Below, piece after piece: positions 1 to 64,000 of a DNA stretch of 64,000 nt. The notes beneath the pieces were generated by a model. It searched no databases and was not told the DNA's origin. It saw nothing but the letters and a program-made list of their open reading frames with translations. A program made the translations under genes and the position numbers. Location: contig NZ_VFRP01000013.1 of the NCBI RefSeq assembly GCF_006385685.1, positions 51,155-115,154 of the forward strand, read 5' to 3'. This DNA comes from Amaricoccus solimangrovi. Lineage in GTDB: Bacteria > Pseudomonadota > Alphaproteobacteria > Rhodobacterales > Rhodobacteraceae. Numbering within the stretch: position 1 is the stretch's first letter; every line of letters begins with the position of its first letter.

Positions 1-225
1 TCGGTCAACGCGCCCGATTCGGGCGCGGCGGACGAGGAACTGGCGGTCGCCTACGCCGACGAGCGGCTGGAGATCGGGTTCAACGCGAAATACCTGCTCG
101 AGATCGCGGGCCAGGTCGACCGAGAGAACGCGGTCTTCCTGTTCAACTCCTCCGGCGACCCGACGGTGATGCGCGAGGGCAACGACGAATCCGCGGTCTA
201 TGTCGTGATGCCGATGCGGGTGTGA
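1..225 (+). CDS. dnaN: DNA polymerase III beta subunit (sliding clamp), 3' end only
   Basis: Frame 1 is open from the window edge and ends with YVVMPMRV and a TGA, the usual C-terminal signature of the beta sliding clamp. The preceding stretch (NAKYLLEIAG, FLFNSSGDP) matches the last domain of the clamp, which encircles DNA and tethers polymerase III. Only about the last 74 residues are present; the start lies outside the window. The stop overlaps the GTG start of recF by three bases, so the two are probably translationally coupled. The dnaN-recF-gyrB order is the conserved origin-proximal arrangement. Confidence 0.93.
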   Translation, partial: SVNAPDSGAADEELAVAYADERLEIGFNAKYLLEIAGQVDRENAVFLFNSSGDPTVMREGNDESAVYVVMPMRV

Positions 226-1265
226 GCCGGCTGGCGCTCCGGCGCCTGACGCTCTCGCATTTCCGCTCCCACGCCCGGGGCGCCTTCGGCTTCGCCGGCG
301 CGCCGGTCGCGATCCACGGGCCGAACGGCTCGGGAAAGACCAATCTGATCGAGGCGATCTCGCTCCTCTCGCCCGGCCGCGGGCTGCGCGGCGCCGCGGC
401 GGAGGAGATGGCGCGGCTGCCCGAGCGGATCGGCTGGAAGATCGCCGCGGAACTCGAGGCGCCGTCGGGCACGCATGAGGTCGTGACCTGGAGCGAGGGC
501 GCGGGGCGGCGGGTGGAACTCGACGGCAAGGCCGCGGCGCAGGCGGCGCTCGGCGCGGTGGCGCGGGTCCTGTGGCTGACGCCCGCGATGGACCGGCTCT
601 GGCTCGAGGGCGCGGCGGAACGGCGGCGCTTCCTCGACCGCGCGACGCTCAGCCTCCTTCCCGAACATGGCGCGGCGGCGCTCGCCTATGACCGGGCGCT
701 GCGCGAGCGCGGGCGGCTGCTGCGCGAGGGCGTGCGCGATCCGGGCTGGTACGCCGCGCTCGAGGCGCGGCTCGCGGAGGAAGGCGCGCGGATCGACGCC
801 GGCCGGCGCGCGGCGCTCGCCCGGCTCGGCGCGGCGCCGGAGACGCCGGGATTTCCGCGCGGCGATCTGGCGCTGATCGCGGAGGGGCCACGCGATCCGG
901 CGGGGCTGCGCGCGGCGCTGGCGGAGGGCCGCGCGCGCGATCTCGCCGCCGGGCGGACCGGGATCGGCCCGCATCGCGACGATCTCGGCGCGGTCTACGC
1001 GGCGAAGGGGATGGAGGCGCGGCTCTGCTCGACCGGGGAGCAGAAGGCGCTGCTGATCGGCGTGGTGCTTGCCAATGCCTGGGCGGTGGCGGAGGATTTC
1101 GGCGCGCCGCCGCTCCTGCTGCTCGACGAGGTGGCGGCGCATCTCGACGCGGACCGGCGCCGGGCGCTCTACGGTGCGATCGCGGGGCTCGGCGCGCAGG
1201 CCTTCCTCACGGGGACCGGGCCGGAGCTGTTCGAGGGGCTGGAGGGGGAGCGGCTGGCGCTGTAG
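222..1265 (+). CDS. recF: DNA replication and repair protein RecF
   Basis: The 347-residue product is an SMC-like ATPase that loads RecA at single-strand gaps with RecO and RecR. A Walker A motif (GPNGSGKTNL) lies near residue 30. An ABC-type signature region (CSTGEQKALL) and a Walker B aspartate stretch (PPLLLLDEVAAHLD) lie in the last quarter. The length is close to the usual family size of about 360. The GTG start at 222 overlaps the dnaN stop. The stop codon TAG is the TAG of a palindromic GTAGGGCGGAC repeat unit, so the gene runs straight into a dispersed repeat. Confidence 0.95.
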   Translation: MSRLALRRLTLSHFRSHARGAFGFAGAPVAIHGPNGSGKTNLIEAISLLSPGRGLRGAAAEEMARLPERIGWKIAAELEAPSGTHEVVTWSEGAGRRVELDGKAAAQAALGAVARVLWLTPAMDRLWLEGAAERRRFLDRATLSLLPEHGAAALAYDRALRERGRLLREGVRDPGWYAALEARLAEEGARIDAGRRAALARLGAAPETPGFPRGDLALIAEGPRDPAGLRAALAEGRARDLAAGRTGIGPHRDDLGAVYAAKGMEARLCSTGEQKALLIGVVLANAWAVAEDFGAPPLLLLDEVAAHLDADRRRALYGAIAGLGAQAFLTGTGPELFEGLEGERLAL

Positions 1266-1320
1266 GGCGGACCTCGGTCCGCCGTCGCGCGCCGGGATGG
1301 CGGACCGAGGTCCGCCCTAC
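1262..1320. repeat. Inverted pair of GTAGGGCGGAC palindromic repeat units
   Basis: Two 22-bp units at 1262-1283 and 1299-1320 are exact reverse complements of each other, and each is itself nearly palindromic (GGCGGACC facing GGTCCGCC). They are separated by 15 bp. The TAG inside the first unit is the stop codon of recF. The layout resembles REP/BIME-type extragenic palindromes, in which paired units fold into stem-loops. Related units occur at 1369, 36609, 58468 and 58538. Confidence 0.85.
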
Positions 1321-1368
1321 GAGCGATTGGCGCCTTGGGGCCGAGATTCCCCAAGCCGCGCCGCAAGC

Positions 1369-1390
1369 GGCGGACCGTGGTCCGCCCTAC
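1369..1390. repeat. Third copy of the GGCGGACC...CCCTAC palindromic unit
   Basis: This 22-bp unit differs at one position from the unit at 1299-1320 (GTGG in place of GAGG in the centre). It ends directly at the Shine-Dalgarno sequence GGAGGA of the following VOC gene, so a folded repeat could affect that gene's translation. Confidence 0.8.
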
Positions 1391-1401
1391 GGAGGACGCG
1401 C

Positions 1402-1836
1402 ATGTTTCCAAGATCCATCAGCCTGATCACGCTCGGCGTCGCCGATCTCGAGCGCGCGCGGCTGTTCTACGCCGCGCTCGGCTGGGAGGCGGTGGCGGCG
1501 CCCGAGGGGGTGGTCTTCATCCAGCTCGCCGGGCAGGTGCTGGCGCTCTTCGGCCTCGACGATCTCGCGAAGGACATGGGCGTGGCGCCGGAGACGCTTG
1601 GGCGGGGCGCGAGCAATCTCGCGCGCAACTTCGCGACCGAGGCGGAGGTGGACGCGGCCTTCGCGCGCGCGCTGGACGCGGGCGCGGCGCCGATCAAGCG
1701 GCCGGAAAAGGTGTTCTGGGGCGGCTATTCCGGCTATTTCGCCGATCCCGACGGCCATGTCTGGGAGGTCGCGATGAACCCGTTCTGGTCGCTCGGCCCG
1801 GAGGGCACGCTGACCCTGCCGGAGGGCGGGGCCTGA
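1402..1836 (+). CDS. VOC (glyoxalase/bleomycin-resistance fold) protein
   Basis: The 144-residue protein has the two-module beta-alpha-beta-beta-beta pattern of the vicinal oxygen chelate superfamily: an N-terminal ITLGVADLERARLFYAALGW and a C-terminal GYFADPDGHVWEVAMNP. This fold includes glyoxalase I, dioxygenases and antibiotic-binding proteins, and the substrate cannot be told from the sequence. The start at 1402 is chosen because GGAGGA lies six bases upstream and the conserved N-terminus begins there; the frame is open further upstream only through the repeats. The gene lies between recF and gyrB. Confidence 0.85.
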   Translation: MFPRSISLITLGVADLERARLFYAALGWEAVAAPEGVVFIQLAGQVLALFGLDDLAKDMGVAPETLGRGASNLARNFATEAEVDAAFARALDAGAAPIKRPEKVFWGGYSGYFADPDGHVWEVAMNPFWSLGPEGTLTLPEGGA

Positions 1837-1928
1837 GCCCCGCGGGGGCGTTTCGCGACCCCGGGGGCGGGAGAGCCAAAGGATTGATAAAACGGAGGAT
1901 TTTCCCGACGCCCAGGGGGATTCGAGGG

Positions 1929-4404
<2,476 letters not shown>

Positions 4405-4413
4405 CGCGCCGCG

Positions 4414-5307
4414 TCAGGCGCGCCCCCCGCGCGGGTCGAGCCCGGCGAGAAAGACCGAGGCCGCGCGCGTGGCGGGGCGGTCGGCCCGCCTCAGCGCGGT
4501 GAAGCGCCGTTCCGGCAGCGGCAGCGGCACCCGCAGGAGCAGCCCGGCATCGAGGCTCGGCGCGGCGACGGAGGCCGCGAGCGCGGTGGCGCCCAGCCCC
4601 GCCTCCACCGCGCCGCGCACCGCCTCGTTCGACGGCAGTTCCAGCCGGATGTCGAGCCGGGCCGGATCCACCCCCATCCCGGCCAGCGCCGCCTCGAAGA
4701 CCGAGCGGGTGCCGGAGCCGCGTTCGCGCAACACCCAGGCTCCCCCGGCGAGCGCCTCCGCGTCGGGGGCCCCGCCCGCCGCCCAGGGATGATCCGGGGC
4801 GACGAGGAGCACGAGCTGGTCGCGCGCGACCACCCGGGCCTCGCAGGCGCCGCTCTCGACCGCGCCTTCCACCAGCCCGATCTCCGCGAGGCCGCGCTCC
4901 ACCGCGTCGAGCACCTGTTCGGTATTGCCGATCCCGAGGCGGATCTCGACCCCGGGCCAGGCCCGCCGGAACGCCGCGAGATGGCGGGGCAGCCAGTAGC
5001 CGGCGATGGTCTGGCTCGCGCGGATCGTCAGGACGCCGCGGGCCAAGCCGCCGAATTCGGCCAGCGCCAGTTCCGCCCGCTCGACCTGGGCGAGGACCGC
5101 CCTCGCCTCGGCGAGCAGCACCCGCCCGGCCTCGGTCAGTTCGACCCGGCGGCCGATCCGGTCGAAGAGCGCGACGTCGTGGCGGGTCTCCAGCGCCGCC
5201 ACGGCGCGGCTCACCGCAGACTGGGCGAGGCCGAGCGCCTCCGCCGCGCGCGTCATGTGCTGGCGCTCGGCCACCGCGACGAAGATCCGGAGCTGGTCGA
5301 GGGTCAT
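4414..5307 (-). CDS. LysR-family transcriptional regulator
   Basis: The 297-residue length is typical of the family. The N-terminal winged helix-turn-helix (residues about 1-60) includes RAAEALGLAQSAVSRAVAAL, and the following IGRRVELTEAGRVLL is the classic LysR linker. The remainder is a periplasmic-binding-protein-like effector domain. The gene is divergent from a TDT transporter across 104 bp, the usual geometry for a LysR protein that controls its neighbour. A direct repeat, CATGCGTT twice, lies in that gap. The inducer is unknown. Because the nearby fusion protein would produce sulfite, a sulfur-related signal is possible, but this is inference. Confidence 0.9.
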   Translation of the reverse strand: MTLDQLRIFVAVAERQHMTRAAEALGLAQSAVSRAVAALETRHDVALFDRIGRRVELTEAGRVLLAEARAVLAQVERAELALAEFGGLARGVLTIRASQTIAGYWLPRHLAAFRRAWPGVEIRLGIGNTEQVLDAVERGLAEIGLVEGAVESGACEARVVARDQLVLLVAPDHPWAAGGAPDAEALAGGAWVLRERGSGTRSVFEAALAGMGVDPARLDIRLELPSNEAVRGAVEAGLGATALAASVAAPSLDAGLLLRVPLPLPERRFTALRRADRPATRAASVFLAGLDPRGGRA

Positions 5308-5315
5308 CGAAGATC

Positions 5316-5354
5316 CATGCGTTCAAGGCATCGTATCAATGATGATCATGCGTT
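5316..5354. promoter_or_regulatory. Direct repeat CATGCGTT in the LysR/TDT divergent region
   Basis: CATGCGTT occurs at 5316-5323 and 5347-5354, three helical turns apart (31 bp), in the gap between the divergent LysR and transporter genes. The first copy begins nine bases upstream of the regulator's start codon. The stretch between them is A+T-rich for this genome. It is a plausible regulator-binding region. Confidence 0.35.
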
Positions 5355-5411
5355 GGAAGAATTGGAATCGGGTCGCTAGGTTCCGCTCCGACGCAGCGAG
5401 GGATTTTCGGG

Positions 5412-6533
5412 ATGGTCGAGGGGCGCGTGATGGAGACGGGGCCGGAGCTTCGGGGGATCGTCCGGCGGTTCACGCCGAACTGGTTCGCGGTGACGATGGG
5501 GACGGGCGGGCTTGCGCTGGTGTTGCGGCAGGTGCCGGGGGCGGGGCTCGACGCGCCGGCGCTCGCGCTCTGGCTGCTCGCGACCGTGCTCTTCGCGGTC
5601 TTTTCGGTACTCTACGCCGCGCGCTGGATCCTCTTTCCGCGCGAGGCGGCGCGGATCCTCGCGCATCCGGTGATGTCGATGTTCCTCGGGACGATCCCGA
5701 TGGGGCTGACCACCGTCGCGAACGGCTTCCTCGCCTTCGGCCCCGGCCTGATCGGCGCCGCGGCGCTTCCCGTCGCGCTGACGCTCTGGGCGATCTCGGC
5801 CGCGCTGGCGCTCGCCTGCGGCCTCGGCGTTCCCTATCTGATGTTCACCCGGCAGGAGCACGGGCTCGAACGGATGACCGCCGTCTGGCTGCTGCCGCTC
5901 GTCGCGGCGGAGGTGGCCGCGGCCGGGGCGGCGGGGCTCGCGCCGCATCTCGCGGGCGGGGCGGCGGCGGCGATGGTGATCGGCGGATATGTGCTCTGGG
6001 CGCTGTCGGTGCCGCTCGCGATGAGCGTGCTCGCGCTCCTGTTCCTGCGGCTCGCGCTGCATCGGCTGCCGGAGGCGGAGGTCGGTCCCTCGGCCTGGCT
6101 GACGCTGGGGCCGATCGGAACCGGCGCGCTCGGGCTCCTGCTTCTCGGGGAGGCGGCGCCGGCCGCCTTCGCGGGCGGGCCGCTCGCCGCCGCGGGCGGG
6201 GCGGCCTTCGGCCTCGGCATCCTCGGCGGGCTGGTGCTCTGGGGCTACGGCCTCTGGTGGCTCGGCCTCGCGCTCCTCAAGACGGCGCGCTACCTGCGCT
6301 CGGGCCTGCCCTTCTCGCTCGCCTGGTGGGCCTTCACCTTCCCGCTCGCGGTCTTCACGCTCGCGACGCTGGCGCTCGGCCGGCTGACGGGGCTTGGCGC
6401 CTTCGATCTCGGCGGGACGCTGCTCGCCTGGCTTCTCGCCGGACTCTGGCTGATCGTCGCGACGCGCACCGCGCGGGGGGCGCTGCGCGGCACGCTCTTC
6501 TTCTCGCCCTGCCTCGCGGGCGCCCCGCGCTGA
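5412..6533 (+). CDS. TDT-family membrane transporter (tellurite-resistance/dicarboxylate/sulfite type)
   Basis: The 373-residue integral membrane protein has about ten hydrophobic segments. The N-terminal motif FTPNWFAVTMGTGGLALVL is typical of the TDT (TehA/Mae1/SSU1) family, which includes C4-dicarboxylate uptake carriers, SLAC-type anion channels and sulfite efflux pumps. HPVMSMFLGTIPMG is the conserved second-segment region. The substrate cannot be decided from sequence alone. Divergent LysR control and convergence, 25 bp away, with a persulfide dioxygenase fusion that should release sulfite make sulfite export an attractive hypothesis. An in-frame ATG at 5430 is an alternative start. Confidence 0.85.
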   Translation: MVEGRVMETGPELRGIVRRFTPNWFAVTMGTGGLALVLRQVPGAGLDAPALALWLLATVLFAVFSVLYAARWILFPREAARILAHPVMSMFLGTIPMGLTTVANGFLAFGPGLIGAAALPVALTLWAISAALALACGLGVPYLMFTRQEHGLERMTAVWLLPLVAAEVAAAGAAGLAPHLAGGAAAAMVIGGYVLWALSVPLAMSVLALLFLRLALHRLPEAEVGPSAWLTLGPIGTGALGLLLLGEAAPAAFAGGPLAAAGGAAFGLGILGGLVLWGYGLWWLGLALLKTARYLRSGLPFSLAWWAFTFPLAVFTLATLALGRLTGLGAFDLGGTLLAWLLAGLWLIVATRTARGALRGTLFFSPCLAGAPR

Positions 6534-6558
6534 GGCGCGGCCGCCCGCGGGGGGCGCG

Positions 6559-8412
6559 TCAGTGGGTGTGCTTGTCGAGGTAGCCGCGCACGAAGTCCTT
6601 CAGCCCGGGCGTGTCGCATTCGAAGCCCATGGACTCGGCCTTCTCGATCACCTCGTCGCCCGACATCCCCCGCTGCGCGCCGCGATGCATCATCACGAGC
6701 GCGCCCGAGCGCTTGCCGGAGGCGCAATGGACGAGGATCGGGCCGGGCAGATCCCCGACCTTCTCGCGGAAGCCGTCGACGACCTCCTCCGAGAGATTCT
6801 GGCCGTCCACCGGATGGTGCATGTAGGTGAGCCCGGCCGCCTCGGCGACGCCGCGTTCCTCCTCCGGCGTCACCTCCTGCTTCTCCTCGGAGGTGCGCAT
6901 GTTCACGACCGATCGGAAGCCCTCCTTCGCGGCCGCGCGGAGCGCGTCCGGGGCGGGGGCGAATTTCGCCACGGTGAACCTGTCGTCGATCTTCACCACG
7001 TCGCGCATGAGTTGCTTCTCCTGTTCCGAGGGTTTTTCGGTTTCGTAGCCGGCGGCCTTCCAGGCCTTCCAGCTGCCCGGCACGTTGCGGACCTTCGCGA
7101 AGCCGTGCGCGGCGAGGATGCTCGCCGCCATGCTGGCGCGAAAACCGCTGGCGCAATAGGTCGCGATCTCGGCGGCGGGGTCGAGTTCGCCCAGCCGGTC
7201 GCGCAATTCGCCGAGGAAGATGTGCCGGGCGCCGGGCACGTGGCCCCCGCGCCACTCTCCGTCCTTGCGGACGTCGAGCGTCGCCACGCCGCTTTCGCGC
7301 AGTTCGTGGACGCTCAGCTGCGGGATATGGCGCAGGTCGCGGCCCGACTCGCGCCAGGCGCCCATGCCGCCGGCGAGATAGCCGCCGAAGCGGGTGAAGC
7401 CGGTCCGCCACAGCAGGCGCAGCACCTCCGGCAGTTGCCGGTCATCCTCGAGCACGAGATGGATCGGCCGGTCCGGGTCGAGCAGCCAGCCCGCCCAGAC
7501 CGAAAGCTCCGGCCGGGCACCGATGTTGAGCGCGCCCGGAATGTGGCCGCCGCCGAAGGAGAGCATGTCGCGCACGTCGAGAAGCTGCGCGTCGCCCCCG
7601 AGCGAGTCCGCGAAGGCCGCCGGCGGCAGCGCGGGCACGCGCGGCAGGTTGCCGAGCACCTCGGGACCGGCCGCGTTGACCTTCTTCAGCCGCGGATAAT
7701 GCGTCGGCACCGGGGGCGCGTCCTCGTGCATCGCGCGCCGGAAGGCGTCGAACTCGGTGATGGCGGCGTAGCTGTTGTGCGCGCGCTCGTAGCCGATCGT
7801 GCTCGACATCCGGTCGCCGATGTTCGGGCCGCAGGCCGAGCCCGCGCCGTGGCCGGGATAGATGATCACCGGGTCGGGGAGCTTCATGTAGAAGTCCCGC
7901 GTGGTGCGGAAGAGCGCCTCGGTCAGCTCCTCCGTCTCCTCCTCGCCGAGCAGGTCCGGCCGGCCCACGGAATCGACGAAGAAGCTGTCGCCGGTCAGCA
8001 CGCCCCAGGGCTCCTCCTTCTCGCCCTCGTAGAGCAGGAAGGAGACGTGTTCGGGCGTATGTCCGGGGGTATGCCGCGTCACCATCCGGACGCCCCCGAA
8101 GGTGAAGGCGTCGCCGTCGCGCAGCGGATGGTGTTCGAAATCGTAGCTGGCGCCGCCCTCGGCGCTGACGCAGAGTTTCGCGCCGCCGTCGAGCCGGGCC
8201 GCGAGTTCGCGCGCGCCGCTCATGAAGTCGGCGTGGATGTGAGTCTCGAACACATGGGTGATCGCGAGGCCGTAGCGCCGGGCGATCTCGAGATAGATGT
8301 CGACGTCGGGCCGGGGGTCGATCACGGCCGCGGTCCCGGCGCTGTCGTCCCCGACGAGGTACGAGCACTGTGCCACCCCGTCGGCGAGGATCTGTTCGAA
8401 GCGTAACGTCAT
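6559..8412 (-). CDS. CstB-like persulfide dioxygenase with two rhodanese domains and a DUF442-type phosphatase domain
   Basis: The 617-residue cytoplasmic protein has four domains. Residues 1-240 form a metallo-beta-lactamase fold of the persulfide dioxygenase type (THIHADF at 57-63, RHTPGHTPEHVSF, YPGHGAGSACG). Residues 270-360 form a rhodanese domain with no active-site cysteine (VLEDD at that position). Residues 370-455 form an active-looking rhodanese (YCASGFR, Cys420). Residues 470-617 form a dual-specificity-phosphatase-like domain of the Blh/DUF442 type (VHCASGKRSG, Cys563). The first three domains match the layout of CstB, which oxidises persulfide to sulfite or thiosulfate. The fourth resembles the extra domain of Blh proteins but sits at the opposite end. 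The start at 8412 is where MTLRFEQILADGV homology begins. Confidence 0.9.
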   Translation of the reverse strand: MTLRFEQILADGVAQCSYLVGDDSAGTAAVIDPRPDVDIYLEIARRYGLAITHVFETHIHADFMSGARELAARLDGGAKLCVSAEGGASYDFEHHPLRDGDAFTFGGVRMVTRHTPGHTPEHVSFLLYEGEKEEPWGVLTGDSFFVDSVGRPDLLGEEETEELTEALFRTTRDFYMKLPDPVIIYPGHGAGSACGPNIGDRMSSTIGYERAHNSYAAITEFDAFRRAMHEDAPPVPTHYPRLKKVNAAGPEVLGNLPRVPALPPAAFADSLGGDAQLLDVRDMLSFGGGHIPGALNIGARPELSVWAGWLLDPDRPIHLVLEDDRQLPEVLRLLWRTGFTRFGGYLAGGMGAWRESGRDLRHIPQLSVHELRESGVATLDVRKDGEWRGGHVPGARHIFLGELRDRLGELDPAAEIATYCASGFRASMAASILAAHGFAKVRNVPGSWKAWKAAGYETEKPSEQEKQLMRDVVKIDDRFTVAKFAPAPDALRAAAKEGFRSVVNMRTSEEKQEVTPEEERGVAEAAGLTYMHHPVDGQNLSEEVVDGFREKVGDLPGPILVHCASGKRSGALVMMHRGAQRGMSGDEVIEKAESMGFECDTPGLKDFVRGYLDKHTH

Positions 8413-8722
8413 CGGTAGCCTTTCCGGTTCAGACGGGCCCCAACAATCGACGCCGCCGAGTGTTCCGGAATTCGCCCGTGAAACGGCACTCACATTCGGT
8501 TGTCCCGCCCGAACAGACACCTTCTTGTCCGCGCGGCCCGCGTTCTTTTGTCGCGCCTCCGCCCCCACGACCAAGAAACTTCCGGCATCGACCGGGCAAG
8601 TTCGTCCGGGCGGAGAAAAGTAACCCGGAACACCCCCGGTCGCCGGCGGTTTGGCAACGGGGCGCGGGATCCGGAGGCGGAGCGCGCGCCGTCTCACGAG
8701 CAGCGACGGAGGGAAAATTTCG
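8413..8722. other. Divergent intergenic region, no gene seen
   Basis: These 310 bp separate the minus-strand persulfide dioxygenase fusion from the plus-strand cytochrome c gene and should hold both promoters. No convincing -35/-10 pair, dyad of the BigR/SqrR type or small ORF with a ribosome-binding site was found by eye. Longer frames that cross it are upstream extensions of the two flanking genes. Confidence 0.6.
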
Positions 8723-9298
8723 ATGAAGAGGCAATTCGGCGCGGGCATCGCGCTCGGCATCCTGGGAACCGTTCTCGCCGCGGTCGCGATCTGGATCGTC
8801 GTCGTCTACACGGGGGCCTACAACGTCGCCGCGTCGGAGCGGCACACGGACGCGGTGCGCTGGACGCTCGACACCGCGATGCGCCGCTCGGTGAGCAGCC
8901 GGGCCGGCGGCGTGGAGATTCCGCGGGATCCTCCCGAGGATCTGCTTGCCACCGGCGCGGGGCTCTACGCCGGAAGCTGCGCCCATTGCCACGGCGCGCC
9001 GGGCGGGGAGCCGGAGGAATGGTCGCGCGGGATGCGCCCCGAGCCGCCGCGGCTGGCGGAGGCGGCGACCGAATGGATGCCGGAGGAGATCCACTGGATC
9101 GTGGCCAACGGCATCCGGATGTCGGCCATGCCGGCCTTCGGCGCGCATCACACCCCGGAGGAACTCGTCGCGCTCACCGCCTTCGTCGACGCGCTGCCGG
9201 GGCTGACGCCCGAGGATTACGCCGCGCTGACCGGGACCGGCGGAGAGAGCGCCGGAGCCGCGCCGGTCCCGGCCGGCGACGCGCCGGCGCGTCCCTGA
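8723..9298 (+). CDS. Membrane-anchored c-type cytochrome
   Basis: The 191-residue protein has one N-terminal membrane segment (residues about 6-30) that would hold a periplasmic domain with a single haem-attachment motif, CAHCH (Cys86, Cys89, His90). The later MSAMPAFG supplies the likely methionine ligand. The fold is a class I cytochrome c, expected to carry electrons between periplasmic donors and an oxidase. The ATG at 8723 follows GGAGGG with suitable spacing. Thirty bases downstream a DUF305 membrane protein begins, so the two probably form one transcript. Confidence 0.88.
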   Translation: MKRQFGAGIALGILGTVLAAVAIWIVVVYTGAYNVAASERHTDAVRWTLDTAMRRSVSSRAGGVEIPRDPPEDLLATGAGLYAGSCAHCHGAPGGEPEEWSRGMRPEPPRLAEAATEWMPEEIHWIVANGIRMSAMPAFGAHHTPEELVALTAFVDALPGLTPEDYAALTGTGGESAGAAPVPAGDAPARP

Positions 9299-9327
9299 AC
9301 CTGACGGAAGAAGAAGGAACGAAGAAC

Positions 9328-10188
9328 ATGTCCTACATCCGCTTCGGGCTGATGATCCTCACCTCCACCGTGGTGATGTTCGTCCTGATGTACCTCAACA
9401 CCTATGCCTGGGAGCACGTCTTCTTTTCCGAGACGCGCAGCTACATGGCGATCATGATGGGCGCGACGATGGCGGTCATCATGCTGGCCTACATGCTCGG
9501 CATGTATTCGAACAGGCGTCTGAACGTCGCGATCTTCGTCGGGGCGGCGATCGTCTTCGCGCTGTCGCTCTGGCTCGTCCGCGCCCAAGTCACCGTTTCG
9601 GGGCCGAGCTACATGCGGGCGATGATCCCGCACCATTCGATCGCGATCATGACCTCGGAACGCGCCCAGATCCGCGACCCGCGGGTGCGCAAGCTCGCGG
9701 ACGAGATCATCGAGGCGCAGCGGCGCGAGATCGCGGAGATGCGCTATCTGATCGGGGAGGTCTCGGAGGGCCGGATCGTGGAGAGCATCTACGAGGATCC
9801 GCCGGCCGAGCCGGGAAGCGTGGCGGACGCGCTCGGCAATACGCGGATCTCGACTCTCGATCTCGCGCCCGTGCCCGAGGCCGAGGCCGACCGCGTCCTC
9901 GTCGCCGGGGACCGCTGCGTCTTCCGCCGCGGCCAGGAATCCGACCCGGTGCTCTGGATCGCGCGCGCGGACGGCGCGGCGGCGATGAAGCTGAACGGGA
10001 TCCTCGTCGATCTGGAGGGAAGCGGGGAGCCCGGGAGCGGGACGGGGGAATTCTCGGCCCCCGGCACGAGCCTCACCCTCCGGCCGCTCGGCGAGGAGGC
10101 GGACTGGCGCCAGAACGCCGAGCTCGTCTTCCGGCTCGACCAGGGCTTGGAGGTCGGCTACCGCGGCTTTTACGGCTGCGGCGCCTGA
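9328..10188 (+). CDS. DUF305 membrane protein with an additional C-terminal domain
   Basis: The 286-residue protein has three membrane segments within the first 90 residues. A DUF305 helix pair follows (MIPHHSIAIMTSERAQIRDP, then EIIEAQRREIAEM), a ferritin-like family often found beside copper or metal-handling genes. About 120 C-terminal residues, including GDRCVFR and a terminal YGCGA, are not recognised and may form a separate periplasmic beta domain with two cysteines. The gene follows the cytochrome c gene by 29 bp and has AAGAAGGAACG upstream of its ATG. The function is not established. Confidence 0.8.
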   Translation: MSYIRFGLMILTSTVVMFVLMYLNTYAWEHVFFSETRSYMAIMMGATMAVIMLAYMLGMYSNRRLNVAIFVGAAIVFALSLWLVRAQVTVSGPSYMRAMIPHHSIAIMTSERAQIRDPRVRKLADEIIEAQRREIAEMRYLIGEVSEGRIVESIYEDPPAEPGSVADALGNTRISTLDLAPVPEAEADRVLVAGDRCVFRRGQESDPVLWIARADGAAAMKLNGILVDLEGSGEPGSGTGEFSAPGTSLTLRPLGEEADWRQNAELVFRLDQGLEVGYRGFYGCGA

Positions 10189-10192
10189 CGCG

Positions 10193-10223
10193 CGCCGGCG
10201 CCCGCCCGAGGGGGGCGCCGGCG
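10193..10223. terminator. Hairpin between convergent DUF305 and lpd genes
   Basis: CGCCGGCGCCC (10193-10203) is perfectly complementary to GGGCGCCGGCG (10213-10223) with a 9-base loop. It sits in the 42-bp gap between convergent stop codons and could end transcription from both sides. No T-run follows, so intrinsic termination is not certain. Confidence 0.55.
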
Positions 10224-10230
10224 ACCGGTC

Positions 10231-11619
10231 TCAGGCGTGGATCGCGCCGTCGCCGCAGGCGAGCGCGGCTTCGCGCACCGCCTCGGAACAGGTCGGATGG
10301 GCGTGGCAGGTGCGCGCGAGATCCTCCGCCGCCGCGCCGAATTCCATCGCGACGCAGACCTCCTGGATCAGCTCGCCCGCCTGCGGCCCGATGATATGGG
10401 CGCCGAGGATCCGGTCGGTCTCCCTGTCCGCGAGGATCTTCACGAAACCGTCGGCCATGAAATAGCTCTTGGCGCGCGCATTGCCCATGAACGGGAACTT
10501 GCCGACCTTGTAGGCGCGGCCCTGGGCCTTCAGCGTCTCTTCCGTCTCGCCGACCGAGGCGACCTCGGGGCTCGTGTAGATGACGCCGGGGATGACGCCG
10601 TAGTTCACATGGCCGTGCTGGCCCGCGATCGTCTCGGCGACCGCCATGCCCTCGTCCTCGGCCTTGTGCGCGAGCATCGGCCCGGGGGTCACGTCGCCGA
10701 TCGCGTAGATGCCGGGGACGTTCGTGCGCCCCTGCGCGTCGACCTCGACCTGGCCGCGCTCGGTCAGCGCGACGCCGGCGGTGTCGAGACCGAGGCCCTC
10801 CCTGTAGGGGCGGCGGCCGGTGGCGACGAGCACGACGTCGACGTCGAGCGCGCCCTCGCTCTCGTCCTTGCGCAGCTTGTAGCTCACGTGAACGCCGTTC
10901 TCGCCCGGCTCGGCCGACTGCACGGCGGCGCCGAGGACGAAGGTGAGCCCCTGTTTCGCCAGCTGCTTCTGGAGCGCCTTGCAGATCTCGAGATCCATGC
11001 CCGGCGTGATCTGGTCGAGGAATTCGAGCACCGTCACCTCGGCGCCGAGACGCGCGTAGACCGAGCCGAGTTCGAGCCCGATAACCCCCGCGCCGATCAC
11101 GGCGAGCCGCTTCGGGATCTCGGGGAGTTCGAGCGCGCCGGTGGAGGAGACCACGGTCTTCTCGTCGATCGTGACGCCCCGGAGCGGGGTCACTTCCGAG
11201 CCGCTGGCGATGACAATGTTCTTCGCCTTGTGAACCGTCCCGTTCACCTCCACCTCGCCCGGGGCGGCGATCCGGCCCCAGCCTTTGAGCCAGTCGACCT
11301 TGTTCTTCTTGAACAGGAACTCGATGCCCTTGGTGTTGCTCTCGACGGTGGACTGCTTGTAGGCCTGCATCCTGGCGACGTCGAGCGTCGGCGCGGCGCC
11401 CATCAGACCCATCTTCTCGAAGGTCTCATGCGCCTCGTGATAGAGTTCGGAGGCGTGCAGCAGCGCCTTCGACGGGATGCAGCCGACGTTGAGGCAGGTG
11501 CCGCCGAGCGTCTCGCGCCCCTCGACGCAGGCCGTCCTGAGGCCGAGCTGGGCGCACCGGATGGCACAGACATAGCCGCCCGGCCCCGCGCCGATGACGA
11601 TCACATCGTAGTCAGCCAT
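10231..11619 (-). CDS. lpd: Dihydrolipoyl dehydrogenase (E3)
   Basis: The FAD enzyme reoxidises dihydrolipoyl groups of 2-oxoacid dehydrogenase complexes with NAD. The 462-residue product has the FAD-binding [17 protein letters not shown] at the N-terminus, the redox disulfide motif [16 protein letters not shown] near residue 40, the NAD-binding [17 protein letters not shown], and the C-terminal catalytic HAHPT. It is the last gene of the suc cluster, downstream of sucA and sucB, which suggests service to the 2-oxoglutarate dehydrogenase complex. The ATG is preceded by GAGGAGTGAG. Confidence 0.95.
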
Positions 11620-11655
11620 TTCTCACTCCTCGCCGGCGCTTCCCCGCGCCAATTG

Positions 11656-12045
11656 TCAGAACAGGGCCGCCAGGATCATCACCATGGTCGCGGTGAGACC
11701 GACCCCGAAGATGACCGATCGCCAGGGCGACCAGCCGAAGGCATAGGCGGGCACGTAGAGCACCCGCGCGCCGAGATAGATCCAGGCGCAGGCGGCGGTG
11801 AGCCCGGAGGCCGCGCCCGAGAGCGTCACCACGACGACCGCGACGGTGAAGAGCGCCAGCGCCTCGAAATGATTGGCGACGGCGCGGCGCAACCGCCCGG
11901 TCAGGGGGGAATATTCCACCGTCTCGTCGCGCGGGCCGGCGTTGTAGGCGACGCCGACGTCGCGGTTCATCGACGCGTTGCCGAGCATGATCTGCGCGAC
12001 CTGCAGGATCGCGGCGAGCGCGAGGACGGTCAGCTCGGCGGTCAT
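11656..12045 (-). CDS. MAPEG-family membrane protein
   Basis: The 129-residue protein has four hydrophobic segments and the MAPEG-type motif RLRRAVANHFEALALFT. It also has the closing WIYLGARVLYVPAYAFGWSP, typical of this eicosanoid/glutathione-metabolism fold in bacteria. The bacterial members are mostly of unknown function. It lies between the orphan gene ending at 12049 and lpd, in the same direction, and is probably cotranscribed with the suc genes. The link to 2-oxoglutarate dehydrogenase is positional only. Confidence 0.85.
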   Translation of the reverse strand: MTAELTVLALAAILQVAQIMLGNASMNRDVGVAYNAGPRDETVEYSPLTGRLRRAVANHFEALALFTVAVVVVTLSGAASGLTAACAWIYLGARVLYVPAYAFGWSPWRSVIFGVGLTATMVMILAALF

Positions 12046-12048
12046 GAC

Positions 12049-12576
12049 CTACTGGCCCACCCCGCGCAAAGCGGCGTCGACCAACGGGCTTTTTCCCCCG
12101 TGATCCAAGTCAAAGTTGCGAAACCTATCAAGATTGGGAACGCTGCCGGGCAGTTCTGCCTCAAGATCATCGAGCAATGACATCAACGACAATGCGGCCC
12201 TCGACGCGCTCTCTTCTCTGCGGGCCCAATGGATAGCCCTGTCGGCCATTTGACCTCTCACATAGGTGCCAGTGAGAAAAGCTACTGCGATGCAAGTCCA
12301 AACCCGAAAGGCTAAGCTCAGAGACCCATCTGGTAGCTGGGTATTGCGAGCGAGAAGCCAAGTTACCGCATAGGGCAATATCCATGCCGTAGCACAGGAA
12401 AACAGCATAGCGAAGATGATCTCGCGCCTGGTCCCAATGACGTCCTCCCGAAGACCCTTGACGGGGCGGAGTTCTCGATCCAGACGCGAATCCACCACGT
12501 CATTGCGCGACAAGGCGTCATGCAAGATCAGCCTCAGGCGGCGAGCCAAAACAGCCTTGTCGCGCTCTTCGTTCAT
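12049..12576 (-). CDS. Unrecognised two-segment membrane protein in the suc operon
   Basis: The 175-residue product is not recognised. It has a charged N-terminal half (residues 1-45), two hydrophobic segments (about 50-70, EIIFAMLFSCATAWILPYAV, and about 88-105), and a charged C-terminal half with a short acidic stretch LLDDLEAELPG. The start follows the sucB stop by six bases, and the stop lies three bases before the MAPEG start, so it is tightly embedded in the operon. Its base composition is clearly lower in G+C than its neighbours (33 of 60 in 12301-12360), which suggests later acquisition. Confidence 0.65.
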   Translation of the reverse strand: MNEERDKAVLARRLRLILHDALSRNDVVDSRLDRELRPVKGLREDVIGTRREIIFAMLFSCATAWILPYAVTWLLARNTQLPDGSLSLAFRVWTCIAVAFLTGTYVRGQMADRAIHWARREESASRAALSLMSLLDDLEAELPGSVPNLDRFRNFDLDHGGKSPLVDAALRGVGQ

Positions 12577-12582
12577 TTTGTT

Positions 12583-14145
12583 CTACAGATCCATCAGCAG
12601 CCGCCGCGGATCCTCGAGCGCTTCCTTGACGCGGACGAGGAAGGTGACCGCGCCCTTGCCGTCGACGATCCGGTGGTCGTAGCTCAGCGCCAGGTACATC
12701 ATCGGCCGGATCACCACCTGACCCTTGATCGCCATCGGGCGCTCCTGGATCTTGTGCATGCCGAGGATGCCCGACTGCGGCGGGTTCAGGATCGGCGAGG
12801 ACATCAGCGAGCCGTAGACGCCGCCGTTCGAGATCGTGAAGGTGCCGCCCTGCATGTCGGCCATCGAGAGCTTGCCGTCGCGGGCCTTGAGGCCGAGCTC
12901 GGCGATCTCCTTCTCGATCGCGGCGAAGGACTTCTGGTCCGCGTCGCGCACCACCGGCACGACGAGCCCGGTCGGCGTGCCGACCGCGACGCCCATGTGC
13001 ACGAAGTGCTTGTAGACGATGTCCGTGCCGTCGATCTCGGCGTTGACCTCCGGGACCTCCTTCAGCGCGTGGCAGCAGGCCTTGGCGAAGAAGGACATGA
13101 AGCCGAGCTTCACCTTGTGCTTCTTCTCGAAGAGCTCCTTGTACTCGTTGCGCAGATCCATCACGCCGGTCATGTCCACCTCGTTGTAGGTGGTGAGCAT
13201 GGCGGCGGTGTTCTGCGCCTCCTTCAGGCGGCGCGCGATGGTCTGGCGCAGGCGGGTCATCTTCACCCGTTCCTCGCGCGAGGCATCCTCGGCCGCGACG
13301 GCGGCGCGGGGCGCGGGGGCCGGAGCGGGGGCGGGTTTCGGCGCCTCGGTCCTCAGCACGTCCTCCTTCATGATCCGGCCGTCGCGGCCGCTGCCCGCGA
13401 CCTGGTCGGGGCTGAGCCCCTTCTCGGCCATCAGCTTCTTCGCCGAGGGCGCGTCCTCGACGTCGTGCGCGGCGCTCGGCGCCGGGGCCTGGGTGGCGGC
13501 CGCCGTCGCCGCGACCGGGGCGGCGGCGGAGGCGCCGGAGCCCGCGCCGATCACGCCGAGCTTGCCGCCGGCCGAGACCGTGGTGCCCGCGGGCGCCAGG
13601 ATCTCGCTCAGCACGCCCGCGGCCGGGGAGGGCACCTCGACCGAGACCTTGTCGGTCTCGAGCTCGCAGAGGAGCTCGTCCTGCGCCACGACGTCGCCGG
13701 GATTCTTGAACCAGGTGGAGACCGTCGCCTCGCTGACGCTCTCGCCCAGCGTCGGGACCATGATCTCGACCGAGCGCGCGTTGGCGGGGGCGGATTCGCT
13801 CTCCTCCGAGGCCGCCTTGCCCGGCTCGGCCGCGGCCTTCGGCGCCTCGGCGTCGGTCGGATGCGCGGCGGCGACCTTCGCCTTCTCGCCGCCCGCGGGT
13901 TTCGCCCCGGCCTTCTCGTCGATCACCGCCAGCAGCGCGTCGAGCCCGACGGTCTCGCCTTCCTTCGCGACGATCTCGGTCAGGACGCCGGCGGAGGTGG
14001 CGGGCACCTCGACCGTCACCTTGTCGGTTTCGAGCTCGCACAGCATCTCGTCCACCGCGACCGCGTCGCCAACCTTCTTGAACCAGGTTGCGACGGTCGC
14101 TTCGCTGACGCTCTCGCCCAGCGTTGGCACGCGAATCTCGGCCAT
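12583..14145 (-). CDS. sucB: 2-oxoglutarate dehydrogenase E2, dihydrolipoyl succinyltransferase with two lipoyl domains
   Basis: The E2 core transfers succinyl groups to CoA in the 2-oxoglutarate dehydrogenase complex. The 520-residue product is longer than the roughly 400-residue single-lipoyl form. Lipoyl domains occur at about residues 1-77 ([12 protein letters not shown]) and 128-205 ([12 protein letters not shown]), each with the lipoylated lysine in DKV. A peripheral-subunit-binding domain follows ([25 protein letters not shown]). The catalytic domain ends with [12 protein letters not shown], which carries the active histidine and aspartate. Proline-alanine-rich linkers separate the parts. 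It begins four bases after sucA ends. Confidence 0.95.
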
Positions 14146-14149
14146 TGTC

Positions 14150-17113
14150 TTATCGGTCCTTCCTGACGGTCAGTGCGTCGTCCACCAGCTGGTCCTGCTG
14201 GAGCTTGTGCTGCTTCGCGAGGCCGGTCGCCGGCGAGGCCGAGGAGGGCCGCCCGGCATAGATCGGCCGCTGGTGCTTCGCGCCGATGCGGCCGAGCACC
14301 CATTCGATGTTGGGCTCGACGAAGGTCCAGTAGCCCTGATTCTTCGGCTCTTCCTGGCACCAGACGACCTGCGCGTTCTTGAACCGGCCGAGCTCCTTGG
14401 TGAGCGAGAGCGCCGGGAAGGGATAGAACTGCTCGAGCCGCATGATGTAGACGTTGTCGATCCCGCGCGCGTCGCGCTCCTCGAGCAGGTCGTAATAGAC
14501 CTTGCCCGAGCACATCACGACCCGCTTGATCTTCTCGTCCGGCACCAGCCGCGACTCGCCCTCCGGCCCCTTGTCCGCGTCGTCCCAGAGCACGCGGTGG
14601 AAGCTCGACCCCTTCGAGAATTCGGCGAGGTCCGAGACCGCGAGCTTGTGGCGCAGCAGCGACTTCGGCGTCATCAGGATGAGCGGCTTGCGGAAGCTGC
14701 GGTGCAGCTGCCGGCGCAGGATGTGGAAATAGTTCGCGGGCGTCGTGCAGTTCGCGACGATCCAGTTGTCCGCCGCGCAGAGCTGCAGGAACCGCTCGGG
14801 ACGCGCGGAGGAATGCTCCGGCCCCTGGCCCTCGTAGCCATGGGGCAGCAGCATCACGAGGCCCGACATGCGAAGCCACTTCGACTCGCCCGACGAGATG
14901 AACTGGTCGATCATGATCTGGGCGCCGTTGGCGAAATCGCCGAACTGGGCCTCCCAGAGCACGAGCGCGTTCGGTTCCGCGAGGCTGTACCCGTATTCGT
15001 AGCCGAGCACCGCGTATTCCGACAGCATCGAGTCGACGACCTCGTAGCTCGCCTGCTTGTCGTCGATGTTGTTGAGCGGGAGGTAGCGCTCCTCGGTCTT
15101 CTGGTCGATGATGCCGGAATGGCGCTGGCTGAAGGTGCCGCGGGTGGCGTCCTGGCCCGAGAGGCGGACGGGATAGCCCTCGGTCAGCAGCGTGCCGAAG
15201 GCGAGCGCCTCGGCGGTCGCCCAGTCGATCCCCTGGCCGGTCTCGATCATCCGCTGCTTCGCCTCGAGCATGCGCTGCACGGTGCGATGGGCGTTGAATC
15301 CGTCCGGCAGCGCCGTGAGCGCCGCGCCGACCTTCTTCAGACGTGCCATCTCGACGCCGGTCTTGCCGCGCTGGTAGCGGCCCTCGCGCTTGCCGAGGCC
15401 CGACCAGCGGCCGTCGAGCCAGTCCGCCTTGTTCGGGCGGAAGTCCTTGCCCGCCTCGAACTCGGCGTTGAGCTGCGACTGGAACGCGCCCTTCATGTCC
15501 TCGATCTCGCCCTCGGGGATGAGGCCGTCGGCGACGAGGCGGTCGGTGTAGAGCTGGAGCGTGGTCTTGTGGCCCTTGATGGCCGTGTACATCTGCGGCT
15601 GGGTGAACATGGGCTCGTCGCCCTCGTTGTGCCCGAAGCGCCGGTAGCAGAACATGTCGATCACGACATCCTTGCCGAACTTCTGCCGGAACTCGGTCGC
15701 GATGCGCGCGGCATGCACCACCGCCTCCGGATCGTCGCCGTTCACGTGGAAGATCGGTGCCTCGACCATCAGCGCGATGTCGGTCGGATAGGGCGAGGAG
15801 CGCGAGTTGTGCGGCGCCGTGGTGAAGCCGATCTGGTTGTTCACGACGATGTGGATCGTGCCGCCGGTCCGGTGCCCCTTGAGGCCCGAGAGGCCGAAGC
15901 ATTCCGCGACGACGCCCTGGCCCGCGAAGGCCGCGTCGCCGTGCAGCAGCACGGGCAGGACCTGCCGGCGGTCGGCGTCGTTCATCTGCGCCTGCTTGGC
16001 GCGGGCCTTGCCGAGCACGACCGGGTCGACCGCCTCGAGATGGCTCGGATTCGCGGTCAGGCTGAGATGCACGGTGTTGCCGTCGAACTCGCGGTCCGAG
16101 GAGGCGCCGAGGTGATACTTCACGTCGCCGGAGCCCTCGACCTCCTCGGGCTTGTAGCTTCCGCCCTGGAACTCGTTGAAGATCGCGCGGTAGGGCTTGC
16201 TCATCACGTTGGCGAGCACGCTGAGACGGCCGCGGTGGGGCATGCCGATCACGATTTCCGCGACGCCGAGCTGGCCGCCGCGCTTGATGATCTGCTCCAT
16301 CGCCGGGATGAGCGCCTCGCCGCCGTCGAGACCGAAGCGCTTGGTGCCGGTGTACTTGATCTGGAGGAACTTCTCGAAACCCTCGGCCTCGACGAGCTTG
16401 TTCAGGATCGCCCGCCGCCCCTCCTGGGTGAAGCGGATCTCCTTGCCGTAGCCCTCGATCCGCTCCTTGAGCCAGGAGGACTGCTCGGGGTCGGAGATGT
16501 GCATGTACTGGAGCGCGAAGGTGCCGCAGTAGGTGCGCTTCAGGATCTCCAGGATCTGCCGCATCGAGGCGGTCTGCAGCCCCAGCACGTTGTCGAGGAA
16601 GATCGGCCGGTCCATGTCGGCCGCGCCGAAGCCGTAGGATTCGGGCTTCAGTTCGGGATGCGGCGTGGTGGCGCTGAGATTGAGCGGGTCGAGGTCGGCG
16701 ATCAGATGGCCCCGGATGCGATAGGCGCGGATGATCATCAGCGCGCGCAGCGAATCGAGCACGGCCTGCTGGACCTGCGCCTCGGAAAGGCTCACGCCCT
16801 TCTCGGCGGCCTTGGCCTGGACCTTCTCGGCGACCTTCTTCGCGGGCGCCGGGCCCCATTGCCCGTCGAGCGCCGCGGTCAGTTCGTCGGTGGGCGCGGG
16901 CGGCCAGTCGGCGCGGGCCCAGCTTGCCCCCTCGGCGCCCCGGATCGCGTCGGAATCGGCGTCGCCGAGCCCCCGGAAGAAGTCGGCCCAGGAGGCGTCC
17001 ACCGAGTTCGGATCCCGGGCGTAGCGCGCCTGGAGCGCCTCCACGTATTCCGCGTTCTGCCCCTGCAGGAACGAGGAGTTCTGAAAGACCGTGTTCTGCG
17101 ACTGGTCGGTCAT
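14150..17113 (-). CDS. sucA: 2-oxoglutarate dehydrogenase E1
   Basis: The thiamine-diphosphate enzyme decarboxylates 2-oxoglutarate and passes the succinyl group to SucB. The 987-residue length is typical. The N-terminal [19 protein letters not shown] is the E2-interaction segment. [12 protein letters not shown] and [13 protein letters not shown] followed by [10 protein letters not shown] form the cofactor-binding region. The C-terminal half contains the transketolase-like pyrimidine-binding domain ([18 protein letters not shown]). The gene begins 109 bp after sucD; a hairpin occupies the gap. Confidence 0.96.
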
Positions 17114-17185
17114 CTCTCGCGACGGGACTTGCCCGCTCCTTTGCGTGTCCGGGCCGCCCCGCGTACCGGGGTCCCGGCGTGAAGG

Positions 17186-17214
17186 CCCCGCCCGGCCCGA
17201 ATGGCCGGACGGGG
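17186..17214 (-). terminator. Intercistronic hairpin between sucD and sucA
   Basis: An 11-bp stem with one mismatch (CCCCG then CCGGCC at 17186-17197, pairing with GGCCGG then CGGGG at 17203-17214) has a 5-base loop. It sits just after the sucD stop. Lacking a T-run, it may act as a partial terminator or as an mRNA-stabilising structure that sets different levels of SucCD and SucAB. Confidence 0.5.
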
Positions 17215-17222
17215 TGAGTTCG

Positions 17223-18110
17223 TCAGCCGCGGCCGATCGCCTTCAGGACCGCCTCGCCGAGGCCGGCGGGGCTGTCGGCGACGACGAAGCCCGCGGACTT
17301 CATCGCCTCGATCTTGTCCTCGGCGCCGCCCTTGCCGCCGGCGACGATCGCGCCCGCGTGGCCCATGCGGCGGCCCTTCGGCGCGGTACGGCCCGCGATG
17401 AAGCCCGCGATCGGCTTCGCCCGGCCGCGCTTCGCCTCGTCCTTGATGAACTGCGCGGCCTCTTCCTCGGCCGAGCCGCCGATCTCACCGATCATGATGA
17501 TGGACTCGGTTTCCGGATCGTCGAGCAGCCATTCGAGCACGTCGAGGTGTTCCGTCCCCTTGATCGGGTCGCCGCCGATGCCGACGCAGGTCGACTGGCC
17601 GAGACCCGCGGCCGTGGTCTGCGCGACGGCCTCGTAGGTAAGCGTGCCCGAACGCGACACAACCCCGACCGAGCCGCGCTTGTGGATGTGGCCCGGCATG
17701 ATGCCGATCTTGCAGGCGTCCGGCGTGATCACGCCCGGGCAGTTCGGCCCGATCAGGATCGAGCGCGAGCCCTGGAGCGCGCGCTTCACCTTCATCATGT
17801 CGAGCACCGGGATGCCCTCGGTGATCGCGACGATGAGCTCGATCTCGGCGTCGATCGCCTCGAGGATCGCATCGGCCGCGAAGGGCGGCGGCACGTAGAT
17901 CGCGGTCGCGTTGGCGCCCGTCGTCTCGCGCGCCTCGGCCACGGTGTTGAAGATCGGCAGGCCGATATGGCTGGAGCCGCCCTTGCCCGGGGTGACGCCC
18001 CCGACCATCTTGGTTCCGTAGGCGATCGCCTGTTCGGAATGGAAGGTGCCCTGCGAGCCGGTCAGGCCCTGGCAGATCACCTTGGTGTTCTCATCGACGA
18101 GGATCGACAT
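17223..18110 (-). CDS. sucD: Succinyl-CoA synthetase alpha subunit
   Basis: The 295-residue alpha subunit carries the phosphohistidine of succinyl-CoA synthetase, which interconverts succinyl-CoA and succinate with nucleotide phosphorylation. The CoA-binding Rossmann part starts with [20 protein letters not shown]. The active-site histidine lies in [18 protein letters not shown] near residue 245. The start at 18110 is chosen because it matches the family N-terminus and follows the sucC stop by two bases; a longer frame upstream is only the overlap with sucC. Confidence 0.96.
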
Positions 18111-18112
18111 TC

Positions 18113-19309
18113 TCAGGCACCTTTCACGGCTTTGACGATCTTGTCGGCGGCGTCGGCGAGATTGTCCGCCGCGATGACCGCGAGGCCGCTTTCGTTCAGG
18201 ATCTTCTTTCCGAGCTCGACATTCGTGCCCTCCAGCCGGACGACCAGCGGCACCTGGAGCCCCACCGCCTTCACGGCGGCGATCACGCCCTCGGCGATCA
18301 CGTCGCAGCGCATGATCCCGCCGAAGATGTTGACGAGGATGCCCTTCACGTTCGGATCCGAGGTGATGATCTTGAAGGCTTCCGTCACCTTCTCCTTCGT
18401 CGCTCCGCCGCCGACGTCGAGGAAGTTGGCGGGTTCCGAGCCGTAGAGCTTGATGATGTCCATCGTGGCCATCGCGAGGCCCGCGCCGTTCACCATGCAG
18501 CCGATCTCGCCGTCGAGCGCGATGTAGTTCAGGTCGAACTTCGAGGCCGCGAGTTCCTTCGGATCCTCCTCGGTCTCGTCGCGGAGCGCGAGGACCGCGG
18601 ACTGGCGGTAGAGCGCGTTCGAGTCGAAGCCCAGCTTCGCGTCGAGGCACTTCAGGTCGCCGTCGGTCGTGACGATCAGCGGATTGATCTCGACCATCTC
18701 CGCGTCCTTCTCGAGGAACAGCCTGTAGAGCCTGTTCACGAGATCGACGCACTGCTTGACCTGCTTGCCCTCGAGGCCGAGCGCGAAGGCGACGCGGCGG
18801 CCGTGGAAGCCGGAGATGCCGGAGGCCGGATCGACGGAGAAGCTCAGGATCTTCTCGGGGGTCTTCGCGGCGACCTCCTCGATGTCCATGCCGCCCTCGG
18901 TCGAGACGACGAAGGCGATGCGCGAGGTCACGCGGTCGACGAGCAGCGCGAGGTAGAGTTCGCGCGCGATGTCCGAGCCGTCCTCGATGTAGACGCGGTT
19001 CACCACCTTGCCGGCCGGGCCGGTCTGGTGCGTGACCAGCGTGCGGCCGAGCATCTTCTGGGCTTCCTCGGCCGCCTCGGCGACCGACTTCGTGACGCGC
19101 ACGCCGCCCTTCTCGCCCGCGCTCTCTTCCTTGAACTTGCCCTTGCCGCGTCCGCCGGCGTGGATCTGCGCCTTGACGACCCAGATCGGCCCGCCGAGCT
19201 CGCCCGCCGCCGCCTTGGCCTCCTCGGCCCGAAGGACGATCTTCCCGTCGGAAACGGGCAGCCCGTACTCCTTCAGCAGCTGCTTGGCCTGATATTCATG
19301 AATGTTCAT
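18113..19309 (-). CDS. sucC: Succinyl-CoA synthetase beta subunit
   Basis: The 398-residue beta subunit has an ATP-grasp nucleotide-binding domain and a CoA-ligase domain. [19 protein letters not shown] is the conserved start; the later [18 protein letters not shown] and [16 protein letters not shown] belong to the C-terminal ligase domain. The first gene of the suc operon, it follows a long leader with hairpins and a paired palindrome. AGGAATG lies upstream of the ATG at 19309. Order on the minus strand: sucC, sucD, sucA, sucB, orphan, MAPEG, lpd. Confidence 0.96.
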
Positions 19310-19337
19310 CTGACGCCCATTCCTCCCGGGGCTTCGA

Positions 19338-19455
19338 TTTCCGCCCGAACGGAAACCCAGGACCTCCGTAGCCCGCGGGTCGTCCAACTCGATGCGACCT
19401 TTTGCCTAGGCGGGGAACGCCGGGGATGCAAATGGTTTGAGCATGGAGACCATGC
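19338..19455 (-). promoter_or_regulatory. Hairpins in the sucC leader
   Basis: Two stem-loops lie between the paired palindrome and the sucC start. TTTCCG (19338-19343) pairs with CGGAAA (19350-19355) and can be extended by a GU and a GC pair in the transcript. GCATGG (19441-19446) pairs with CCATGC (19450-19455) around a 3-base loop. The leader also contains AGGTCGCATCG in gene orientation, a string found in the sdhC leader. Confidence 0.45.
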
Positions 19456-19477
19456 CGGGCGGGGAATTGCCGAGCTT

Positions 19478-19508
19478 TGTGATCACATGAATTTTTGCTG
19501 TGATCACA
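19478..19508 (-). promoter_or_regulatory. Paired TGTGATCACA operator upstream of sucC
   Basis: The perfect 10-bp palindrome TGTGATCACA occurs at 19478-19487 and 19499-19508, starts 21 bp apart, and so on the same face of the helix. In gene orientation the layout is TGTGATCACAGC, nine bases, then TGTGATCACAAA. The identical layout occurs upstream of sdhC. The nearest copy is 169 bp from the sucC start codon. The binding protein is unknown; some FadR-type GntR sites look similar. Confidence 0.75.
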
Positions 19509-19588
19509 CACCTCCCGCGACCGGGCCGGCGGGGGTCGCCGCTGATTCGGCCGGGCGGAAAAGCGTCTCCGGGCGGCGGGTCGGGGCC

Positions 19589-20331
19589 TCAGCGCCCGCC
19601 GGAGACGTCGATGAAGGCGCCGGTGGTGTAGGAGGCCGCGTCCGAGAGCAGCCAGAGCACCGCCTCGGCCACCTCCCCGACGGTGCCCGCGCGGCCGATC
19701 GGCGTGGTGGCGCCGAGCCGCGCGGCGCGGTCGGGCGCGCCGCCCGAGGCGTGGATCTCGGTCTCGATCAGCCCGGGGCGCACCGCGTTCACCCGCACCC
19801 CCTCGGGGGCCAGTTCCCGCGCCAGCCCGAGCGTCAGCGCGTCGAGCGCGCCCTTGGAGGCGGCGTAGTCGACGTATTCGTTCGGGGAGCCGAGACGCGA
19901 GGCCATCGAGGAGACGATGACGAGGGCGCCGCCCGGCCCGCCGCGGGCGCGGGAAAGCCGCCGCGCCGCCTCGCGCGCGGTCAGCAGCGTGCCCGTCACG
20001 TTCACCTCGACGACGCGGGCCATCCGCTCCGCCGTCATGTCGGCGAGTTTCGAGGCCGGCGCCACGATCCCGGCATTGGCGACGACATGCGTGACGGGAC
20101 CGAGCGCCGCGGCGGCGCTTTCGAAGAGCCCGACCACCTCCGCCTCGCGGGTGACGTCGCCGCGCACCGTCCGGGCCTCGCCGCCCGCGGCGCGCACCGC
20201 CACGGCCGTCGCCTCGGCCGCGGCCGCGTCGTCGCGATAGTTGACCGTCACCGCCCAGCCGCGCGCCCCGGCGAGGCGGCAGACCGCCGCGCCGATGCCC
20301 CGCGAGCCGCCGGTGACGACCAGATGCGCCA

Positions 20332-20332
<1 letters not shown>
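19589..20332 (-). CDS. SDR-family NAD(P)-dependent oxidoreductase
   Basis: The 247-residue protein is a classical short-chain dehydrogenase. The cofactor motif TGGSRGIG is at residues 7-14, NAG appears in VVANAGIV near residue 90, the catalytic serine in VSSMASRLG, and Tyr/Lys in YVDYAASKGA. The C-terminal half reads like the FabG/glucose-dehydrogenase group (NAVRPGLIETEIHA). The substrate is unknown. The start ATG shares one base with the mdh stop, so the two are translationally coupled. Confidence 0.88.
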
Positions 20333-21676
<1,344 letters not shown>

Positions 21677-22561
21677 ATGGAACACAATATCCAACCCTAC
21701 CGGTCCGTTCTCTACATGCCCGGCTCACGGCCGCGCGCCCTTGAAAAGGCGCGCAATTTGCCGGCCGACGCGCTGATCCTCGACCTCGAGGACGCAGTCG
21801 CCCCGGCGGAGAAGGAGCGGGCGCGCGACCTGGTGGCCGAGGCGGTGGAATCAGGCGGCTACGGCCTGCGCCGGCTGCTGATCCGGGTGAACGGGCTCGA
21901 CACCCGCTGGGGCGAGGCCGATATCGCGCGCGCCGCCAAGGCCGGCCCGCACGCGATCCTGGTGCCGAAGGTCGAACAGCCGGAGGACGTCCACCGCGTC
22001 GTCGAGCTGATGAAGGCCGCGGGCGCGCCGGAACAGACCCGGATCTGGGCGATGATGGAGACGCCGCGCGCGATGCTGAACGCGGGCGTGGTCGCGACCG
22101 CGCATCCGCTGCTCGAAGGGTTCGTGATCGGCACCAACGACCTCGTCAAGGATCTCGGCGCCGCGCATGTGCCGGACCGCGCGCCGCTCCTCACCAGCCT
22201 GTCGCTCTGCCTGCTCGCGGCGCGCGCCGCGGGGCTCGTCTGCGTCGACGGGGTGCACAACGCCTTCCAGGACCGCGAGGGCCTGCGCGCCGCCTGCTTG
22301 CAGGGCCGCGACATGGGGATGGACGGCAAGTCGCTGATCCATCCCGACCAGATCGCGATCACCAACGAGGTCTTCGCGCCCTCGCCCGGCGATCTCGAGC
22401 TGGCCAGCGCGCAGGTGGAGGCCTTCGAGGAGGCCGAGGCGCGCGGCGAGGGGGTGGCGGTGCTGAACGGCCGCATCGTCGAGAACCTGCACGTCGTCTC
22501 GGCCCGCCGGCTGCTCGCCCGGGCGGCCGCGATCGCGGCGATGAGCGAACCCGCCGCCTGA
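21677..22561 (+). CDS. mcl2: Malyl-CoA thioesterase / HpcH-CitE-type lyase family protein
   Basis: The roughly 294-residue TIM-barrel protein belongs to the citrate lyase beta/malyl-CoA lyase superfamily. RSVLYMPGSRPRALEKAR and LILDLEDAVAP (metal-site region) are N-terminal, MMETPRAMLN and GTNDLVKDLG are central, and KSLIHPDQIA is C-terminal. In Rhodobacter sphaeroides the paralogue Mcl2, a malyl-CoA thioesterase, lies in the same mdh-mch-sdh neighbourhood. That context and the length favour Mcl2 over the true lyase Mcl1. The product would release malate at the end of the ethylmalonyl-CoA pathway. The start is ATG 21677 (AAGAG upstream) or 21668. Confidence 0.85.
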   Translation: MEHNIQPYRSVLYMPGSRPRALEKARNLPADALILDLEDAVAPAEKERARDLVAEAVESGGYGLRRLLIRVNGLDTRWGEADIARAAKAGPHAILVPKVEQPEDVHRVVELMKAAGAPEQTRIWAMMETPRAMLNAGVVATAHPLLEGFVIGTNDLVKDLGAAHVPDRAPLLTSLSLCLLAARAAGLVCVDGVHNAFQDREGLRAACLQGRDMGMDGKSLIHPDQIAITNEVFAPSPGDLELASAQVEAFEEAEARGEGVAVLNGRIVENLHVVSARRLLARAAAIAAMSEPAA

Positions 22562-22587
22562 GACGGCGGCCAGGAGGAGACACCCCG

Positions 22588-23148
22588 ATGGCACTTCTCG
22601 TACTTGGCCTCGTCCTCTGGACCGCGCCGCATCTCGTCAAGCGCCTCGCCCCGGGGGCGCGGGCCGGCCTCGTCGCCCGGCTGGGCGAGGGGGGGACGAA
22701 GGGCCTCATCGGCCTCGTGATCGGGCTGGGGCTCGTCCTGATCATCATCGGCTTCCGCTCCGCCCCCTATGTCGCGCTCTATACGCCGCCGGCCTGGGCG
22801 ATCCACGTCAACAACACGCTGATGCTGATCGCGGTCTTCCTCTTCGGCGCCTCGCACGCGCCGAGCCGGGTCAAGGCCTGGCTGCGCAACCCGATGCTGA
22901 CCGGCGTGGTGGTCTGGGCGGTGGCGCATCTCCTCGTCAACGGCGATCTCGCGGCGCTCATCCTCTTCGGCGGCATGGGGCTCTGGGCGGTCGCCAACAT
23001 CCTGGCGATCGACGCCACCGCGCCGAAGGCGCCGGCGGGGCCGGTGCCGGTCATGGCCGACGTGAAGCTCGCCGTCATCGCCGTGATCGTCTTCGCGGTG
23101 ATCGCCGCGATCCACACCTGGCTCGGCTACTGGCCCTTCCCGAGGTAA
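22588..23148 (+). CDS. NnrU-family membrane protein
   Basis: The 186-residue protein has five or six membrane segments and the NnrU-type features APHLVKRLAP near the start and WAVAHLLVNGDLAALILFGG in the middle. The family is named for a gene linked to nitric-oxide metabolism, but members are widespread and the biochemical role is unclear. AGGAGGAGACACCCCG precedes the ATG. It lies 26 bp after mcl2 and 5 bp before the DUF1737 gene, within an apparent mcl2-NnrU-DUF1737-mch transcript. Confidence 0.85.
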   Translation: MALLVLGLVLWTAPHLVKRLAPGARAGLVARLGEGGTKGLIGLVIGLGLVLIIIGFRSAPYVALYTPPAWAIHVNNTLMLIAVFLFGASHAPSRVKAWLRNPMLTGVVVWAVAHLLVNGDLAALILFGGMGLWAVANILAIDATAPKAPAGPVPVMADVKLAVIAVIVFAVIAAIHTWLGYWPFPR

Positions 23149-23153
23149 CGCCC

Positions 23154-23357
23154 ATGCTCGCCTACCGCTTCCTCTCCGAGGATGACACCTCGGCCTTCTG
23201 CCACAAGGTGACCCGCGCGCTCGACGCCGGCTGGGCGCTGCACGGCGGCCCGACCTATGCCTTCGACGCGGCGCGCGGCGTGATGCGCTGCGGCCAGGCC
23301 GTCGTGAAGGAGGTCGATGTTGCCTACGACCCGTCGATCAAGCTGGGTGATCTCTGA
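23154..23357 (+). CDS. DUF1737 small protein
   Basis: This 67-residue protein carries the DUF1737 pattern: YRFLSEDDTSAFCHKVTRAL then GWALHGGPTYAFD. The family has no assigned function. The stop is one base before the mch start, so the genes are coupled. Its place between NnrU and mch suggests expression with the ethylmalonyl-CoA genes, nothing more specific. Confidence 0.85.
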   Translation: MLAYRFLSEDDTSAFCHKVTRALDAGWALHGGPTYAFDAARGVMRCGQAVVKEVDVAYDPSIKLGDL

Positions 23358-23358
23358 C

Positions 23359-24417
23359 ATGAACCGGACCGACGCGAAGTTCAGCTTCAAGACCAGCGCG
23401 GGAAACTTCTTCGAGGACTACCGCCTCGGGCAGGTGATCCGCCACGCGGTGCCGCGCACCGCGACCGAGGGGGATCGCGCGCTCTATGCCGCGCTCTATC
23501 CGAGCCGCTTCGCCCTCTATTCCTCAGACGCCTTCGCGAAGGCCTCGGGCCTCGCCCGCGGGCCGCTCGAGGATCTGATCGGCTTCCACATCGTCTTCGG
23601 CAAGACCGTGCCGGACATCAGCCTGAACGCGGTGGCGAACCTCGGCTATGCCGAGGGACGCTTTCTCGCGCCGGTCTATCCCGGCGACACGCTGACCTCG
23701 GTCAGCGAGGTGATCGGGCTCAAGGAGAACTCGAACGGCGCGAGCGGCGTCGTCTGGGTCCGCACCACCGGCCACGACCAGACCGGCGCGGCGGTGCTGA
23801 GCTATGTGCGCTGGGTCATGGTCCGCAAGCGCGACCACGCCGCGCCCGCCCCCGAGACCGTCATCCCGAAGCTCGCCCCCGCCGTCGCGGCGGCGGATCT
23901 GGTCGTGCCGGAGGGGCTCGATTTCTCGGGCTACGATTTCGAACTCGCCGGGGCGCCGCACCGCTGGTCCGATTTCGCGGTGGGCGAGCGGATCGATCAC
24001 GTCGATCAGGTCACGATCGAGGAAGCCGAGCACATGATGGCGACCCGGCTGTGGCAGAACACGTCGAAGGTGCATTTCGACGCGACGCAGCGCGAGGACG
24101 GGCGGCGGCTGATCTACGGCGGCCATGTGATCAGTCTCGCGCGGGCGCTGTCCTTCAACGGGCTCGCGAACGCGCAGATGATCGCCGCGATCAACGCGGG
24201 CGCCCATGCCAATCCCTGTTTCGCGGGAACCACCGTGCGCGCCTGGAGCGAGGTGCTCGACATGGCCGAGACCGCGAATCCGGGGGTCGGCGCGCTGCGT
24301 CTGCGCCTCGTCGCCACCACGGCCGGGACCGAGCCCTTCGGGCTCCGCGACGCGGACGGGCGCTACCGGAAGGGCGTCCTGCTCGACCTCGACTACTGGG
24401 CCTTCATTCCGAAATAG
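23359..24417 (+). CDS. mch: Mesaconyl-C1-CoA (2-methylfumaryl-CoA) hydratase
   Basis: The 352-residue protein has two MaoC-like hot-dog domains. The first contains GNFFEDYRLGQVIRHAVPRT and DLIGFHIVFGKTVPDISLNA, the second GERIDHVDQVTIEEAEHMMATRL cut by short loops. Mch hydrates mesaconyl-C1-CoA to beta-methylmalyl-CoA in the ethylmalonyl-CoA pathway. The length fits the family (about 340), and neighbours ccr, ecm and mcl2 support the call. ATG 23359 follows the previous stop by one base. Confidence 0.92.
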   Translation: MNRTDAKFSFKTSAGNFFEDYRLGQVIRHAVPRTATEGDRALYAALYPSRFALYSSDAFAKASGLARGPLEDLIGFHIVFGKTVPDISLNAVANLGYAEGRFLAPVYPGDTLTSVSEVIGLKENSNGASGVVWVRTTGHDQTGAAVLSYVRWVMVRKRDHAAPAPETVIPKLAPAVAAADLVVPEGLDFSGYDFELAGAPHRWSDFAVGERIDHVDQVTIEEAEHMMATRLWQNTSKVHFDATQREDGRRLIYGGHVISLARALSFNGLANAQMIAAINAGAHANPCFAGTTVRAWSEVLDMAETANPGVGALRLRLVATTAGTEPFGLRDADGRYRKGVLLDLDYWAFIPK

Positions 24418-24431
24418 ACGAAAACAGTCGT

Positions 24432-24462
24432 TGTGATCACAGCGCGGAAGGCTGTGATCACA
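24432..24462 (+). promoter_or_regulatory. Paired TGTGATCACA operator upstream of sdhC
   Basis: TGTGATCACA occurs at 24432-24441 and 24453-24462, again 21 bp apart, as TGTGATCACAGC, nine bases, TGTGATCACAAA. This is the same arrangement and orientation as at sucC. The second copy ends 164 bp before the sdhC ATG. It begins 15 bp after the mch stop, so it separates sdh control from the mcl2-mch transcript. Confidence 0.75.
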
Positions 24463-24538
24463 AAATGAATTCGCGCTTGCTTTCGTGAAAAAAACAACGG
24501 AAACAGGGTGCGCTGGCGCCGGAAGGGCGCGGACTCAG

Positions 24539-24618
24539 GTCGCATCGGTTTCCCGAGCCGGAACCACGGAATTGCCCGGCTCCGACCGTTCGGAGGCCCG
24601 GATGCGACGGTAGGGAGG
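24539..24618 (+). promoter_or_regulatory. Structured leader of sdhC
   Basis: GTCGCATC (24539-24546) is perfectly complementary to GATGCGAC (24601-24608), closing a domain that contains GAGCCGG/CCGGCTC (24555-24561 with 24576-24582) and CCGA/TCGG (24582-24585 or 24583 onward with 24590-24593). The closing helix ends five bases before the Shine-Dalgarno GGGAGG (24612-24617), so folding could influence translation. It matches no riboswitch class I can recall. Confidence 0.45.
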
Positions 24619-24625
24619 CCTTTGA

Positions 24626-25018
24626 ATGGCAGACGTGAATCCCCCGAACCGGCCCCTGTCGCCATTCATGATAGGACCGGTCTACCGGCCGCAGATCACC
24701 TCGGTCATGTCGATCCTGCATCGCGTCACCGGCGTCGGGTTGACGCTCGCCGCGATCCTCGTGGTCTGGTGGTTCCTGGCGCTGGGCGCGGGCCCCGCCG
24801 ATTTCGCGCGGGTCGACGGGTTCCTCACCTCCTGGTTCGGCGGGCTCATCCTCATCGGCTCGCTCGCCGCCTTCTGGTACCATTTCTGCAACGGCATCCG
24901 GCACCTCTTCTGGGACGCGGGCTACGGGTTCGACCTTCCCACGGTGCACAAGTCCGGCAAGGCCGTGATCGCCGCGACGGCGATCCTGACCGTCCTCACC
25001 CTGATCCTGGCCTTCTGA
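24626..25018 (+). CDS. sdhC: Succinate dehydrogenase cytochrome b556 subunit
   Basis: The 130-residue protein has three membrane segments. RPLSPFMIGPVYRPQITSVM and SILHRVTGVGL form the quinone-site region with its serine and arginine; WYHFCNGIRHLFWDAG carries the haem-ligand histidine. It anchors SdhAB and passes electrons to ubiquinone. It is the first gene of sdhCDAB, with GGGAGG upstream and a long leader with a paired palindrome. Confidence 0.94.
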   Translation: MADVNPPNRPLSPFMIGPVYRPQITSVMSILHRVTGVGLTLAAILVVWWFLALGAGPADFARVDGFLTSWFGGLILIGSLAAFWYHFCNGIRHLFWDAGYGFDLPTVHKSGKAVIAATAILTVLTLILAF

Positions 25019-25029
25019 GGGAGCGCGAG

Positions 25030-25410
25030 ATGGATTTCCGTACCGATCGGCAGCGCGTGGAAGGGCTCGGCTCCGCGCATGAGGGGGTGGGGCACTGGTG
25101 GAGCCAGCGCATCACCTCGATCGCGCTGGTGCCGCTGACGCTGCTCTTCATCTTCCCCTTCGCGCGGCACCTCGGCCAGGACTACGCGGCGGTCCGCGCC
25201 GCCTATGCCAATCCGTTCAACGCGATCGTCGCGCTGCTTCTCATCGTCACCGTGTTTCTCCACCTGTGGCAGGGGCTGCAGGTCGTGATCGAGGATTACG
25301 TCCAGGGCAAGCCGGCGCGCACCGCGCTGCTGCTCGCCAACACGCTGTTCTGCTGGGCCATGGGGCTCGTCGGCGTTTTCGCCGTTGCCCGGATCGTTTT
25401 CGCCGGCTGA
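25030..25410 (+). CDS. sdhD: Succinate dehydrogenase membrane anchor subunit
   Basis: The 126-residue protein has three membrane segments. GLGSAHEGVGHWWSQRITSI is the conserved N-terminal SdhD signature; LHLWQGLQVVIEDYVQG carries the second haem-facing histidine and the quinone-site tyrosine-aspartate region. ATG 25030 follows the sdhC stop by 11 bases with GGGAGCGAG as ribosome-binding site. Confidence 0.93.
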   Translation: MDFRTDRQRVEGLGSAHEGVGHWWSQRITSIALVPLTLLFIFPFARHLGQDYAAVRAAYANPFNAIVALLLIVTVFLHLWQGLQVVIEDYVQGKPARTALLLANTLFCWAMGLVGVFAVARIVFAG

Positions 25411-25422
25411 AAGGACGCTTGA

Positions 25423-27231
25423 ATGTCTGCCTATACGTTCATCGACCATACCTATGACGTCGTGGTGGTCGGCGCCGGCGGTTCCGGGCTTCGCGCGACC
25501 CTCGGCATGGCGGAGCAGGGACTGAGAACCGCCTGCGTCACCAAGGTGTTCCCGACGCGCTCCCACACCGTCGCCGCCCAGGGCGGCATCGCCGCCTCGC
25601 TCGGCAACATGGGGCCCGACAGCTGGCAGTGGCACATGTACGACACCGTGAAGGGGTCGGACTGGCTCGGCGACACCGATGCGATGGAATATCTCGCGCG
25701 CTCCGCCCCGGCCGCGGTCTACGAGCTCGAACATTACGGCGTGCCCTTCTCCCGCACCGAGTCGGGCAAGATCTACCAGCGCCCCTTCGGCGGCCACACC
25801 ACCGAATTCGGCGAGGGTCCGCCGGTGCAGCGCACCTGCGCCGCCGCCGACCGTACCGGACACGCGATCCTGCACACGCTCTATGGCCGGTCGCTGAAGG
25901 AGAAGGCGGAGTTCTACATCGAGTACTTCGCCATCGACCTCATCATGGCCGAGGACGGATCCTGCCAGGGCGTGCTGGCCTGGAAGCTCGACGACGGCAC
26001 GCTGCACCGGTTCAACGCGAAGATGGTGGTGCTCGCCACCGGCGGCTATGGCCGCGCCTATTTCTCCGCGACCTCGGCCCATACCTGCACCGGCGACGGC
26101 GGCGGCATGGTCGCGCGCCAGGGGCTGCCGCTCCAGGACATGGAATTCGTGCAGTTCCATCCGACCGGCATCTACGGCTCCGGCTGCCTCATCACCGAGG
26201 GCGCGCGCGGCGAGGGCGGCTATCTCACCAATTCCGAGGGCGAGCGGTTCATGGAACGCTACGCGCCCACCTACAAGGATCTCGCCTCGCGCGACGTCGT
26301 CTCGCGCTGCATGACGATCGAGATCCGCGAGGGGCGGGGCGTCGGGCCGAACAAGGACCACATCTACCTCAACCTCAACCACCTGCCGCCCGAGGCGCTG
26401 CACGAGCGGCTGCCGGGCATCTCGGAATCGGCGAAGATCTTCGCCGGCGTCGACGTGACCAAGGCGCCGATCCCGGTGCTGCCGACCGTGCATTACAACA
26501 TGGGCGGCATCCCGACGAACTACTGGGGCGAGGTGCTGAACCCGACCGCCGAGAACCCCGACGCGATCCTGCCCGGGCTGATGGCGGTGGGCGAGGCGGG
26601 CTGCGCCTCCGTTCACGGCGCGAACCGGCTCGGCTCGAACAGCCTGATCGACCTCGTGGTCTTCGGCCGCGCCGCCGCGATCAGGGCGGGCGAGGTGGTG
26701 AATCCGAAGGAGCCGAACCGGCCGCTGAACCCGGCCTCCGTCGAGAAGGCGGTCTCCCGCTTCGACGCGCTTCGCGACGCCGCCGGCGACATCGCGACGG
26801 CGGAGCTGCGCGACACGATGCAGCGGACGATGCAGTCCGACGCGGCGGTGTTCCGCACCGACAAGTCGCTGGCCGAGGGTGTGGAGAAGATGAAGGCCGT
26901 GGCCGACCAGATGGCGCGGATCAAGGTCACCGACCGCTCGCTCATCTGGAACTCCGACCTGATGGAGACGCTGGAACTCACCAACCTGATGCCGAACGCG
27001 CTCGCGACCATCGTCGCGGCCGAGGCGCGCAAGGAGAGCCGGGGCGCCCACGCGCACGAGGATTATCCGGACCGCGACGACGCGAACTGGCGCAAGCACA
27101 GCCTCGCGGTCGTCGGCGAGGACAATTCGGTGACGCTGGCCTACCGGCCCGTCCATCTCGATCCGCTGACGGCCCATGACGAGGGCGGCATCGACCTGAA
27201 GAAGATCGCGCCCAAGGCGCGCGTGTACTGA
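25423..27231 (+). CDS. sdhA: Succinate dehydrogenase flavoprotein subunit
   Basis: The 602-residue catalytic subunit oxidises succinate to fumarate. [20 protein letters not shown] binds [21 protein letters not shown] contains the histidine that carries covalent [23 protein letters not shown] and [15 protein letters not shown] supply active-site residues. Twelve bases separate it from sdhD, and 11 bases lie before sdhB. Confidence 0.97.
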
Positions 27232-27242
27232 GGGAGGCTCCG

Positions 27243-28022
27243 ATGGCAGAGTTCAAGCTTCCGAAGAACAGCCAGGTCACGATCGGCAAGTCGTGGCCCC
27301 GGCCCGAAGGCGCCAGCAACGTGCGCGCGTTCAAGATCTACCGCTACGACCCGGACACCGGACAGAACCCCCGGATCGACACCTATTTCGTCGACATGGA
27401 CAGCTGCGGTCCGATGGTTCTCGACGCGCTGATCAAGATCAAGAACGAGATCGACCCGACGCTGACCTTCCGCCGCTCCTGCCGCGAGGGGATCTGCGGC
27501 TCCTGCGCGATGAACATCGACGGGATCAACCGGCTCGCCTGCATCTGGGGCATGGACGAGATCAAGGGCGACGTGAAGATCTATCCGCTGCCGCACATGC
27601 CGGTGGTGAAGGACCTCGTCACCGACCTCACGCATTTCTACGCGCAGCACGCCTCGATCATGCCCTGGCTCGAGACGAAGACCAACGAGCCGGCGGGCGA
27701 GTGGAAGCAGTCGATCGAGGATCGCCGCAAGCTCGACGGCCTCTACGAATGCGTGATGTGCGCCTGCTGCTCGACCTCCTGCCCGAGCTACTGGTGGAAC
27801 GGCGACCGCTATCTCGGCCCGGCCGCGCTGCTGCACGCCTATCGCTGGATCATCGATTCCCGCGACGAGGCGACGGGCGAGCGGCTCGACGAGCTCGAGG
27901 ATCCGTTCAAGCTCTATCGCTGCCACACGATCATGAACTGCGCCCAGACCTGCCCGAAGGGGCTGAACCCGGCGAAGGCGATCGCCTCGATCAAGCAGCT
28001 GATGGTCGAACGCCGCCTCTGA
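27243..28022 (+). CDS. sdhB: Succinate dehydrogenase iron-sulfur subunit
   Basis: The 259-residue protein holds all three iron-sulfur centres. [20 protein letters not shown] with the later Cys binds [2Fe-2S]. [17 protein letters not shown] and [11 protein letters not shown] bind the [4Fe-4S] and [3Fe-4S] clusters. It transfers electrons from SdhA to the membrane anchor. GGGAGGCTCCG precedes the ATG. A strong terminator follows. Confidence 0.97.
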
Positions 28023-28043
28023 CGCGCACGCGCCTCGCATGGC

Positions 28044-28084
28044 GGAAAGGCCCGATCCGGCGGATCGGGCCTTTCCTCTTTTCG
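28044..28084 (+). terminator. Rho-independent terminator after sdhB
   Basis: A perfect 15-bp stem (28044-28058 with 28062-28076, arms beginning GGAAAGGCCC and ending GGGCCTTTCC) has a 3-base loop and is followed by TCTTTTTTC-like T-rich sequence. It lies 21 bp after the sdhB stop and closes the sdh operon. On the opposite strand the stem is preceded by A-rich sequence, so it might also serve the minus-strand gene that ends at 28112. Confidence 0.9.
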
Positions 28085-28111
28085 GGTGGCGGCGCGCCCG
28101 CCGCCGCCCGC

Positions 28112-28360
28112 TTACGGGTTGCTCTGCTGCGGCGCCGGGGCGGGGCTCATCGGGCTCGGCGCCTCCGAGGCCGGCGGCTCGGCGCCCGGCGTCGTCGGAT
28201 TCTCGACCGCGGGCGCGGTCGGCTCGGGCGCGGTCATCGGCGCCGTGGTCGCCGCGGGCTCGGCCGGCGGCGGCGCGGTTTCCGCGCCGAAGAGGCCCGC
28301 CATCCAGGCGATCACCAGAAGAACGATCACCGCCGCGGCGATCCAGACCCATCTGCTCAT
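28112..28360 (-). CDS. Small membrane-anchored Pro/Ala-rich protein
   Basis: The 82-residue product starts with one membrane segment (residues about 3-22, WVWIAAAVIVLLVIAWMAGL), followed by a low-complexity tail rich in Pro, Ala, Glu and Thr. It is not recognised as a named family. The ATG at 28360 is chosen because GGAGGAAGCAGC precedes it; the frame extends 17 codons further upstream without a ribosome-binding site. It may be a periplasmic spacer or stress protein; no function is claimed. Confidence 0.6.
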   Translation of the reverse strand: MSRWVWIAAAVIVLLVIAWMAGLFGAETAPPPAEPAATTAPMTAPEPTAPAVENPTTPGAEPPASEAPSPMSPAPAPQQSNP

Positions 28361-28436
28361 GCTGCTTCCTCCGCGCGCCGGGGTAACCTTGGGGCTGCGA
28401 TATTCAACCATGTTCCGATCCTCTTTCTCGCCGGCA

Positions 28437-28841
28437 TCAGCGACCCATCGGGGTCAGCGTCTCGATCGGCCGCGCCTCCTCGGGCGGCGTCACGGGCTGC
28501 TCGGCGTAGCGCGCCGGATCCACGCGGTCGGCATGGGCTTCCGGATGACGCATGATCTCCTCGACCTTCGGCACGTCGGTCTCCTCCACCGTGACCGAGA
28601 CGACAAAATCGCCGCGTCGGATGGCGTCCTGATAGAGACGGGTGTCGGCCTCGGGCAGATCGAGCTCGCTCAGGACCGAGTCGTAGATCCCGAGATCCGC
28701 CGCGTCGTCGATCCCCGCCACCCGGTCGGGGATCACGTGGATGCGCGCGTTCGCCAGTCCTTCGTTCCGGAGCGCCTCGCGCACCAGATCCGCGCTCGCG
28801 AATCTTCGATAGAGCGCGGTGACATTCTGCTCCCTGAGCAT
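28437..28841 (-). CDS. Small soluble protein resembling the general-stress 17M/YflT fold
   Basis: The 134-residue product begins MLREQNVTALYRRFASADLV and later has GDFVVSVTVEETDVPKVEEI. This opening strand-helix and closing VSV-T-V-DVPKVEEIM pattern resembles the YflT/general stress protein 17M domain, a weak call by eye. A Pro-rich tail follows. ATG 28841 has an excellent AGGAGGAG six bases upstream, better than the ATG codons 9 and 11 codons earlier. Confidence 0.6.
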   Translation of the reverse strand: MLREQNVTALYRRFASADLVREALRNEGLANARIHVIPDRVAGIDDAADLGIYDSVLSELDLPEADTRLYQDAIRRGDFVVSVTVEETDVPKVEEIMRHPEAHADRVDPARYAEQPVTPPEEARPIETLTPMGR

Positions 28842-28950
28842 TTTCTCCTCCTGCGGGGTCGATGCCATATGCACAAGAAATGCGCCGCGTGGCGTCGGGT
28901 TCCGGGGAGGGAGGGGGCAGCGACTTTTCGCCGCCCCCGGGGGCGCGCGC

Positions 28951-30918
28951 TCAGGCGGCGGCGCGGCCCTCGCGGTCCACCAGGGCGACGATGTCGAGCA
29001 TGATCCGGTTCAGCTCGAAATCCTTCGGCGTGTAGACGCGGGCCACGCCCTCGCCGCGCAGCGTCTCGGCGTCGGTCTCGGGAATGATGCCGCCGACCAC
29101 GAGCGGCACGTCGTCGAGCCCCGCGGCCCTCATCCGCGAGAGCACCTCGCCGACCAGCGGCAGATGGCTGCCGGAGAGGATCGAGAGGCCGATCACATGC
29201 ACGGATTCCTCGAGCGCGGCGTTCACGATCTGCGCGGGGGTGAGCCGGATGCCCTCGTAGAGCACTTCCATGCCGGAATCGCGCGCGCGCACGGCGATCT
29301 GCTCGGCGCCGTTGGAATGGCCATCGAGCCCGGGCTTGCCAACGAGGAACTTGATCCGGCGGCCGAGCCGCGTGCTCGCCGCCTCCACCGCCGCGCGCAC
29401 CTCCGTCAGGTTGCCGGCGGGCGCCGAGGCGGCCTTGCCGACGCCGGTGGGCGCGCGGTACTCGCCGAAGACCTCGCGCATCGCCGCCCCCCATTCGCCG
29501 GTGGTGACGCCGGCCTTCGCCGCGGCGATCGAGGGGGGCATGATGTTCTCGCCCGCCCGCGCCGCGGCCTTGAGCGCCGCGATCGCCGCCTCGGCGGCGG
29601 CGGAGTCGCGGCTCTCGCGCCAGGCCGCGAGCCGCGCGATCTGGTCCGCCTCCACCGCCGGATCGACGACGAGGATGCCGCCCTCGCCCGCGGTCAGCGG
29701 GCTCGACTCACCCTCGGCGTATCGATTCACGCCGACGACGACCGTCTCGCCCGCCTCGATCCGGCCGAGCCGGGCGGTATTGGCGGCGACGAGCTGCGAC
29801 TTCATGTAGTCGATCGCCGCGACCGCGCCGCCCATCTCGTCGATCCGCGCGAGCTCCGCGCGGGCGCCGGCCTTCAGCGCCTCGACCTTGGCATCGACCG
29901 CCGGGTTGCCGTCGAAGAGGTCGCCGTATTCGAGCAGGTCGGTCTCGTAGGCCATGATCTGCTGCATCCGGAGCGACCATTGCTGGTCCCAGGGCCGGGG
30001 CAGGCCCAGCGCCTCGTTCCAGGCCGGAAGCTGCACCGCGCGGGCGCGCGCCTTCTTCGAGAGGACGACGGCCAGCATCTCGATCAGGATGCGGTAGACG
30101 TTGTTCTCCGGCTGCTGCTCGGTCAGGCCGAGCGAATTCACCTGCACGCCGTAGCGGAAGCGGCGCAGCTTCGGATCCGCGACGCCGTAGCGCGTCTCGG
30201 TGATCTCGTCCCAGAGATCGACGAAGGCGCGCATCTTGCACATCTCGGTCACGAAGCGGATGCCCGCGTTGACGAAGAAGGAGATGCGGCTGACGACCTT
30301 CGGGAAGTCCTCGGCCGGAACCTGATCCCGCACCTGGTCGAGCACCGCGCAGGCGGTGGCGAGCGCGTAGGCGAGTTCCTGCTCCGGCGTCGCCCCCGCC
30401 TCCTGCAGGTGGTAGGAGCAGACGTTCATCGGGTTCCACTTCGGCACGTCGTGGTAGCAGAACTCGGCGATGTCGGCGATCAGCTTCAGGCTCGGCGCGG
30501 GCGGGAAGACATAGGTGCCGCGCGAGAGATATTCCTTGATGATGTCGTTCTGCACCGTGCCCTGGAGCTTCGTGACGTCGGCGCCCTGCTCCTCGGCGAC
30601 CGAGACATAGAGCGCGAGCAGCCAGCCGGCGGTCGCGTTGATCGTCATCGAGGTGTTCATCACCTCGAGCGGGATCTGGTCGAAGAGCGCGCGCATGTCG
30701 CCGATATGGCTCACGGGCACGCCGACCTTGCCGACCTCGCCCCGCGAGAGCACGTGGTCGCTGTCGTAGCCGGTCTGCGTCGGCAGGTCGAAGGCCACGG
30801 ACAGGCCGGTCTGGCCCCGGGCGAGATTCTGGCGATAGAGCGCGTTCGACTTCTCGGCGGTCGAGTGTCCGGCATAGGTCCGGAACAGCCAAGGCTTGTC
30901 GCGGTGCGTTTCGGTCAT
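28951..30918 (-). CDS. ecm: Ethylmalonyl-CoA mutase
   Basis: The 655-residue coenzyme-B12 mutase converts ethylmalonyl-CoA to methylsuccinyl-CoA. WLFRTYAGHSTAEKSNALYR and GLSVAFDLPTQTGYDSDH are the substrate-barrel start. The C-terminal B12-binding domain carries the DxHxxG motif in GKPGLDGHSNGAEQIAVRAR and the later GLSILSGSH. Methylmalonyl-CoA mutase is the close relative; the size (mature mutase A is nearer 700-750) and the nearby ccr and mch favour Ecm. ATG 30918 matches the family N-terminus. An upstream extension of the frame is unsupported. Confidence 0.92.
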   Translation of the reverse strand: MTETHRDKPWLFRTYAGHSTAEKSNALYRQNLARGQTGLSVAFDLPTQTGYDSDHVLSRGEVGKVGVPVSHIGDMRALFDQIPLEVMNTSMTINATAGWLLALYVSVAEEQGADVTKLQGTVQNDIIKEYLSRGTYVFPPAPSLKLIADIAEFCYHDVPKWNPMNVCSYHLQEAGATPEQELAYALATACAVLDQVRDQVPAEDFPKVVSRISFFVNAGIRFVTEMCKMRAFVDLWDEITETRYGVADPKLRRFRYGVQVNSLGLTEQQPENNVYRILIEMLAVVLSKKARARAVQLPAWNEALGLPRPWDQQWSLRMQQIMAYETDLLEYGDLFDGNPAVDAKVEALKAGARAELARIDEMGGAVAAIDYMKSQLVAANTARLGRIEAGETVVVGVNRYAEGESSPLTAGEGGILVVDPAVEADQIARLAAWRESRDSAAAEAAIAALKAAARAGENIMPPSIAAAKAGVTTGEWGAAMREVFGEYRAPTGVGKAASAPAGNLTEVRAAVEAASTRLGRRIKFLVGKPGLDGHSNGAEQIAVRARDSGMEVLYEGIRLTPAQIVNAALEESVHVIGLSILSGSHLPLVGEVLSRMRAAGLDDVPLVVGGIIPETDAETLRGEGVARVYTPKDFELNRIMLDIVALVDREGRAAA

Positions 30919-31049
30919 GCGATTCCCCTGCGCGGATACCCCCGCTTTGCTGCGGCGCAGGATACGCGGGGGGCGAAAGCGCGCGCAAGAAGATTTCGTG
31001 ACGGAAGTCCCTGAGGAAAGGTTGTTTGCGACCAATGTAGGGCGCGGAG

Positions 31050-31074
31050 GGGCGGCCGGACCGGCCGGCCGCCC
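31050..31074 (-). terminator. GC hairpin downstream of the BCCT gene
   Basis: GGGCGGCC (31050-31057) pairs with GGCCGCCC (31067-31074) with partly self-complementary loop bases. It lies eight bases past the BCCT stop (minus strand) and upstream of ecm. There is no T-run, so it is a possible rather than certain terminator. Confidence 0.45.
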
Positions 31075-31081
31075 GGGATTG

Positions 31082-32716
31082 TCAGCGCGGCTCGTCCATC
31101 AGCCCCTTCACGATCGCATAGCAGGCGAGCAGCAGCACGAGGGTGAAGGGAAAGCCGGTCGAGACCGCCATCGCCTGGAGCGCGGTCAGGCCGCCGCCGA
31201 GCAGGAGCGCGATCGCGACGAGCCCCTCGAACGTGGCCCAGAACACGCGCTGCGGCACCGGCGCGTCGATCTTGCCGCCCGCGGTGATCGTGTCGATCAC
31301 GAGCGAGCCGCTGTCCGACGAGGTGACGAAGAAGACGATGACGAGCACGATGCCGATGAAGGACGAGATCGAGGCGAGCGGCAGCGCGTCGAGCATCGCG
31401 AAGAGCTTGAGTTCGAGCGGCGCGTCGCTCACCGCCTGATAGCCGTCGTTGACGATCTGCCCGACCGCGGTGCCGCCGAAGGCCGTCATCCAGAGCACCG
31501 AGACCGCGGACGGGATCAGCAGCACGCAGACGATGAACTCGCGCACCGTGCGGCCCCGGCTCACGCGGGCGATGAACATGCCGACGAAGGGCGACCAGGA
31601 GATCCACCACGCCCAGTAGAAGGCGGTCCAGCCCTCGCGGAAGTTGTTGTCGTCCCGGCCGAACGGGTTCGCAAGCGCGGGCAGGTATTCGAGATAGCCC
31701 GCCATGTTGCGGAAGAAGCCGGTCAGGATCGCGAGCGTCGGCCCCGCGAGGATCACGAAGAGCAGCAGGGCCGCGGCGAGCACCATGTTGATCTCCGAGA
31801 GCCGCCGCACGCCGGCGTCGAGCCCCGCGACCACGCTGCCGAGGGCGACGGCGGTGATCCCGAGGATGAGCAGGATCATCGTCGTGTCGTTGACCGGCAC
31901 GCCGAACAGGAAGTGCAGCCCCGCGTCCGCCTGCTGCGCCCCGAAGCCGAGCGAGGTGGCGAGGCCGAAGAGCGTCGCGAAGACGGCGAGGCAGTCGATC
32001 ACATGCCCGACCCAGCCCCAGATCCGCTCGCCGAAGATCGGATAGAAGATCGAGCGCATCGTCAGCGGCAGCCCCTTGTTGAAGCTGAAGATCGCGAGCG
32101 CCAGCGCCACGATCGCGTAGATCGCCCAGGGGTGCAGGCTCCAGTGGAAGATCGTCGCCGCCATCGCGAGCCGCCGCGCCTCCGTCGCGTCGCCCGCCGC
32201 GCCCCCGAGCGGCGCCCAGTCGGTCCGCGCGCTGTTTTCCATCACCACGCCCCCGAGCGAGGAGTCGAAATGCGAGATCGGCTCGGCCACGCCGTAGAAC
32301 ATGAGCCCGATGCCCATCCCGGCCGCGAACAGCATCGCGAACCAGGCGGAATAGGTGAAATCGGGCGTCGCGTCCCGCCCGCCGATCCGCACCCGCCCGA
32401 GCGGCGTCACGATGAGCGCGAGGCAGAGCAGGACGAAGACATTCGCCGCGAGCAGGAAGAAGGCGTCGAAGGTCGCGGTCAGCCAGTCGCGCAGCGCTTC
32501 GAAGAGCGGGCCGACGCTGTCCTGGAAGGCCAGCGTCAGGATCACGAAGGCCACGATCGTCAGCCCGGAGATCAGGAAGACGGGGTTGTGGATGTCGAGG
32601 TCGAAGGGTCCGATCCTCGGCTGGATGTTGTGCTGTCCGATCTGGTAGTCGGTGTCGATGATGTTCGCCGGGCCCTCGGGCGCCGGAATCGCCGTCGTTT
32701 CGGTTTCGTCGGTCAT
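31082..32716 (-). CDS. BCCT-family betaine/choline/carnitine transporter
   Basis: The 544-residue protein has 12 predicted membrane segments. SAWFAMLFAAGMGIGLMFYG with VAEPISHF is the family hallmark in segment 3, and WTAFYWAWWISWSPFVGMFI is the aromatic segment-8 signature. The family carries quaternary ammonium osmolytes or related compounds in symport with Na or H. The glycine in GMGIG suggests the usual sodium-linked type, but the substrate is unknown. It starts 23 bp after the UspA-like gene ends. Confidence 0.93.
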   Translation of the reverse strand: MTDETETTAIPAPEGPANIIDTDYQIGQHNIQPRIGPFDLDIHNPVFLISGLTIVAFVILTLAFQDSVGPLFEALRDWLTATFDAFFLLAANVFVLLCLALIVTPLGRVRIGGRDATPDFTYSAWFAMLFAAGMGIGLMFYGVAEPISHFDSSLGGVVMENSARTDWAPLGGAAGDATEARRLAMAATIFHWSLHPWAIYAIVALALAIFSFNKGLPLTMRSIFYPIFGERIWGWVGHVIDCLAVFATLFGLATSLGFGAQQADAGLHFLFGVPVNDTTMILLILGITAVALGSVVAGLDAGVRRLSEINMVLAAALLLFVILAGPTLAILTGFFRNMAGYLEYLPALANPFGRDDNNFREGWTAFYWAWWISWSPFVGMFIARVSRGRTVREFIVCVLLIPSAVSVLWMTAFGGTAVGQIVNDGYQAVSDAPLELKLFAMLDALPLASISSFIGIVLVIVFFVTSSDSGSLVIDTITAGGKIDAPVPQRVFWATFEGLVAIALLLGGGLTALQAMAVSTGFPFTLVLLLACYAIVKGLMDEPR

Positions 32717-32739
32717 GGAGTCGCTCCTTCGGGACCGGT

Positions 32740-33153
32740 TCAGCGGACGATCAGCACCGACACGTCGGCGTGGCTGGCGACGCGCCCGCCGTTCGACGGC
32801 CAGATGTGATCGGCGACGTTGGGGATGTGGGAGGCCATCACGACGAGGTCGGATCCCGTCTCCCCGATCGCGCCTAGGAGCTTCTTCTCGAGATCCACCG
32901 CCGGATCGTGGCTGAGGATCGCCCGGGTCGTCGTCTCGATTCCGCGCCGGGCCGCCTCGGCTTCGCCGAAGGCCGCGAGCGCCTGTGCGAATTCCCTCGG
33001 ATTGTGGCCCATGGGACCGGGCGCGTTCGAAGTCACCGCGACATAACAGACAGGTATCTTGTAATGGAGCGCAAGATCAGCCCCGGTATCGAGGGCCTTG
33101 CCGATTTTGTCCTTGTGGGCGAGATCGACCGGAATCATGATCTTTCGGTACAT
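32740..33153 (-). CDS. UspA-family universal stress protein
   Basis: The 137-residue single-domain protein begins MYRKIMIPVDLAHKDKIGKA and ends with DLVVMASHIPNVADHIWPS followed by GRVASHADVSVLIVR. The G-x2-G-x9-G(S/T) ATP-binding pattern is altered here (SNGGRVASHADVSV). A similar UspA partner is common next to transporters in marine Rhodobacterales, where it may modulate the carrier. AAGGACCTGAC precedes ATG 33153; the longer frame is not supported. Confidence 0.88.
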   Translation of the reverse strand: MYRKIMIPVDLAHKDKIGKALDTGADLALHYKIPVCYVAVTSNAPGPMGHNPREFAQALAAFGEAEAARRGIETTTRAILSHDPAVDLEKKLLGAIGETGSDLVVMASHIPNVADHIWPSNGGRVASHADVSVLIVR

Positions 33154-33470
33154 GTCAGGTCCTTCCGTTTTCCGCCGGAGTGTCCGGCTTTCATGGCCTC
33201 TCGGTTTCGTGTGTACCCCGGCATACTGGGCGATGGAGAAGGGCGGTGTCCACCCCGGCCCGGCGGCTTTCCACCGCCCGGGGTGATTTCGCCGCGGCGC
33301 AGCGCGCTGGCGCGGATGCGACCAAAGCAGCATCATACAAGGGTGGAATCCGCCGCGCAAAGCGGTTGCCTGCGCCGTCGGATAATGTAATGCATCAATG
33401 CGACGATCTGACGAAAGAATCTTGCGCGGCGATTTGTCCGAAACGCCCTGCGGGCAGGAGGTAAGAGAAG
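33154..33470. other. Divergent uspA/ccr intergenic region, no gene seen
   Basis: These 317 bp lie between a minus-strand stress gene and ccr. The 33385-33430 part is A+T-richer and contains ATGCAT, AATGTAATGCATCAATGCG in part, a candidate regulator site for ccr. A weak CGCAAAGCGGTTGC motif at 33356 recalls acyl-CoA-responsive sites but is not a clear match. AGGAGGTAAGAGAAG is the ribosome-binding site of ccr. Confidence 0.5.
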
Positions 33471-34766
<1,296 letters not shown>

Positions 34767-34793
34767 CGCCCCGCGGCTGAGTGATCGGAAGCC

Positions 34794-34829
34794 GGCTCAA
34801 CCTCGGGTTTTTCCGCCTGAGGTTGAGCC
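34794..34829 (+). terminator. 11-bp inverted repeat downstream of ccr
   Basis: GGCTCAACCTC (34794-34804) pairs perfectly with GAGGTTGAGCC (34819-34829) around a 14-base loop containing a TTTTT run. It begins 28 bp after the ccr stop. It probably ends or stabilises the ccr transcript; it may alternatively belong to the control region of the quorum-sensing genes. Confidence 0.5.
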
Positions 34830-34965
34830 ATTTCCAATTGAATCAGTACTTTAACAACGCCGCCCCCCGCGATTTCGGAGGGAGCAATACTGGTGAATTC
34901 AGCGCCTCCCATAAGTCTGCTATTAACTTTCTCGCGCGGCCGGTCGGCGCTGAGGAGTTCCAATC

Positions 34966-35178
34966 ATGAAGGCCTACTGGGTCATTGATATTCTAAGGGA
35001 TATCAGGCAGTTTTCGGAAAAGAGCGGCATGTTCGAGCTGGCGGAGCAGCTTGACGACGCCATTTTCGTGGCTGCCAGCGAGATCGCCCAGACGCTCGAT
35101 GGCTCGGGAACAGGCGAAGGTGCACCGGGAAAAACTGGAACTTACCCTGGAGCGGCTGGGGACCACGACCTCCATTGA
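34966..35178 (+). CDS. Small leader-type protein upstream of luxR, overlapping it
   Basis: The 70-residue ORF has GAGGAG at the right distance and starts MKAYWVIDILRDIRQFSEKS, followed by LAEQLDDAIFVAASEIAQTL, a helical pattern that I recall seeing at the start of small conserved proteins ahead of luxR genes in Rhodobacterales. The first 46 residues look protein-like. The last 25 residues overlap luxR in another frame and are Gly/Ala-rich. luxR lacks its own good ribosome-binding site, so translation through this ORF may deliver ribosomes to it. Function unknown. Confidence 0.65.
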   Translation: MKAYWVIDILRDIRQFSEKSGMFELAEQLDDAIFVAASEIAQTLDGSGTGEGAPGKTGTYPGAAGDHDLH

Positions 35179-35857
35179 CGATCTCCAGGTCTGGGCCCAC
35201 GAGCTGCGCGACCAGCTCGCGGTGAGCCATGTGATCTATCACACCGCCAATCTGAGGGGAGAGCAGGTCGGCGCCTTCACCTACGGGATCGACTGGGTGA
35301 GGCATTACATCGCGAAGAACTACCGCGCGATCGACCCGGTCGTGCTCGGCGCGCTGAAACGCTTTCATCCGATGGACTGGAAGTCGCTCGACTGGTCGGG
35401 CGCGCAGGCGCGGGCGATGATGCGCGAGGCGACGGCGGCGGGGCTCGGCAACCAGGGCTGGTCGGTGCCGATCTGGGGGCCGTCCGGCGAGTTCGCGATG
35501 TTCTCGGTCAACCATCACGCGACCGATGCCGAGTGGGAAGCCTATACCCGCGACCATGCCAAGGACATCCTGCTGATCGCGCATCTGGTGCATCAGCGGG
35601 CGCGGCGGATCATCAGCGGCGAGGGCGAGCCACCCTCCGCCGAGCTGTCGCCCCGGGAGCGCGAGGTGCTGGCGCGGCTCAGCTTCGGAGAAAGCCGGGC
35701 GCGCGTCGCGGACGGCCTCCACATTTCCGAGAACACGCTCCGCGCCTATATCGATTCGGCGCGCCACAAGCTCGGCGCGATGAACGTGACCCATGCCGTG
35801 GCGCTTGCCACCGCGCGGGGGATCATCGTTCCGAACGGCGCGTTGCCGAAATACTGA
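35099..35857 (+). CDS. LuxR-family quorum-sensing regulator
   Basis: The 252-residue protein has an autoinducer-binding domain at about residues 20-165 with TYGIDWVRHYIAKNYRAIDP and FHPMDWKSLDW, containing the tryptophan, tyrosine and aspartate that contact acyl-homoserine lactones. The C-terminal GerE helix-turn-helix is at about 185-250 (LSPREREVLARLSFGESRA, ISENTLRAYIDSARHKLGAM). It overlaps the small ORF by 80 bases. The ATG at 35099 is used because the frame upstream has no ribosome-binding site. luxI follows by 73 bp. Confidence 0.93.
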   Translation: MAREQAKVHREKLELTLERLGTTTSIDDLQVWAHELRDQLAVSHVIYHTANLRGEQVGAFTYGIDWVRHYIAKNYRAIDPVVLGALKRFHPMDWKSLDWSGAQARAMMREATAAGLGNQGWSVPIWGPSGEFAMFSVNHHATDAEWEAYTRDHAKDILLIAHLVHQRARRIISGEGEPPSAELSPREREVLARLSFGESRARVADGLHISENTLRAYIDSARHKLGAMNVTHAVALATARGIIVPNGALPKY

Positions 35858-35930
35858 GGCGCCGCGCGCTCGGCCTTTCTTAAGTCGGCTCATCGAACCG
35901 TGTCCCCACGTTCAGGTCGTGGAGGTCGCA

Positions 35931-36566
35931 ATGATCCGTTTCGTTTACGCCGAAGATCTTCGCGCGTTTCCCGTACTCGCCGAAAGCATGTTCCGGGACC
36001 GCGCCGAACAGTTCGGGGCGCGGCTCGGCTGGGATGTCGATATCAACGAATACGGCTGGGAGCGCGACGAATACGACGCGCTGAACCCGCTCTACATCAT
36101 CTGGCAGGACGCGCGCGGCCGGCACGGGGGCTCGATGCGGGTGATGCCGACGCTCGGACGCACGATGATCAACGAGCATTTCACCCATCTGACCGGCGGC
36201 GTCGCGATCCAGAGTCCGCTGATCTGGGAATGCACCCGCTTCTGCCTCGCGCCGGGCGCCCCGGGCCGGGTCGCGGCGGGCCTCCTGATGGCCGGGCTCG
36301 AGATGGGGCTGCGTTTCGGCCTCGACCAGGCGCTGGGCGTCTTCGACGCGCGGATGCCGCGGATCTACGGCCGGCTCGGCCACAGCCCCGACGTGATCGG
36401 CTCGGAAGGCGCGGGGCGCGACGCGGTGAGCGTCGGCCTCTGGCGGATCACGGAGGAGGCGCTCGCCGAGATCGGGCGGCGCTCCGGCATCCGGCCGGAC
36501 GAGGTCGCGGCCTGGTTCGATGCCTCCTTCTCCGCCCCCGCGCTGCCCGAGGCGCGGGTCGCCTGA
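35931..36566 (+). CDS. Acyl-homoserine-lactone synthase (LuxI family)
   Basis: The 211-residue enzyme makes N-acyl-homoserine lactone signals from SAM and acyl-ACP. The conserved N-terminal arginine, aromatic and aspartate positions lie in RDRAEQFGARLGWDVDINEY and ERDEYDALNP. The glutamate-arginine region follows (ESMFRDRAE at the start, WECTRFCLAP in the middle). GGAGG lies six bases before ATG 35931. The acyl chain cannot be inferred. The stop is followed within 43 bp by a palindromic repeat unit. Confidence 0.92.
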   Translation: MIRFVYAEDLRAFPVLAESMFRDRAEQFGARLGWDVDINEYGWERDEYDALNPLYIIWQDARGRHGGSMRVMPTLGRTMINEHFTHLTGGVAIQSPLIWECTRFCLAPGAPGRVAAGLLMAGLEMGLRFGLDQALGVFDARMPRIYGRLGHSPDVIGSEGAGRDAVSVGLWRITEEALAEIGRRSGIRPDEVAAWFDASFSAPALPEARVA

Positions 36567-36608
36567 CCCGCGGGACGGGCATCTGTCCGCTATCCGGGGC
36601 GGAGTCGG

Positions 36609-36630
36609 GGCGGACAGATGTCCGCCCTAC
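36609..36630. repeat. GGCGGACA...CCCTAC palindromic unit with the NMO stop codon
   Basis: This unit is built like those at 1299 and 1369: GGGCGGACA faces TGTCCGCCC across two bases and it ends CCCTAC. On the minus strand it begins GTAGGGCGGAC, and its TAG (36627-36629) is the stop codon of the gene on that strand. A degenerate partner, GGGCATCTGTCCGC, lies just upstream at about 36577. Confidence 0.75.
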
Positions 36631-37679
36631 GTGGTGAGACCGGCCTCCGCCGTAATCTCCCCGAACAGGCGCGCCGCGGGCATCGCCCGGCTCAGCGGCG
36701 CGCCCTGACCGGCCCATTGCGCGCCGAACCCGCTCTCCCCCGCCGCCCGGGCGGCGGCGTTGAGCGCCTTTCCCGCGTCGTAGGCGATCGGATAATCGGG
36801 GCAGGGCGGGACACCGCCAGCGCCCCAGGCGGTGAACCGATTGGCGAGGCAGCGCGCCGGCCGTCCCGAGATCACCCGCGTCATCACCGTGTGCTCCGCC
36901 CCCGGCCCCGTCAGCGCCGCCCGATAGGCCGCGTCCGCCGCGCTTTCCGGGCAGGCGATGAACGCCGTCCCGAGCTGCGCCGCCAGCGCGCCGAGGTCGA
37001 GCGCCGCGCGCACGCCCCGCCCGTCCATGATCCCGCCGGCGGCGATCACCGGCAGCCCGGACCGCGCGACCAGAAGCCGCGTCAGCGCGAGCGTCCCCAA
37101 CCGGTCGTCCGGCGCATCGGGATCGAACACGCCCCGATGCCCGCCGGCCTCCCAGCCCTGCGCCACCACCGCGTCGATTCCCGCCCGTTTCGCCGCCGCC
37201 GCCTCGGCGAGGCTCGTCGCCGTCGCCAGCAACGCGCAGCCCGCCGCCTTGAGCGCCCGGATCCGCGCCGCGTCCGGCAGGCCGAAATGGAAGCTCACCA
37301 CCGGCGGCGCCTCCGCGACGAGCAGCGCGAGCATCTCGTCGTCCTCCGCGAAGCTCCGGTAGATCTCGCCGATCCGTTCCGGGGGCGCCGCGCCGAATTC
37401 CGCGAACAGCGGCCGCGTCGCCGCGAGCCAGGCCGCCTCGCGCGCGGCATCGGGCCGGGCGGGCGCGTGGACGAAGAGATTGACGTTGCAGGCCCGCGCC
37501 GTCCGCCCGCGCAGTTCCGCGAGCATCGCTCCCGCCCCGGCGGCGTTCGTCGCGCCCACGCCGATCGAGCCGAGCCCGCCCGCCTCCGACACCGCCGCCG
37601 CGAGCGCCGGGGTCGCGACGCCCGCCATCGGCGCCTGGATGATCGGGATGTGCACCCGGAGACGGTCGAGCAGGGACAT
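36627..37679 (-). CDS. Nitronate monooxygenase / 2-nitropropane dioxygenase-like flavoprotein
   Basis: The 350-residue FMN TIM-barrel protein begins with [20 protein letters not shown] and [10 protein letters not shown], typical of the NMO/NPD family. [11 protein letters not shown] is the FMN-phosphate motif with its histidine, and [20 protein letters not shown] is the second FMN loop. The family detoxifies propionate 3-nitronate, but many members are only related oxidoreductases. ATG 37679 matches the family N-terminus. The stop codon is provided by a repeat unit. Confidence 0.88.
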
Positions 37680-37798
37680 GCGCGCGAGGATAGGCGCGGG
37701 CCCGGGCCGCGGCAACGGGAAGAGGCCCGGAAGCGCGGCCGTCTTGTCCACATCGGCCGTGTATGGCCTAAGCGGGAGAAGAACAGGAAAGGCCCGGC

Positions 37799-39301
37799 AT
37801 GGAACTATCGGCGGATCAGGCGCGCGCGCGCACGAGGATCCTGGCCGCGCTCGCGAAGGCCGGGGTCGATCTCGACCTCGGCACGGTCGAGGCGGAGGGC
37901 GGCCGCTCCGAACGGCTCGCCGTGCTCGGCAAGGCCGGATCGGGAAAGACGCTGCTGCTCTCGGAGATCGTCCGGGGGCTGATGGAACTCGGGCTGAGGC
38001 CGGTGACCGGCGATTTCGAGAGCCGGAACACGAAGGCCCGGACCTTCTGCGTGCTGGCGCCGACGAACAAGGCCGCGGGCGTGCTGCGCGGGCGAGGCGT
38101 GCCGGCGACGACGATCCACCGCGTGCTCTACACGCCGCTCTACCATCCCGACTACGAGGCGATCGCGGAATGGCTCACGGGCGAGGGCGAGCGGCCGGCG
38201 GCCGACACGCTCTCCGACGAGGCGCTCGACCGCGCGAAGGCGTTCTACGCGCGCCATCCCTCGATCCCGGGCGCGCTCGCCGCCGCCGGGCTCAGGGGCT
38301 CCGATTTCATCAAGGGCTGGAAGCGGCGCGAGCAGCCGCTCGACATCGGGCTGATCGACGAGGCCTCGATGCTCGACGCGACCCAGTTCGAGGATCTGGG
38401 CCAGCTCTTCTCCACGCTCGTCCTCTTCGGCGATCCCGCCCAGCTCGCGCCCGTGGGCGGCGGCGGCGGGATGGTCTTCGACGCGATGGCGGAGGATGCG
38501 AAGCTCACGCTCGGCCGGGTGCACCGGCAGGCGGCGGACAATCCGATCCTCGACCTCGCCCACGCGCTCGGCGATCCGGATCTGGAATTCGAGGCTTTCG
38601 AGGATCTCATCCACGCCGCCGCCGCGCGCGACGACCGCGTGGTGGTGGCCCAGCGCGCCGACGCGGTGGCGATGGCGCGCGCGCCGGTCCTCGTCTGGCG
38701 CAACGCGACGCGGGTGCGGCTGATCCAGGGTTTCCGCGCCGTCCATGGCGCGCCGTCGCACGACCTCATCCCGGGCGAGCCGCTGATCTGCGACGGGATC
38801 GAACTGCCGCTCAGGCACCGGCGCAAGCGGATGGATCTCGAGGCGCGCGGGCTCATCAAGGGCGCGCAGGCGATCTATCTCGGCCCCGGCCGCAAGCCGG
38901 GCTTCAGCCGGCTGCACCTGCCGGGCAGCGAGGAGGGCGATCTCTCGGTCGCGAGCATCATCCAGATCGAGGTGCCCGGCGCGGAGGAACCGATCATCCC
39001 GACCGCGGCCAGCATGGGTGTGCTCTTCCTCCATGGCGCGGCGGTGACGATCCACAAGGCGCAGGGCTCGCAATGGCCGGAGGTGCAGGTCTTCGCCCCC
39101 GACCTCTTCGCCGCCGCCCGCGCGGGCCGGGTCGAGGCGGGGATCGCGCTCTGGAAGCGCCTCGCCTACGTCGCGATCACCCGGGCCGAGCACCGGCTCC
39201 ACTGGGTCACGCGCTACATGCTGTCGCGCCCGACCGAACCGCTCGGCACCGACGATCTCGTCCGCAACGCGCCGATCCTCGCGCTCGAGGCCGAGGGCTG
39301 A
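37799..39301 (+). CDS. RecD-like superfamily 1 DNA helicase
   Basis: The 500-residue protein has the SF1 motifs in order: Walker [16 protein letters not shown] (residues about 42-56), [11 protein letters not shown] (Ia), [10 protein letters not shown] (II), [16 protein letters not shown] (III), [17 protein letters not shown] (V) and [15 protein letters not shown] (VI, UvrD_C_2). It looks like a standalone ATP-dependent exonuclease V/RecD-type 5'-3' helicase, probably in recombination or repair. No partner nuclease is nearby. It converges with the next gene, whose stop is one base away. Confidence 0.88.
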
Positions 39302-39302
39302 G

Positions 39303-40343
39303 CTACTTGTATTCGATGAGCGTCGCGCGCCGCCGCAGGCGGAATTCGAGCACGCCCGCCGCCTCCGGAAACTTGCCGAGCACCGTGAAGATCCCGCGCT
39401 CCGCGCCGAGGCGCCCGCCGCCCTCGCGCCGCGCGAGGCGCAGCGCCTGCGCGGGATAGGCGAGCAGGATCAGCGCCCCGGCGAAGGCGGGCGGAAAGGC
39501 GAGCGCGCCCGCGACGAGCGCGGCGAGCGCCGCCGCCGGCAGCGCGGCGCCCCAGAGGATGGCCCGCCGCGTCTCGCCGACCCAGTGCCGCTCCGCGCCC
39601 CGGCCGTGCAGCGCCGCGCCGGCCGCGAAGGCGAAGCCCGCCCGGCGCGAGCGTCGCCACCATTGCCCGAACCGGGTGATCGCCGCGTCGTGCCAGCACA
39701 TCTCGGCCTCGAGCCGCCAGGTCTTCCAGCCGAGCCCGCGCAACCGCAGGCAGAGTTCCGGCTCCTCGCCGGCGATGAGATCGTCGCGATAGCCGCCGGC
39801 GGCGATCAGGGCGCTCGTCCGGATCAGCGCGTCGCCGCCACAGGCGCGGGTCTCGCCCAAGGGGGTGTCCCACTCCCGGTCGCAGAGCCGGTTGTAGACC
39901 GACGCCTCCGGAAACCGCTCCCGCCGCCGGCCGCAGACGGCGGCGACCTCCGGACGGGCATCGAGGAAGGCGCGCGCGCGCGGGAGCCAGCCGCGCCTGA
40001 GCGCGCAGTCGCCGTCGAGAAACTGGACATAGGCGGGCGGCGGCCCTGGCCGCGCGAGGAGCGCGGCGAAGCCGGCGTTGCGCGCGCGGGCCGCGGTGAA
40101 GGGGCGCGCGGGATCGAGCCTCACCACCTCGGCCCCCTCGCGGGCCGCGCGCTCCGGACTGCCGTCGGTGGAGCCGGAATCGACGTAGATGACGGGAGCG
40201 GCGCGCGGAACGACCGTGGCGAGGCAGGCGAGGAGCCGCGCGCCCTCGTCGCGGCCGATCACCACCGCGGCGATCGTCTCGCGGGCAGCCGGGCCGCCGG
40301 AGGGCGGATCGGGAAAACGGGATGCGCTTAAGCCGTCGGTCAT
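39303..40343 (-). CDS. Family 2 glycosyltransferase, membrane-associated
   Basis: The 346-residue protein carries the GT-A nucleotide-sugar motifs AAVVIGRDEGARLLACL, VIYVDSGSTDGS and VQFLDGDCALRRGW (metal-binding DxD-like) in its first half, then RACGGDALIRTSALI and GEEPELCLRLRG. Two membrane segments lie in the last quarter. It resembles enzymes that extend exopolysaccharide chains. It is divergent from the polymerase gene at 40448. The sugar is unknown. Confidence 0.85.
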   Translation of the reverse strand: MTDGLSASRFPDPPSGGPAARETIAAVVIGRDEGARLLACLATVVPRAAPVIYVDSGSTDGSPERAAREGAEVVRLDPARPFTAARARNAGFAALLARPGPPPAYVQFLDGDCALRRGWLPRARAFLDARPEVAAVCGRRRERFPEASVYNRLCDREWDTPLGETRACGGDALIRTSALIAAGGYRDDLIAGEEPELCLRLRGLGWKTWRLEAEMCWHDAAITRFGQWWRRSRRAGFAFAAGAALHGRGAERHWVGETRRAILWGAALPAAALAALVAGALAFPPAFAGALILLAYPAQALRLARREGGGRLGAERGIFTVLGKFPEAAGVLEFRLRRRATLIEYK

Positions 40344-40447
40344 CTCGGGGGGCCAGTCTCGGGAGCGAACGAGTCGGAGGCTAGCCGCGGGGGTATTGAC
40401 GCGCCTCTAACGGCGACGCCGAGAGAGAGTGCCGGGACCGCGCGACC

Positions 40448-41851
40448 ATGCCCAATACGATCGCCTATCTGGCGCTGCTCCTCTGGCCCGGCGTGGCCTT
40501 CCTCCTCCACAGGCTGCTGCCGCCGGAGCGGGCGGTGATCTGGTCGATCCTCGGCGCCTATCTGGTCCTCCCCCCGGTCGCCAACATCGATCTCCCGCTG
40601 TTCCCGCGGCTCGACAAGGTCTCGATCCCGAGCGCCGCGGCCTTCCTGATCCCGCTGATGCTCGGCTACCGGATCCCGCCCCTGCCGCGCGGCCCGCTCG
40701 CGCGCCTTCTCGCGCTCATGTTCCTGCTGACCCCGGTCGCCTCGGTCCTGACCAACGGCGATCCGATCCGCTTCGCCCGGGGCGGGCTCCCGGGGCTCCG
40801 CGCCCATGACACGATCGGCACGATCATCGCGCAGATGCTCGCGCTCGCGCCCTTCCTGCTCGGCCGGCGCTTCCTCGCGACGGCGGCGGGGGCGCGCGAG
40901 CTTCTGGTCGCGCTGGTGGTCGCGGGCCTCCTCTATTCCCTGCCGATGCTCTTCGAGGTGCGGATGAGCCCGCAACTCAACATCTGGATCTACGGCTTCT
41001 TCCAGCACGATTTCGCCCAGATGATGCGGGGCGGCGGCTTCCGCCCCATCGTCTTCCTCTATCACGGCCTCTGGGTCGCGTTCCTGACCTTCATGACGCT
41101 GACCGCCGCCGTCGCCCTCTGGCGTTCGCCGCCCCGGCCCGGGACGGGCGGCCGCTATCTCGCCGCGAGCGGCCTTTTCGCGGTGCTGCTGGTGCTCTGC
41201 AAGAGCGCCGCGGCGCTCGTCTACGCCGGCGCGGCGCTGCCGCTCGCGCGGTTCGCGGGCGCGCGGACGCGGTTCCTCTGCGCCGCGCTGCTCGGGCTGA
41301 TCGCGGTCAGCTATCCGCTGCTGCGCGGCGCCGAACTGGTGCCGGTCGACGCGATCGTGGCCCGGGCCGAGGCGGTGAACGCGGAACGCGCGCAGTCGGT
41401 CGCCTTCCGCTTCGCCAACGAGGAAAGCCTGCTCGCCCATGCGCGCGAGAGGCCCTGGTTCGGCTGGGGCCCCTGGGGGCGCAACCAGCTCTATGACGTC
41501 TACTCGGGCGAGATGACCTCGGTCTCGGACGGGCGCTGGATCATCGTGATCGGCATGTTCGGCTGGTCCGGCTATCTCGCCGAATTCGGCCTGCTGGCGC
41601 TGCCGCTCGTGATGCTCGCCCGCCGCGCGCTCGGACAGGGCGGGGCGGCGATCCCGGAGCATGCCGGGCCGCTCGCGCTCATCCTCGGCTTCAACATGAT
41701 CGACATGCTGCCGAACGCGACGCTCATCCCCTTCACCTGGCTGATCGCCGGCGCCCTGCTCGGCCTCGCGGAGGCGCGCGAGACGGCGCCGGACGCACGG
41801 GGGGCGGAGGCGGAGCCGCCCGCGGCCGCGCGGCCCCGGACGATCCTCTGA
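40448..41851 (+). CDS. Polytopic membrane protein, probable polysaccharide polymerase/O-antigen ligase-like
   Basis: The 467-residue protein has about 11 hydrophobic segments and large loops between residues about 195 and 360, like Wzy or O-antigen ligase proteins. No catalytic residues are clear; RFANEESLLAHARERPWFGW is the type of loop motif seen in this family. It opens the plus-strand glycan cluster followed by three glycosyltransferases. The call rests mainly on topology and context. Confidence 0.65.
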   Translation: MPNTIAYLALLLWPGVAFLLHRLLPPERAVIWSILGAYLVLPPVANIDLPLFPRLDKVSIPSAAAFLIPLMLGYRIPPLPRGPLARLLALMFLLTPVASVLTNGDPIRFARGGLPGLRAHDTIGTIIAQMLALAPFLLGRRFLATAAGARELLVALVVAGLLYSLPMLFEVRMSPQLNIWIYGFFQHDFAQMMRGGGFRPIVFLYHGLWVAFLTFMTLTAAVALWRSPPRPGTGGRYLAASGLFAVLLVLCKSAAALVYAGAALPLARFAGARTRFLCAALLGLIAVSYPLLRGAELVPVDAIVARAEAVNAERAQSVAFRFANEESLLAHARERPWFGWGPWGRNQLYDVYSGEMTSVSDGRWIIVIGMFGWSGYLAEFGLLALPLVMLARRALGQGGAAIPEHAGPLALILGFNMIDMLPNATLIPFTWLIAGALLGLAEARETAPDARGAEAEPPAAARPRTIL

Positions 41852-41931
41852 TCCGCCTTCACCGGCCGTTAAAGCCCCCGCGCTACGCCGGACGCGGGCG
41901 GCGCGTCGGAACGGGGAGGAGAGAGGCAGCC

Positions 41932-43272
41932 ATGGGCGGGATCAGGATCGGCGCTCCGGTTCCGCGCCTCCCCGGCCGGACCCCGGCCTTCCCGGAGGGC
42001 GAGGTCGCGCGCGCCGTCTCTCCCGCCGCCGCCCGGCCCCGCGTGATGGTGATCGCCGAGGCGGCCAATCCCGAATGGGTCAGCGTGCCGCTCGTCGGCT
42101 GGTCGCTCGCCCATGCGCTGCGCGCCGTCGCCGATGTCCATCTCGTGACGCAGATCCGCAACCGCGACGCGATCCTGCGGGCCGGCCTGGTCGAGGGCGC
42201 CGATTTCACCGCCATCGATTCCGAGGCGCTCGCCGGGCCGCTCTGGCGGCTCGCCGGCGCGCTCCGGATGGGCGAGGGGCGGGGCTGGACCATGGTCCAG
42301 GCGCTCGGCGCGCTTTCCTATCCCTGGTTCGAGCATCTGGTCTGGCGCGAATTCGGACCACGCCTGCGCGCCGGCGCCTTCGACATCGTTCACCGGATCA
42401 CCCCGCTCAGCCCGACGGTGCCGAGCCCGATCGCCGCGCGGTGCCGCCGGGCGGGCGTCCCCTTCGTGATCGGCCCGCTGAACGGCGGCCTGCCCTGGCC
42501 GAGAGGCTTCGAGGTCGCGCGGCTCAGGGAGCGGGAATGGCTCTCTCATCTGCGCGGCGCCCATCGGCTGCTGCCTCACCGGCGCGCGACGCTCGGCGCC
42601 GCCGCGGTGATCGTCGGCTCCCGCCACACCGAGGGCGAGATGCCGGCCGGCGCGCGCGCGCATTACCTGCCCGAGAACGGGATCGACCCGGGGCGCTTCG
42701 CGCCGGGCCCCCGGCGCGCCGGCGGGCCGCTCCGCGTCTGCTTCATCGGGCGCATGGTTCCCTACAAGGGACCGGACATGCTGCTCGAGGCGGCGGAGCC
42801 GCTCCTGCGCGCGGGCCGGGTCGAGATCGAGATGATCGGCGACGGGCCGATGCTGTACGAACTCCGCCGCCGCCGGGCGGGGCCCGGGGTGCGCTTTCGG
42901 GGCTGGCTCGACCACGCGGCCCTGCGCGAGGTCGCCACGGGCTGCGACGTGCTCGCCTTTCCCTCGATCCGCGAATTCGGCGGCGGCGCCGTGCTCGAGG
43001 CGATGGCGCTCGGCCTCGCGCCGCTGGTCGTCGACTACGGGGGGCCGGGCGAACTCGTGCGGCCGGGCACCGGCTACAAGGTCGCCCTCGGCCCGCGCGC
43101 CGGGATCGTGGCCGGTTTCCGCGCCGCGCTGGGCGAGATGGCGGCGAACCGGGAGGAGGTCGCGCGCACCGGCGCCGCCGCGCGCGCCCATGTGCTCGCC
43201 GAGTTCACCTGGGCCGCCAAGGCGGCGCGGGTGGCGGAAATCTACGCCGAGGTTCTGGAGGAACGCCGATGA
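41932..43272 (+). CDS. Family 4 glycosyltransferase
   Basis: The 446-residue GT-B protein has the acceptor domain in its first half (MVIAEAANPEWVSVPLVGWS, GPLNGGLPWPRGFE) and the donor domain in its second. VCFIGRMVPYKGPDMLLEAA is the nucleotide-sugar region, and FPSIREFGGGAVLEAMALGL carries the conserved E-x7-E loop. GGAGGAGAGAGGC lies upstream. The gene overlaps the next one by four bases (ATGA). The donor sugar cannot be read from sequence. Confidence 0.9.
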   Translation: MGGIRIGAPVPRLPGRTPAFPEGEVARAVSPAAARPRVMVIAEAANPEWVSVPLVGWSLAHALRAVADVHLVTQIRNRDAILRAGLVEGADFTAIDSEALAGPLWRLAGALRMGEGRGWTMVQALGALSYPWFEHLVWREFGPRLRAGAFDIVHRITPLSPTVPSPIAARCRRAGVPFVIGPLNGGLPWPRGFEVARLREREWLSHLRGAHRLLPHRRATLGAAAVIVGSRHTEGEMPAGARAHYLPENGIDPGRFAPGPRRAGGPLRVCFIGRMVPYKGPDMLLEAAEPLLRAGRVEIEMIGDGPMLYELRRRRAGPGVRFRGWLDHAALREVATGCDVLAFPSIREFGGGAVLEAMALGLAPLVVDYGGPGELVRPGTGYKVALGPRAGIVAGFRAALGEMAANREEVARTGAAARAHVLAEFTWAAKAARVAEIYAEVLEERR

Positions 43273-44222
43273 CCGATCCGACCGTGCTCGTGGTGATCCT
43301 GAACTACCGCACCGCCGGGATGACCCTGCGCGCGGCCGGGGCGGCGGTCCGCGCGATGGAGGGCATTCCGGGCGGGATCGTCCTCGTCGACAACGATTCC
43401 CGCGACGGCTCGTTCGAGCGGCTGCGCGACGCGGCGCGGGGGTGGGAGAGGGTCCGCGTGATCGCCTCCGGCCGGAACGGCGGCTATGGCGCGGGCAACA
43501 ACATCGGCATCCGCGCGGGCCTGCCGGACGGCGCGCGGCCCGACTACGTGCATGTCCTGAATTCCGACGCCTTCCCCGAGGCGGGGGCGATCGCGATCCT
43601 GCGCGACCACCTCTCCGCCCATCCCGAGGCGGGTTTCGCCGGCAGCCGGATCCTCGACGCGGAGGGCGCCCCCCGCCACTCCGCCTTCCGCTTCCCCTCG
43701 ATCGGGGGCGAGATGGAGGCGGCGGCGCGGACCGGCCCGGTCTCGCGCCTTCTCGCGCGCCATGTGATCGCCCCGCCGATCCCGGAGGAAACGGTGGCGG
43801 TCGACTGGCTGATGGGGGCGAGCGTGATGATGCGCCGCGCGATGCTGGACGAGATCGGCCTCTTCGACGAGGGCTTCTTCCTCTATTACGAGGAAACCGA
43901 CCTCTGCCTGCGCGCCGCCCGCGCCGGATGGAAGGCGGTCTACGTGCCCGGGAGCCGCGTCATCCACCTCGGCTCGGTCTCGACCGGCATGGGCGCCTGG
44001 CGGCGCACGCCGCGCTACTGGTTCGACTCGCGCCTGCGCTATTTCGTGAAGAATCATGGGCCGGCCTACGCGGCGGCGGCGACCGGCGCGCATCTCGCGG
44101 GCGGGCTGCTCTGGCGCGCGCGGCGGCTCGTGACGGGCCAGCCGCCCTGCGACCCGCCGCGCTTCCTCTCCGATCTCGCCGCGCACGCGCTTTCCCGCGC
44201 CGTCGGCCTCGGGAGCCGCTGA
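43269..44222 (+). CDS. Family 2 glycosyltransferase, rhamnosyltransferase-like
   Basis: The 317-residue protein begins VLVVILNYRTAGMTLRAAGA and IVLVDNDSRDGSFE, with GGYGAGNNIGIR and HVLNSDAFPEAGA (DxD equivalent). VDWLMGASVMMRRAMLDEIG and FFLYYEETDLCLRAARAGW are the classic rhamnosyltransferase-type GT2 signature. The start ATG overlaps the previous stop by four bases. It ends one base before the next start. It belongs to the same transcript as the GT4 gene. Confidence 0.9.
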   Translation: MTDPTVLVVILNYRTAGMTLRAAGAAVRAMEGIPGGIVLVDNDSRDGSFERLRDAARGWERVRVIASGRNGGYGAGNNIGIRAGLPDGARPDYVHVLNSDAFPEAGAIAILRDHLSAHPEAGFAGSRILDAEGAPRHSAFRFPSIGGEMEAAARTGPVSRLLARHVIAPPIPEETVAVDWLMGASVMMRRAMLDEIGLFDEGFFLYYEETDLCLRAARAGWKAVYVPGSRVIHLGSVSTGMGAWRRTPRYWFDSRLRYFVKNHGPAYAAAATGAHLAGGLLWRARRLVTGQPPCDPPRFLSDLAAHALSRAVGLGSR

Positions 44223-44223
44223 G

Positions 44224-45918
44224 ATGTTCGAGGTCTTCGCGCTCCCGCCCGTTCCCGTCGCCTTCACCGCCGCGCCGGTCCGCGTCGCGGACGCGGGCGA
44301 TTTCGTCACCGGGCGCGCGCCTTCGGTCGGGATGGGGCTCTCGGGCATCGCCGACTGGTCGACCGAGCAGCCCTTCCTCGACCTGATGAAGACCGCGCGC
44401 CCCTGGATCGGCCACCTGCCCGGACAATGGGGCGGCCGGGACCACGCCGACCTCGCCCGCGCCGGCGCGCTCGACGAGGCGGGCTGGCTCCGGCGGATCC
44501 CGGCGGGGATCACCGGCGTCTCGACCCTGGTGCTGACCGACCAGCCCGCCGCGGCGCGAAGCCTCGCCGGCCGCTACGTGCTGAGCTGGCGCGGCTCGGG
44601 CAGGATCGCCGTCGAGGGCCGGGTGAGCGCGGTGGAGCGGCGCCCGGGCGAGATCCGCTTCGACTACGCGCCCGGGCCGGGCTCGGTCATCGTCACGATC
44701 ACCGCGACCGATCCGAAGGGCGCGGGCGACCACATCCGCGACATCCGCCTGATCGCCGAGCGCGACGCGGCCCGCGTGGCGGCGGGGGAGATCTTCAACC
44801 CGCGCTGGCTCGCCCGGATCCGGGGCATCCGGGCGGCGCGGTTCATGGACTGGATGGGCACGAACGGCTCGGCGCAGGCGAACTGGTCCGACCGGCCCCG
44901 GCCCGGCGACTATACCTATGCCCGCGCCGGCGTGCCGGTCGAGATCATGGTCGCGCTGGCGAACCGGCTCGGCGCCGATCCGTGGTTCAACATGCCCCAT
45001 CGCGCGACCGACGCCTATGTCCGCGCCTTCGCCGCCTATGTGCGCGACCATCTCGACCCGCGCCGCCGGGCCTATGTCGAATATTCGAACGAGCTCTGGA
45101 ACTGGGGCTTCGGCCAGGCGGACTGGGCGCGCGGGCAGGCGCGGCGCCGCTGGGGCGCCGGGGCGCCGGGGGATGCCTGGATGCAATACGCCGGTCTGCG
45201 CGCGGCCGAGGTGGCGCGGATCTGGACCGGGGTCTTCGGTCCCCGCGCGGACCGGCTCGTCCGGGTGATCGCGACCCAGACCGACTGGCCGGGGCTCGAG
45301 AAGCCGCTGATGGACGCGCCGCTCTACGTCGCCGAGGATCCGCGCCGCAACGCCCCGCCCGCCGAAGCCTTCGACGCCTATGGCGTCACCGGCTATTTCG
45401 GCGCCGCGCTCGGAGCCGACAAGGCGCCGCTCGCGCGCGGCTGGCTCGGCGAGGGGGAGCGCGCCGCGCTCGCCAAGGCGCTGCGCGAACTCGACGACGG
45501 GCGGCTCTCGGGCGATCCCTCCGACTCGCTCGCGCGGCTCACCGGGGAACTCTGGCCCTATCACGCGCGGGCCGCGCGGGCGCGCGGGCTCGATCTCGTG
45601 ATGTACGAGGGCGGCACCCATGTCGTCGGCCAGGGCGCGGCGACCGGGGACCAGGCGCTGACCGACTTCTTCACCGCGCTCAACTATTCCCCCGGCATGG
45701 GCGATCTCTACGCGAAGCTGCTCGCCGGCTGGCGCGCCGCGGGCGGCACGCTCTTCACCGCCTTCGTCGACGTCGCGGGGCCGAGCCGCTGGGGCAGCTG
45801 GGGCGCGCTGCGCCATCTCGACGACGACACGCCGCGCTGGCAGGCGCTGCGCGCCTTCAACGCGGCCAATCCCGCCTGGTGGGACAGCCGGCCCGCCTCC
45901 GACTTCACCCCGCGCTAA
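44224..45918 (+). CDS. Glycoside-hydrolase-like protein of the exopolysaccharide cluster
   Basis: The 564-residue protein is not a family I can name precisely. A TIM-barrel glycosidase character is suggested by VEYSNELWNWGF (candidate acid/base Glu290 in SNE) and VMYEGGTHVVGQG (candidate nucleophile Glu462), as in clan GH-A enzymes. The N-terminal 190 residues include a beta-rich part (LSWRGSGRIAVEGRV, VIVTITATDP). The start is set by the previous stop (TGAGATG). No signal peptide is visible, so export would need another route or the enzyme acts in the cytoplasm. It may trim or edit the glycan built by neighbouring transferases. Confidence 0.65.
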   Translation: MFEVFALPPVPVAFTAAPVRVADAGDFVTGRAPSVGMGLSGIADWSTEQPFLDLMKTARPWIGHLPGQWGGRDHADLARAGALDEAGWLRRIPAGITGVSTLVLTDQPAAARSLAGRYVLSWRGSGRIAVEGRVSAVERRPGEIRFDYAPGPGSVIVTITATDPKGAGDHIRDIRLIAERDAARVAAGEIFNPRWLARIRGIRAARFMDWMGTNGSAQANWSDRPRPGDYTYARAGVPVEIMVALANRLGADPWFNMPHRATDAYVRAFAAYVRDHLDPRRRAYVEYSNELWNWGFGQADWARGQARRRWGAGAPGDAWMQYAGLRAAEVARIWTGVFGPRADRLVRVIATQTDWPGLEKPLMDAPLYVAEDPRRNAPPAEAFDAYGVTGYFGAALGADKAPLARGWLGEGERAALAKALRELDDGRLSGDPSDSLARLTGELWPYHARAARARGLDLVMYEGGTHVVGQGAATGDQALTDFFTALNYSPGMGDLYAKLLAGWRAAGGTLFTAFVDVAGPSRWGSWGALRHLDDDTPRWQALRAFNAANPAWWDSRPASDFTPR

Positions 45919-45932
45919 CGCTCCGGATCGCC

Positions 45933-46760
45933 ATGCTCAGCATCATCATTCCCGCCTATAACGAGGCCAGCGTGATCGGCCGCTGCCTCGCCTCCGTCCT
46001 CGCCGCCGACGATCCCGGCTGCCCGGTCGAGATCATCGTCAGCGCCAATGCCTGCCGCGACGGCACGATCGAACGCGCCCGTGCCAACGAGGCGGTCGCC
46101 CGGCGGCGGGGCTGGCGGCTCACCGTGATCGACCGGCCCGAACCGGGCAAGCCCGGCGCGCTCAACGCCGGCGACGCCGCGGCGCGGGGCGACTGGCGGC
46201 TCTATCTCGACGCCGACGTGGCGATCGAGCGCGACATGCTCCGCGCGCTCGCCGGCGCGCTCCGCGATCCCCGGCCGCGCTTCGTCGGCGCCCGGCTCGC
46301 GATGGAGGTGACGAGCGGCGACCGCTTCGGCCGGCTCTACGCCCGGCTCTGGGCGCGGCTGCCCTTCATGGCGCTGACCGTGCCGGGATGCGGCCTCTTC
46401 GCGGTGAACGCCGCGGCGCGCGCGCGCTGGGGCGCCTTTCCCGATGTGCTGGGCGACGACATCTTCGTCCGGCTCCAGTTCGCCCCGGCCGAGCGGGTCG
46501 CGGTCGCCGCGCGCTACCGCTGGCCCGTCGCGGCCGGTTTCGCCGCGCTGGTCCGGGTCCGCCGGCGCCAGCGCGCGGCGGTGACCGAGATCGCCGCCCG
46601 CTTCCCCGAACTCGCCCGCAACGAGGACAAGCCCCCTCTCGGCGGCCGCGGCCTCCTGCGCCTCGCGCTCGCCGACCCGCTCGGCCTCGCCGCCTACGGC
46701 CTCGTCGGCCTCGCGGTGCGCGCGCGCCGGCCGGAGGCGGGGTGGAGCCGGGCGCGCTGA
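45933..46760 (+). CDS. Family 2 glycosyltransferase
   Basis: The 275-residue protein begins MLSIIIPAYNEASVIGRCLA, with VEIIVSANACRDGT, LNAGDAAARGDWRLYLDADV (DxD) and VLGDDIFVRLQFAPAE as the acceptor-side region. A hydrophobic C-terminal stretch may hold the membrane. ATG 45933 follows the previous stop by 14 bases. It is the last gene of the glycan cluster. The linkage formed is unknown. Confidence 0.87.
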   Translation: MLSIIIPAYNEASVIGRCLASVLAADDPGCPVEIIVSANACRDGTIERARANEAVARRRGWRLTVIDRPEPGKPGALNAGDAAARGDWRLYLDADVAIERDMLRALAGALRDPRPRFVGARLAMEVTSGDRFGRLYARLWARLPFMALTVPGCGLFAVNAAARARWGAFPDVLGDDIFVRLQFAPAERVAVAARYRWPVAAGFAALVRVRRRQRAAVTEIAARFPELARNEDKPPLGGRGLLRLALADPLGLAAYGLVGLAVRARRPEAGWSRAR

Positions 46761-46849
46761 GCGCGGCCGCTACGCGTTGCAAATCCGGCCCGATTGCGCG
46801 CTAATCCCCTGAACGCCGCCCGCGTGGCGGAGGAAGGGAGAGGGCGGGG

Positions 46850-47503
46850 ATGAAGAAGGCGATCAGGCCGGAACAGGCGGCGGAGATGATACCGGACGGC
46901 GCCGTCGTGATGATCGGCGGCTTCATGGGCGTCGGCACGCCGGAGCGGCTGATCGACGCGCTGGTGGCCCGCGGCGTCCGGGGCCTGACGGTGATCGCCA
47001 ACGACGCGGCGCTGCCCGGCAAGGGGATCGGCAAGCTCGTCTCGGCCCATGCGATCGCGAAGGCGATCATGTCGCACATCGGCCTCAATCCCGAATTCCA
47101 GAAGCAGATGATCGCGGGCGAGGTCGAGGTCGAGCTCGTCCCGCAGGGCACGCTGGTCGAGCGGATCCGCGCCGGCGGCGTCGGCCTCGGCGGCGTGCTG
47201 ACGGCGACCGGGCTCGGCACGCCGGTCGCCGAGGGCAAGCGGGTGGTCGAGGTCGGCGGCGAGAGCTACCTGCTCGAAACCCCGCTCAAGGCCGAATTCG
47301 CGCTGATCCGCGCCTATCAGGCCGATTACGCGGGCAATCTCTGCTATTCGCTGACCGCGCACAACTTCAACCCGGTCATGGCGCTCGCCGGCGCCACGGT
47401 GATCGCGGAGCCGGAGGTGATCGTGCCGATCGGCGTGATCCCGCCCGATTCGGTCAAGACGCCGGGCGTGCTCGTGCACCATCTGCTCGCGAGGGCCGCG
47501 TGA
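46850..47503 (+). CDS. atoD: Acyl-CoA:acetate/3-ketoacid CoA-transferase alpha subunit
   Basis: The 217-residue subunit has the CoA-transferase family I start AAEMIPDGAVVMIGGFMGVG and TPERLIDALVARGVRGLTVI; the LVPQGTLVERIRAGGVGLGG stretch and PIGVIPPDSVKTPGVLVHHL are close to AtoD of enterobacteria. With the beta subunit it moves CoA between acetate and acetoacetate or other short 3-oxoacids. It overlaps atoA (TGATG). A second enzyme of the same kind (scoB) ends the window. Confidence 0.9.
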   Translation: MKKAIRPEQAAEMIPDGAVVMIGGFMGVGTPERLIDALVARGVRGLTVIANDAALPGKGIGKLVSAHAIAKAIMSHIGLNPEFQKQMIAGEVEVELVPQGTLVERIRAGGVGLGGVLTATGLGTPVAEGKRVVEVGGESYLLETPLKAEFALIRAYQADYAGNLCYSLTAHNFNPVMALAGATVIAEPEVIVPIGVIPPDSVKTPGVLVHHLLARAA

Positions 47504-48171
47504 TGGAGGTGGCGGTTCACAGCCCGAAGGAGATCATCGCCCGCCGCGTCGCACTCGAGATCCGGCCCGGCATGCTGGTCAATCTTGGCATCGGCCTGCC
47601 GAGCATGGTGGCGAACCACATCCCCCACGACGCGGGTGTGTTCTTCCAGGCCGAGAACGGCGTGATCGGCCTCGGCGCCCGGCCACCGGAGGGGATGGAG
47701 GATCCGAACCTCACCGACGCGGGCGGCGGATTCGTGACCGCCGTGCCGGGCGCGGCCTCGATCGATTCCGCGATGAGCTTCGGCCTGATCCGCGGCGGCC
47801 ATCTCGACATGACCGTGCTCGGCGGGCTGCAGGTGGACGCGCGCGGGCATCTCGCCAACTGGATGGTTCCGGGCCATATGGTGCCGGGCATGGGCGGCGC
47901 GATGGATCTGGTCGCCGGCGCGAAACGCGTGATCGTCGCGATGGTCCATTCCGCCCGGGGGGAGGCGAAGATCGTGCCGGAATGCACGCTGCCGCTGACC
48001 GCGGCGCGCCGGGTCAGCCTGATCGTGACCGAGATGGCCGTGATCGAGCCGACCGCCGACGGGCTCGTCCTGCGCGAGCGCGGCCCCGGCGTCTCCGTCG
48101 AGGAGATCCGCGCCGCGACGGCCGCGGAGCTCATCGTCCCGGCCGAGCCGCCCGAGATGACGCTCGCCTGA
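47503..48171 (+). CDS. atoA: Acyl-CoA:acetate/3-ketoacid CoA-transferase beta subunit
   Basis: The 222-residue subunit carries the catalytic glutamate in FFQAENGVIGLG. LVNLGIGLPSMVANHIP and LRGGHLDMTVLGGLQVDARG-like (GGHLDMTVLGGLQVD) segments follow. ATG 47503 overlaps the alpha-subunit stop; an in-frame GTG at 47500 is the alternative. With AtoD it forms the (alpha-beta)2 transferase. A small DUF2277 gene follows 32 bp downstream. Confidence 0.9.
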   Translation: MEVAVHSPKEIIARRVALEIRPGMLVNLGIGLPSMVANHIPHDAGVFFQAENGVIGLGARPPEGMEDPNLTDAGGGFVTAVPGAASIDSAMSFGLIRGGHLDMTVLGGLQVDARGHLANWMVPGHMVPGMGGAMDLVAGAKRVIVAMVHSARGEAKIVPECTLPLTAARRVSLIVTEMAVIEPTADGLVLRERGPGVSVEEIRAATAAELIVPAEPPEMTLA

Positions 48172-48203
48172 GAGGGGCGGGCGAGGAAAGGGAGAAGCCC
48201 GCC

Positions 48204-48482
48204 ATGTGCCGAAACATCCGGCCGCTCTTCAACTTCGACCCGCCGGCGGGCCAGCCGGAAATCCGCGCCGCCGCGCTGCAATACGTGCGCAAGATCAGCG
48301 GCTTCCAGAGGCCCTCCGCCGCCAACCAGGCCGCCTTCGACAAGGCGGTGGACGAGATCGCCGCCGCCTCCTCCGCGCTCGTGTGGGCGCTCGTGACCAG
48401 CGCGCCGCCGCGCGACCGGGAGACCGAGGCGGAGAAGGCCCGCGAACGCTCCCGCCGGCGGTTCGGCGCGCGCCCGGCCTGA
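48204..48482 (+). CDS. DUF2277 protein
   Basis: The 92-residue protein has the DUF2277 signature MCRNIRPLFNFDPPAGQPEI and the downstream YVRKISGFQRPSAANQAAFD helix region. The family is widespread and uncharacterised. AAAGGGAGAAGCC precedes ATG 48204. It is probably the last gene of the ato transcript. Confidence 0.88.
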   Translation: MCRNIRPLFNFDPPAGQPEIRAAALQYVRKISGFQRPSAANQAAFDKAVDEIAAASSALVWALVTSAPPRDRETEAEKARERSRRRFGARPA

Positions 48483-48640
48483 GGCTCGTTTCCGGAAGCG
48501 GCGTTCCGCCCGGCCGATGCGCGCCGGCCCGTCTGTCCGGCCTTTCCCTCTGCGCCGCCGGGGCTAGGTTGAGGCCAGACGCCCGTCCGAGGGGCGCGTG
48601 GAGCCAATCCGGCGATGCCCGGACCAGTCAGGGGGACCGC

Positions 48641-49210
48641 ATGCCATCCGATTTCGAGACCATCCCGCGAGAGACCGGCGCGGCGGACGGCGCCCCGCCC
48701 CGGTCCGAAGTCAGCCTCACCATCAACGGCCGCGACTGGTCCGGCGTGATCGACAACCGCGTCACGCTGCTCGATCTGCTGCGCGAGGAGATCGGGCTCA
48801 CCGGCTCCAAGAAGGGCTGCGACCATGGCCAGTGCGGCGCCTGCACCGTGATCGTCAACGGCCGCCGCGTGAACGCCTGCCTCAGCTTCGCGGTGATGCA
48901 CCAGGGCGACGCGGTCACCACGATCGAGGGCGTGGGAAGGCCCGACGCGCTCGACCCGCTGCAGGCGGCCTTCGTCGCCCATGACGGCTACCAGTGCGGC
49001 TACTGCACGCCGGGGCAGATCTGCTCGGCGAAGGCGGTGCTCGAGGAGATCGCCGCCGGCGTGCCGAGCCATGTGACGCGCGACCTCGAAGCGCCGATCG
49101 CGACGACGGCCGAGGAGATCCGCGAGCGCATGAGCGGCAACATCTGCCGCTGCGGCGCCTATGCGAACATCCTCGCCGCGATTTCCGAGGTGGCGGAGGG
49201 CGCGCGATGA
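48641..49210 (+). CDS. paoA: Aldehyde oxidoreductase, [2Fe-2S] subunit (PaoA/YagT type)
   Basis: The 189-residue protein carries the plant-type [2Fe-2S] motif [19 protein letters not shown] and the second cluster motif [11 protein letters not shown] plus [12 protein letters not shown]. It passes electrons from the molybdenum to the FAD subunit. In E. coli PaoA has a Tat signal; here the N-terminus ([15 protein letters not shown]) shows no twin arginine, so a cytoplasmic enzyme is likely. It overlaps paoB by four bases (ATGA). The start was set by the GGGGGACC before 48641. Confidence 0.9.
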
Positions 49211-50154
49211 GAGCCTTCAGCTACGAGAAGCCCGGAACCCTCGCCGAGGCCGCCGCCGCGGGCGCGCGGGAGGGGGCGAAATACATCGCCGGCGGGACCA
49301 ATCTGATCGACCTGATGAAGCTCGAAATCGAGACGCCCGCCCATCTCGTCGACGTCAACGGCCTCGGCCTCGACCGGATCGAGGAGACGGCGGCGGGCGG
49401 GCTCCGGATCGGCGCGCTGGTGCGCAACACCGACCTCGCCGCCGATCCCCGCGTGCGCCGCGACTACGCGCTCTTAACCCGCGCGCTGGTCGCCGGCGCC
49501 TCGGGCCAGCTCCGCAACAAGGCGACGACGGCGGGCAACCTGCTGCAGCGGACGCGCTGCGCCTATTTCTACGACACCAACATGCCCTGCAACAAACGCG
49601 CGCCCGGCTCCGGCTGCGCCGCGCTCGAAGGGATCAGCCGCCAGCTCGGCGTCGTCGGCACCTCGGAGGCCTGCATCGCCACGCATCCGAGCGACATGGC
49701 CGTGGCGCTGCGCGCGCTCGACGCGGAGATCGAGACGATGCGCGCCGATGGCGTGGCGCGCTCGATCCCGATCGGCGAATTCTACCGGACCCCGGGCGAG
49801 ACGCCGGAGATCGAGACGGTGCTCGGCGCGGGTGAGCTCATCACCGGCGTCACGCTGCCCGCGCCGCTCGGCGGGGCGCAGCTCTATCACAAGGCGCGCG
49901 ACCGCGCCTCCTACGCCTTCGCGCTCGTCTCCGTCGGGCTGGTGCTGCGCGAGGATGGCACCGGCCGGATCGCGCTCGGCGGCGTTGCGCCGATGCCCTG
50001 GCGCGTCGAGGCGGCGGAGGCCGAGCTCGGAGAGGGCGCGGCGGCCGCCTGCGAGATGCTCTTCGCCGGCGCGCGGCCGACGGAGCAGAACGCATTCAAA
50101 CTGCCTCTCGCCGAACGCGCGCTCGCCGCGCTGCTGGCCGAGGCGAGGAGCTGA
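49207..50154 (+). CDS. paoB: Aldehyde oxidoreductase, FAD/[4Fe-4S] subunit (PaoB/YagS type)
   Basis: The 315-residue protein has the FAD loops [17 protein letters not shown] and [19 protein letters not shown]. The additional cysteine cluster [20 protein letters not shown] then [10 protein letters not shown] is the insertion that binds a [4Fe-4S] centre in PaoB. The C-terminal part is the CO-dehydrogenase flavoprotein domain. It follows paoA by overlap and precedes paoC by three bases. Confidence 0.9.
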
Positions 50155-50157
50155 GCG

Positions 50158-52350
50158 ATGCTGTTCGATACCCCCGCCAAGGAAAACCCGATCGACCGCG
50201 CGCGCGAGGTCGGCCAGCCGCGGCCCCGGATCGACGGGCCGCTCAAGGTCTCCGGCACCGCCCGCTACGCCTATGAGCAGCGCGACGTCGTGGAAAACAT
50301 GGCCTATGGCTATCCGCTCGGCGCCGCGATCGCCAAGGGCCGCGTGCGCGCCATCGACACCGCCGCCGCCGAGGCCGCGCCGGGCGTGATCGGCGTGCTG
50401 ACGACGCTCGACGTCCCGCGCCACGCGCTCGGGCCGATGAACACCGCGATGCTCTTCGGCGGCGACCGGGTCGAGCATTACCATCAGGCGATCGCCGTCG
50501 TCGTGGCCGAGAGCTTCGAAGAGGCCCGCGCCGCGACCGCGCTCCTCGACGTCGATTACGCGCCCGAGCCGGGCTGTTTCGACCTCGAACGCGTCGCCCG
50601 CGAGATCGTCGGCCAGCCGTTCTGCGAGGACGACGCGCTGGTGGGCGATTTCGACGACGCCTTCCTCGCCGCGCCGGTCCAGCTCGACGTCACCTATCGC
50701 ACGCCCGACCAGAGCCACTCGATGATGGAGCCGCATGCGACGCTCGCGGCCTGGGAGGGGGACGAACTCACCGTCTGGACCTCGAACCAGATGATCGCCT
50801 GGGGCGTGCGCGATCTCGCCGCCGCGCTCGACCTGCCGCGCGACAAGGTCCGCCTCGTCTCGCCCTTCATCGGCGGCGGTTTCGGCGGCAAGCTCTTCGT
50901 GCGCTCCGACGTCGTCGCGGCCTCGCTCGCGGCGCGCAAGGTCGGGCGGCCGGTGAAGCTCGCGCTGCCCCGGCCGCTGATCGCGAACAACACGACGCAC
51001 CGGCCCGCGACGGTCCAGCGCCTGCGCTTCGGCGCGACCGAGGACGGCAAGTTCACCGCCTTCGGCCACGAGAGCACCTCCGGCAATCTCCCCGACGGCG
51101 GCCCGGAGACCGCGACGCAGCAGTCGCAGTTCCTCTACGCCGCGCCGAACCGGCTGGTCGGCGAAAGGCTCGGTGTGCTCGACCTGCCCGAGGGCAATGC
51201 GATGCGCGCGCCGGGCGAGGCTTCGGGGATGATGGCGCTCGAGGCGGCGGTGGACGAGATGGCCGAGAAGCTCGGCCTCGATCCGATCGAGTTCCGGATA
51301 CTCAACGACACCCAGGTCGTGCCGGGCAAGGACACGCCTTTCTCGCAGCGCCACCTCGCCGACTGCCTGCGCCTCGGCGCGGACCGCTTCGGCTGGGGCG
51401 AACGCGCCAGCCTGCCGGCGCGGCGGCGCGAGGGGCGGTCGTGGATCGGCATCGGCGTCGCCGCGGCCTATCGCAACAACCTACTGATGAAATCCGGCGC
51501 CCGCGCCCGGCTCCAGGAGGGGGGCGGCGTCGAGATCGAGACCGACATGACCGACATCGGCACCGGCTCCTACACGATCATCGCGCAGACCGCCGCCGAG
51601 ATGATGGGCGTGCCGCTCGCGCGCGTGACGGTCCGGCTCGGCGATTCGCGCTATCCGGTCTCGGCCGGCTCGGGCGGGCAGTTCGGCGGCAACAGCTCCA
51701 CCTCGGGCGTCTACGCCGCCTGCGTCGCGCTGAGGACACGCATCGCCGAACGGCTCGGCGCCGATCCGGAAACGGCGGTCTTCGAGGAGGGCGAGGTGCG
51801 CTGGGGCAACAGCGCGGTGTCCCTCGTCGAGGCCGCGTCGGGGGGCGAGATCGTCGCGGAGGATTCGATCACCTTCAAGGGCCTCGGCGAGAAGTACCGC
51901 CAGTCGACCTTCGGCGCGCATTTCGTCGAGGTCGCCGTCGACGCGGCCACGGCCGAGATCCGCGTGCGCCGGATGCTCGCGGTCTGCTCGGCGGGCCGGA
52001 TCCTCAACCCGGTGACCGCGCGCAGCCAGGTGATCGGCGCGATGACGATGGGCGTCGGCTCCGCGCTGATGGAGGAACTCGCGGTCGACAAGACCCGCGG
52101 CTTCTTCGCGAACCACGACCTCGCGGGCTATGAGGTGCCGGTGCACGCCGACATTCCGCGCCAGGACGTGATCTTCCTCGACGAGACCGACCCGATCTCC
52201 TCGCCGATGAAGGCGAAGGGGGTGGGCGAGCTCGGCCTCTGCGGCGTCGCGGCGGCGGTCGCGAACGCGGTCTACAATGCGACCGGGATCAGGGTTCGCG
52301 ATTTCCCGATCACGCTCGACAAGCTCCTGCCCCACATGCCGCCCTTCTGA
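50158..52350 (+). CDS. paoC: Aldehyde oxidoreductase, molybdenum cofactor subunit (PaoC/YagR type)
   Basis: The 730-residue protein belongs to the xanthine-oxidase family. RIDGPLKVSGTARYAYEQRD is the N-terminal start. GGGFGGKLFVRSDVVAASLA and the later QFGGNSSTSGVYAACVAL bind molybdopterin cytosine dinucleotide. GVGELGLCGVAAAVANAV carries the catalytic glutamate. With PaoA and PaoB it would oxidise aromatic or aliphatic aldehydes to acids. No accessory maturation gene (PaoD/XdhC) is next to it. Confidence 0.93.
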   Translation: MLFDTPAKENPIDRAREVGQPRPRIDGPLKVSGTARYAYEQRDVVENMAYGYPLGAAIAKGRVRAIDTAAAEAAPGVIGVLTTLDVPRHALGPMNTAMLFGGDRVEHYHQAIAVVVAESFEEARAATALLDVDYAPEPGCFDLERVAREIVGQPFCEDDALVGDFDDAFLAAPVQLDVTYRTPDQSHSMMEPHATLAAWEGDELTVWTSNQMIAWGVRDLAAALDLPRDKVRLVSPFIGGGFGGKLFVRSDVVAASLAARKVGRPVKLALPRPLIANNTTHRPATVQRLRFGATEDGKFTAFGHESTSGNLPDGGPETATQQSQFLYAAPNRLVGERLGVLDLPEGNAMRAPGEASGMMALEAAVDEMAEKLGLDPIEFRILNDTQVVPGKDTPFSQRHLADCLRLGADRFGWGERASLPARRREGRSWIGIGVAAAYRNNLLMKSGARARLQEGGGVEIETDMTDIGTGSYTIIAQTAAEMMGVPLARVTVRLGDSRYPVSAGSGGQFGGNSSTSGVYAACVALRTRIAERLGADPETAVFEEGEVRWGNSAVSLVEAASGGEIVAEDSITFKGLGEKYRQSTFGAHFVEVAVDAATAEIRVRRMLAVCSAGRILNPVTARSQVIGAMTMGVGSALMEELAVDKTRGFFANHDLAGYEVPVHADIPRQDVIFLDETDPISSPMKAKGVGELGLCGVAAAVANAVYNATGIRVRDFPITLDKLLPHMPPF

Positions 52351-52412
52351 GGTTTTCGCGGCGGGGTGCTGGAACCGAAGCCGGTTCGGGGCGATATGTG
52401 AACGACAGGCGG

Positions 52413-52439
52413 GGCCGCCCTTCGGTGGGAGGGGCGGCC
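52413..52439 (+). terminator. Hairpin after paoC
   Basis: GGCCGCCC (52413-52420) pairs with GGGCGGCC (52432-52439) around an 11-base loop. It lies 63 bp after the paoC stop and 29 bp before the next gene. A short TT follows, so termination may be partial. Confidence 0.45.
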
Positions 52440-52467
52440 TTCGCGCGTCACAGGAAAGGTCACGCAG

Positions 52468-53307
52468 ATGCAAACCCTCACCGAACACGGTCGGGAAATC
52501 GCCCGCGCCGCCGCCGAGCGCCATGGCGTGAGCGCGCAGGCCGCCGCCGAACTGCTGCGCGCGCTCGCCCTCGGCGGCGGCGCCCAGGCGCAGTTCAGCC
52601 ATCCCGAGCTCGGCGGCATGGGCCAATGGTCGCGCGGCGGCATGCTGATGATCGGCGACATGTTCAACAACGCGCTGAAGGCGCGGGTCGACGCGCTCGC
52701 GAACGATCTCGCGGGCGAGCTCGCCCATGGCGACGTGCTGCGCCAGCCCGAGGGCGCCTCCGTCCCGGGCGGGCAGGGCTGGCCGGCGGAATTCGGCGCG
52801 CCCGCGTCGAGCGGCGCGCAGAACGACATGCGCTACGCCTTCTTCCCGGAAACGCGCCGGCTCGCCATCGTCCGCCACGGCGCGATGGAGGTCTATGACA
52901 GCGGCGAGCACCGGATCACCGGCGTCGGCCAGCAGCAGGGCGGCGACCAGTCGATCAGCTTCTCGACCGCGGAAGGCCCGGTCCGCCTGCACGACCTGCG
53001 CCGGCTCGACGCGCCCGGCGCGGGGGCTTCCCCCTCCGAGCCCGTGCGCGGCGACCTGACCACGCCGGCGCCCGGCAAGGCTCCCGAACCCGCGCCCGAG
53101 GCCGCCCGCGCGCCCGCCCCGCCCGCGCCGTCCGCCGTCCCGTCCGCCGCTCCGGCGGAGGCGCCTCCCGCGGCCGCGCCCCGCTCCGCCGGGGGGCAGG
53201 GCGACGTTTTCGACGCCCTCGAAAGGCTCGCGGATCTCAGGAACCGCGGGATCCTGACCGAGGAGGAATTCGCCGCCAAGAAGAAGGATCTTCTCGCGCG
53301 GCTCTGA
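52468..53307 (+). CDS. SHOCT-domain protein
   Basis: The 279-residue soluble protein has an N-terminal helical part (EIARAAAERHGVSAQAAAEL), a central beta-rich region (MRYAFFPETRRLAIVRHGAM, VYDSGEHRITGVGQQQGG) and a long Pro/Ala linker. A C-terminal SHOCT domain LERLADLRNRGILTEEEFAA follows at about 248-279. SHOCT is a small oligomerisation module. The overall function is unknown. The next gene starts 15 bp later in the same direction. Confidence 0.8.
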   Translation: MQTLTEHGREIARAAAERHGVSAQAAAELLRALALGGGAQAQFSHPELGGMGQWSRGGMLMIGDMFNNALKARVDALANDLAGELAHGDVLRQPEGASVPGGQGWPAEFGAPASSGAQNDMRYAFFPETRRLAIVRHGAMEVYDSGEHRITGVGQQQGGDQSISFSTAEGPVRLHDLRRLDAPGAGASPSEPVRGDLTTPAPGKAPEPAPEAARAPAPPAPSAVPSAAPAEAPPAAAPRSAGGQGDVFDALERLADLRNRGILTEEEFAAKKKDLLARL

Positions 53308-53322
53308 TCAACCGGAGAAGTC

Positions 53323-54099
53323 ATGATCATCGAGATCGATACCCGGCTCGACTACAAGGTCGCGCCGGACAGCCCCGCTCTGCTCCAGATCGAGGCCGCC
53401 TCGCTGCCCGATCAGCGCATCCTCGAGACGACGACCGACGCGCGCCACGCCTCGGTCTTCGTCCGGATCCCCGCCGAGGACGGCGTGGGCGAGCGGTCCT
53501 GGATCGTGGCCGGCGACCGGCTCCGCTGCGACTACCGCGCCCGGGTGGAGATCGACCGGCCCGAGGTCGAGCTTCGCGCCCTCGCGCCGACGCCGCCGCG
53601 GGATCTGCCGGGCGAGGTGGTGAAATACACGCTCGGCTCGCGCTTCATCGTGCCGGAGCTTTTCGAGCCCTTCGTCTCCACCCGGTTCGAGGGGTTGCGG
53701 GGCGGTGCCTTCGCCGCCGCCGCGCGGGACTGGATCGAGCGCGAACTCGCCTATGTTCCGGGCGCGAGCGACGGGACGACCACGGCCGCGGACACCTTCC
53801 TGAAGCGTCAGGGCATCTGCCGCGACTACGCGCATCTGATGATCGCCTTCGCCCGCGCCGGCGGCATCCCGGCGCGGATGGTGAGCGTCTACGCGCCGAG
53901 CGTCGAGCCGCCCGATTTTCACGCGGTCTGCGAACTCTACCTCGCAGGCGCCTGGCATCTGGTGGATCCGACCGGCATGGCGGGGGCCGGCGAGATGGTC
54001 CGGATCGGCGTCGGGCGCGACGCGGCCGACATCGCCTTTCTCACCGTGAAGGGCGAGAGCGAACTCGTGAAGCAGAGCGTCTCCGTCCGCCGGGGCTGA
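53323..54099 (+). CDS. Transglutaminase-like protein
   Basis: The 258-residue protein has the transglutaminase-like protease fold. The Cys-His-Asp triad lies in QGICRDYAHLMIAFARAGG (Cys about 166), DFHAVCELYL and HLVDPTGMA. The N-terminal half has the beta strands of the Bact_transglu_N module. No signal peptide. Members of this group hydrolyse or cross-link peptides, but the substrate here is unknown. Confidence 0.85.
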   Translation: MIIEIDTRLDYKVAPDSPALLQIEAASLPDQRILETTTDARHASVFVRIPAEDGVGERSWIVAGDRLRCDYRARVEIDRPEVELRALAPTPPRDLPGEVVKYTLGSRFIVPELFEPFVSTRFEGLRGGAFAAAARDWIERELAYVPGASDGTTTAADTFLKRQGICRDYAHLMIAFARAGGIPARMVSVYAPSVEPPDFHAVCELYLAGAWHLVDPTGMAGAGEMVRIGVGRDAADIAFLTVKGESELVKQSVSVRRG

Positions 54100-54149
54100 C
54101 CGGCTCCGCGTTGACCGTATCTTGACAGCTTGCCCCGTGGGCGGGGTAG

Positions 54150-56294
<2,145 letters not shown>

Positions 56295-56363
56295 GCGAAT
56301 TTCCCCCGGTGCTCCGCTCCGTGCTAGGCTCGGCGGCGGAGTGACCGGTAGCTGGAGATTGCG

Positions 56364-56552
56364 ATGAAGAACCCCTGGATGAGCGCCTGGCTCAGCGCGG
56401 CGAACAAGGCGGCGGGCCCGATGCGCGGCGCCTGGCTGGCCGAGGTCGAGAAGCAGCGACGCGCCTTTCTCGATCAGTGGATGAAAGCCTGGATGCCGGG
56501 CCTGCCCGAGAAGAAGACGCCCCCCGCCCGGCGGCGGACGCGGCGGAAATAG
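56364..56552 (+). CDS. Small basic protein, unrecognised
   Basis: The 62-residue product begins MKNPWMSAWLSAANKAAGPM and continues with a helix rich in Gln/Arg (EKQRRAFLDQWMKAW), then a basic Pro/Arg tail. It resembles small helical proteins that in Rhodobacterales follow or precede PHA-related genes, but that is a memory-based impression only. GGAG lies upstream. The ATG and length are plausible but uncertain. Confidence 0.55.
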   Translation: MKNPWMSAWLSAANKAAGPMRGAWLAEVEKQRRAFLDQWMKAWMPGLPEKKTPPARRRTRRK

Positions 56553-56641
56553 CGCCTCCACCGGGGAACAACGCGGCTCTCTCCCTGTTCCTCGCGGGAC
56601 CGGACCGGAAGATGGTCCGATCCCAAAGGAGGAACATCAGG

Positions 56642-57085
56642 ATGAAACGCTTCGCAGTTCTGCTCGCCTCGACGGCGCTTCTCGCGGCCGGCGCGGCCCA
56701 TGCCGATTGTGAGGAAGAGCTTTCCATGCTCGAGGGGCTGTCCAAGTCGGGCTCCACCGCGCCGCTCGCCCCGGGCACGGCCACGCCGCAGACCGGAGCG
56801 TCGGACATGGGCGCGCAGGGTCACGCGCTCGAGCATGGCGACCCGGACGGCGTGACCAAGAACGGGACGCAGGAACCCCTCGGCGTCAGCCCCGACGTCG
56901 CCACCTCGGCCCAGGACGCCCAGGCGCAGCAGGAGGGCGGCCTGACGGCGGCGCAGCAGGCGGGCGGCGCCGATGCCACGCAGTCGGACACCCGCGCCGG
57001 CGCGATCGCCCGGGCGCACGAGGCGCTCGCCGCCGGCGACGAGGAGGCCTGCATGAAGGCGGTGGAGGAGGCGAAGTCGATGTGA
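56642..57085 (+). CDS. Secreted small Ala/Gln-rich protein
   Basis: The 147-residue product has a clear signal peptide (MKRFAVLLASTALLAAGAAHA, cut after about residue 21) followed by CEEELSMLEGLS and a low-complexity middle. The C-terminal part DEEACMKAVEEAKSM has one more cysteine and resembles short periplasmic repeat proteins. AAGGAGGAAC precedes the ATG. No family is named with confidence. Confidence 0.65.
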   Translation: MKRFAVLLASTALLAAGAAHADCEEELSMLEGLSKSGSTAPLAPGTATPQTGASDMGAQGHALEHGDPDGVTKNGTQEPLGVSPDVATSAQDAQAQQEGGLTAAQQAGGADATQSDTRAGAIARAHEALAAGDEEACMKAVEEAKSM

Positions 57086-57115
57086 CCCCCGCCGCGGCGG
57101 ATCGGTCGCGGCGGA

Positions 57116-57424
57116 TCAGTCGTCCTCCCCGAGGGAGAGATTGGCCGCCGCGGCCGCCGCCGTCAGCGAGAGGTCGGGATGGCCCTCGCATTGCCGCGCG
57201 ACCTCGTCGGCCCAGTCGCGCGCCGCCGCCTCGTCCTCCGCGCCGATATCGTCGCCGAAGGGCTCGATCGCCGTGAGCGCGCCGACCCGGTCCCCCTCGT
57301 CGAGCGCGACGAAATCCGCGCAGGTCTCCGCGTCCTGACCCAGCGGGCCGGGCGAGATCGCCTCCTCGGCGCGCGCGGCGGCGCCGATGAGAAGGAGGGC
57401 GGAGAGGAGATGGATCGGGCGCAT
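57116..57424 (-). CDS. Small secreted protein, possibly HdeA/B-like
   Basis: The 102-residue product has an N-terminal signal (MRPIHLLSALLLIGAAARA) and two cysteines (ETCADFVALDEGDRVGAL, ARQCEGHPDLSL). The CxxFxxLDxxxR pattern followed by a second cysteine is reminiscent of the acid-stress chaperones HdeA/HdeB, but the match is weak. It converges with the gene ending at 57085. ATG 57424 is the start that gives the signal peptide. Confidence 0.55.
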   Translation of the reverse strand: MRPIHLLSALLLIGAAARAEEAISPGPLGQDAETCADFVALDEGDRVGALTAIEPFGDDIGAEDEAAARDWADEVARQCEGHPDLSLTAAAAAANLSLGEDD

Positions 57425-57584
57425 GGCAGGCTCCTCGCTCTGGGATCTCCCGCCGGATAGCACTTCTCCGCGGAGCCGGGAAGCGGGACGGCCCGGCGTG
57501 GGGCCTTCCTCCCCCGCCACGCGCGCGCGAATCGCCCGCCGCCGGCGCGGCTCGTGCTATCCTCACGGGCGACCGTCGGGAGGG

Positions 57585-57935
57585 ATGGCCTTGGCCCCGC
57601 GTCTGATCCGCGCCGCGCTCCTCGCCGCCGGGCTGCCGGGGGCGGCCGGGGCGGTCGATCTCGACGCGCTGACGGGGCTCGACCCGCGCGCGGCCTGCGT
57701 CGCCTATCTGCTGACCGAACTCGGCGCGCGCTACCAGGCCGGGGGCCTCGGCCAGCCGGGCTACGCGGCGGAGGCGGCGATGCTGCTCCCGATCACCCGG
57801 GGCCAGGCCGGCCGGCCCAACCCGGGGCTGGAGCGCCGCATCGACGCGATGATGGAGCGCATCTCCGCCGAGGCGCCGGGCACCGCCGAACTCGCCCGGA
57901 AGGCGGAGCTCTGCCGCGCCCGTCTGGGGCTCTGA
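57585..57935 (+). CDS. Small secreted protein, unrecognised
   Basis: The 116-residue product has an N-terminal signal-like stretch (LIRAALLAAGLPGAAGAVDL) and a helical mature part with two cysteines (DPRAACVAYLLTELGARY, ELCRARLGL). GGGAGGG directly precedes the ATG. No family was recognised. A pair of dyads follows the stop. Confidence 0.55.
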   Translation: MALAPRLIRAALLAAGLPGAAGAVDLDALTGLDPRAACVAYLLTELGARYQAGGLGQPGYAAEAAMLLPITRGQAGRPNPGLERRIDAMMERISAEAPGTAELARKAELCRARLGL

Positions 57936-57941
57936 CCCCGC

Positions 57942-58004
57942 GAATATGCATTGACATATTCACGGGTGGGCAGGCGGGTCGCGCGAATATGCAAATGCAT
58001 ATTC
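57942..58004. promoter_or_regulatory. Two GAATATGCA dyads upstream of the DUF454 gene
   Basis: GAATATG (57942-57948) pairs with CATATTC (57955-57961), and GAATATGCA (57985-57993) pairs with TGCATATTC (57996-58004); the starts are 43 bp apart, four helical turns. The A+T-rich palindromes stand out in a very GC-rich context. Their shape resembles ArsR-family operators, but the regulator is unknown. The DUF454 start lies 75 bp beyond the second dyad. Confidence 0.5.
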
Positions 58005-58078
58005 GGCGCGGGCGGGGCCGTCCGGCTTGCCGGAGCCGCCGCGCGCGCTAGCTTCCGCCGCGTCGGCGGGAGGGGGCG

Positions 58079-58471
58079 ATGGCGGAGATCGGCGGGATCA
58101 GGGGTTCACGGCTCGCGCGCGGCTTCTTCCTCGGCTGCGGCTTCTTCTTCGTCGCGCTGGGCGCCATCGGCGCGGTGCTGCCGGTGCTGCCGACCACGCC
58201 CTTCCTGATCCTCGCCGCCGGCTGCTTCGCCCGCTCCTCCGAACGGCTGGAGCGCCGGCTGCTCGACCACCCCCGCTTTGGCCCGCCGCTCCGCGCCTGG
58301 CGCGAGCACGGCGCGATCCCCCGCCGCGCGAAGTTCCTCGCGCTGGGCGGGACCACGCTCGGCTTCGCGCTGTTCCTGCTCGGGGGGTGGCACGGCTGGG
58401 TGCTGACTGGGGCGGTGGCGGCGGTGATGTTGGGCGGGGTGGTGTTCGTGTTCAGCCGGCCGTCGGGGTAG
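58079..58471 (+). CDS. DUF454 (YbaN-family) inner-membrane protein
   Basis: The 130-residue protein has a first membrane segment with [20 protein letters not shown], the hallmark of the DUF454/YbaN family, then [20 protein letters not shown] and [12 protein letters not shown], and two closing segments. Its role is unknown. The stop TAG (58469-58471) is inside a palindromic repeat unit, as for recF. The upstream dyads suggest dedicated control. Confidence 0.88.
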
Positions 58472-58489
58472 GGCGGGCGATCCGCCCAC
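58468..58489. repeat. GTAGGGCGGGC palindromic unit containing a stop codon
   Basis: GTAGGGCGGGCGATCCGCCC is a divergent member of the family at 1262: same GTAGGGCGG start and a CCGCCCAC end facing it. The TAG is the stop of the DUF454 gene. Confidence 0.65.
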
Positions 58490-58537
58490 CGTGAGCGGAG
58501 AGGCGGTAGGTGGGAGCACGCGGCGGCGCGCTCCTGC

Positions 58538-58561
58538 GGGAGGGCAAATTGCCCACCCTAC
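58538..58561. repeat. GGGCAAATTGCCC...CCCTAC palindromic unit beside the AT-rich ORF
   Basis: On the minus strand it reads GTAGGGTGGGCAATTTGCCC and begins three bases after the TAG stop of the AT-rich ORF. With the unit at 58468 it forms an inverted pair, like the two units behind recF, around about 50 bp of unexplained GC-rich sequence. Confidence 0.6.
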
Positions 58562-58564
58562 TTG

Positions 58565-59365
58565 CTAATTCGATAACAAATTACGCAAAGGTAAACTGCT
58601 AACAAATAGATCGTTCTTGGCAACAGAAACTTGTATATTTCCGAGATTTATCTCGTATATGAATCTATATTCGCGCTCGCTAGCGTAGCATGGATCTTTG
58701 TACAGAAGAGAAAACCGAAGGGTTTCGAAGAAATCGTCAACTGTCATGTCCTCTTGGGATCGAATCTTTCGTATTTTCGGCTGATAGATCACCGGCGATG
58801 CTATTGCAGTATTGTAGAAATAATCTCTATGTTGGGAAGCGATTTTATGAACATAATCCCGTGATACATTTCCAAAATCCATACATGATAATATCGAATC
58901 TGAAATATAATTCGAAAATTCATTCCTTCTATCGAATGAAATCGACCAAGAAGAATCATATTCTCTGAAATTATTATCTAAACTTCCATCGTCTATGGAC
59001 ATACAGAATATATAGCTATTTGGAAGTATATATGTAAATTTTATGGATCCAGATATTTCTGCTAGATCACTCGACGCATCTCTATTTATTATAAGTTGAT
59101 CATCTGTTGATATCAGATCGAACGAGAAATTCGGCTCTCGCCGAGGCGCTTCATTAAAGCGGATTGTTCCGAGTAAAATTGAATCTAACCAAGAGGTCGA
59201 TACAGGCGTATCTGGGCTAAATTCAAGCTCGAGATAAGATATCGCTTCATCTCGATCAACAATCTCGGCGTGTTCTACGTCGTGATACTTGTATGCATTG
59301 CCAATCAAAAGAGATTCGTTTGTTATAATATTAAATTCGGATTTACAGAATTTTCTAAGTAGCAT
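58565..59365 (-). CDS. AT-rich orphan ORF, likely horizontally acquired
   Basis: The 266-residue ORF is uninterrupted although its base composition is far from the neighbours (20 G or C of 60 in 58801-58860). The late CYASEREYRFIYEI resembles the DUF2971-type motif of phage- and defence-associated proteins; the rest has no recognised domain (no membrane segment, no signal). A weak AAG-rich sequence precedes the ATG. The start lies six bases from a degenerate lepA 3' end, the stop three bases from a repeat unit. Codon use strongly favours A/T third positions. It could be a defence, toxin or phage gene; no function is claimed. Confidence 0.6.
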   Translation of the reverse strand: MLLRKFCKSEFNIITNESLLIGNAYKYHDVEHAEIVDRDEAISYLELEFSPDTPVSTSWLDSILLGTIRFNEAPRREPNFSFDLISTDDQLIINRDASSDLAEISGSIKFTYILPNSYIFCMSIDDGSLDNNFREYDSSWSISFDRRNEFSNYISDSILSCMDFGNVSRDYVHKIASQHRDYFYNTAIASPVIYQPKIRKIRSQEDMTVDDFFETLRFSLLYKDPCYASEREYRFIYEINLGNIQVSVAKNDLFVSSLPLRNLLSN

Positions 59366-59370
59366 TTCTT

Positions 59371-59480
59371 ATCCATATTCAGCGCGTTAATGAGCGCTTA
59401 TTGCGGAATATCCACTTGGCTCGACAGGCTTATCTTATTCGCTCCCGACTGCATCTTCTCGCACCGCCTCCGCTTCCGGA
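59371..59480 (-). pseudogene. Remnant of a second lepA 3' end
   Basis: This stretch aligns without gaps to the end of the intact lepA, exactly 890 bp away: 37 of the first 45 columns match, and about 76 of 110 overall by hand count. In the lepA frame it reads RKRRRCEK..., then VDIPQ, a TAA stop where the intact gene has Glu, then ALINALNMD; the intact gene reads RKRKLLEK..., [15 protein letters not shown]. Most mismatches near the end fall at third codon positions and shift to A/T, so it came from a lower-GC lepA or has drifted. It ends where the lepA stop codon would be. Confidence 0.85.
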
Positions 59481-59520
59481 TCAATCTTACGCTTTCCGAC
59501 GTCCAGACAGCTTCGTCGCC

Positions 59521-59757
59521 CTACGCCACGTCGCTCATCCGACCCATGTCGCCCCGCCCGGCGAGCAGACCCGCGATGGAAACGTCTTCGTCGAGCACCT
59601 CCCAGTGCAGCCCGAACGGCGAGAGCGTGACGGCCTCCCGCTCGGCCGGGCTGGCGTGGAGCAGGCGGGGGAACCAGGCGAGGGGCACGCCGAGGACGCG
59701 GCCGTCCGCGAGGGTCACCCACATCGCGTCGTCGTCGAAGCGGACGCTCTCCGTCAT
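59521..59757 (-). CDS. DUF2442 protein
   Basis: The 78-residue product has the DUF2442 pattern: VRFDDDAMWVTLADGRVLGV, PLAWFPRLLHASPAERE and WEVLDEDVSIAGLL. These small DNA-binding-like proteins are usually found in pairs with DUF4160, or with DUF2283/DUF4258, in arrangements that look like toxin-antitoxin modules. The start overlaps the DUF2283 stop by four bases (ATGA). Confidence 0.88.
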   Translation of the reverse strand: MTESVRFDDDAMWVTLADGRVLGVPLAWFPRLLHASPAEREAVTLSPFGLHWEVLDEDVSIAGLLAGRGDMGRMSDVA

Positions 59758-59990
59758 GCGACCCGCAACTCCCCGCTCTCTCCGTTCATCTGGTTGACGA
59801 AGACGAGCCGCCCATCATCCCCCGCGACAAGCTGCTCGTTCGCATTGAGCAACTCGATCCCGCAGACCGCCCCCGTCTCGTCGATATCCACGAAGAAATC
59901 CGCGGTGATCTCCAGCGTCTCCACATCCCCCCGCCGCTCGCGCAGGCGGATGTAGGCGACGTTGGCCTTGGGATCATAGGAGAGCTTCAT
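59754..59990 (-). CDS. DUF2283 protein
   Basis: The 78-residue product reads MKLSYDPKANVAYIRLRERR and ITADFFVDIDETGAVCGIEL, the conserved beta-rich DUF2283 core. Such proteins are commonly next to DUF4258 and are suspected antitoxins. It overlaps the DUF2442 start and lies 11 bases after the DUF4258 stop. Confidence 0.9.
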   Translation of the reverse strand: MKLSYDPKANVAYIRLRERRGDVETLEITADFFVDIDETGAVCGIELLNANEQLVAGDDGRLVFVNQMNGESGELRVA

Positions 59991-60001
59991 CGGTCGGGCC
60001 T

Positions 60002-60262
60002 CTAGAAGAACTTCACCAGCGCGGTGATGACGAGCCAGCCGTCATCCTCGAAGACAGCATAGACTTCCACCTGTTTGGTGTCGAATGTCCTGTTCCGCCA
60101 CGCCCACGGCCCGCGGAAATTGCGGCGGAAAGCGGTTCGGCCGTTCTTGGCCGGGTAGGTCTCGCCGGTCTCGACCGTGGCGATGGCTTCCGCCTCCGTC
60201 GCCCCGCGTTCGCCAAGGCGCGCCGCGGCGTGAGGATGGAGGCGGACGGGCCTCTCACCCAT
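60002..60262 (-). CDS. DUF4258 protein (putative RelE-like toxin)
   Basis: The 86-residue product has [35 protein letters not shown] and [20 protein letters not shown], the DUF4258 pattern, remotely like RelE/ParE-type toxins. The best ATG (60260-60262) lies inside the last codons of lepA, eight bases overlapping, so it may be coupled to lepA. Downstream are the DUF2283 and DUF2442 genes. Confidence 0.85.
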
Positions 60263-62054
60263 CCATCTTCAGCGCGTTGATGAAGGCTTCCTGCGGGATG
60301 TCCACGCGACCGAACTGGCGCATCTTCTTCTTGCCCGCCTTCTGCTTCTCCAGCAGTTTGCGCTTCCGCGTGGCATCCCCGCCGTAGCATTTCGCGGTGA
60401 CGTCCTTGCGGAGCGCGGAGATCGTCTCGCGGGCGATGATGCGGCCGCCGATCGCGGCCTGGATCGGGATCTTGAACAGGTGCTGCGGGATCAGTTCCTT
60501 CAGCTTCTCGACCATCGCCCGGCCGCGGGCCTCGGCGCGGGCGCGGTGGACCATGGTGGAGAGGGCGTCCACCGGCTCGTCGTTCACCAGCACCTGCATC
60601 TTCACGAGGTCGTCTTCCTGGTAGCCGGTCACGGTGTAGTCGAAGCTCGCATAGCCCTTGGTCACCGACTTCAGCCGGTCGTAGAAGTCGAACACCACCT
60701 CGTTGAGCGGCAGGTCGTAGACCACCATCGCGCGGGAGCCGGCGTAGGTGAGGTCGAGCTGGACGCCGCGCCGGTCCTGGCAGAGCTTCAGCACGTCGCC
60801 GAGGAATTCGTCCGGGACGAGGATCGTCGCCTTGATCCGGGGCTCCTCGATATGGTCGATCCTGACCACGTCCGGCATGTCGGCGGGGTTGTGCAGTTCC
60901 AGCATCGCGCCGTCGGTCTTGTAGATGTGATAGACGACCGAGGGCGCGGTGGTGATCAGGTCGAGGTTGTATTCGCGCTCCAGCCGGTCGCGGATCACCT
61001 CGAGATGGAGCAGGCCGAGGAAGCCGCAGCGGAAGCCGAAGCCGAGCGCGGCGGAGGTCTCCATCTCGGCGGAGAAGCTGGCGTCGTTGAGCTGGAGCTT
61101 CTCGATCGCGTCGCGCAAGGCCTCGAAGTCGGAGGCGTCGACCGGGAAGAGGCCGCAGAACACCACCGGGATCGAGGGCTGGAAGCCCGGCAGCGGCTCG
61201 ACCGCGCCCTTGCGCTCATGGGTGATCGTGTCGCCGACGCGGGTGTCGCGCACCTGCTTGATCGAGGCGGTGAGAAAGCCGAGCTCGCCGGGGCCGAGCT
61301 CCTCGACCACCTGCATGCCCGGGCGAAAGACGCCGATCCGGTCCACCGGATAGAGCGCGTTCGTCGACATCATCCGGATCCGCTCGCCCTTGCGGAGTTT
61401 GCCGTCGATGATCCGGACCAGCACGACCACGCCGAGATAGGCGTCGTACCAGGAATCGACCAGCATCGCCTTCAGCGGCGCGTCGGCGCGCCCGTGCGGG
61501 TGGGGCAGGCGGGTGACGATCGCCTCGAGCACGTCGCCGATGCCGATGCCGGTCTTGGCGGAGATGCGGATCGCGTCGCCCGCCTCGATGCCGATCACGT
61601 CCTCGATCTGCTCGATCACGCGTTCGGGCTCGGCGGCGGGCAGGTCGATCTTGTTCAGGACCGGGACGATCTCGTGGCCCGCGTCGATCGCCTGGTAGAC
61701 ATTGGCGAGCGTCTGCGCCTCGACGCCCTGCGAGGCGTCGACGACGAGGAGCGAGCCCTCGACCGCGCGCATCGAGCGGCTGACCTCGTAGGCGAAGTCG
61801 ACATGGCCCGGCGTGTCGATCAGGTTCAGCACGTAGTCGAGCCCGTCCTTCGCACGGTATTCGAGCCGTACGGTCTGGGCCTTGATCGTGATGCCGCGCT
61901 CGCGCTCGATATCCATCGAGTCGAGCAGCTGTTCCTTCATCTCGCGATCCGAGACGGTGCCGGTCGCCTGGATCAGCCGGTCGGCCAGGGTGGATTTCCC
62001 GTGGTCGATATGGGCGACGATGGAGAAGTTTCGGATGCGCGAAATGTCTGTCAT
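60255..62054 (-). CDS. lepA: Elongation factor 4 (LepA), ribosomal back-translocase
   Basis: The 599-residue GTPase acts on the ribosome under stress. [20 protein letters not shown] carries the G1 motif; [16 protein letters not shown] the G3; [20 protein letters not shown] the G4. The C-terminal domain contains the LepA-specific [20 protein letters not shown] and ends [20 protein letters not shown] before [15 protein letters not shown]. Length is standard. Its 3' end is the site of a duplication. It follows a LytR_C-domain gene by 62 bp. Confidence 0.97.
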
Positions 62055-62116
62055 GGCGGGCCGATATGCGGCCCTTTCCGCGAAGCCGTCAAGTGGCCCT
62101 CTGGTGTCCGCGCGCC

Positions 62117-63484
62117 TCAGTCCTCGCCCGTCGCCCGGTCGCGCAGGATGCCGAGGATCCGGTCCTCCGCCGTGGGCGCCCGCCGGGCCGACTCGCCCGC
62201 GAGCCAGAGTTCGAGATAGCCGTTCCGGGGCGGGGGCGTGTGGGTGGTGAAGTCGCGGGCGATCGCCCCGGTGGCGGTGGCGAGAGCGCGCGCGGCCTCC
62301 GCGTCCCCGGCGTGGAAGTAGCGCACCTGGGCCGTGCTCATGTCGACGTCGACGCGGGCGCGCTCGACCTTCGGGAAGCCCGCGGCCGAGACCGCGGCCT
62401 CGGTCGCCGCGACGTCCCCGTCCGCGCCCCCGCTCGGCACGTTGACGACGACGCGGGTTCCGGGCCAGGCGGCGGGCGCCGGGGCCTCCGCGGCGGCGGC
62501 GGGCAGCCGCGCGGGCCGGGGCCTGGGGCGCGAGACGAGGAATTCGGTGGCCGGCGTCGGCGGAGCCATCGCCGGGGCGGGCGCCGCGGGCACCAGATCG
62601 GGCTCGGGCGAGGGCATGGAGGCCGGATCGGGCTCCGGCATGACCGCGGCGGCGGTCAGATCGACATCCGGCTCCGGGTCGGCGGCGGGATCGGCGCGGG
62701 TCGCGGCCGGTTCGGGCTCCGGCGCCGCGGCGGGGGCCGCGGCCGGCGCGGCGGCCTCCGGGGCGGGACGCGCGACCGCCTCGGGAGCGGCGACGCGTTC
62801 CGCCGGCGCCGGAGTCTCGGAAGGGGTCTCGTGCGACGTCTCCACCCGGGACTCGGCGGGCGCGGGCGGCGCGGATGTCTCGGGGGCGGGGCGCGCCGGC
62901 GCCTCCGGGCCGAGCAGCGCGCCGACGGCGCCGAAGGCGATCCCGGCGACGACGCAGCTCGCGAGGATCGCGACGGCGTGGCTCCGGGCGAAGCGCGCGG
63001 CGGTGGCGAGGCGGGCCTCGCCGGGGCGCGGGAGGGTGAGCCCGGCGGTCAGCGCGGCGGCGCGGGCGCCCAGCCGCGACAGGACCGGCGGGAGCGCGGG
63101 GCGCCGCCGCGCCGGTCCGGGCGCGATCTCGATGCGCGGCACGCGGGGCGCGGGGCGCGCCCGCGCGGTGAGGGGCGGGGCCTCCGCGGCGATGCCGGGG
63201 GCCTCGTCCGGCTGGCCGGCGCGGGTGAAGGGCGGAACGAAGACCGGGGCGTCGAGCGCGGCCGTCTCGCTTGTGGCGGGAAATACCGGCGGCGTCGCGC
63301 GGCCCGCCCGGGGCGGCGCCCCGGCGCCGGTCGCGGCCCGGGTCGCGAGCGCGATGGCGCGCCGCGCCCGCGCCTCGCGCAGCCTTTCCTCGAAGGCGGC
63401 CGGATCCAGCAGATCCGCCAGTTCCCGCCGTGCCTCGCCGAATGAGGTGCTTCCGCGCCTCAGCAACACGCTTTCTTCAATCAC
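62117..63484 (-). CDS. LytR_C-domain protein with a long Pro/Ala-rich region
   Basis: The 455-residue protein (start GTG 63484) has a cytoplasmic part ([20 protein letters not shown]), one membrane segment near residue 170-190 ([21 protein letters not shown]), a long Pro/Ala/Glu low-complexity region, and a LytR_C (VLRG) domain near the end: [38 protein letters not shown]. That domain is found in cell-envelope proteins. GTG is preferred over the ATG at 63649 because AAGGGGGCAGGC lies before it and the preceding 55 residues are low-complexity. The function is unknown. Confidence 0.7.
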
Positions 63485-63769
63485 TGCCTGCCCCCTTGCC
63501 TCTTCGCCGGGTGCCCGACAGGGCCCCGGTCTCTCTCCGGCGACGAACACCGCCGGCTGGCCGACCGGCCGCCCGCGTTGCCCCCGCGGATCGGCCGTCC
63601 GGGAACCCGGTGAACCCGACGCCTCTTGCCTGTATGGCGCCGAATTCACTTCTTCCTGCCTGAAAACGCTAGGAGCGGGGACTGTAAGACGTCAAGGGAA
63701 GGTATTGGGAAGTAACGGAATAGGCGATTGTGTGCCGATCCCGCAACAGATGCGCCTGGCATCCGGGGA

Positions 63770-63788
63770 GGGCGGAGCCGCTCCGCCC
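63770..63788 (-). terminator. Hairpin downstream of scoB
   Basis: GGGCGGAG (63770-63777) pairs with CTCCGCCC (63781-63788) around a 3-base loop. It lies 20 bp after the stop of the partial minus-strand gene and may end its transcript. The T-run is absent. Confidence 0.45.
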
Positions 63789-63807
63789 CCTTGGGCTTGC
63801 TGAGGAT

Positions 63808-64000
63808 TCAGGCGACCAGCGTGGCCTCGGTCGCGGCGCGGACCTCGTCCTCGGTCACGCCGTCGGCGAGTTCGACCAGTTTCAGCCCGCCCTCGACCAC
63901 GTCGAAGACGCCGAGATTGGTGATGATCCGGTCCACGACGCCCGTGCCGGTCAGCGGCAGCGTGCATTCGCGCAGCAGCTTCGATTCGCCGTGCTTGGAC
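63808..64000 (-). CDS. scoB: 3-oxoacid CoA-transferase subunit B, 3' end only
   Basis: The minus-strand frame from the window edge reads SKHGESKLLRECTLPLTGTG and VVDRIITNLGVFDVVEGG, then LVELADGVTEDEVRAATEAT before the stop. This is the C-terminal portion of succinyl-CoA:3-ketoacid transferase beta subunits. About 64 residues are present. It is a second 3-oxoacid CoA-transferase besides atoDA. The rest lies outside the window. Confidence 0.85.
   Translation of the reverse strand, partial: SKHGESKLLRECTLPLTGTGVVDRIITNLGVFDVVEGGLKLVELADGVTEDEVRAATEATLVA

Follow-up and report, generated by a model that had tools for sequence, protein, structure and literature searches.

Degenerate lepA 3' Ends Are Recurrent Scars of Cargo Turnover at a Hotspot behind lepA in the Rhodobacteraceae

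A degenerate second lepA 3' end in Amaricoccus solimangrovi is genuine and recurs in other genomes as a scar left by cargo turnover at a hotspot that is seated at lepA and mostly holds one gene. The sequence analyzed (the window) is a stretch of 64,000 nucleotides of contig NZ_VFRP01000013.1. Intact lepA, which encodes elongation factor 4 (599 amino acids [aa]; Pfam LepA_C, 1.8e-49), occupies an open reading frame (ORF) on the minus strand at 60255 to 62054. Downstream of it, on the same strand, positions 59371 to 59480 carry another lepA 3' end, now decayed, which adjoins an AT-rich gene and has the final ∼115 nt of intact lepA as its counterpart. The initial annotation had reported this copy from hand counts, and recomputation returned the same values. 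Positions 59371 to 59480 match 60261 to 60370 without gaps at an offset of 890 bp, with 76 of 110 nucleotides identical and 37 of the first 45 columns in agreement (8 mismatches). Offsets of 885 to 889 and 891 to 895 gave 27 to 42 identities over 130 positions versus 79 at 890, the runner-up 110-nt stretch on either strand of the 64 kb reached 55 identities versus 76, and none of 20,000 composition shuffles reached 76 (maximum, 48). The remnant was also found as a protein match in its own genome (E = 1.1e−5) and by nhmmer in the family survey (E = 3.1e−12). At E ≤ 10, the genome held no lepA-end match beyond intact lepA and the remnant.

Codon alignment bore out that the remnant keeps the lepA frame and contains one in-frame TAA. 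Together with the ORF list, it places the old lepA stop at 59365 to 59367 (minus strand), where there is now no stop. Mismatches at codon positions 1, 2, and 3 number 2, 0, and 6 in the last 15 codons and 9, 9, and 16 over the 110 nt; the third-position bias is confined to the region near the stop and is absent further upstream. The mismatch rate also differs between the part near the stop (8/45) and the part upstream (26/65, P = 0.02). The claim that most differing third positions carry A or T stood for the last 15 codons (5 of 6) and was softer overall (9 of 16).

The gene behind the remnant is a 266-aa AT-rich cargo ORF, codirectional with lepA (58565 to 59365, minus strand). It begins where the lepA stop would be, as had been annotated, its ATG at 59365 being the last base of the old stop position. 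No homologues were found at E ≤ 1e−3, and its C terminus carries a faint PDC-S31/DUF2971-like motif (PADLOC PDC-S31, E = 0.0053; hhalign against DUF2971 cargos, E = 0.009, probability of 4%). A maximal AT-rich segment, visible also in the GC profile, spans 58546 to 59495 (GC content of 0.38 versus 0.70 for the locus), with the remnant at its lepA-side edge, and this segment is likely an older cargo block. Between the two lepA ends lie three minus-strand genes whose names agree with Pfam: DUF4258 (60002 to 60262, its start codon overlapping the lepA end; 24.9 bits, just under the cutoff of 25), DUF2283 (59754 to 59990; E = 7.4e−12), and DUF2442 (59521 to 59757; E = 4.8e−22). These three genes appear to form a newer insert.

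Several features of the surroundings were recorded beside this arrangement. Behind the cargo lies a convergent DUF454 gene (window positions 58079 to 58471). Its nearest matches in congener G295 are remote from lepA, and those in G301 and G302 are on other contigs; since these matches sit away from lepA, the right flank is seemingly not conserved in the genus. Positions 57929 to 58009 hold a palindromic AT-rich repeat (GAATATGCAT...) with several more copies in the genome, some matching both strands. At locus L147, a DUF2442-like gene (named by eye; 11909 to 12151) lies between lepA and an AT-rich DUF2971-type gene in a layout like that of the window, and no lepA remnant is detectable there despite that layout.

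The 1 to 1.5 kb behind lepA is a family hotspot of AT-rich genes, most of them unrelated to one another and usually single at their locus. When 1,500-bp bins after lepA were scored for AT-rich segments (minimum length, 300 bp), the first bin was positive in 73 of 152 loci and the later bins in 1/151, 0/148, and 0/147. A 4-kb version of this test was positive at 77 of 155 loci, and at 72 of 148 once the seven loci that had been fetched for their second lepA matches (L034 to L039 and L042) were removed. The sample leans toward relatives with similar lepA genes because the best-ranked matches supplied the loci. GC profiles of 62 named loci, covering 10 kb on both sides in 500-bp bins, gave the same localization: a drop of more than 0.12 below the locus mean GC occurred at 34%, 42%, and 15% of the loci in the first three bins after lepA and at 0 to 5% in all other bins. 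Among 20 loci fetched from other alphaproteobacterial families, 1 of the 19 with at least 1 kb behind lepA was positive. The AT-rich segment starts within 10 bp of the lepA stop at 17 of 77 loci and within 130 bp at 52. It starts more than 200 bp away at 20, four of them at a remnant and 16 without any found, and because of these 16, cargo cannot be said always to touch a lepA end.

At 109 of 177 loci, congeners included, lepA is followed by an AT-rich ORF of 80 aa or more. These totals follow the merging of L123 and L265, which are the same record (178 to 177 loci, 110 to 109 with cargo, and 134 to 133 ORFs). The first cargo ORF is codirectional with lepA in 81 cases and faces it in 28, a bias with a binomial P value of 2.5e−7 as calculated before duplicate removal (82/110). 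Also before duplicate removal, clustering of the 134 ORFs gave 95 singletons and 14 multilocus groups. The 117 cargo proteins of at least 110 aa matched 39 Pfam families, none of them an integrase or transposase. DUF2971 was matched in five proteins and DUF3800 in four; SIR2, FRG, SocA, Schlafen AlbA, HARE-HTH, and HNH in two each; and TIR, a Pycsar effector, a Tle1-like phospholipase domain, and a marginal Abi-like domain, among others, once each. HNH endonucleases were among the PHROGs and NCBIfam matches listed (25 of 73 and 25 of 34 families, respectively), and the NCBIfam matches listed included one weak IscB match (E = 3.9e−6). The cargo proteins matched 223 PADLOC models, many of them redundant, versus 30 for 113 neighboring conserved genes. 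When 10 cargos, nine of them from remnant loci, were scanned singly, seven matched no PADLOC model at E ≤ 0.01. Because of this redundancy and these empty scans, a defense function is suggested by family names for part of the cargo only.

The initial annotation had proposed that the window remnant is a recombination scar at the lepA 3' end and that the regions downstream of lepA in relatives should be inspected for other partial lepA ends. Such ends were found in other genera. A 42-residue LepA C-terminal query matched 269 of 295 Rhodobacteraceae genomes at E ≤ 1, two of them only weakly, and the 42 genomes besides that of the window with more than one match were searched again. In 7 of the 269 genomes, the window genome included, a second partial lepA end lies in the same orientation downstream of lepA and is followed by an AT-rich gene. 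The seven belong to seven genera and share one order: intact lepA is followed by a spacer, by the remnant, which extends to where its stop codon would be, and then by the AT-rich gene. The second ends lie 65 to 780 bp behind lepA, comprise 66 to 190 nt of duplicated lepA sequence, and contain internal stops in four cases (G000, G038, G107, and G101). The AT-rich gene overlaps the remnant end or lies within ∼20 nt of it in six of the seven; in G038, it starts ∼100 nt further on and has an internal stop, and its AT-rich segment falls below the threshold of the segment test. When each of 168 loci was queried with its own lepA end, a strong second copy (E ≤ 4.8e−10) was found at seven, six of which had been fetched because of that second match, versus none of 88 controls with internal lepA sequence (best E, 4.5e−4). 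The best match to reversed sequence had an E value of 2.8. The 5' boundaries of the remnants fall between about −73 and −187 nt relative to the stop; those of G640, G101, and G107 cluster near −145 to −155, at most ∼10 nt apart.

Across the class, 360 of 385 genomes were matched, four of them twice (the window genome, G640, G489, and G326). G640 is a fresh case of a second lepA end. Its lepA end is repeated over 142 bp at 98.6% identity with a different gene behind each copy: a single AAA-ATPase ORF between the copies (GC content of 0.46 versus 0.57 for lepA) and an 813-aa ORF behind the second (GC content of 0.45). Fresh and old cases alike can be read as lepA, newer unit, older lepA end, and older cargo. 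Second matches in G048, G119, G190, G489, and G326 were not counted because they lie on other contigs, at contig edges, or in a broken frame. The second copy is on another contig in both G489 and G326. In G489, loci L331 and L334 on different contigs have 381 bp in common at 97% identity, covering the lepA end, and one of the two stretches holds only an 86-aa open frame. In G048, the second piece lies on contig C17 (L041, 7442 to 7708) and its match to the 104-residue query breaks off at residue 89; an intact lepA end is present on contig C18.

Two genera preserve steps of turnover. In the genus of G274, four species have in common lepA, the remnant, and between the two a spacer that by eye is toxin-antitoxin-like, and they diverge from about the base after the remnant stop codon. 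Behind the remnant lie different AT-rich ORFs in three of them and none of at least 80 aa in the fourth, G313. Since the four species share the remnant and differ behind it, the contents have changed behind a noncoding lepA end. The intact lepA ends of these four species differ from that of congener G316 in the last codon and stop context, and the G316 lepA end resembles the remnant of the group. A second copy of the spacer occurs ∼2 kb downstream of lepA in G315 and G314 (L320, 772 to 1221, minus strand; L322, 2698 to 2917), with homology beginning immediately behind the lepA stop, at the first base. Eight species of the G107 genus have the right flank in common, with two starting points, and differ in the contents of the slot. 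G107 and G310 have the spacer and its junction into the remnant in common, and G310 retains 18 nt of the remnant and no cargo. Because those 18 nt are retained, G310 was ruled out as an ancestral empty site, and its state probably reflects later cargo loss.

The direction of events in the window, which the initial annotation had left unsettled, is now better supported. By comparison with the other genera, the remnant and its AT-rich gene are most likely the older arrangement; for the window, this reading rests on those genera, as no relative shows the state before the event. Among 11 genomes of the same genus, lepA was matched in nine, the window genome included, and none of the others has the remnant or the AT-rich ORF among the 27 first-pass candidates scored per genome. 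The remnant matches its own lepA at 76 of 108 positions, with five other loci tying among the eight best listed, and congener lepA ends at 67 to 75. By this comparison, it is closer to no single lineage. Donor assignment by best match was abandoned, pieces of 66 to 180 nt being too short to resolve it.

The hotspot is firm; the mechanism and the vehicle are our inference. Of several routes, we judge the best, and slightly likelier to be right than wrong, to be homologous recombination on one side only, with the lepA 3' end as anchor, by which the older end is displaced together with its cargo. In the window, incoming DNA carrying a lepA end and the DUF4258, DUF2283, and DUF2442 genes would have recombined into lepA; the crossover inside lepA is predicted to be homologous and the join at the other end illegitimate. 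The former lepA end would thereby have been displaced with the old cargo and become the remnant at 59371 to 59480 and the AT-rich gene behind it. Each arrival would anchor by homology in the lepA 3' end, a form of homology-facilitated illegitimate recombination as defined in PMC3240628. A far end joining beyond the old cargo, or by flank homology, would swap the cargo, and one joining inside the resident lepA 3' end would leave a remnant and old cargo behind. Because the far end would join where it can, one process would fit both the remnant loci and the loci where cargo touches lepA. The DNA may be brought by gene transfer agents or by transformation. According to PMC9836097, gene transfer agents are particularly well conserved in Rhodobacterales, and those of Rhodobacter capsulatus pack ∼4 kb per particle (PMC6363796), which leaves room for lepA and one cargo gene. 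The cargo may be expressed by read-through from lepA, as the 81 codirectional first ORFs suggest.

The anchored reading draws its support from the older 3' end and cargo that are shifted downstream of a constant anchor in seven genera and in G640, from the concentration of AT-rich segments in the first 1,500 bp, from the histories preserved in the genera of G274 and G107, from the variable 5' boundaries, and from the lack of integrase and transposase families by Pfam among the 117 cargo proteins. Several observations count against it. None of the congeners searched preserves the preceding state, the gene behind the G038 remnant stands ∼100 nt off and contains a stop, and 16 AT-rich segments lie away from lepA with no remnant found. 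The origin of the remnants is not traceable by lepA-end comparison. Import into lepA should leave mosaic 3' ends, so the lack of a mosaic signal weighs against it: third-position differences near the stop in the one genus tested, with the poorly aligned G304 left out, were 0.170 versus 0.172 and 0.127, with no clear excess. The three boundaries near −145 to −155 also count against it, because a site-specific crossover would give the same, and homology alone leaves the choice of lepA over its neighbors unexplained. Matches to lepA ends in 20 plasmid records (several being chromosome-sized replicons) and in eight phage records (with Listeria or Enterococcus labels and, in seven cases, lengths below 7 kb) were considered as possible carriers, and no carrier is claimed from them.

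The remnant might instead have traveled with its cargo. A donor lepA 3' end plus AT-rich gene would then have inserted downstream of an unchanged resident lepA, by an illegitimate join on the lepA side and by flank homology or a second illegitimate join on the other. The AT-rich gene stands directly behind the remnant in six genera and after ∼100 nt in G038, the intact lepA end of the window looks native (six of eight congeners are its closest matches), and some remnants score slightly higher against the lepA of another genus than against their own, all of which fit such an origin. However, the youngest-looking cases are own-lineage copies (152 of 180 positions to its own lepA and 142 to the next best in G038; the nearly identical repeat of G640), G640 has a cargo gene between its copies as well, and in the G274 group it is the intact ends that depart from G316 while the remnant resembles it. 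We therefore consider a traveling end doubtful. A simple local duplication of the lepA end that later decayed, while unrelated genes happened to land close by because the intergenic region is permissive, would account for the short length of the duplicated piece, the scarcity of such ends (7 of 269 genomes), and the 16 AT-rich segments that lie away from lepA without a remnant. It is disfavored as highly improbable by the AT-rich gene behind the remnant in all seven genera, by the single remnant common to four species that differ right behind it, and by the confinement of the AT-rich peak to the lepA side.

The 3' ends of tRNA genes serve as integration sites of genomic islands and prophages, and the initial annotation had likened lepA to them, possibly as the target of an undescribed class of cargo element. 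A self-mobile element of this kind was not supported: Pfam families among the 117 cargo proteins include no integrase or transposase, the 5' boundaries of the repeats are spread between about −73 and −187, and no second lepA end was found within the 6.5 kb searched behind cargo that sits beside intact lepA. A related possibility is that a recombinase acting in trans and itself unseen uses the lepA 3' end as its attachment site, much as tyrosine integrases do with tRNA 3' ends, so that a remnant would be the site displaced at each integration. The gene-end repeats that flank a compact insert in G640, the sharp localization to lepA alone over ∼10 kb on either side, the three coinciding boundaries, and the mobile-DNA-type nucleases in a few cargos (HNH in two by Pfam and the weak IscB match) would agree with it, as would prophages of Latilactobacillus curvatus reported in lepA (PMC10688831). 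Weighed against the missing integrase, the spread of the other boundaries, and the cargos without a second end, site-specific integration seems quite improbable.

Among known systems, type VI effector-immunity arrays of Vibrio cholerae resemble the anchored route in their logic. For these, a process close to homology-facilitated illegitimate recombination has been proposed, with rhs tip displacement cited as a related case (PMC5361080). In both settings, a conserved stretch anchors incoming DNA, the far join is proposed to be illegitimate, and both a displaced gene 3' end and the older cargo end up further downstream. The V. cholerae arrays anchor upstream of an effector-immunity module, whereas here a housekeeping gene, lepA, provides the anchor with its 3' end, the slot is family wide, and the cargo is usually one unrelated AT-rich gene. 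Integrase-less hotspots (PMC5635113) are similar in that cargo at a fixed place is exchanged rapidly by means of core-gene homology, often with no recognizable mobile element. High turnover between conserved flanks was found here as well (eight species of the G107 genus; 95 singletons among 134 cargo ORFs), but only the lepA side is constant across genera, about one gene is held, and partial core-gene copies remain as scars.

Islands at trmE and dusA integrate at gene 3' ends (PMC8409611), and together with the L. curvatus prophages in lepA, they share with the lepA slot gene-end repeats and a gene restored by the incoming copy. Unlike them, the lepA slot has no integrase found and a variable boundary, and most of its cargo has no far-end attachment repeat: a direct repeat of the lepA end is present in G640 and the seven remnant loci and was not found within 6.5 kb behind cargo beside intact lepA. 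Two further articles retrieved with "lepa" (PMC9122126 and PMC8791490) were discarded, as the word is an author name in them and not the gene. Core defense hotspots of Pseudomonas aeruginosa and defense islands of Escherichia coli (PMC10250203 and PMC10121019) are likewise fixed places with changing contents, in their case defense genes; the slot at lepA in the Rhodobacteraceae differs in holding mostly one gene and in being marked by lepA-end scars.

About half of the sampled Rhodobacteraceae loci carry an AT-rich gene at one precise place, usually a different one in each genus. Many cargo genes lack a family name and others are of defense type, and the slot is therefore a ready list of candidate antiphage genes. 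The remnants are fossil steps of cargo turnover without a visible mobile element, and they open the uptake and replacement of cargo at integrase-less hotspots to direct testing in a family noted for its gene transfer agents. Integron cassette arrays add one-gene units beside a fixed site and push older units away. The lepA slot is like them in holding one gene per unit at a fixed site and in the proposed displacement of older units, but no integrase was found, and cargo orientation is not fixed (81 first ORFs with lepA and 28 against). A more far-reaching proposal, which we think unlikely to be correct as a whole, would make the lepA 3' end a dedicated, family-wide docking end. Single defense genes would circulate fused to lepA 3' ends, and each arrival would restore lepA and shunt the earlier end and gene downstream, a recombinase-free counterpart of the integron platform fed by gene transfer agents in roughly 4-kb packets of lepA and one cargo gene.

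Two minor observations concern the sequence just behind lepA. At 10 of 155 loci (L075, L088, L108, and L132 among them), a perfect hairpin, its stem 9 bp or more in length (maximum, 20 bp), is centered within 6 nt of the lepA stop, the last lepA codons being inverted just behind it, versus 0, 0, 1, 0, and 0 loci in five shifted controls. This hairpin is possibly a terminator or a break-prone palindrome. Structured RNA behind lepA was also considered and set aside, an Rfam search of four loci having returned a single tRNA gene, which lies in G274 (L038, 4738 to 4808) ∼0.5 kb past the end of the cargo behind lepA.
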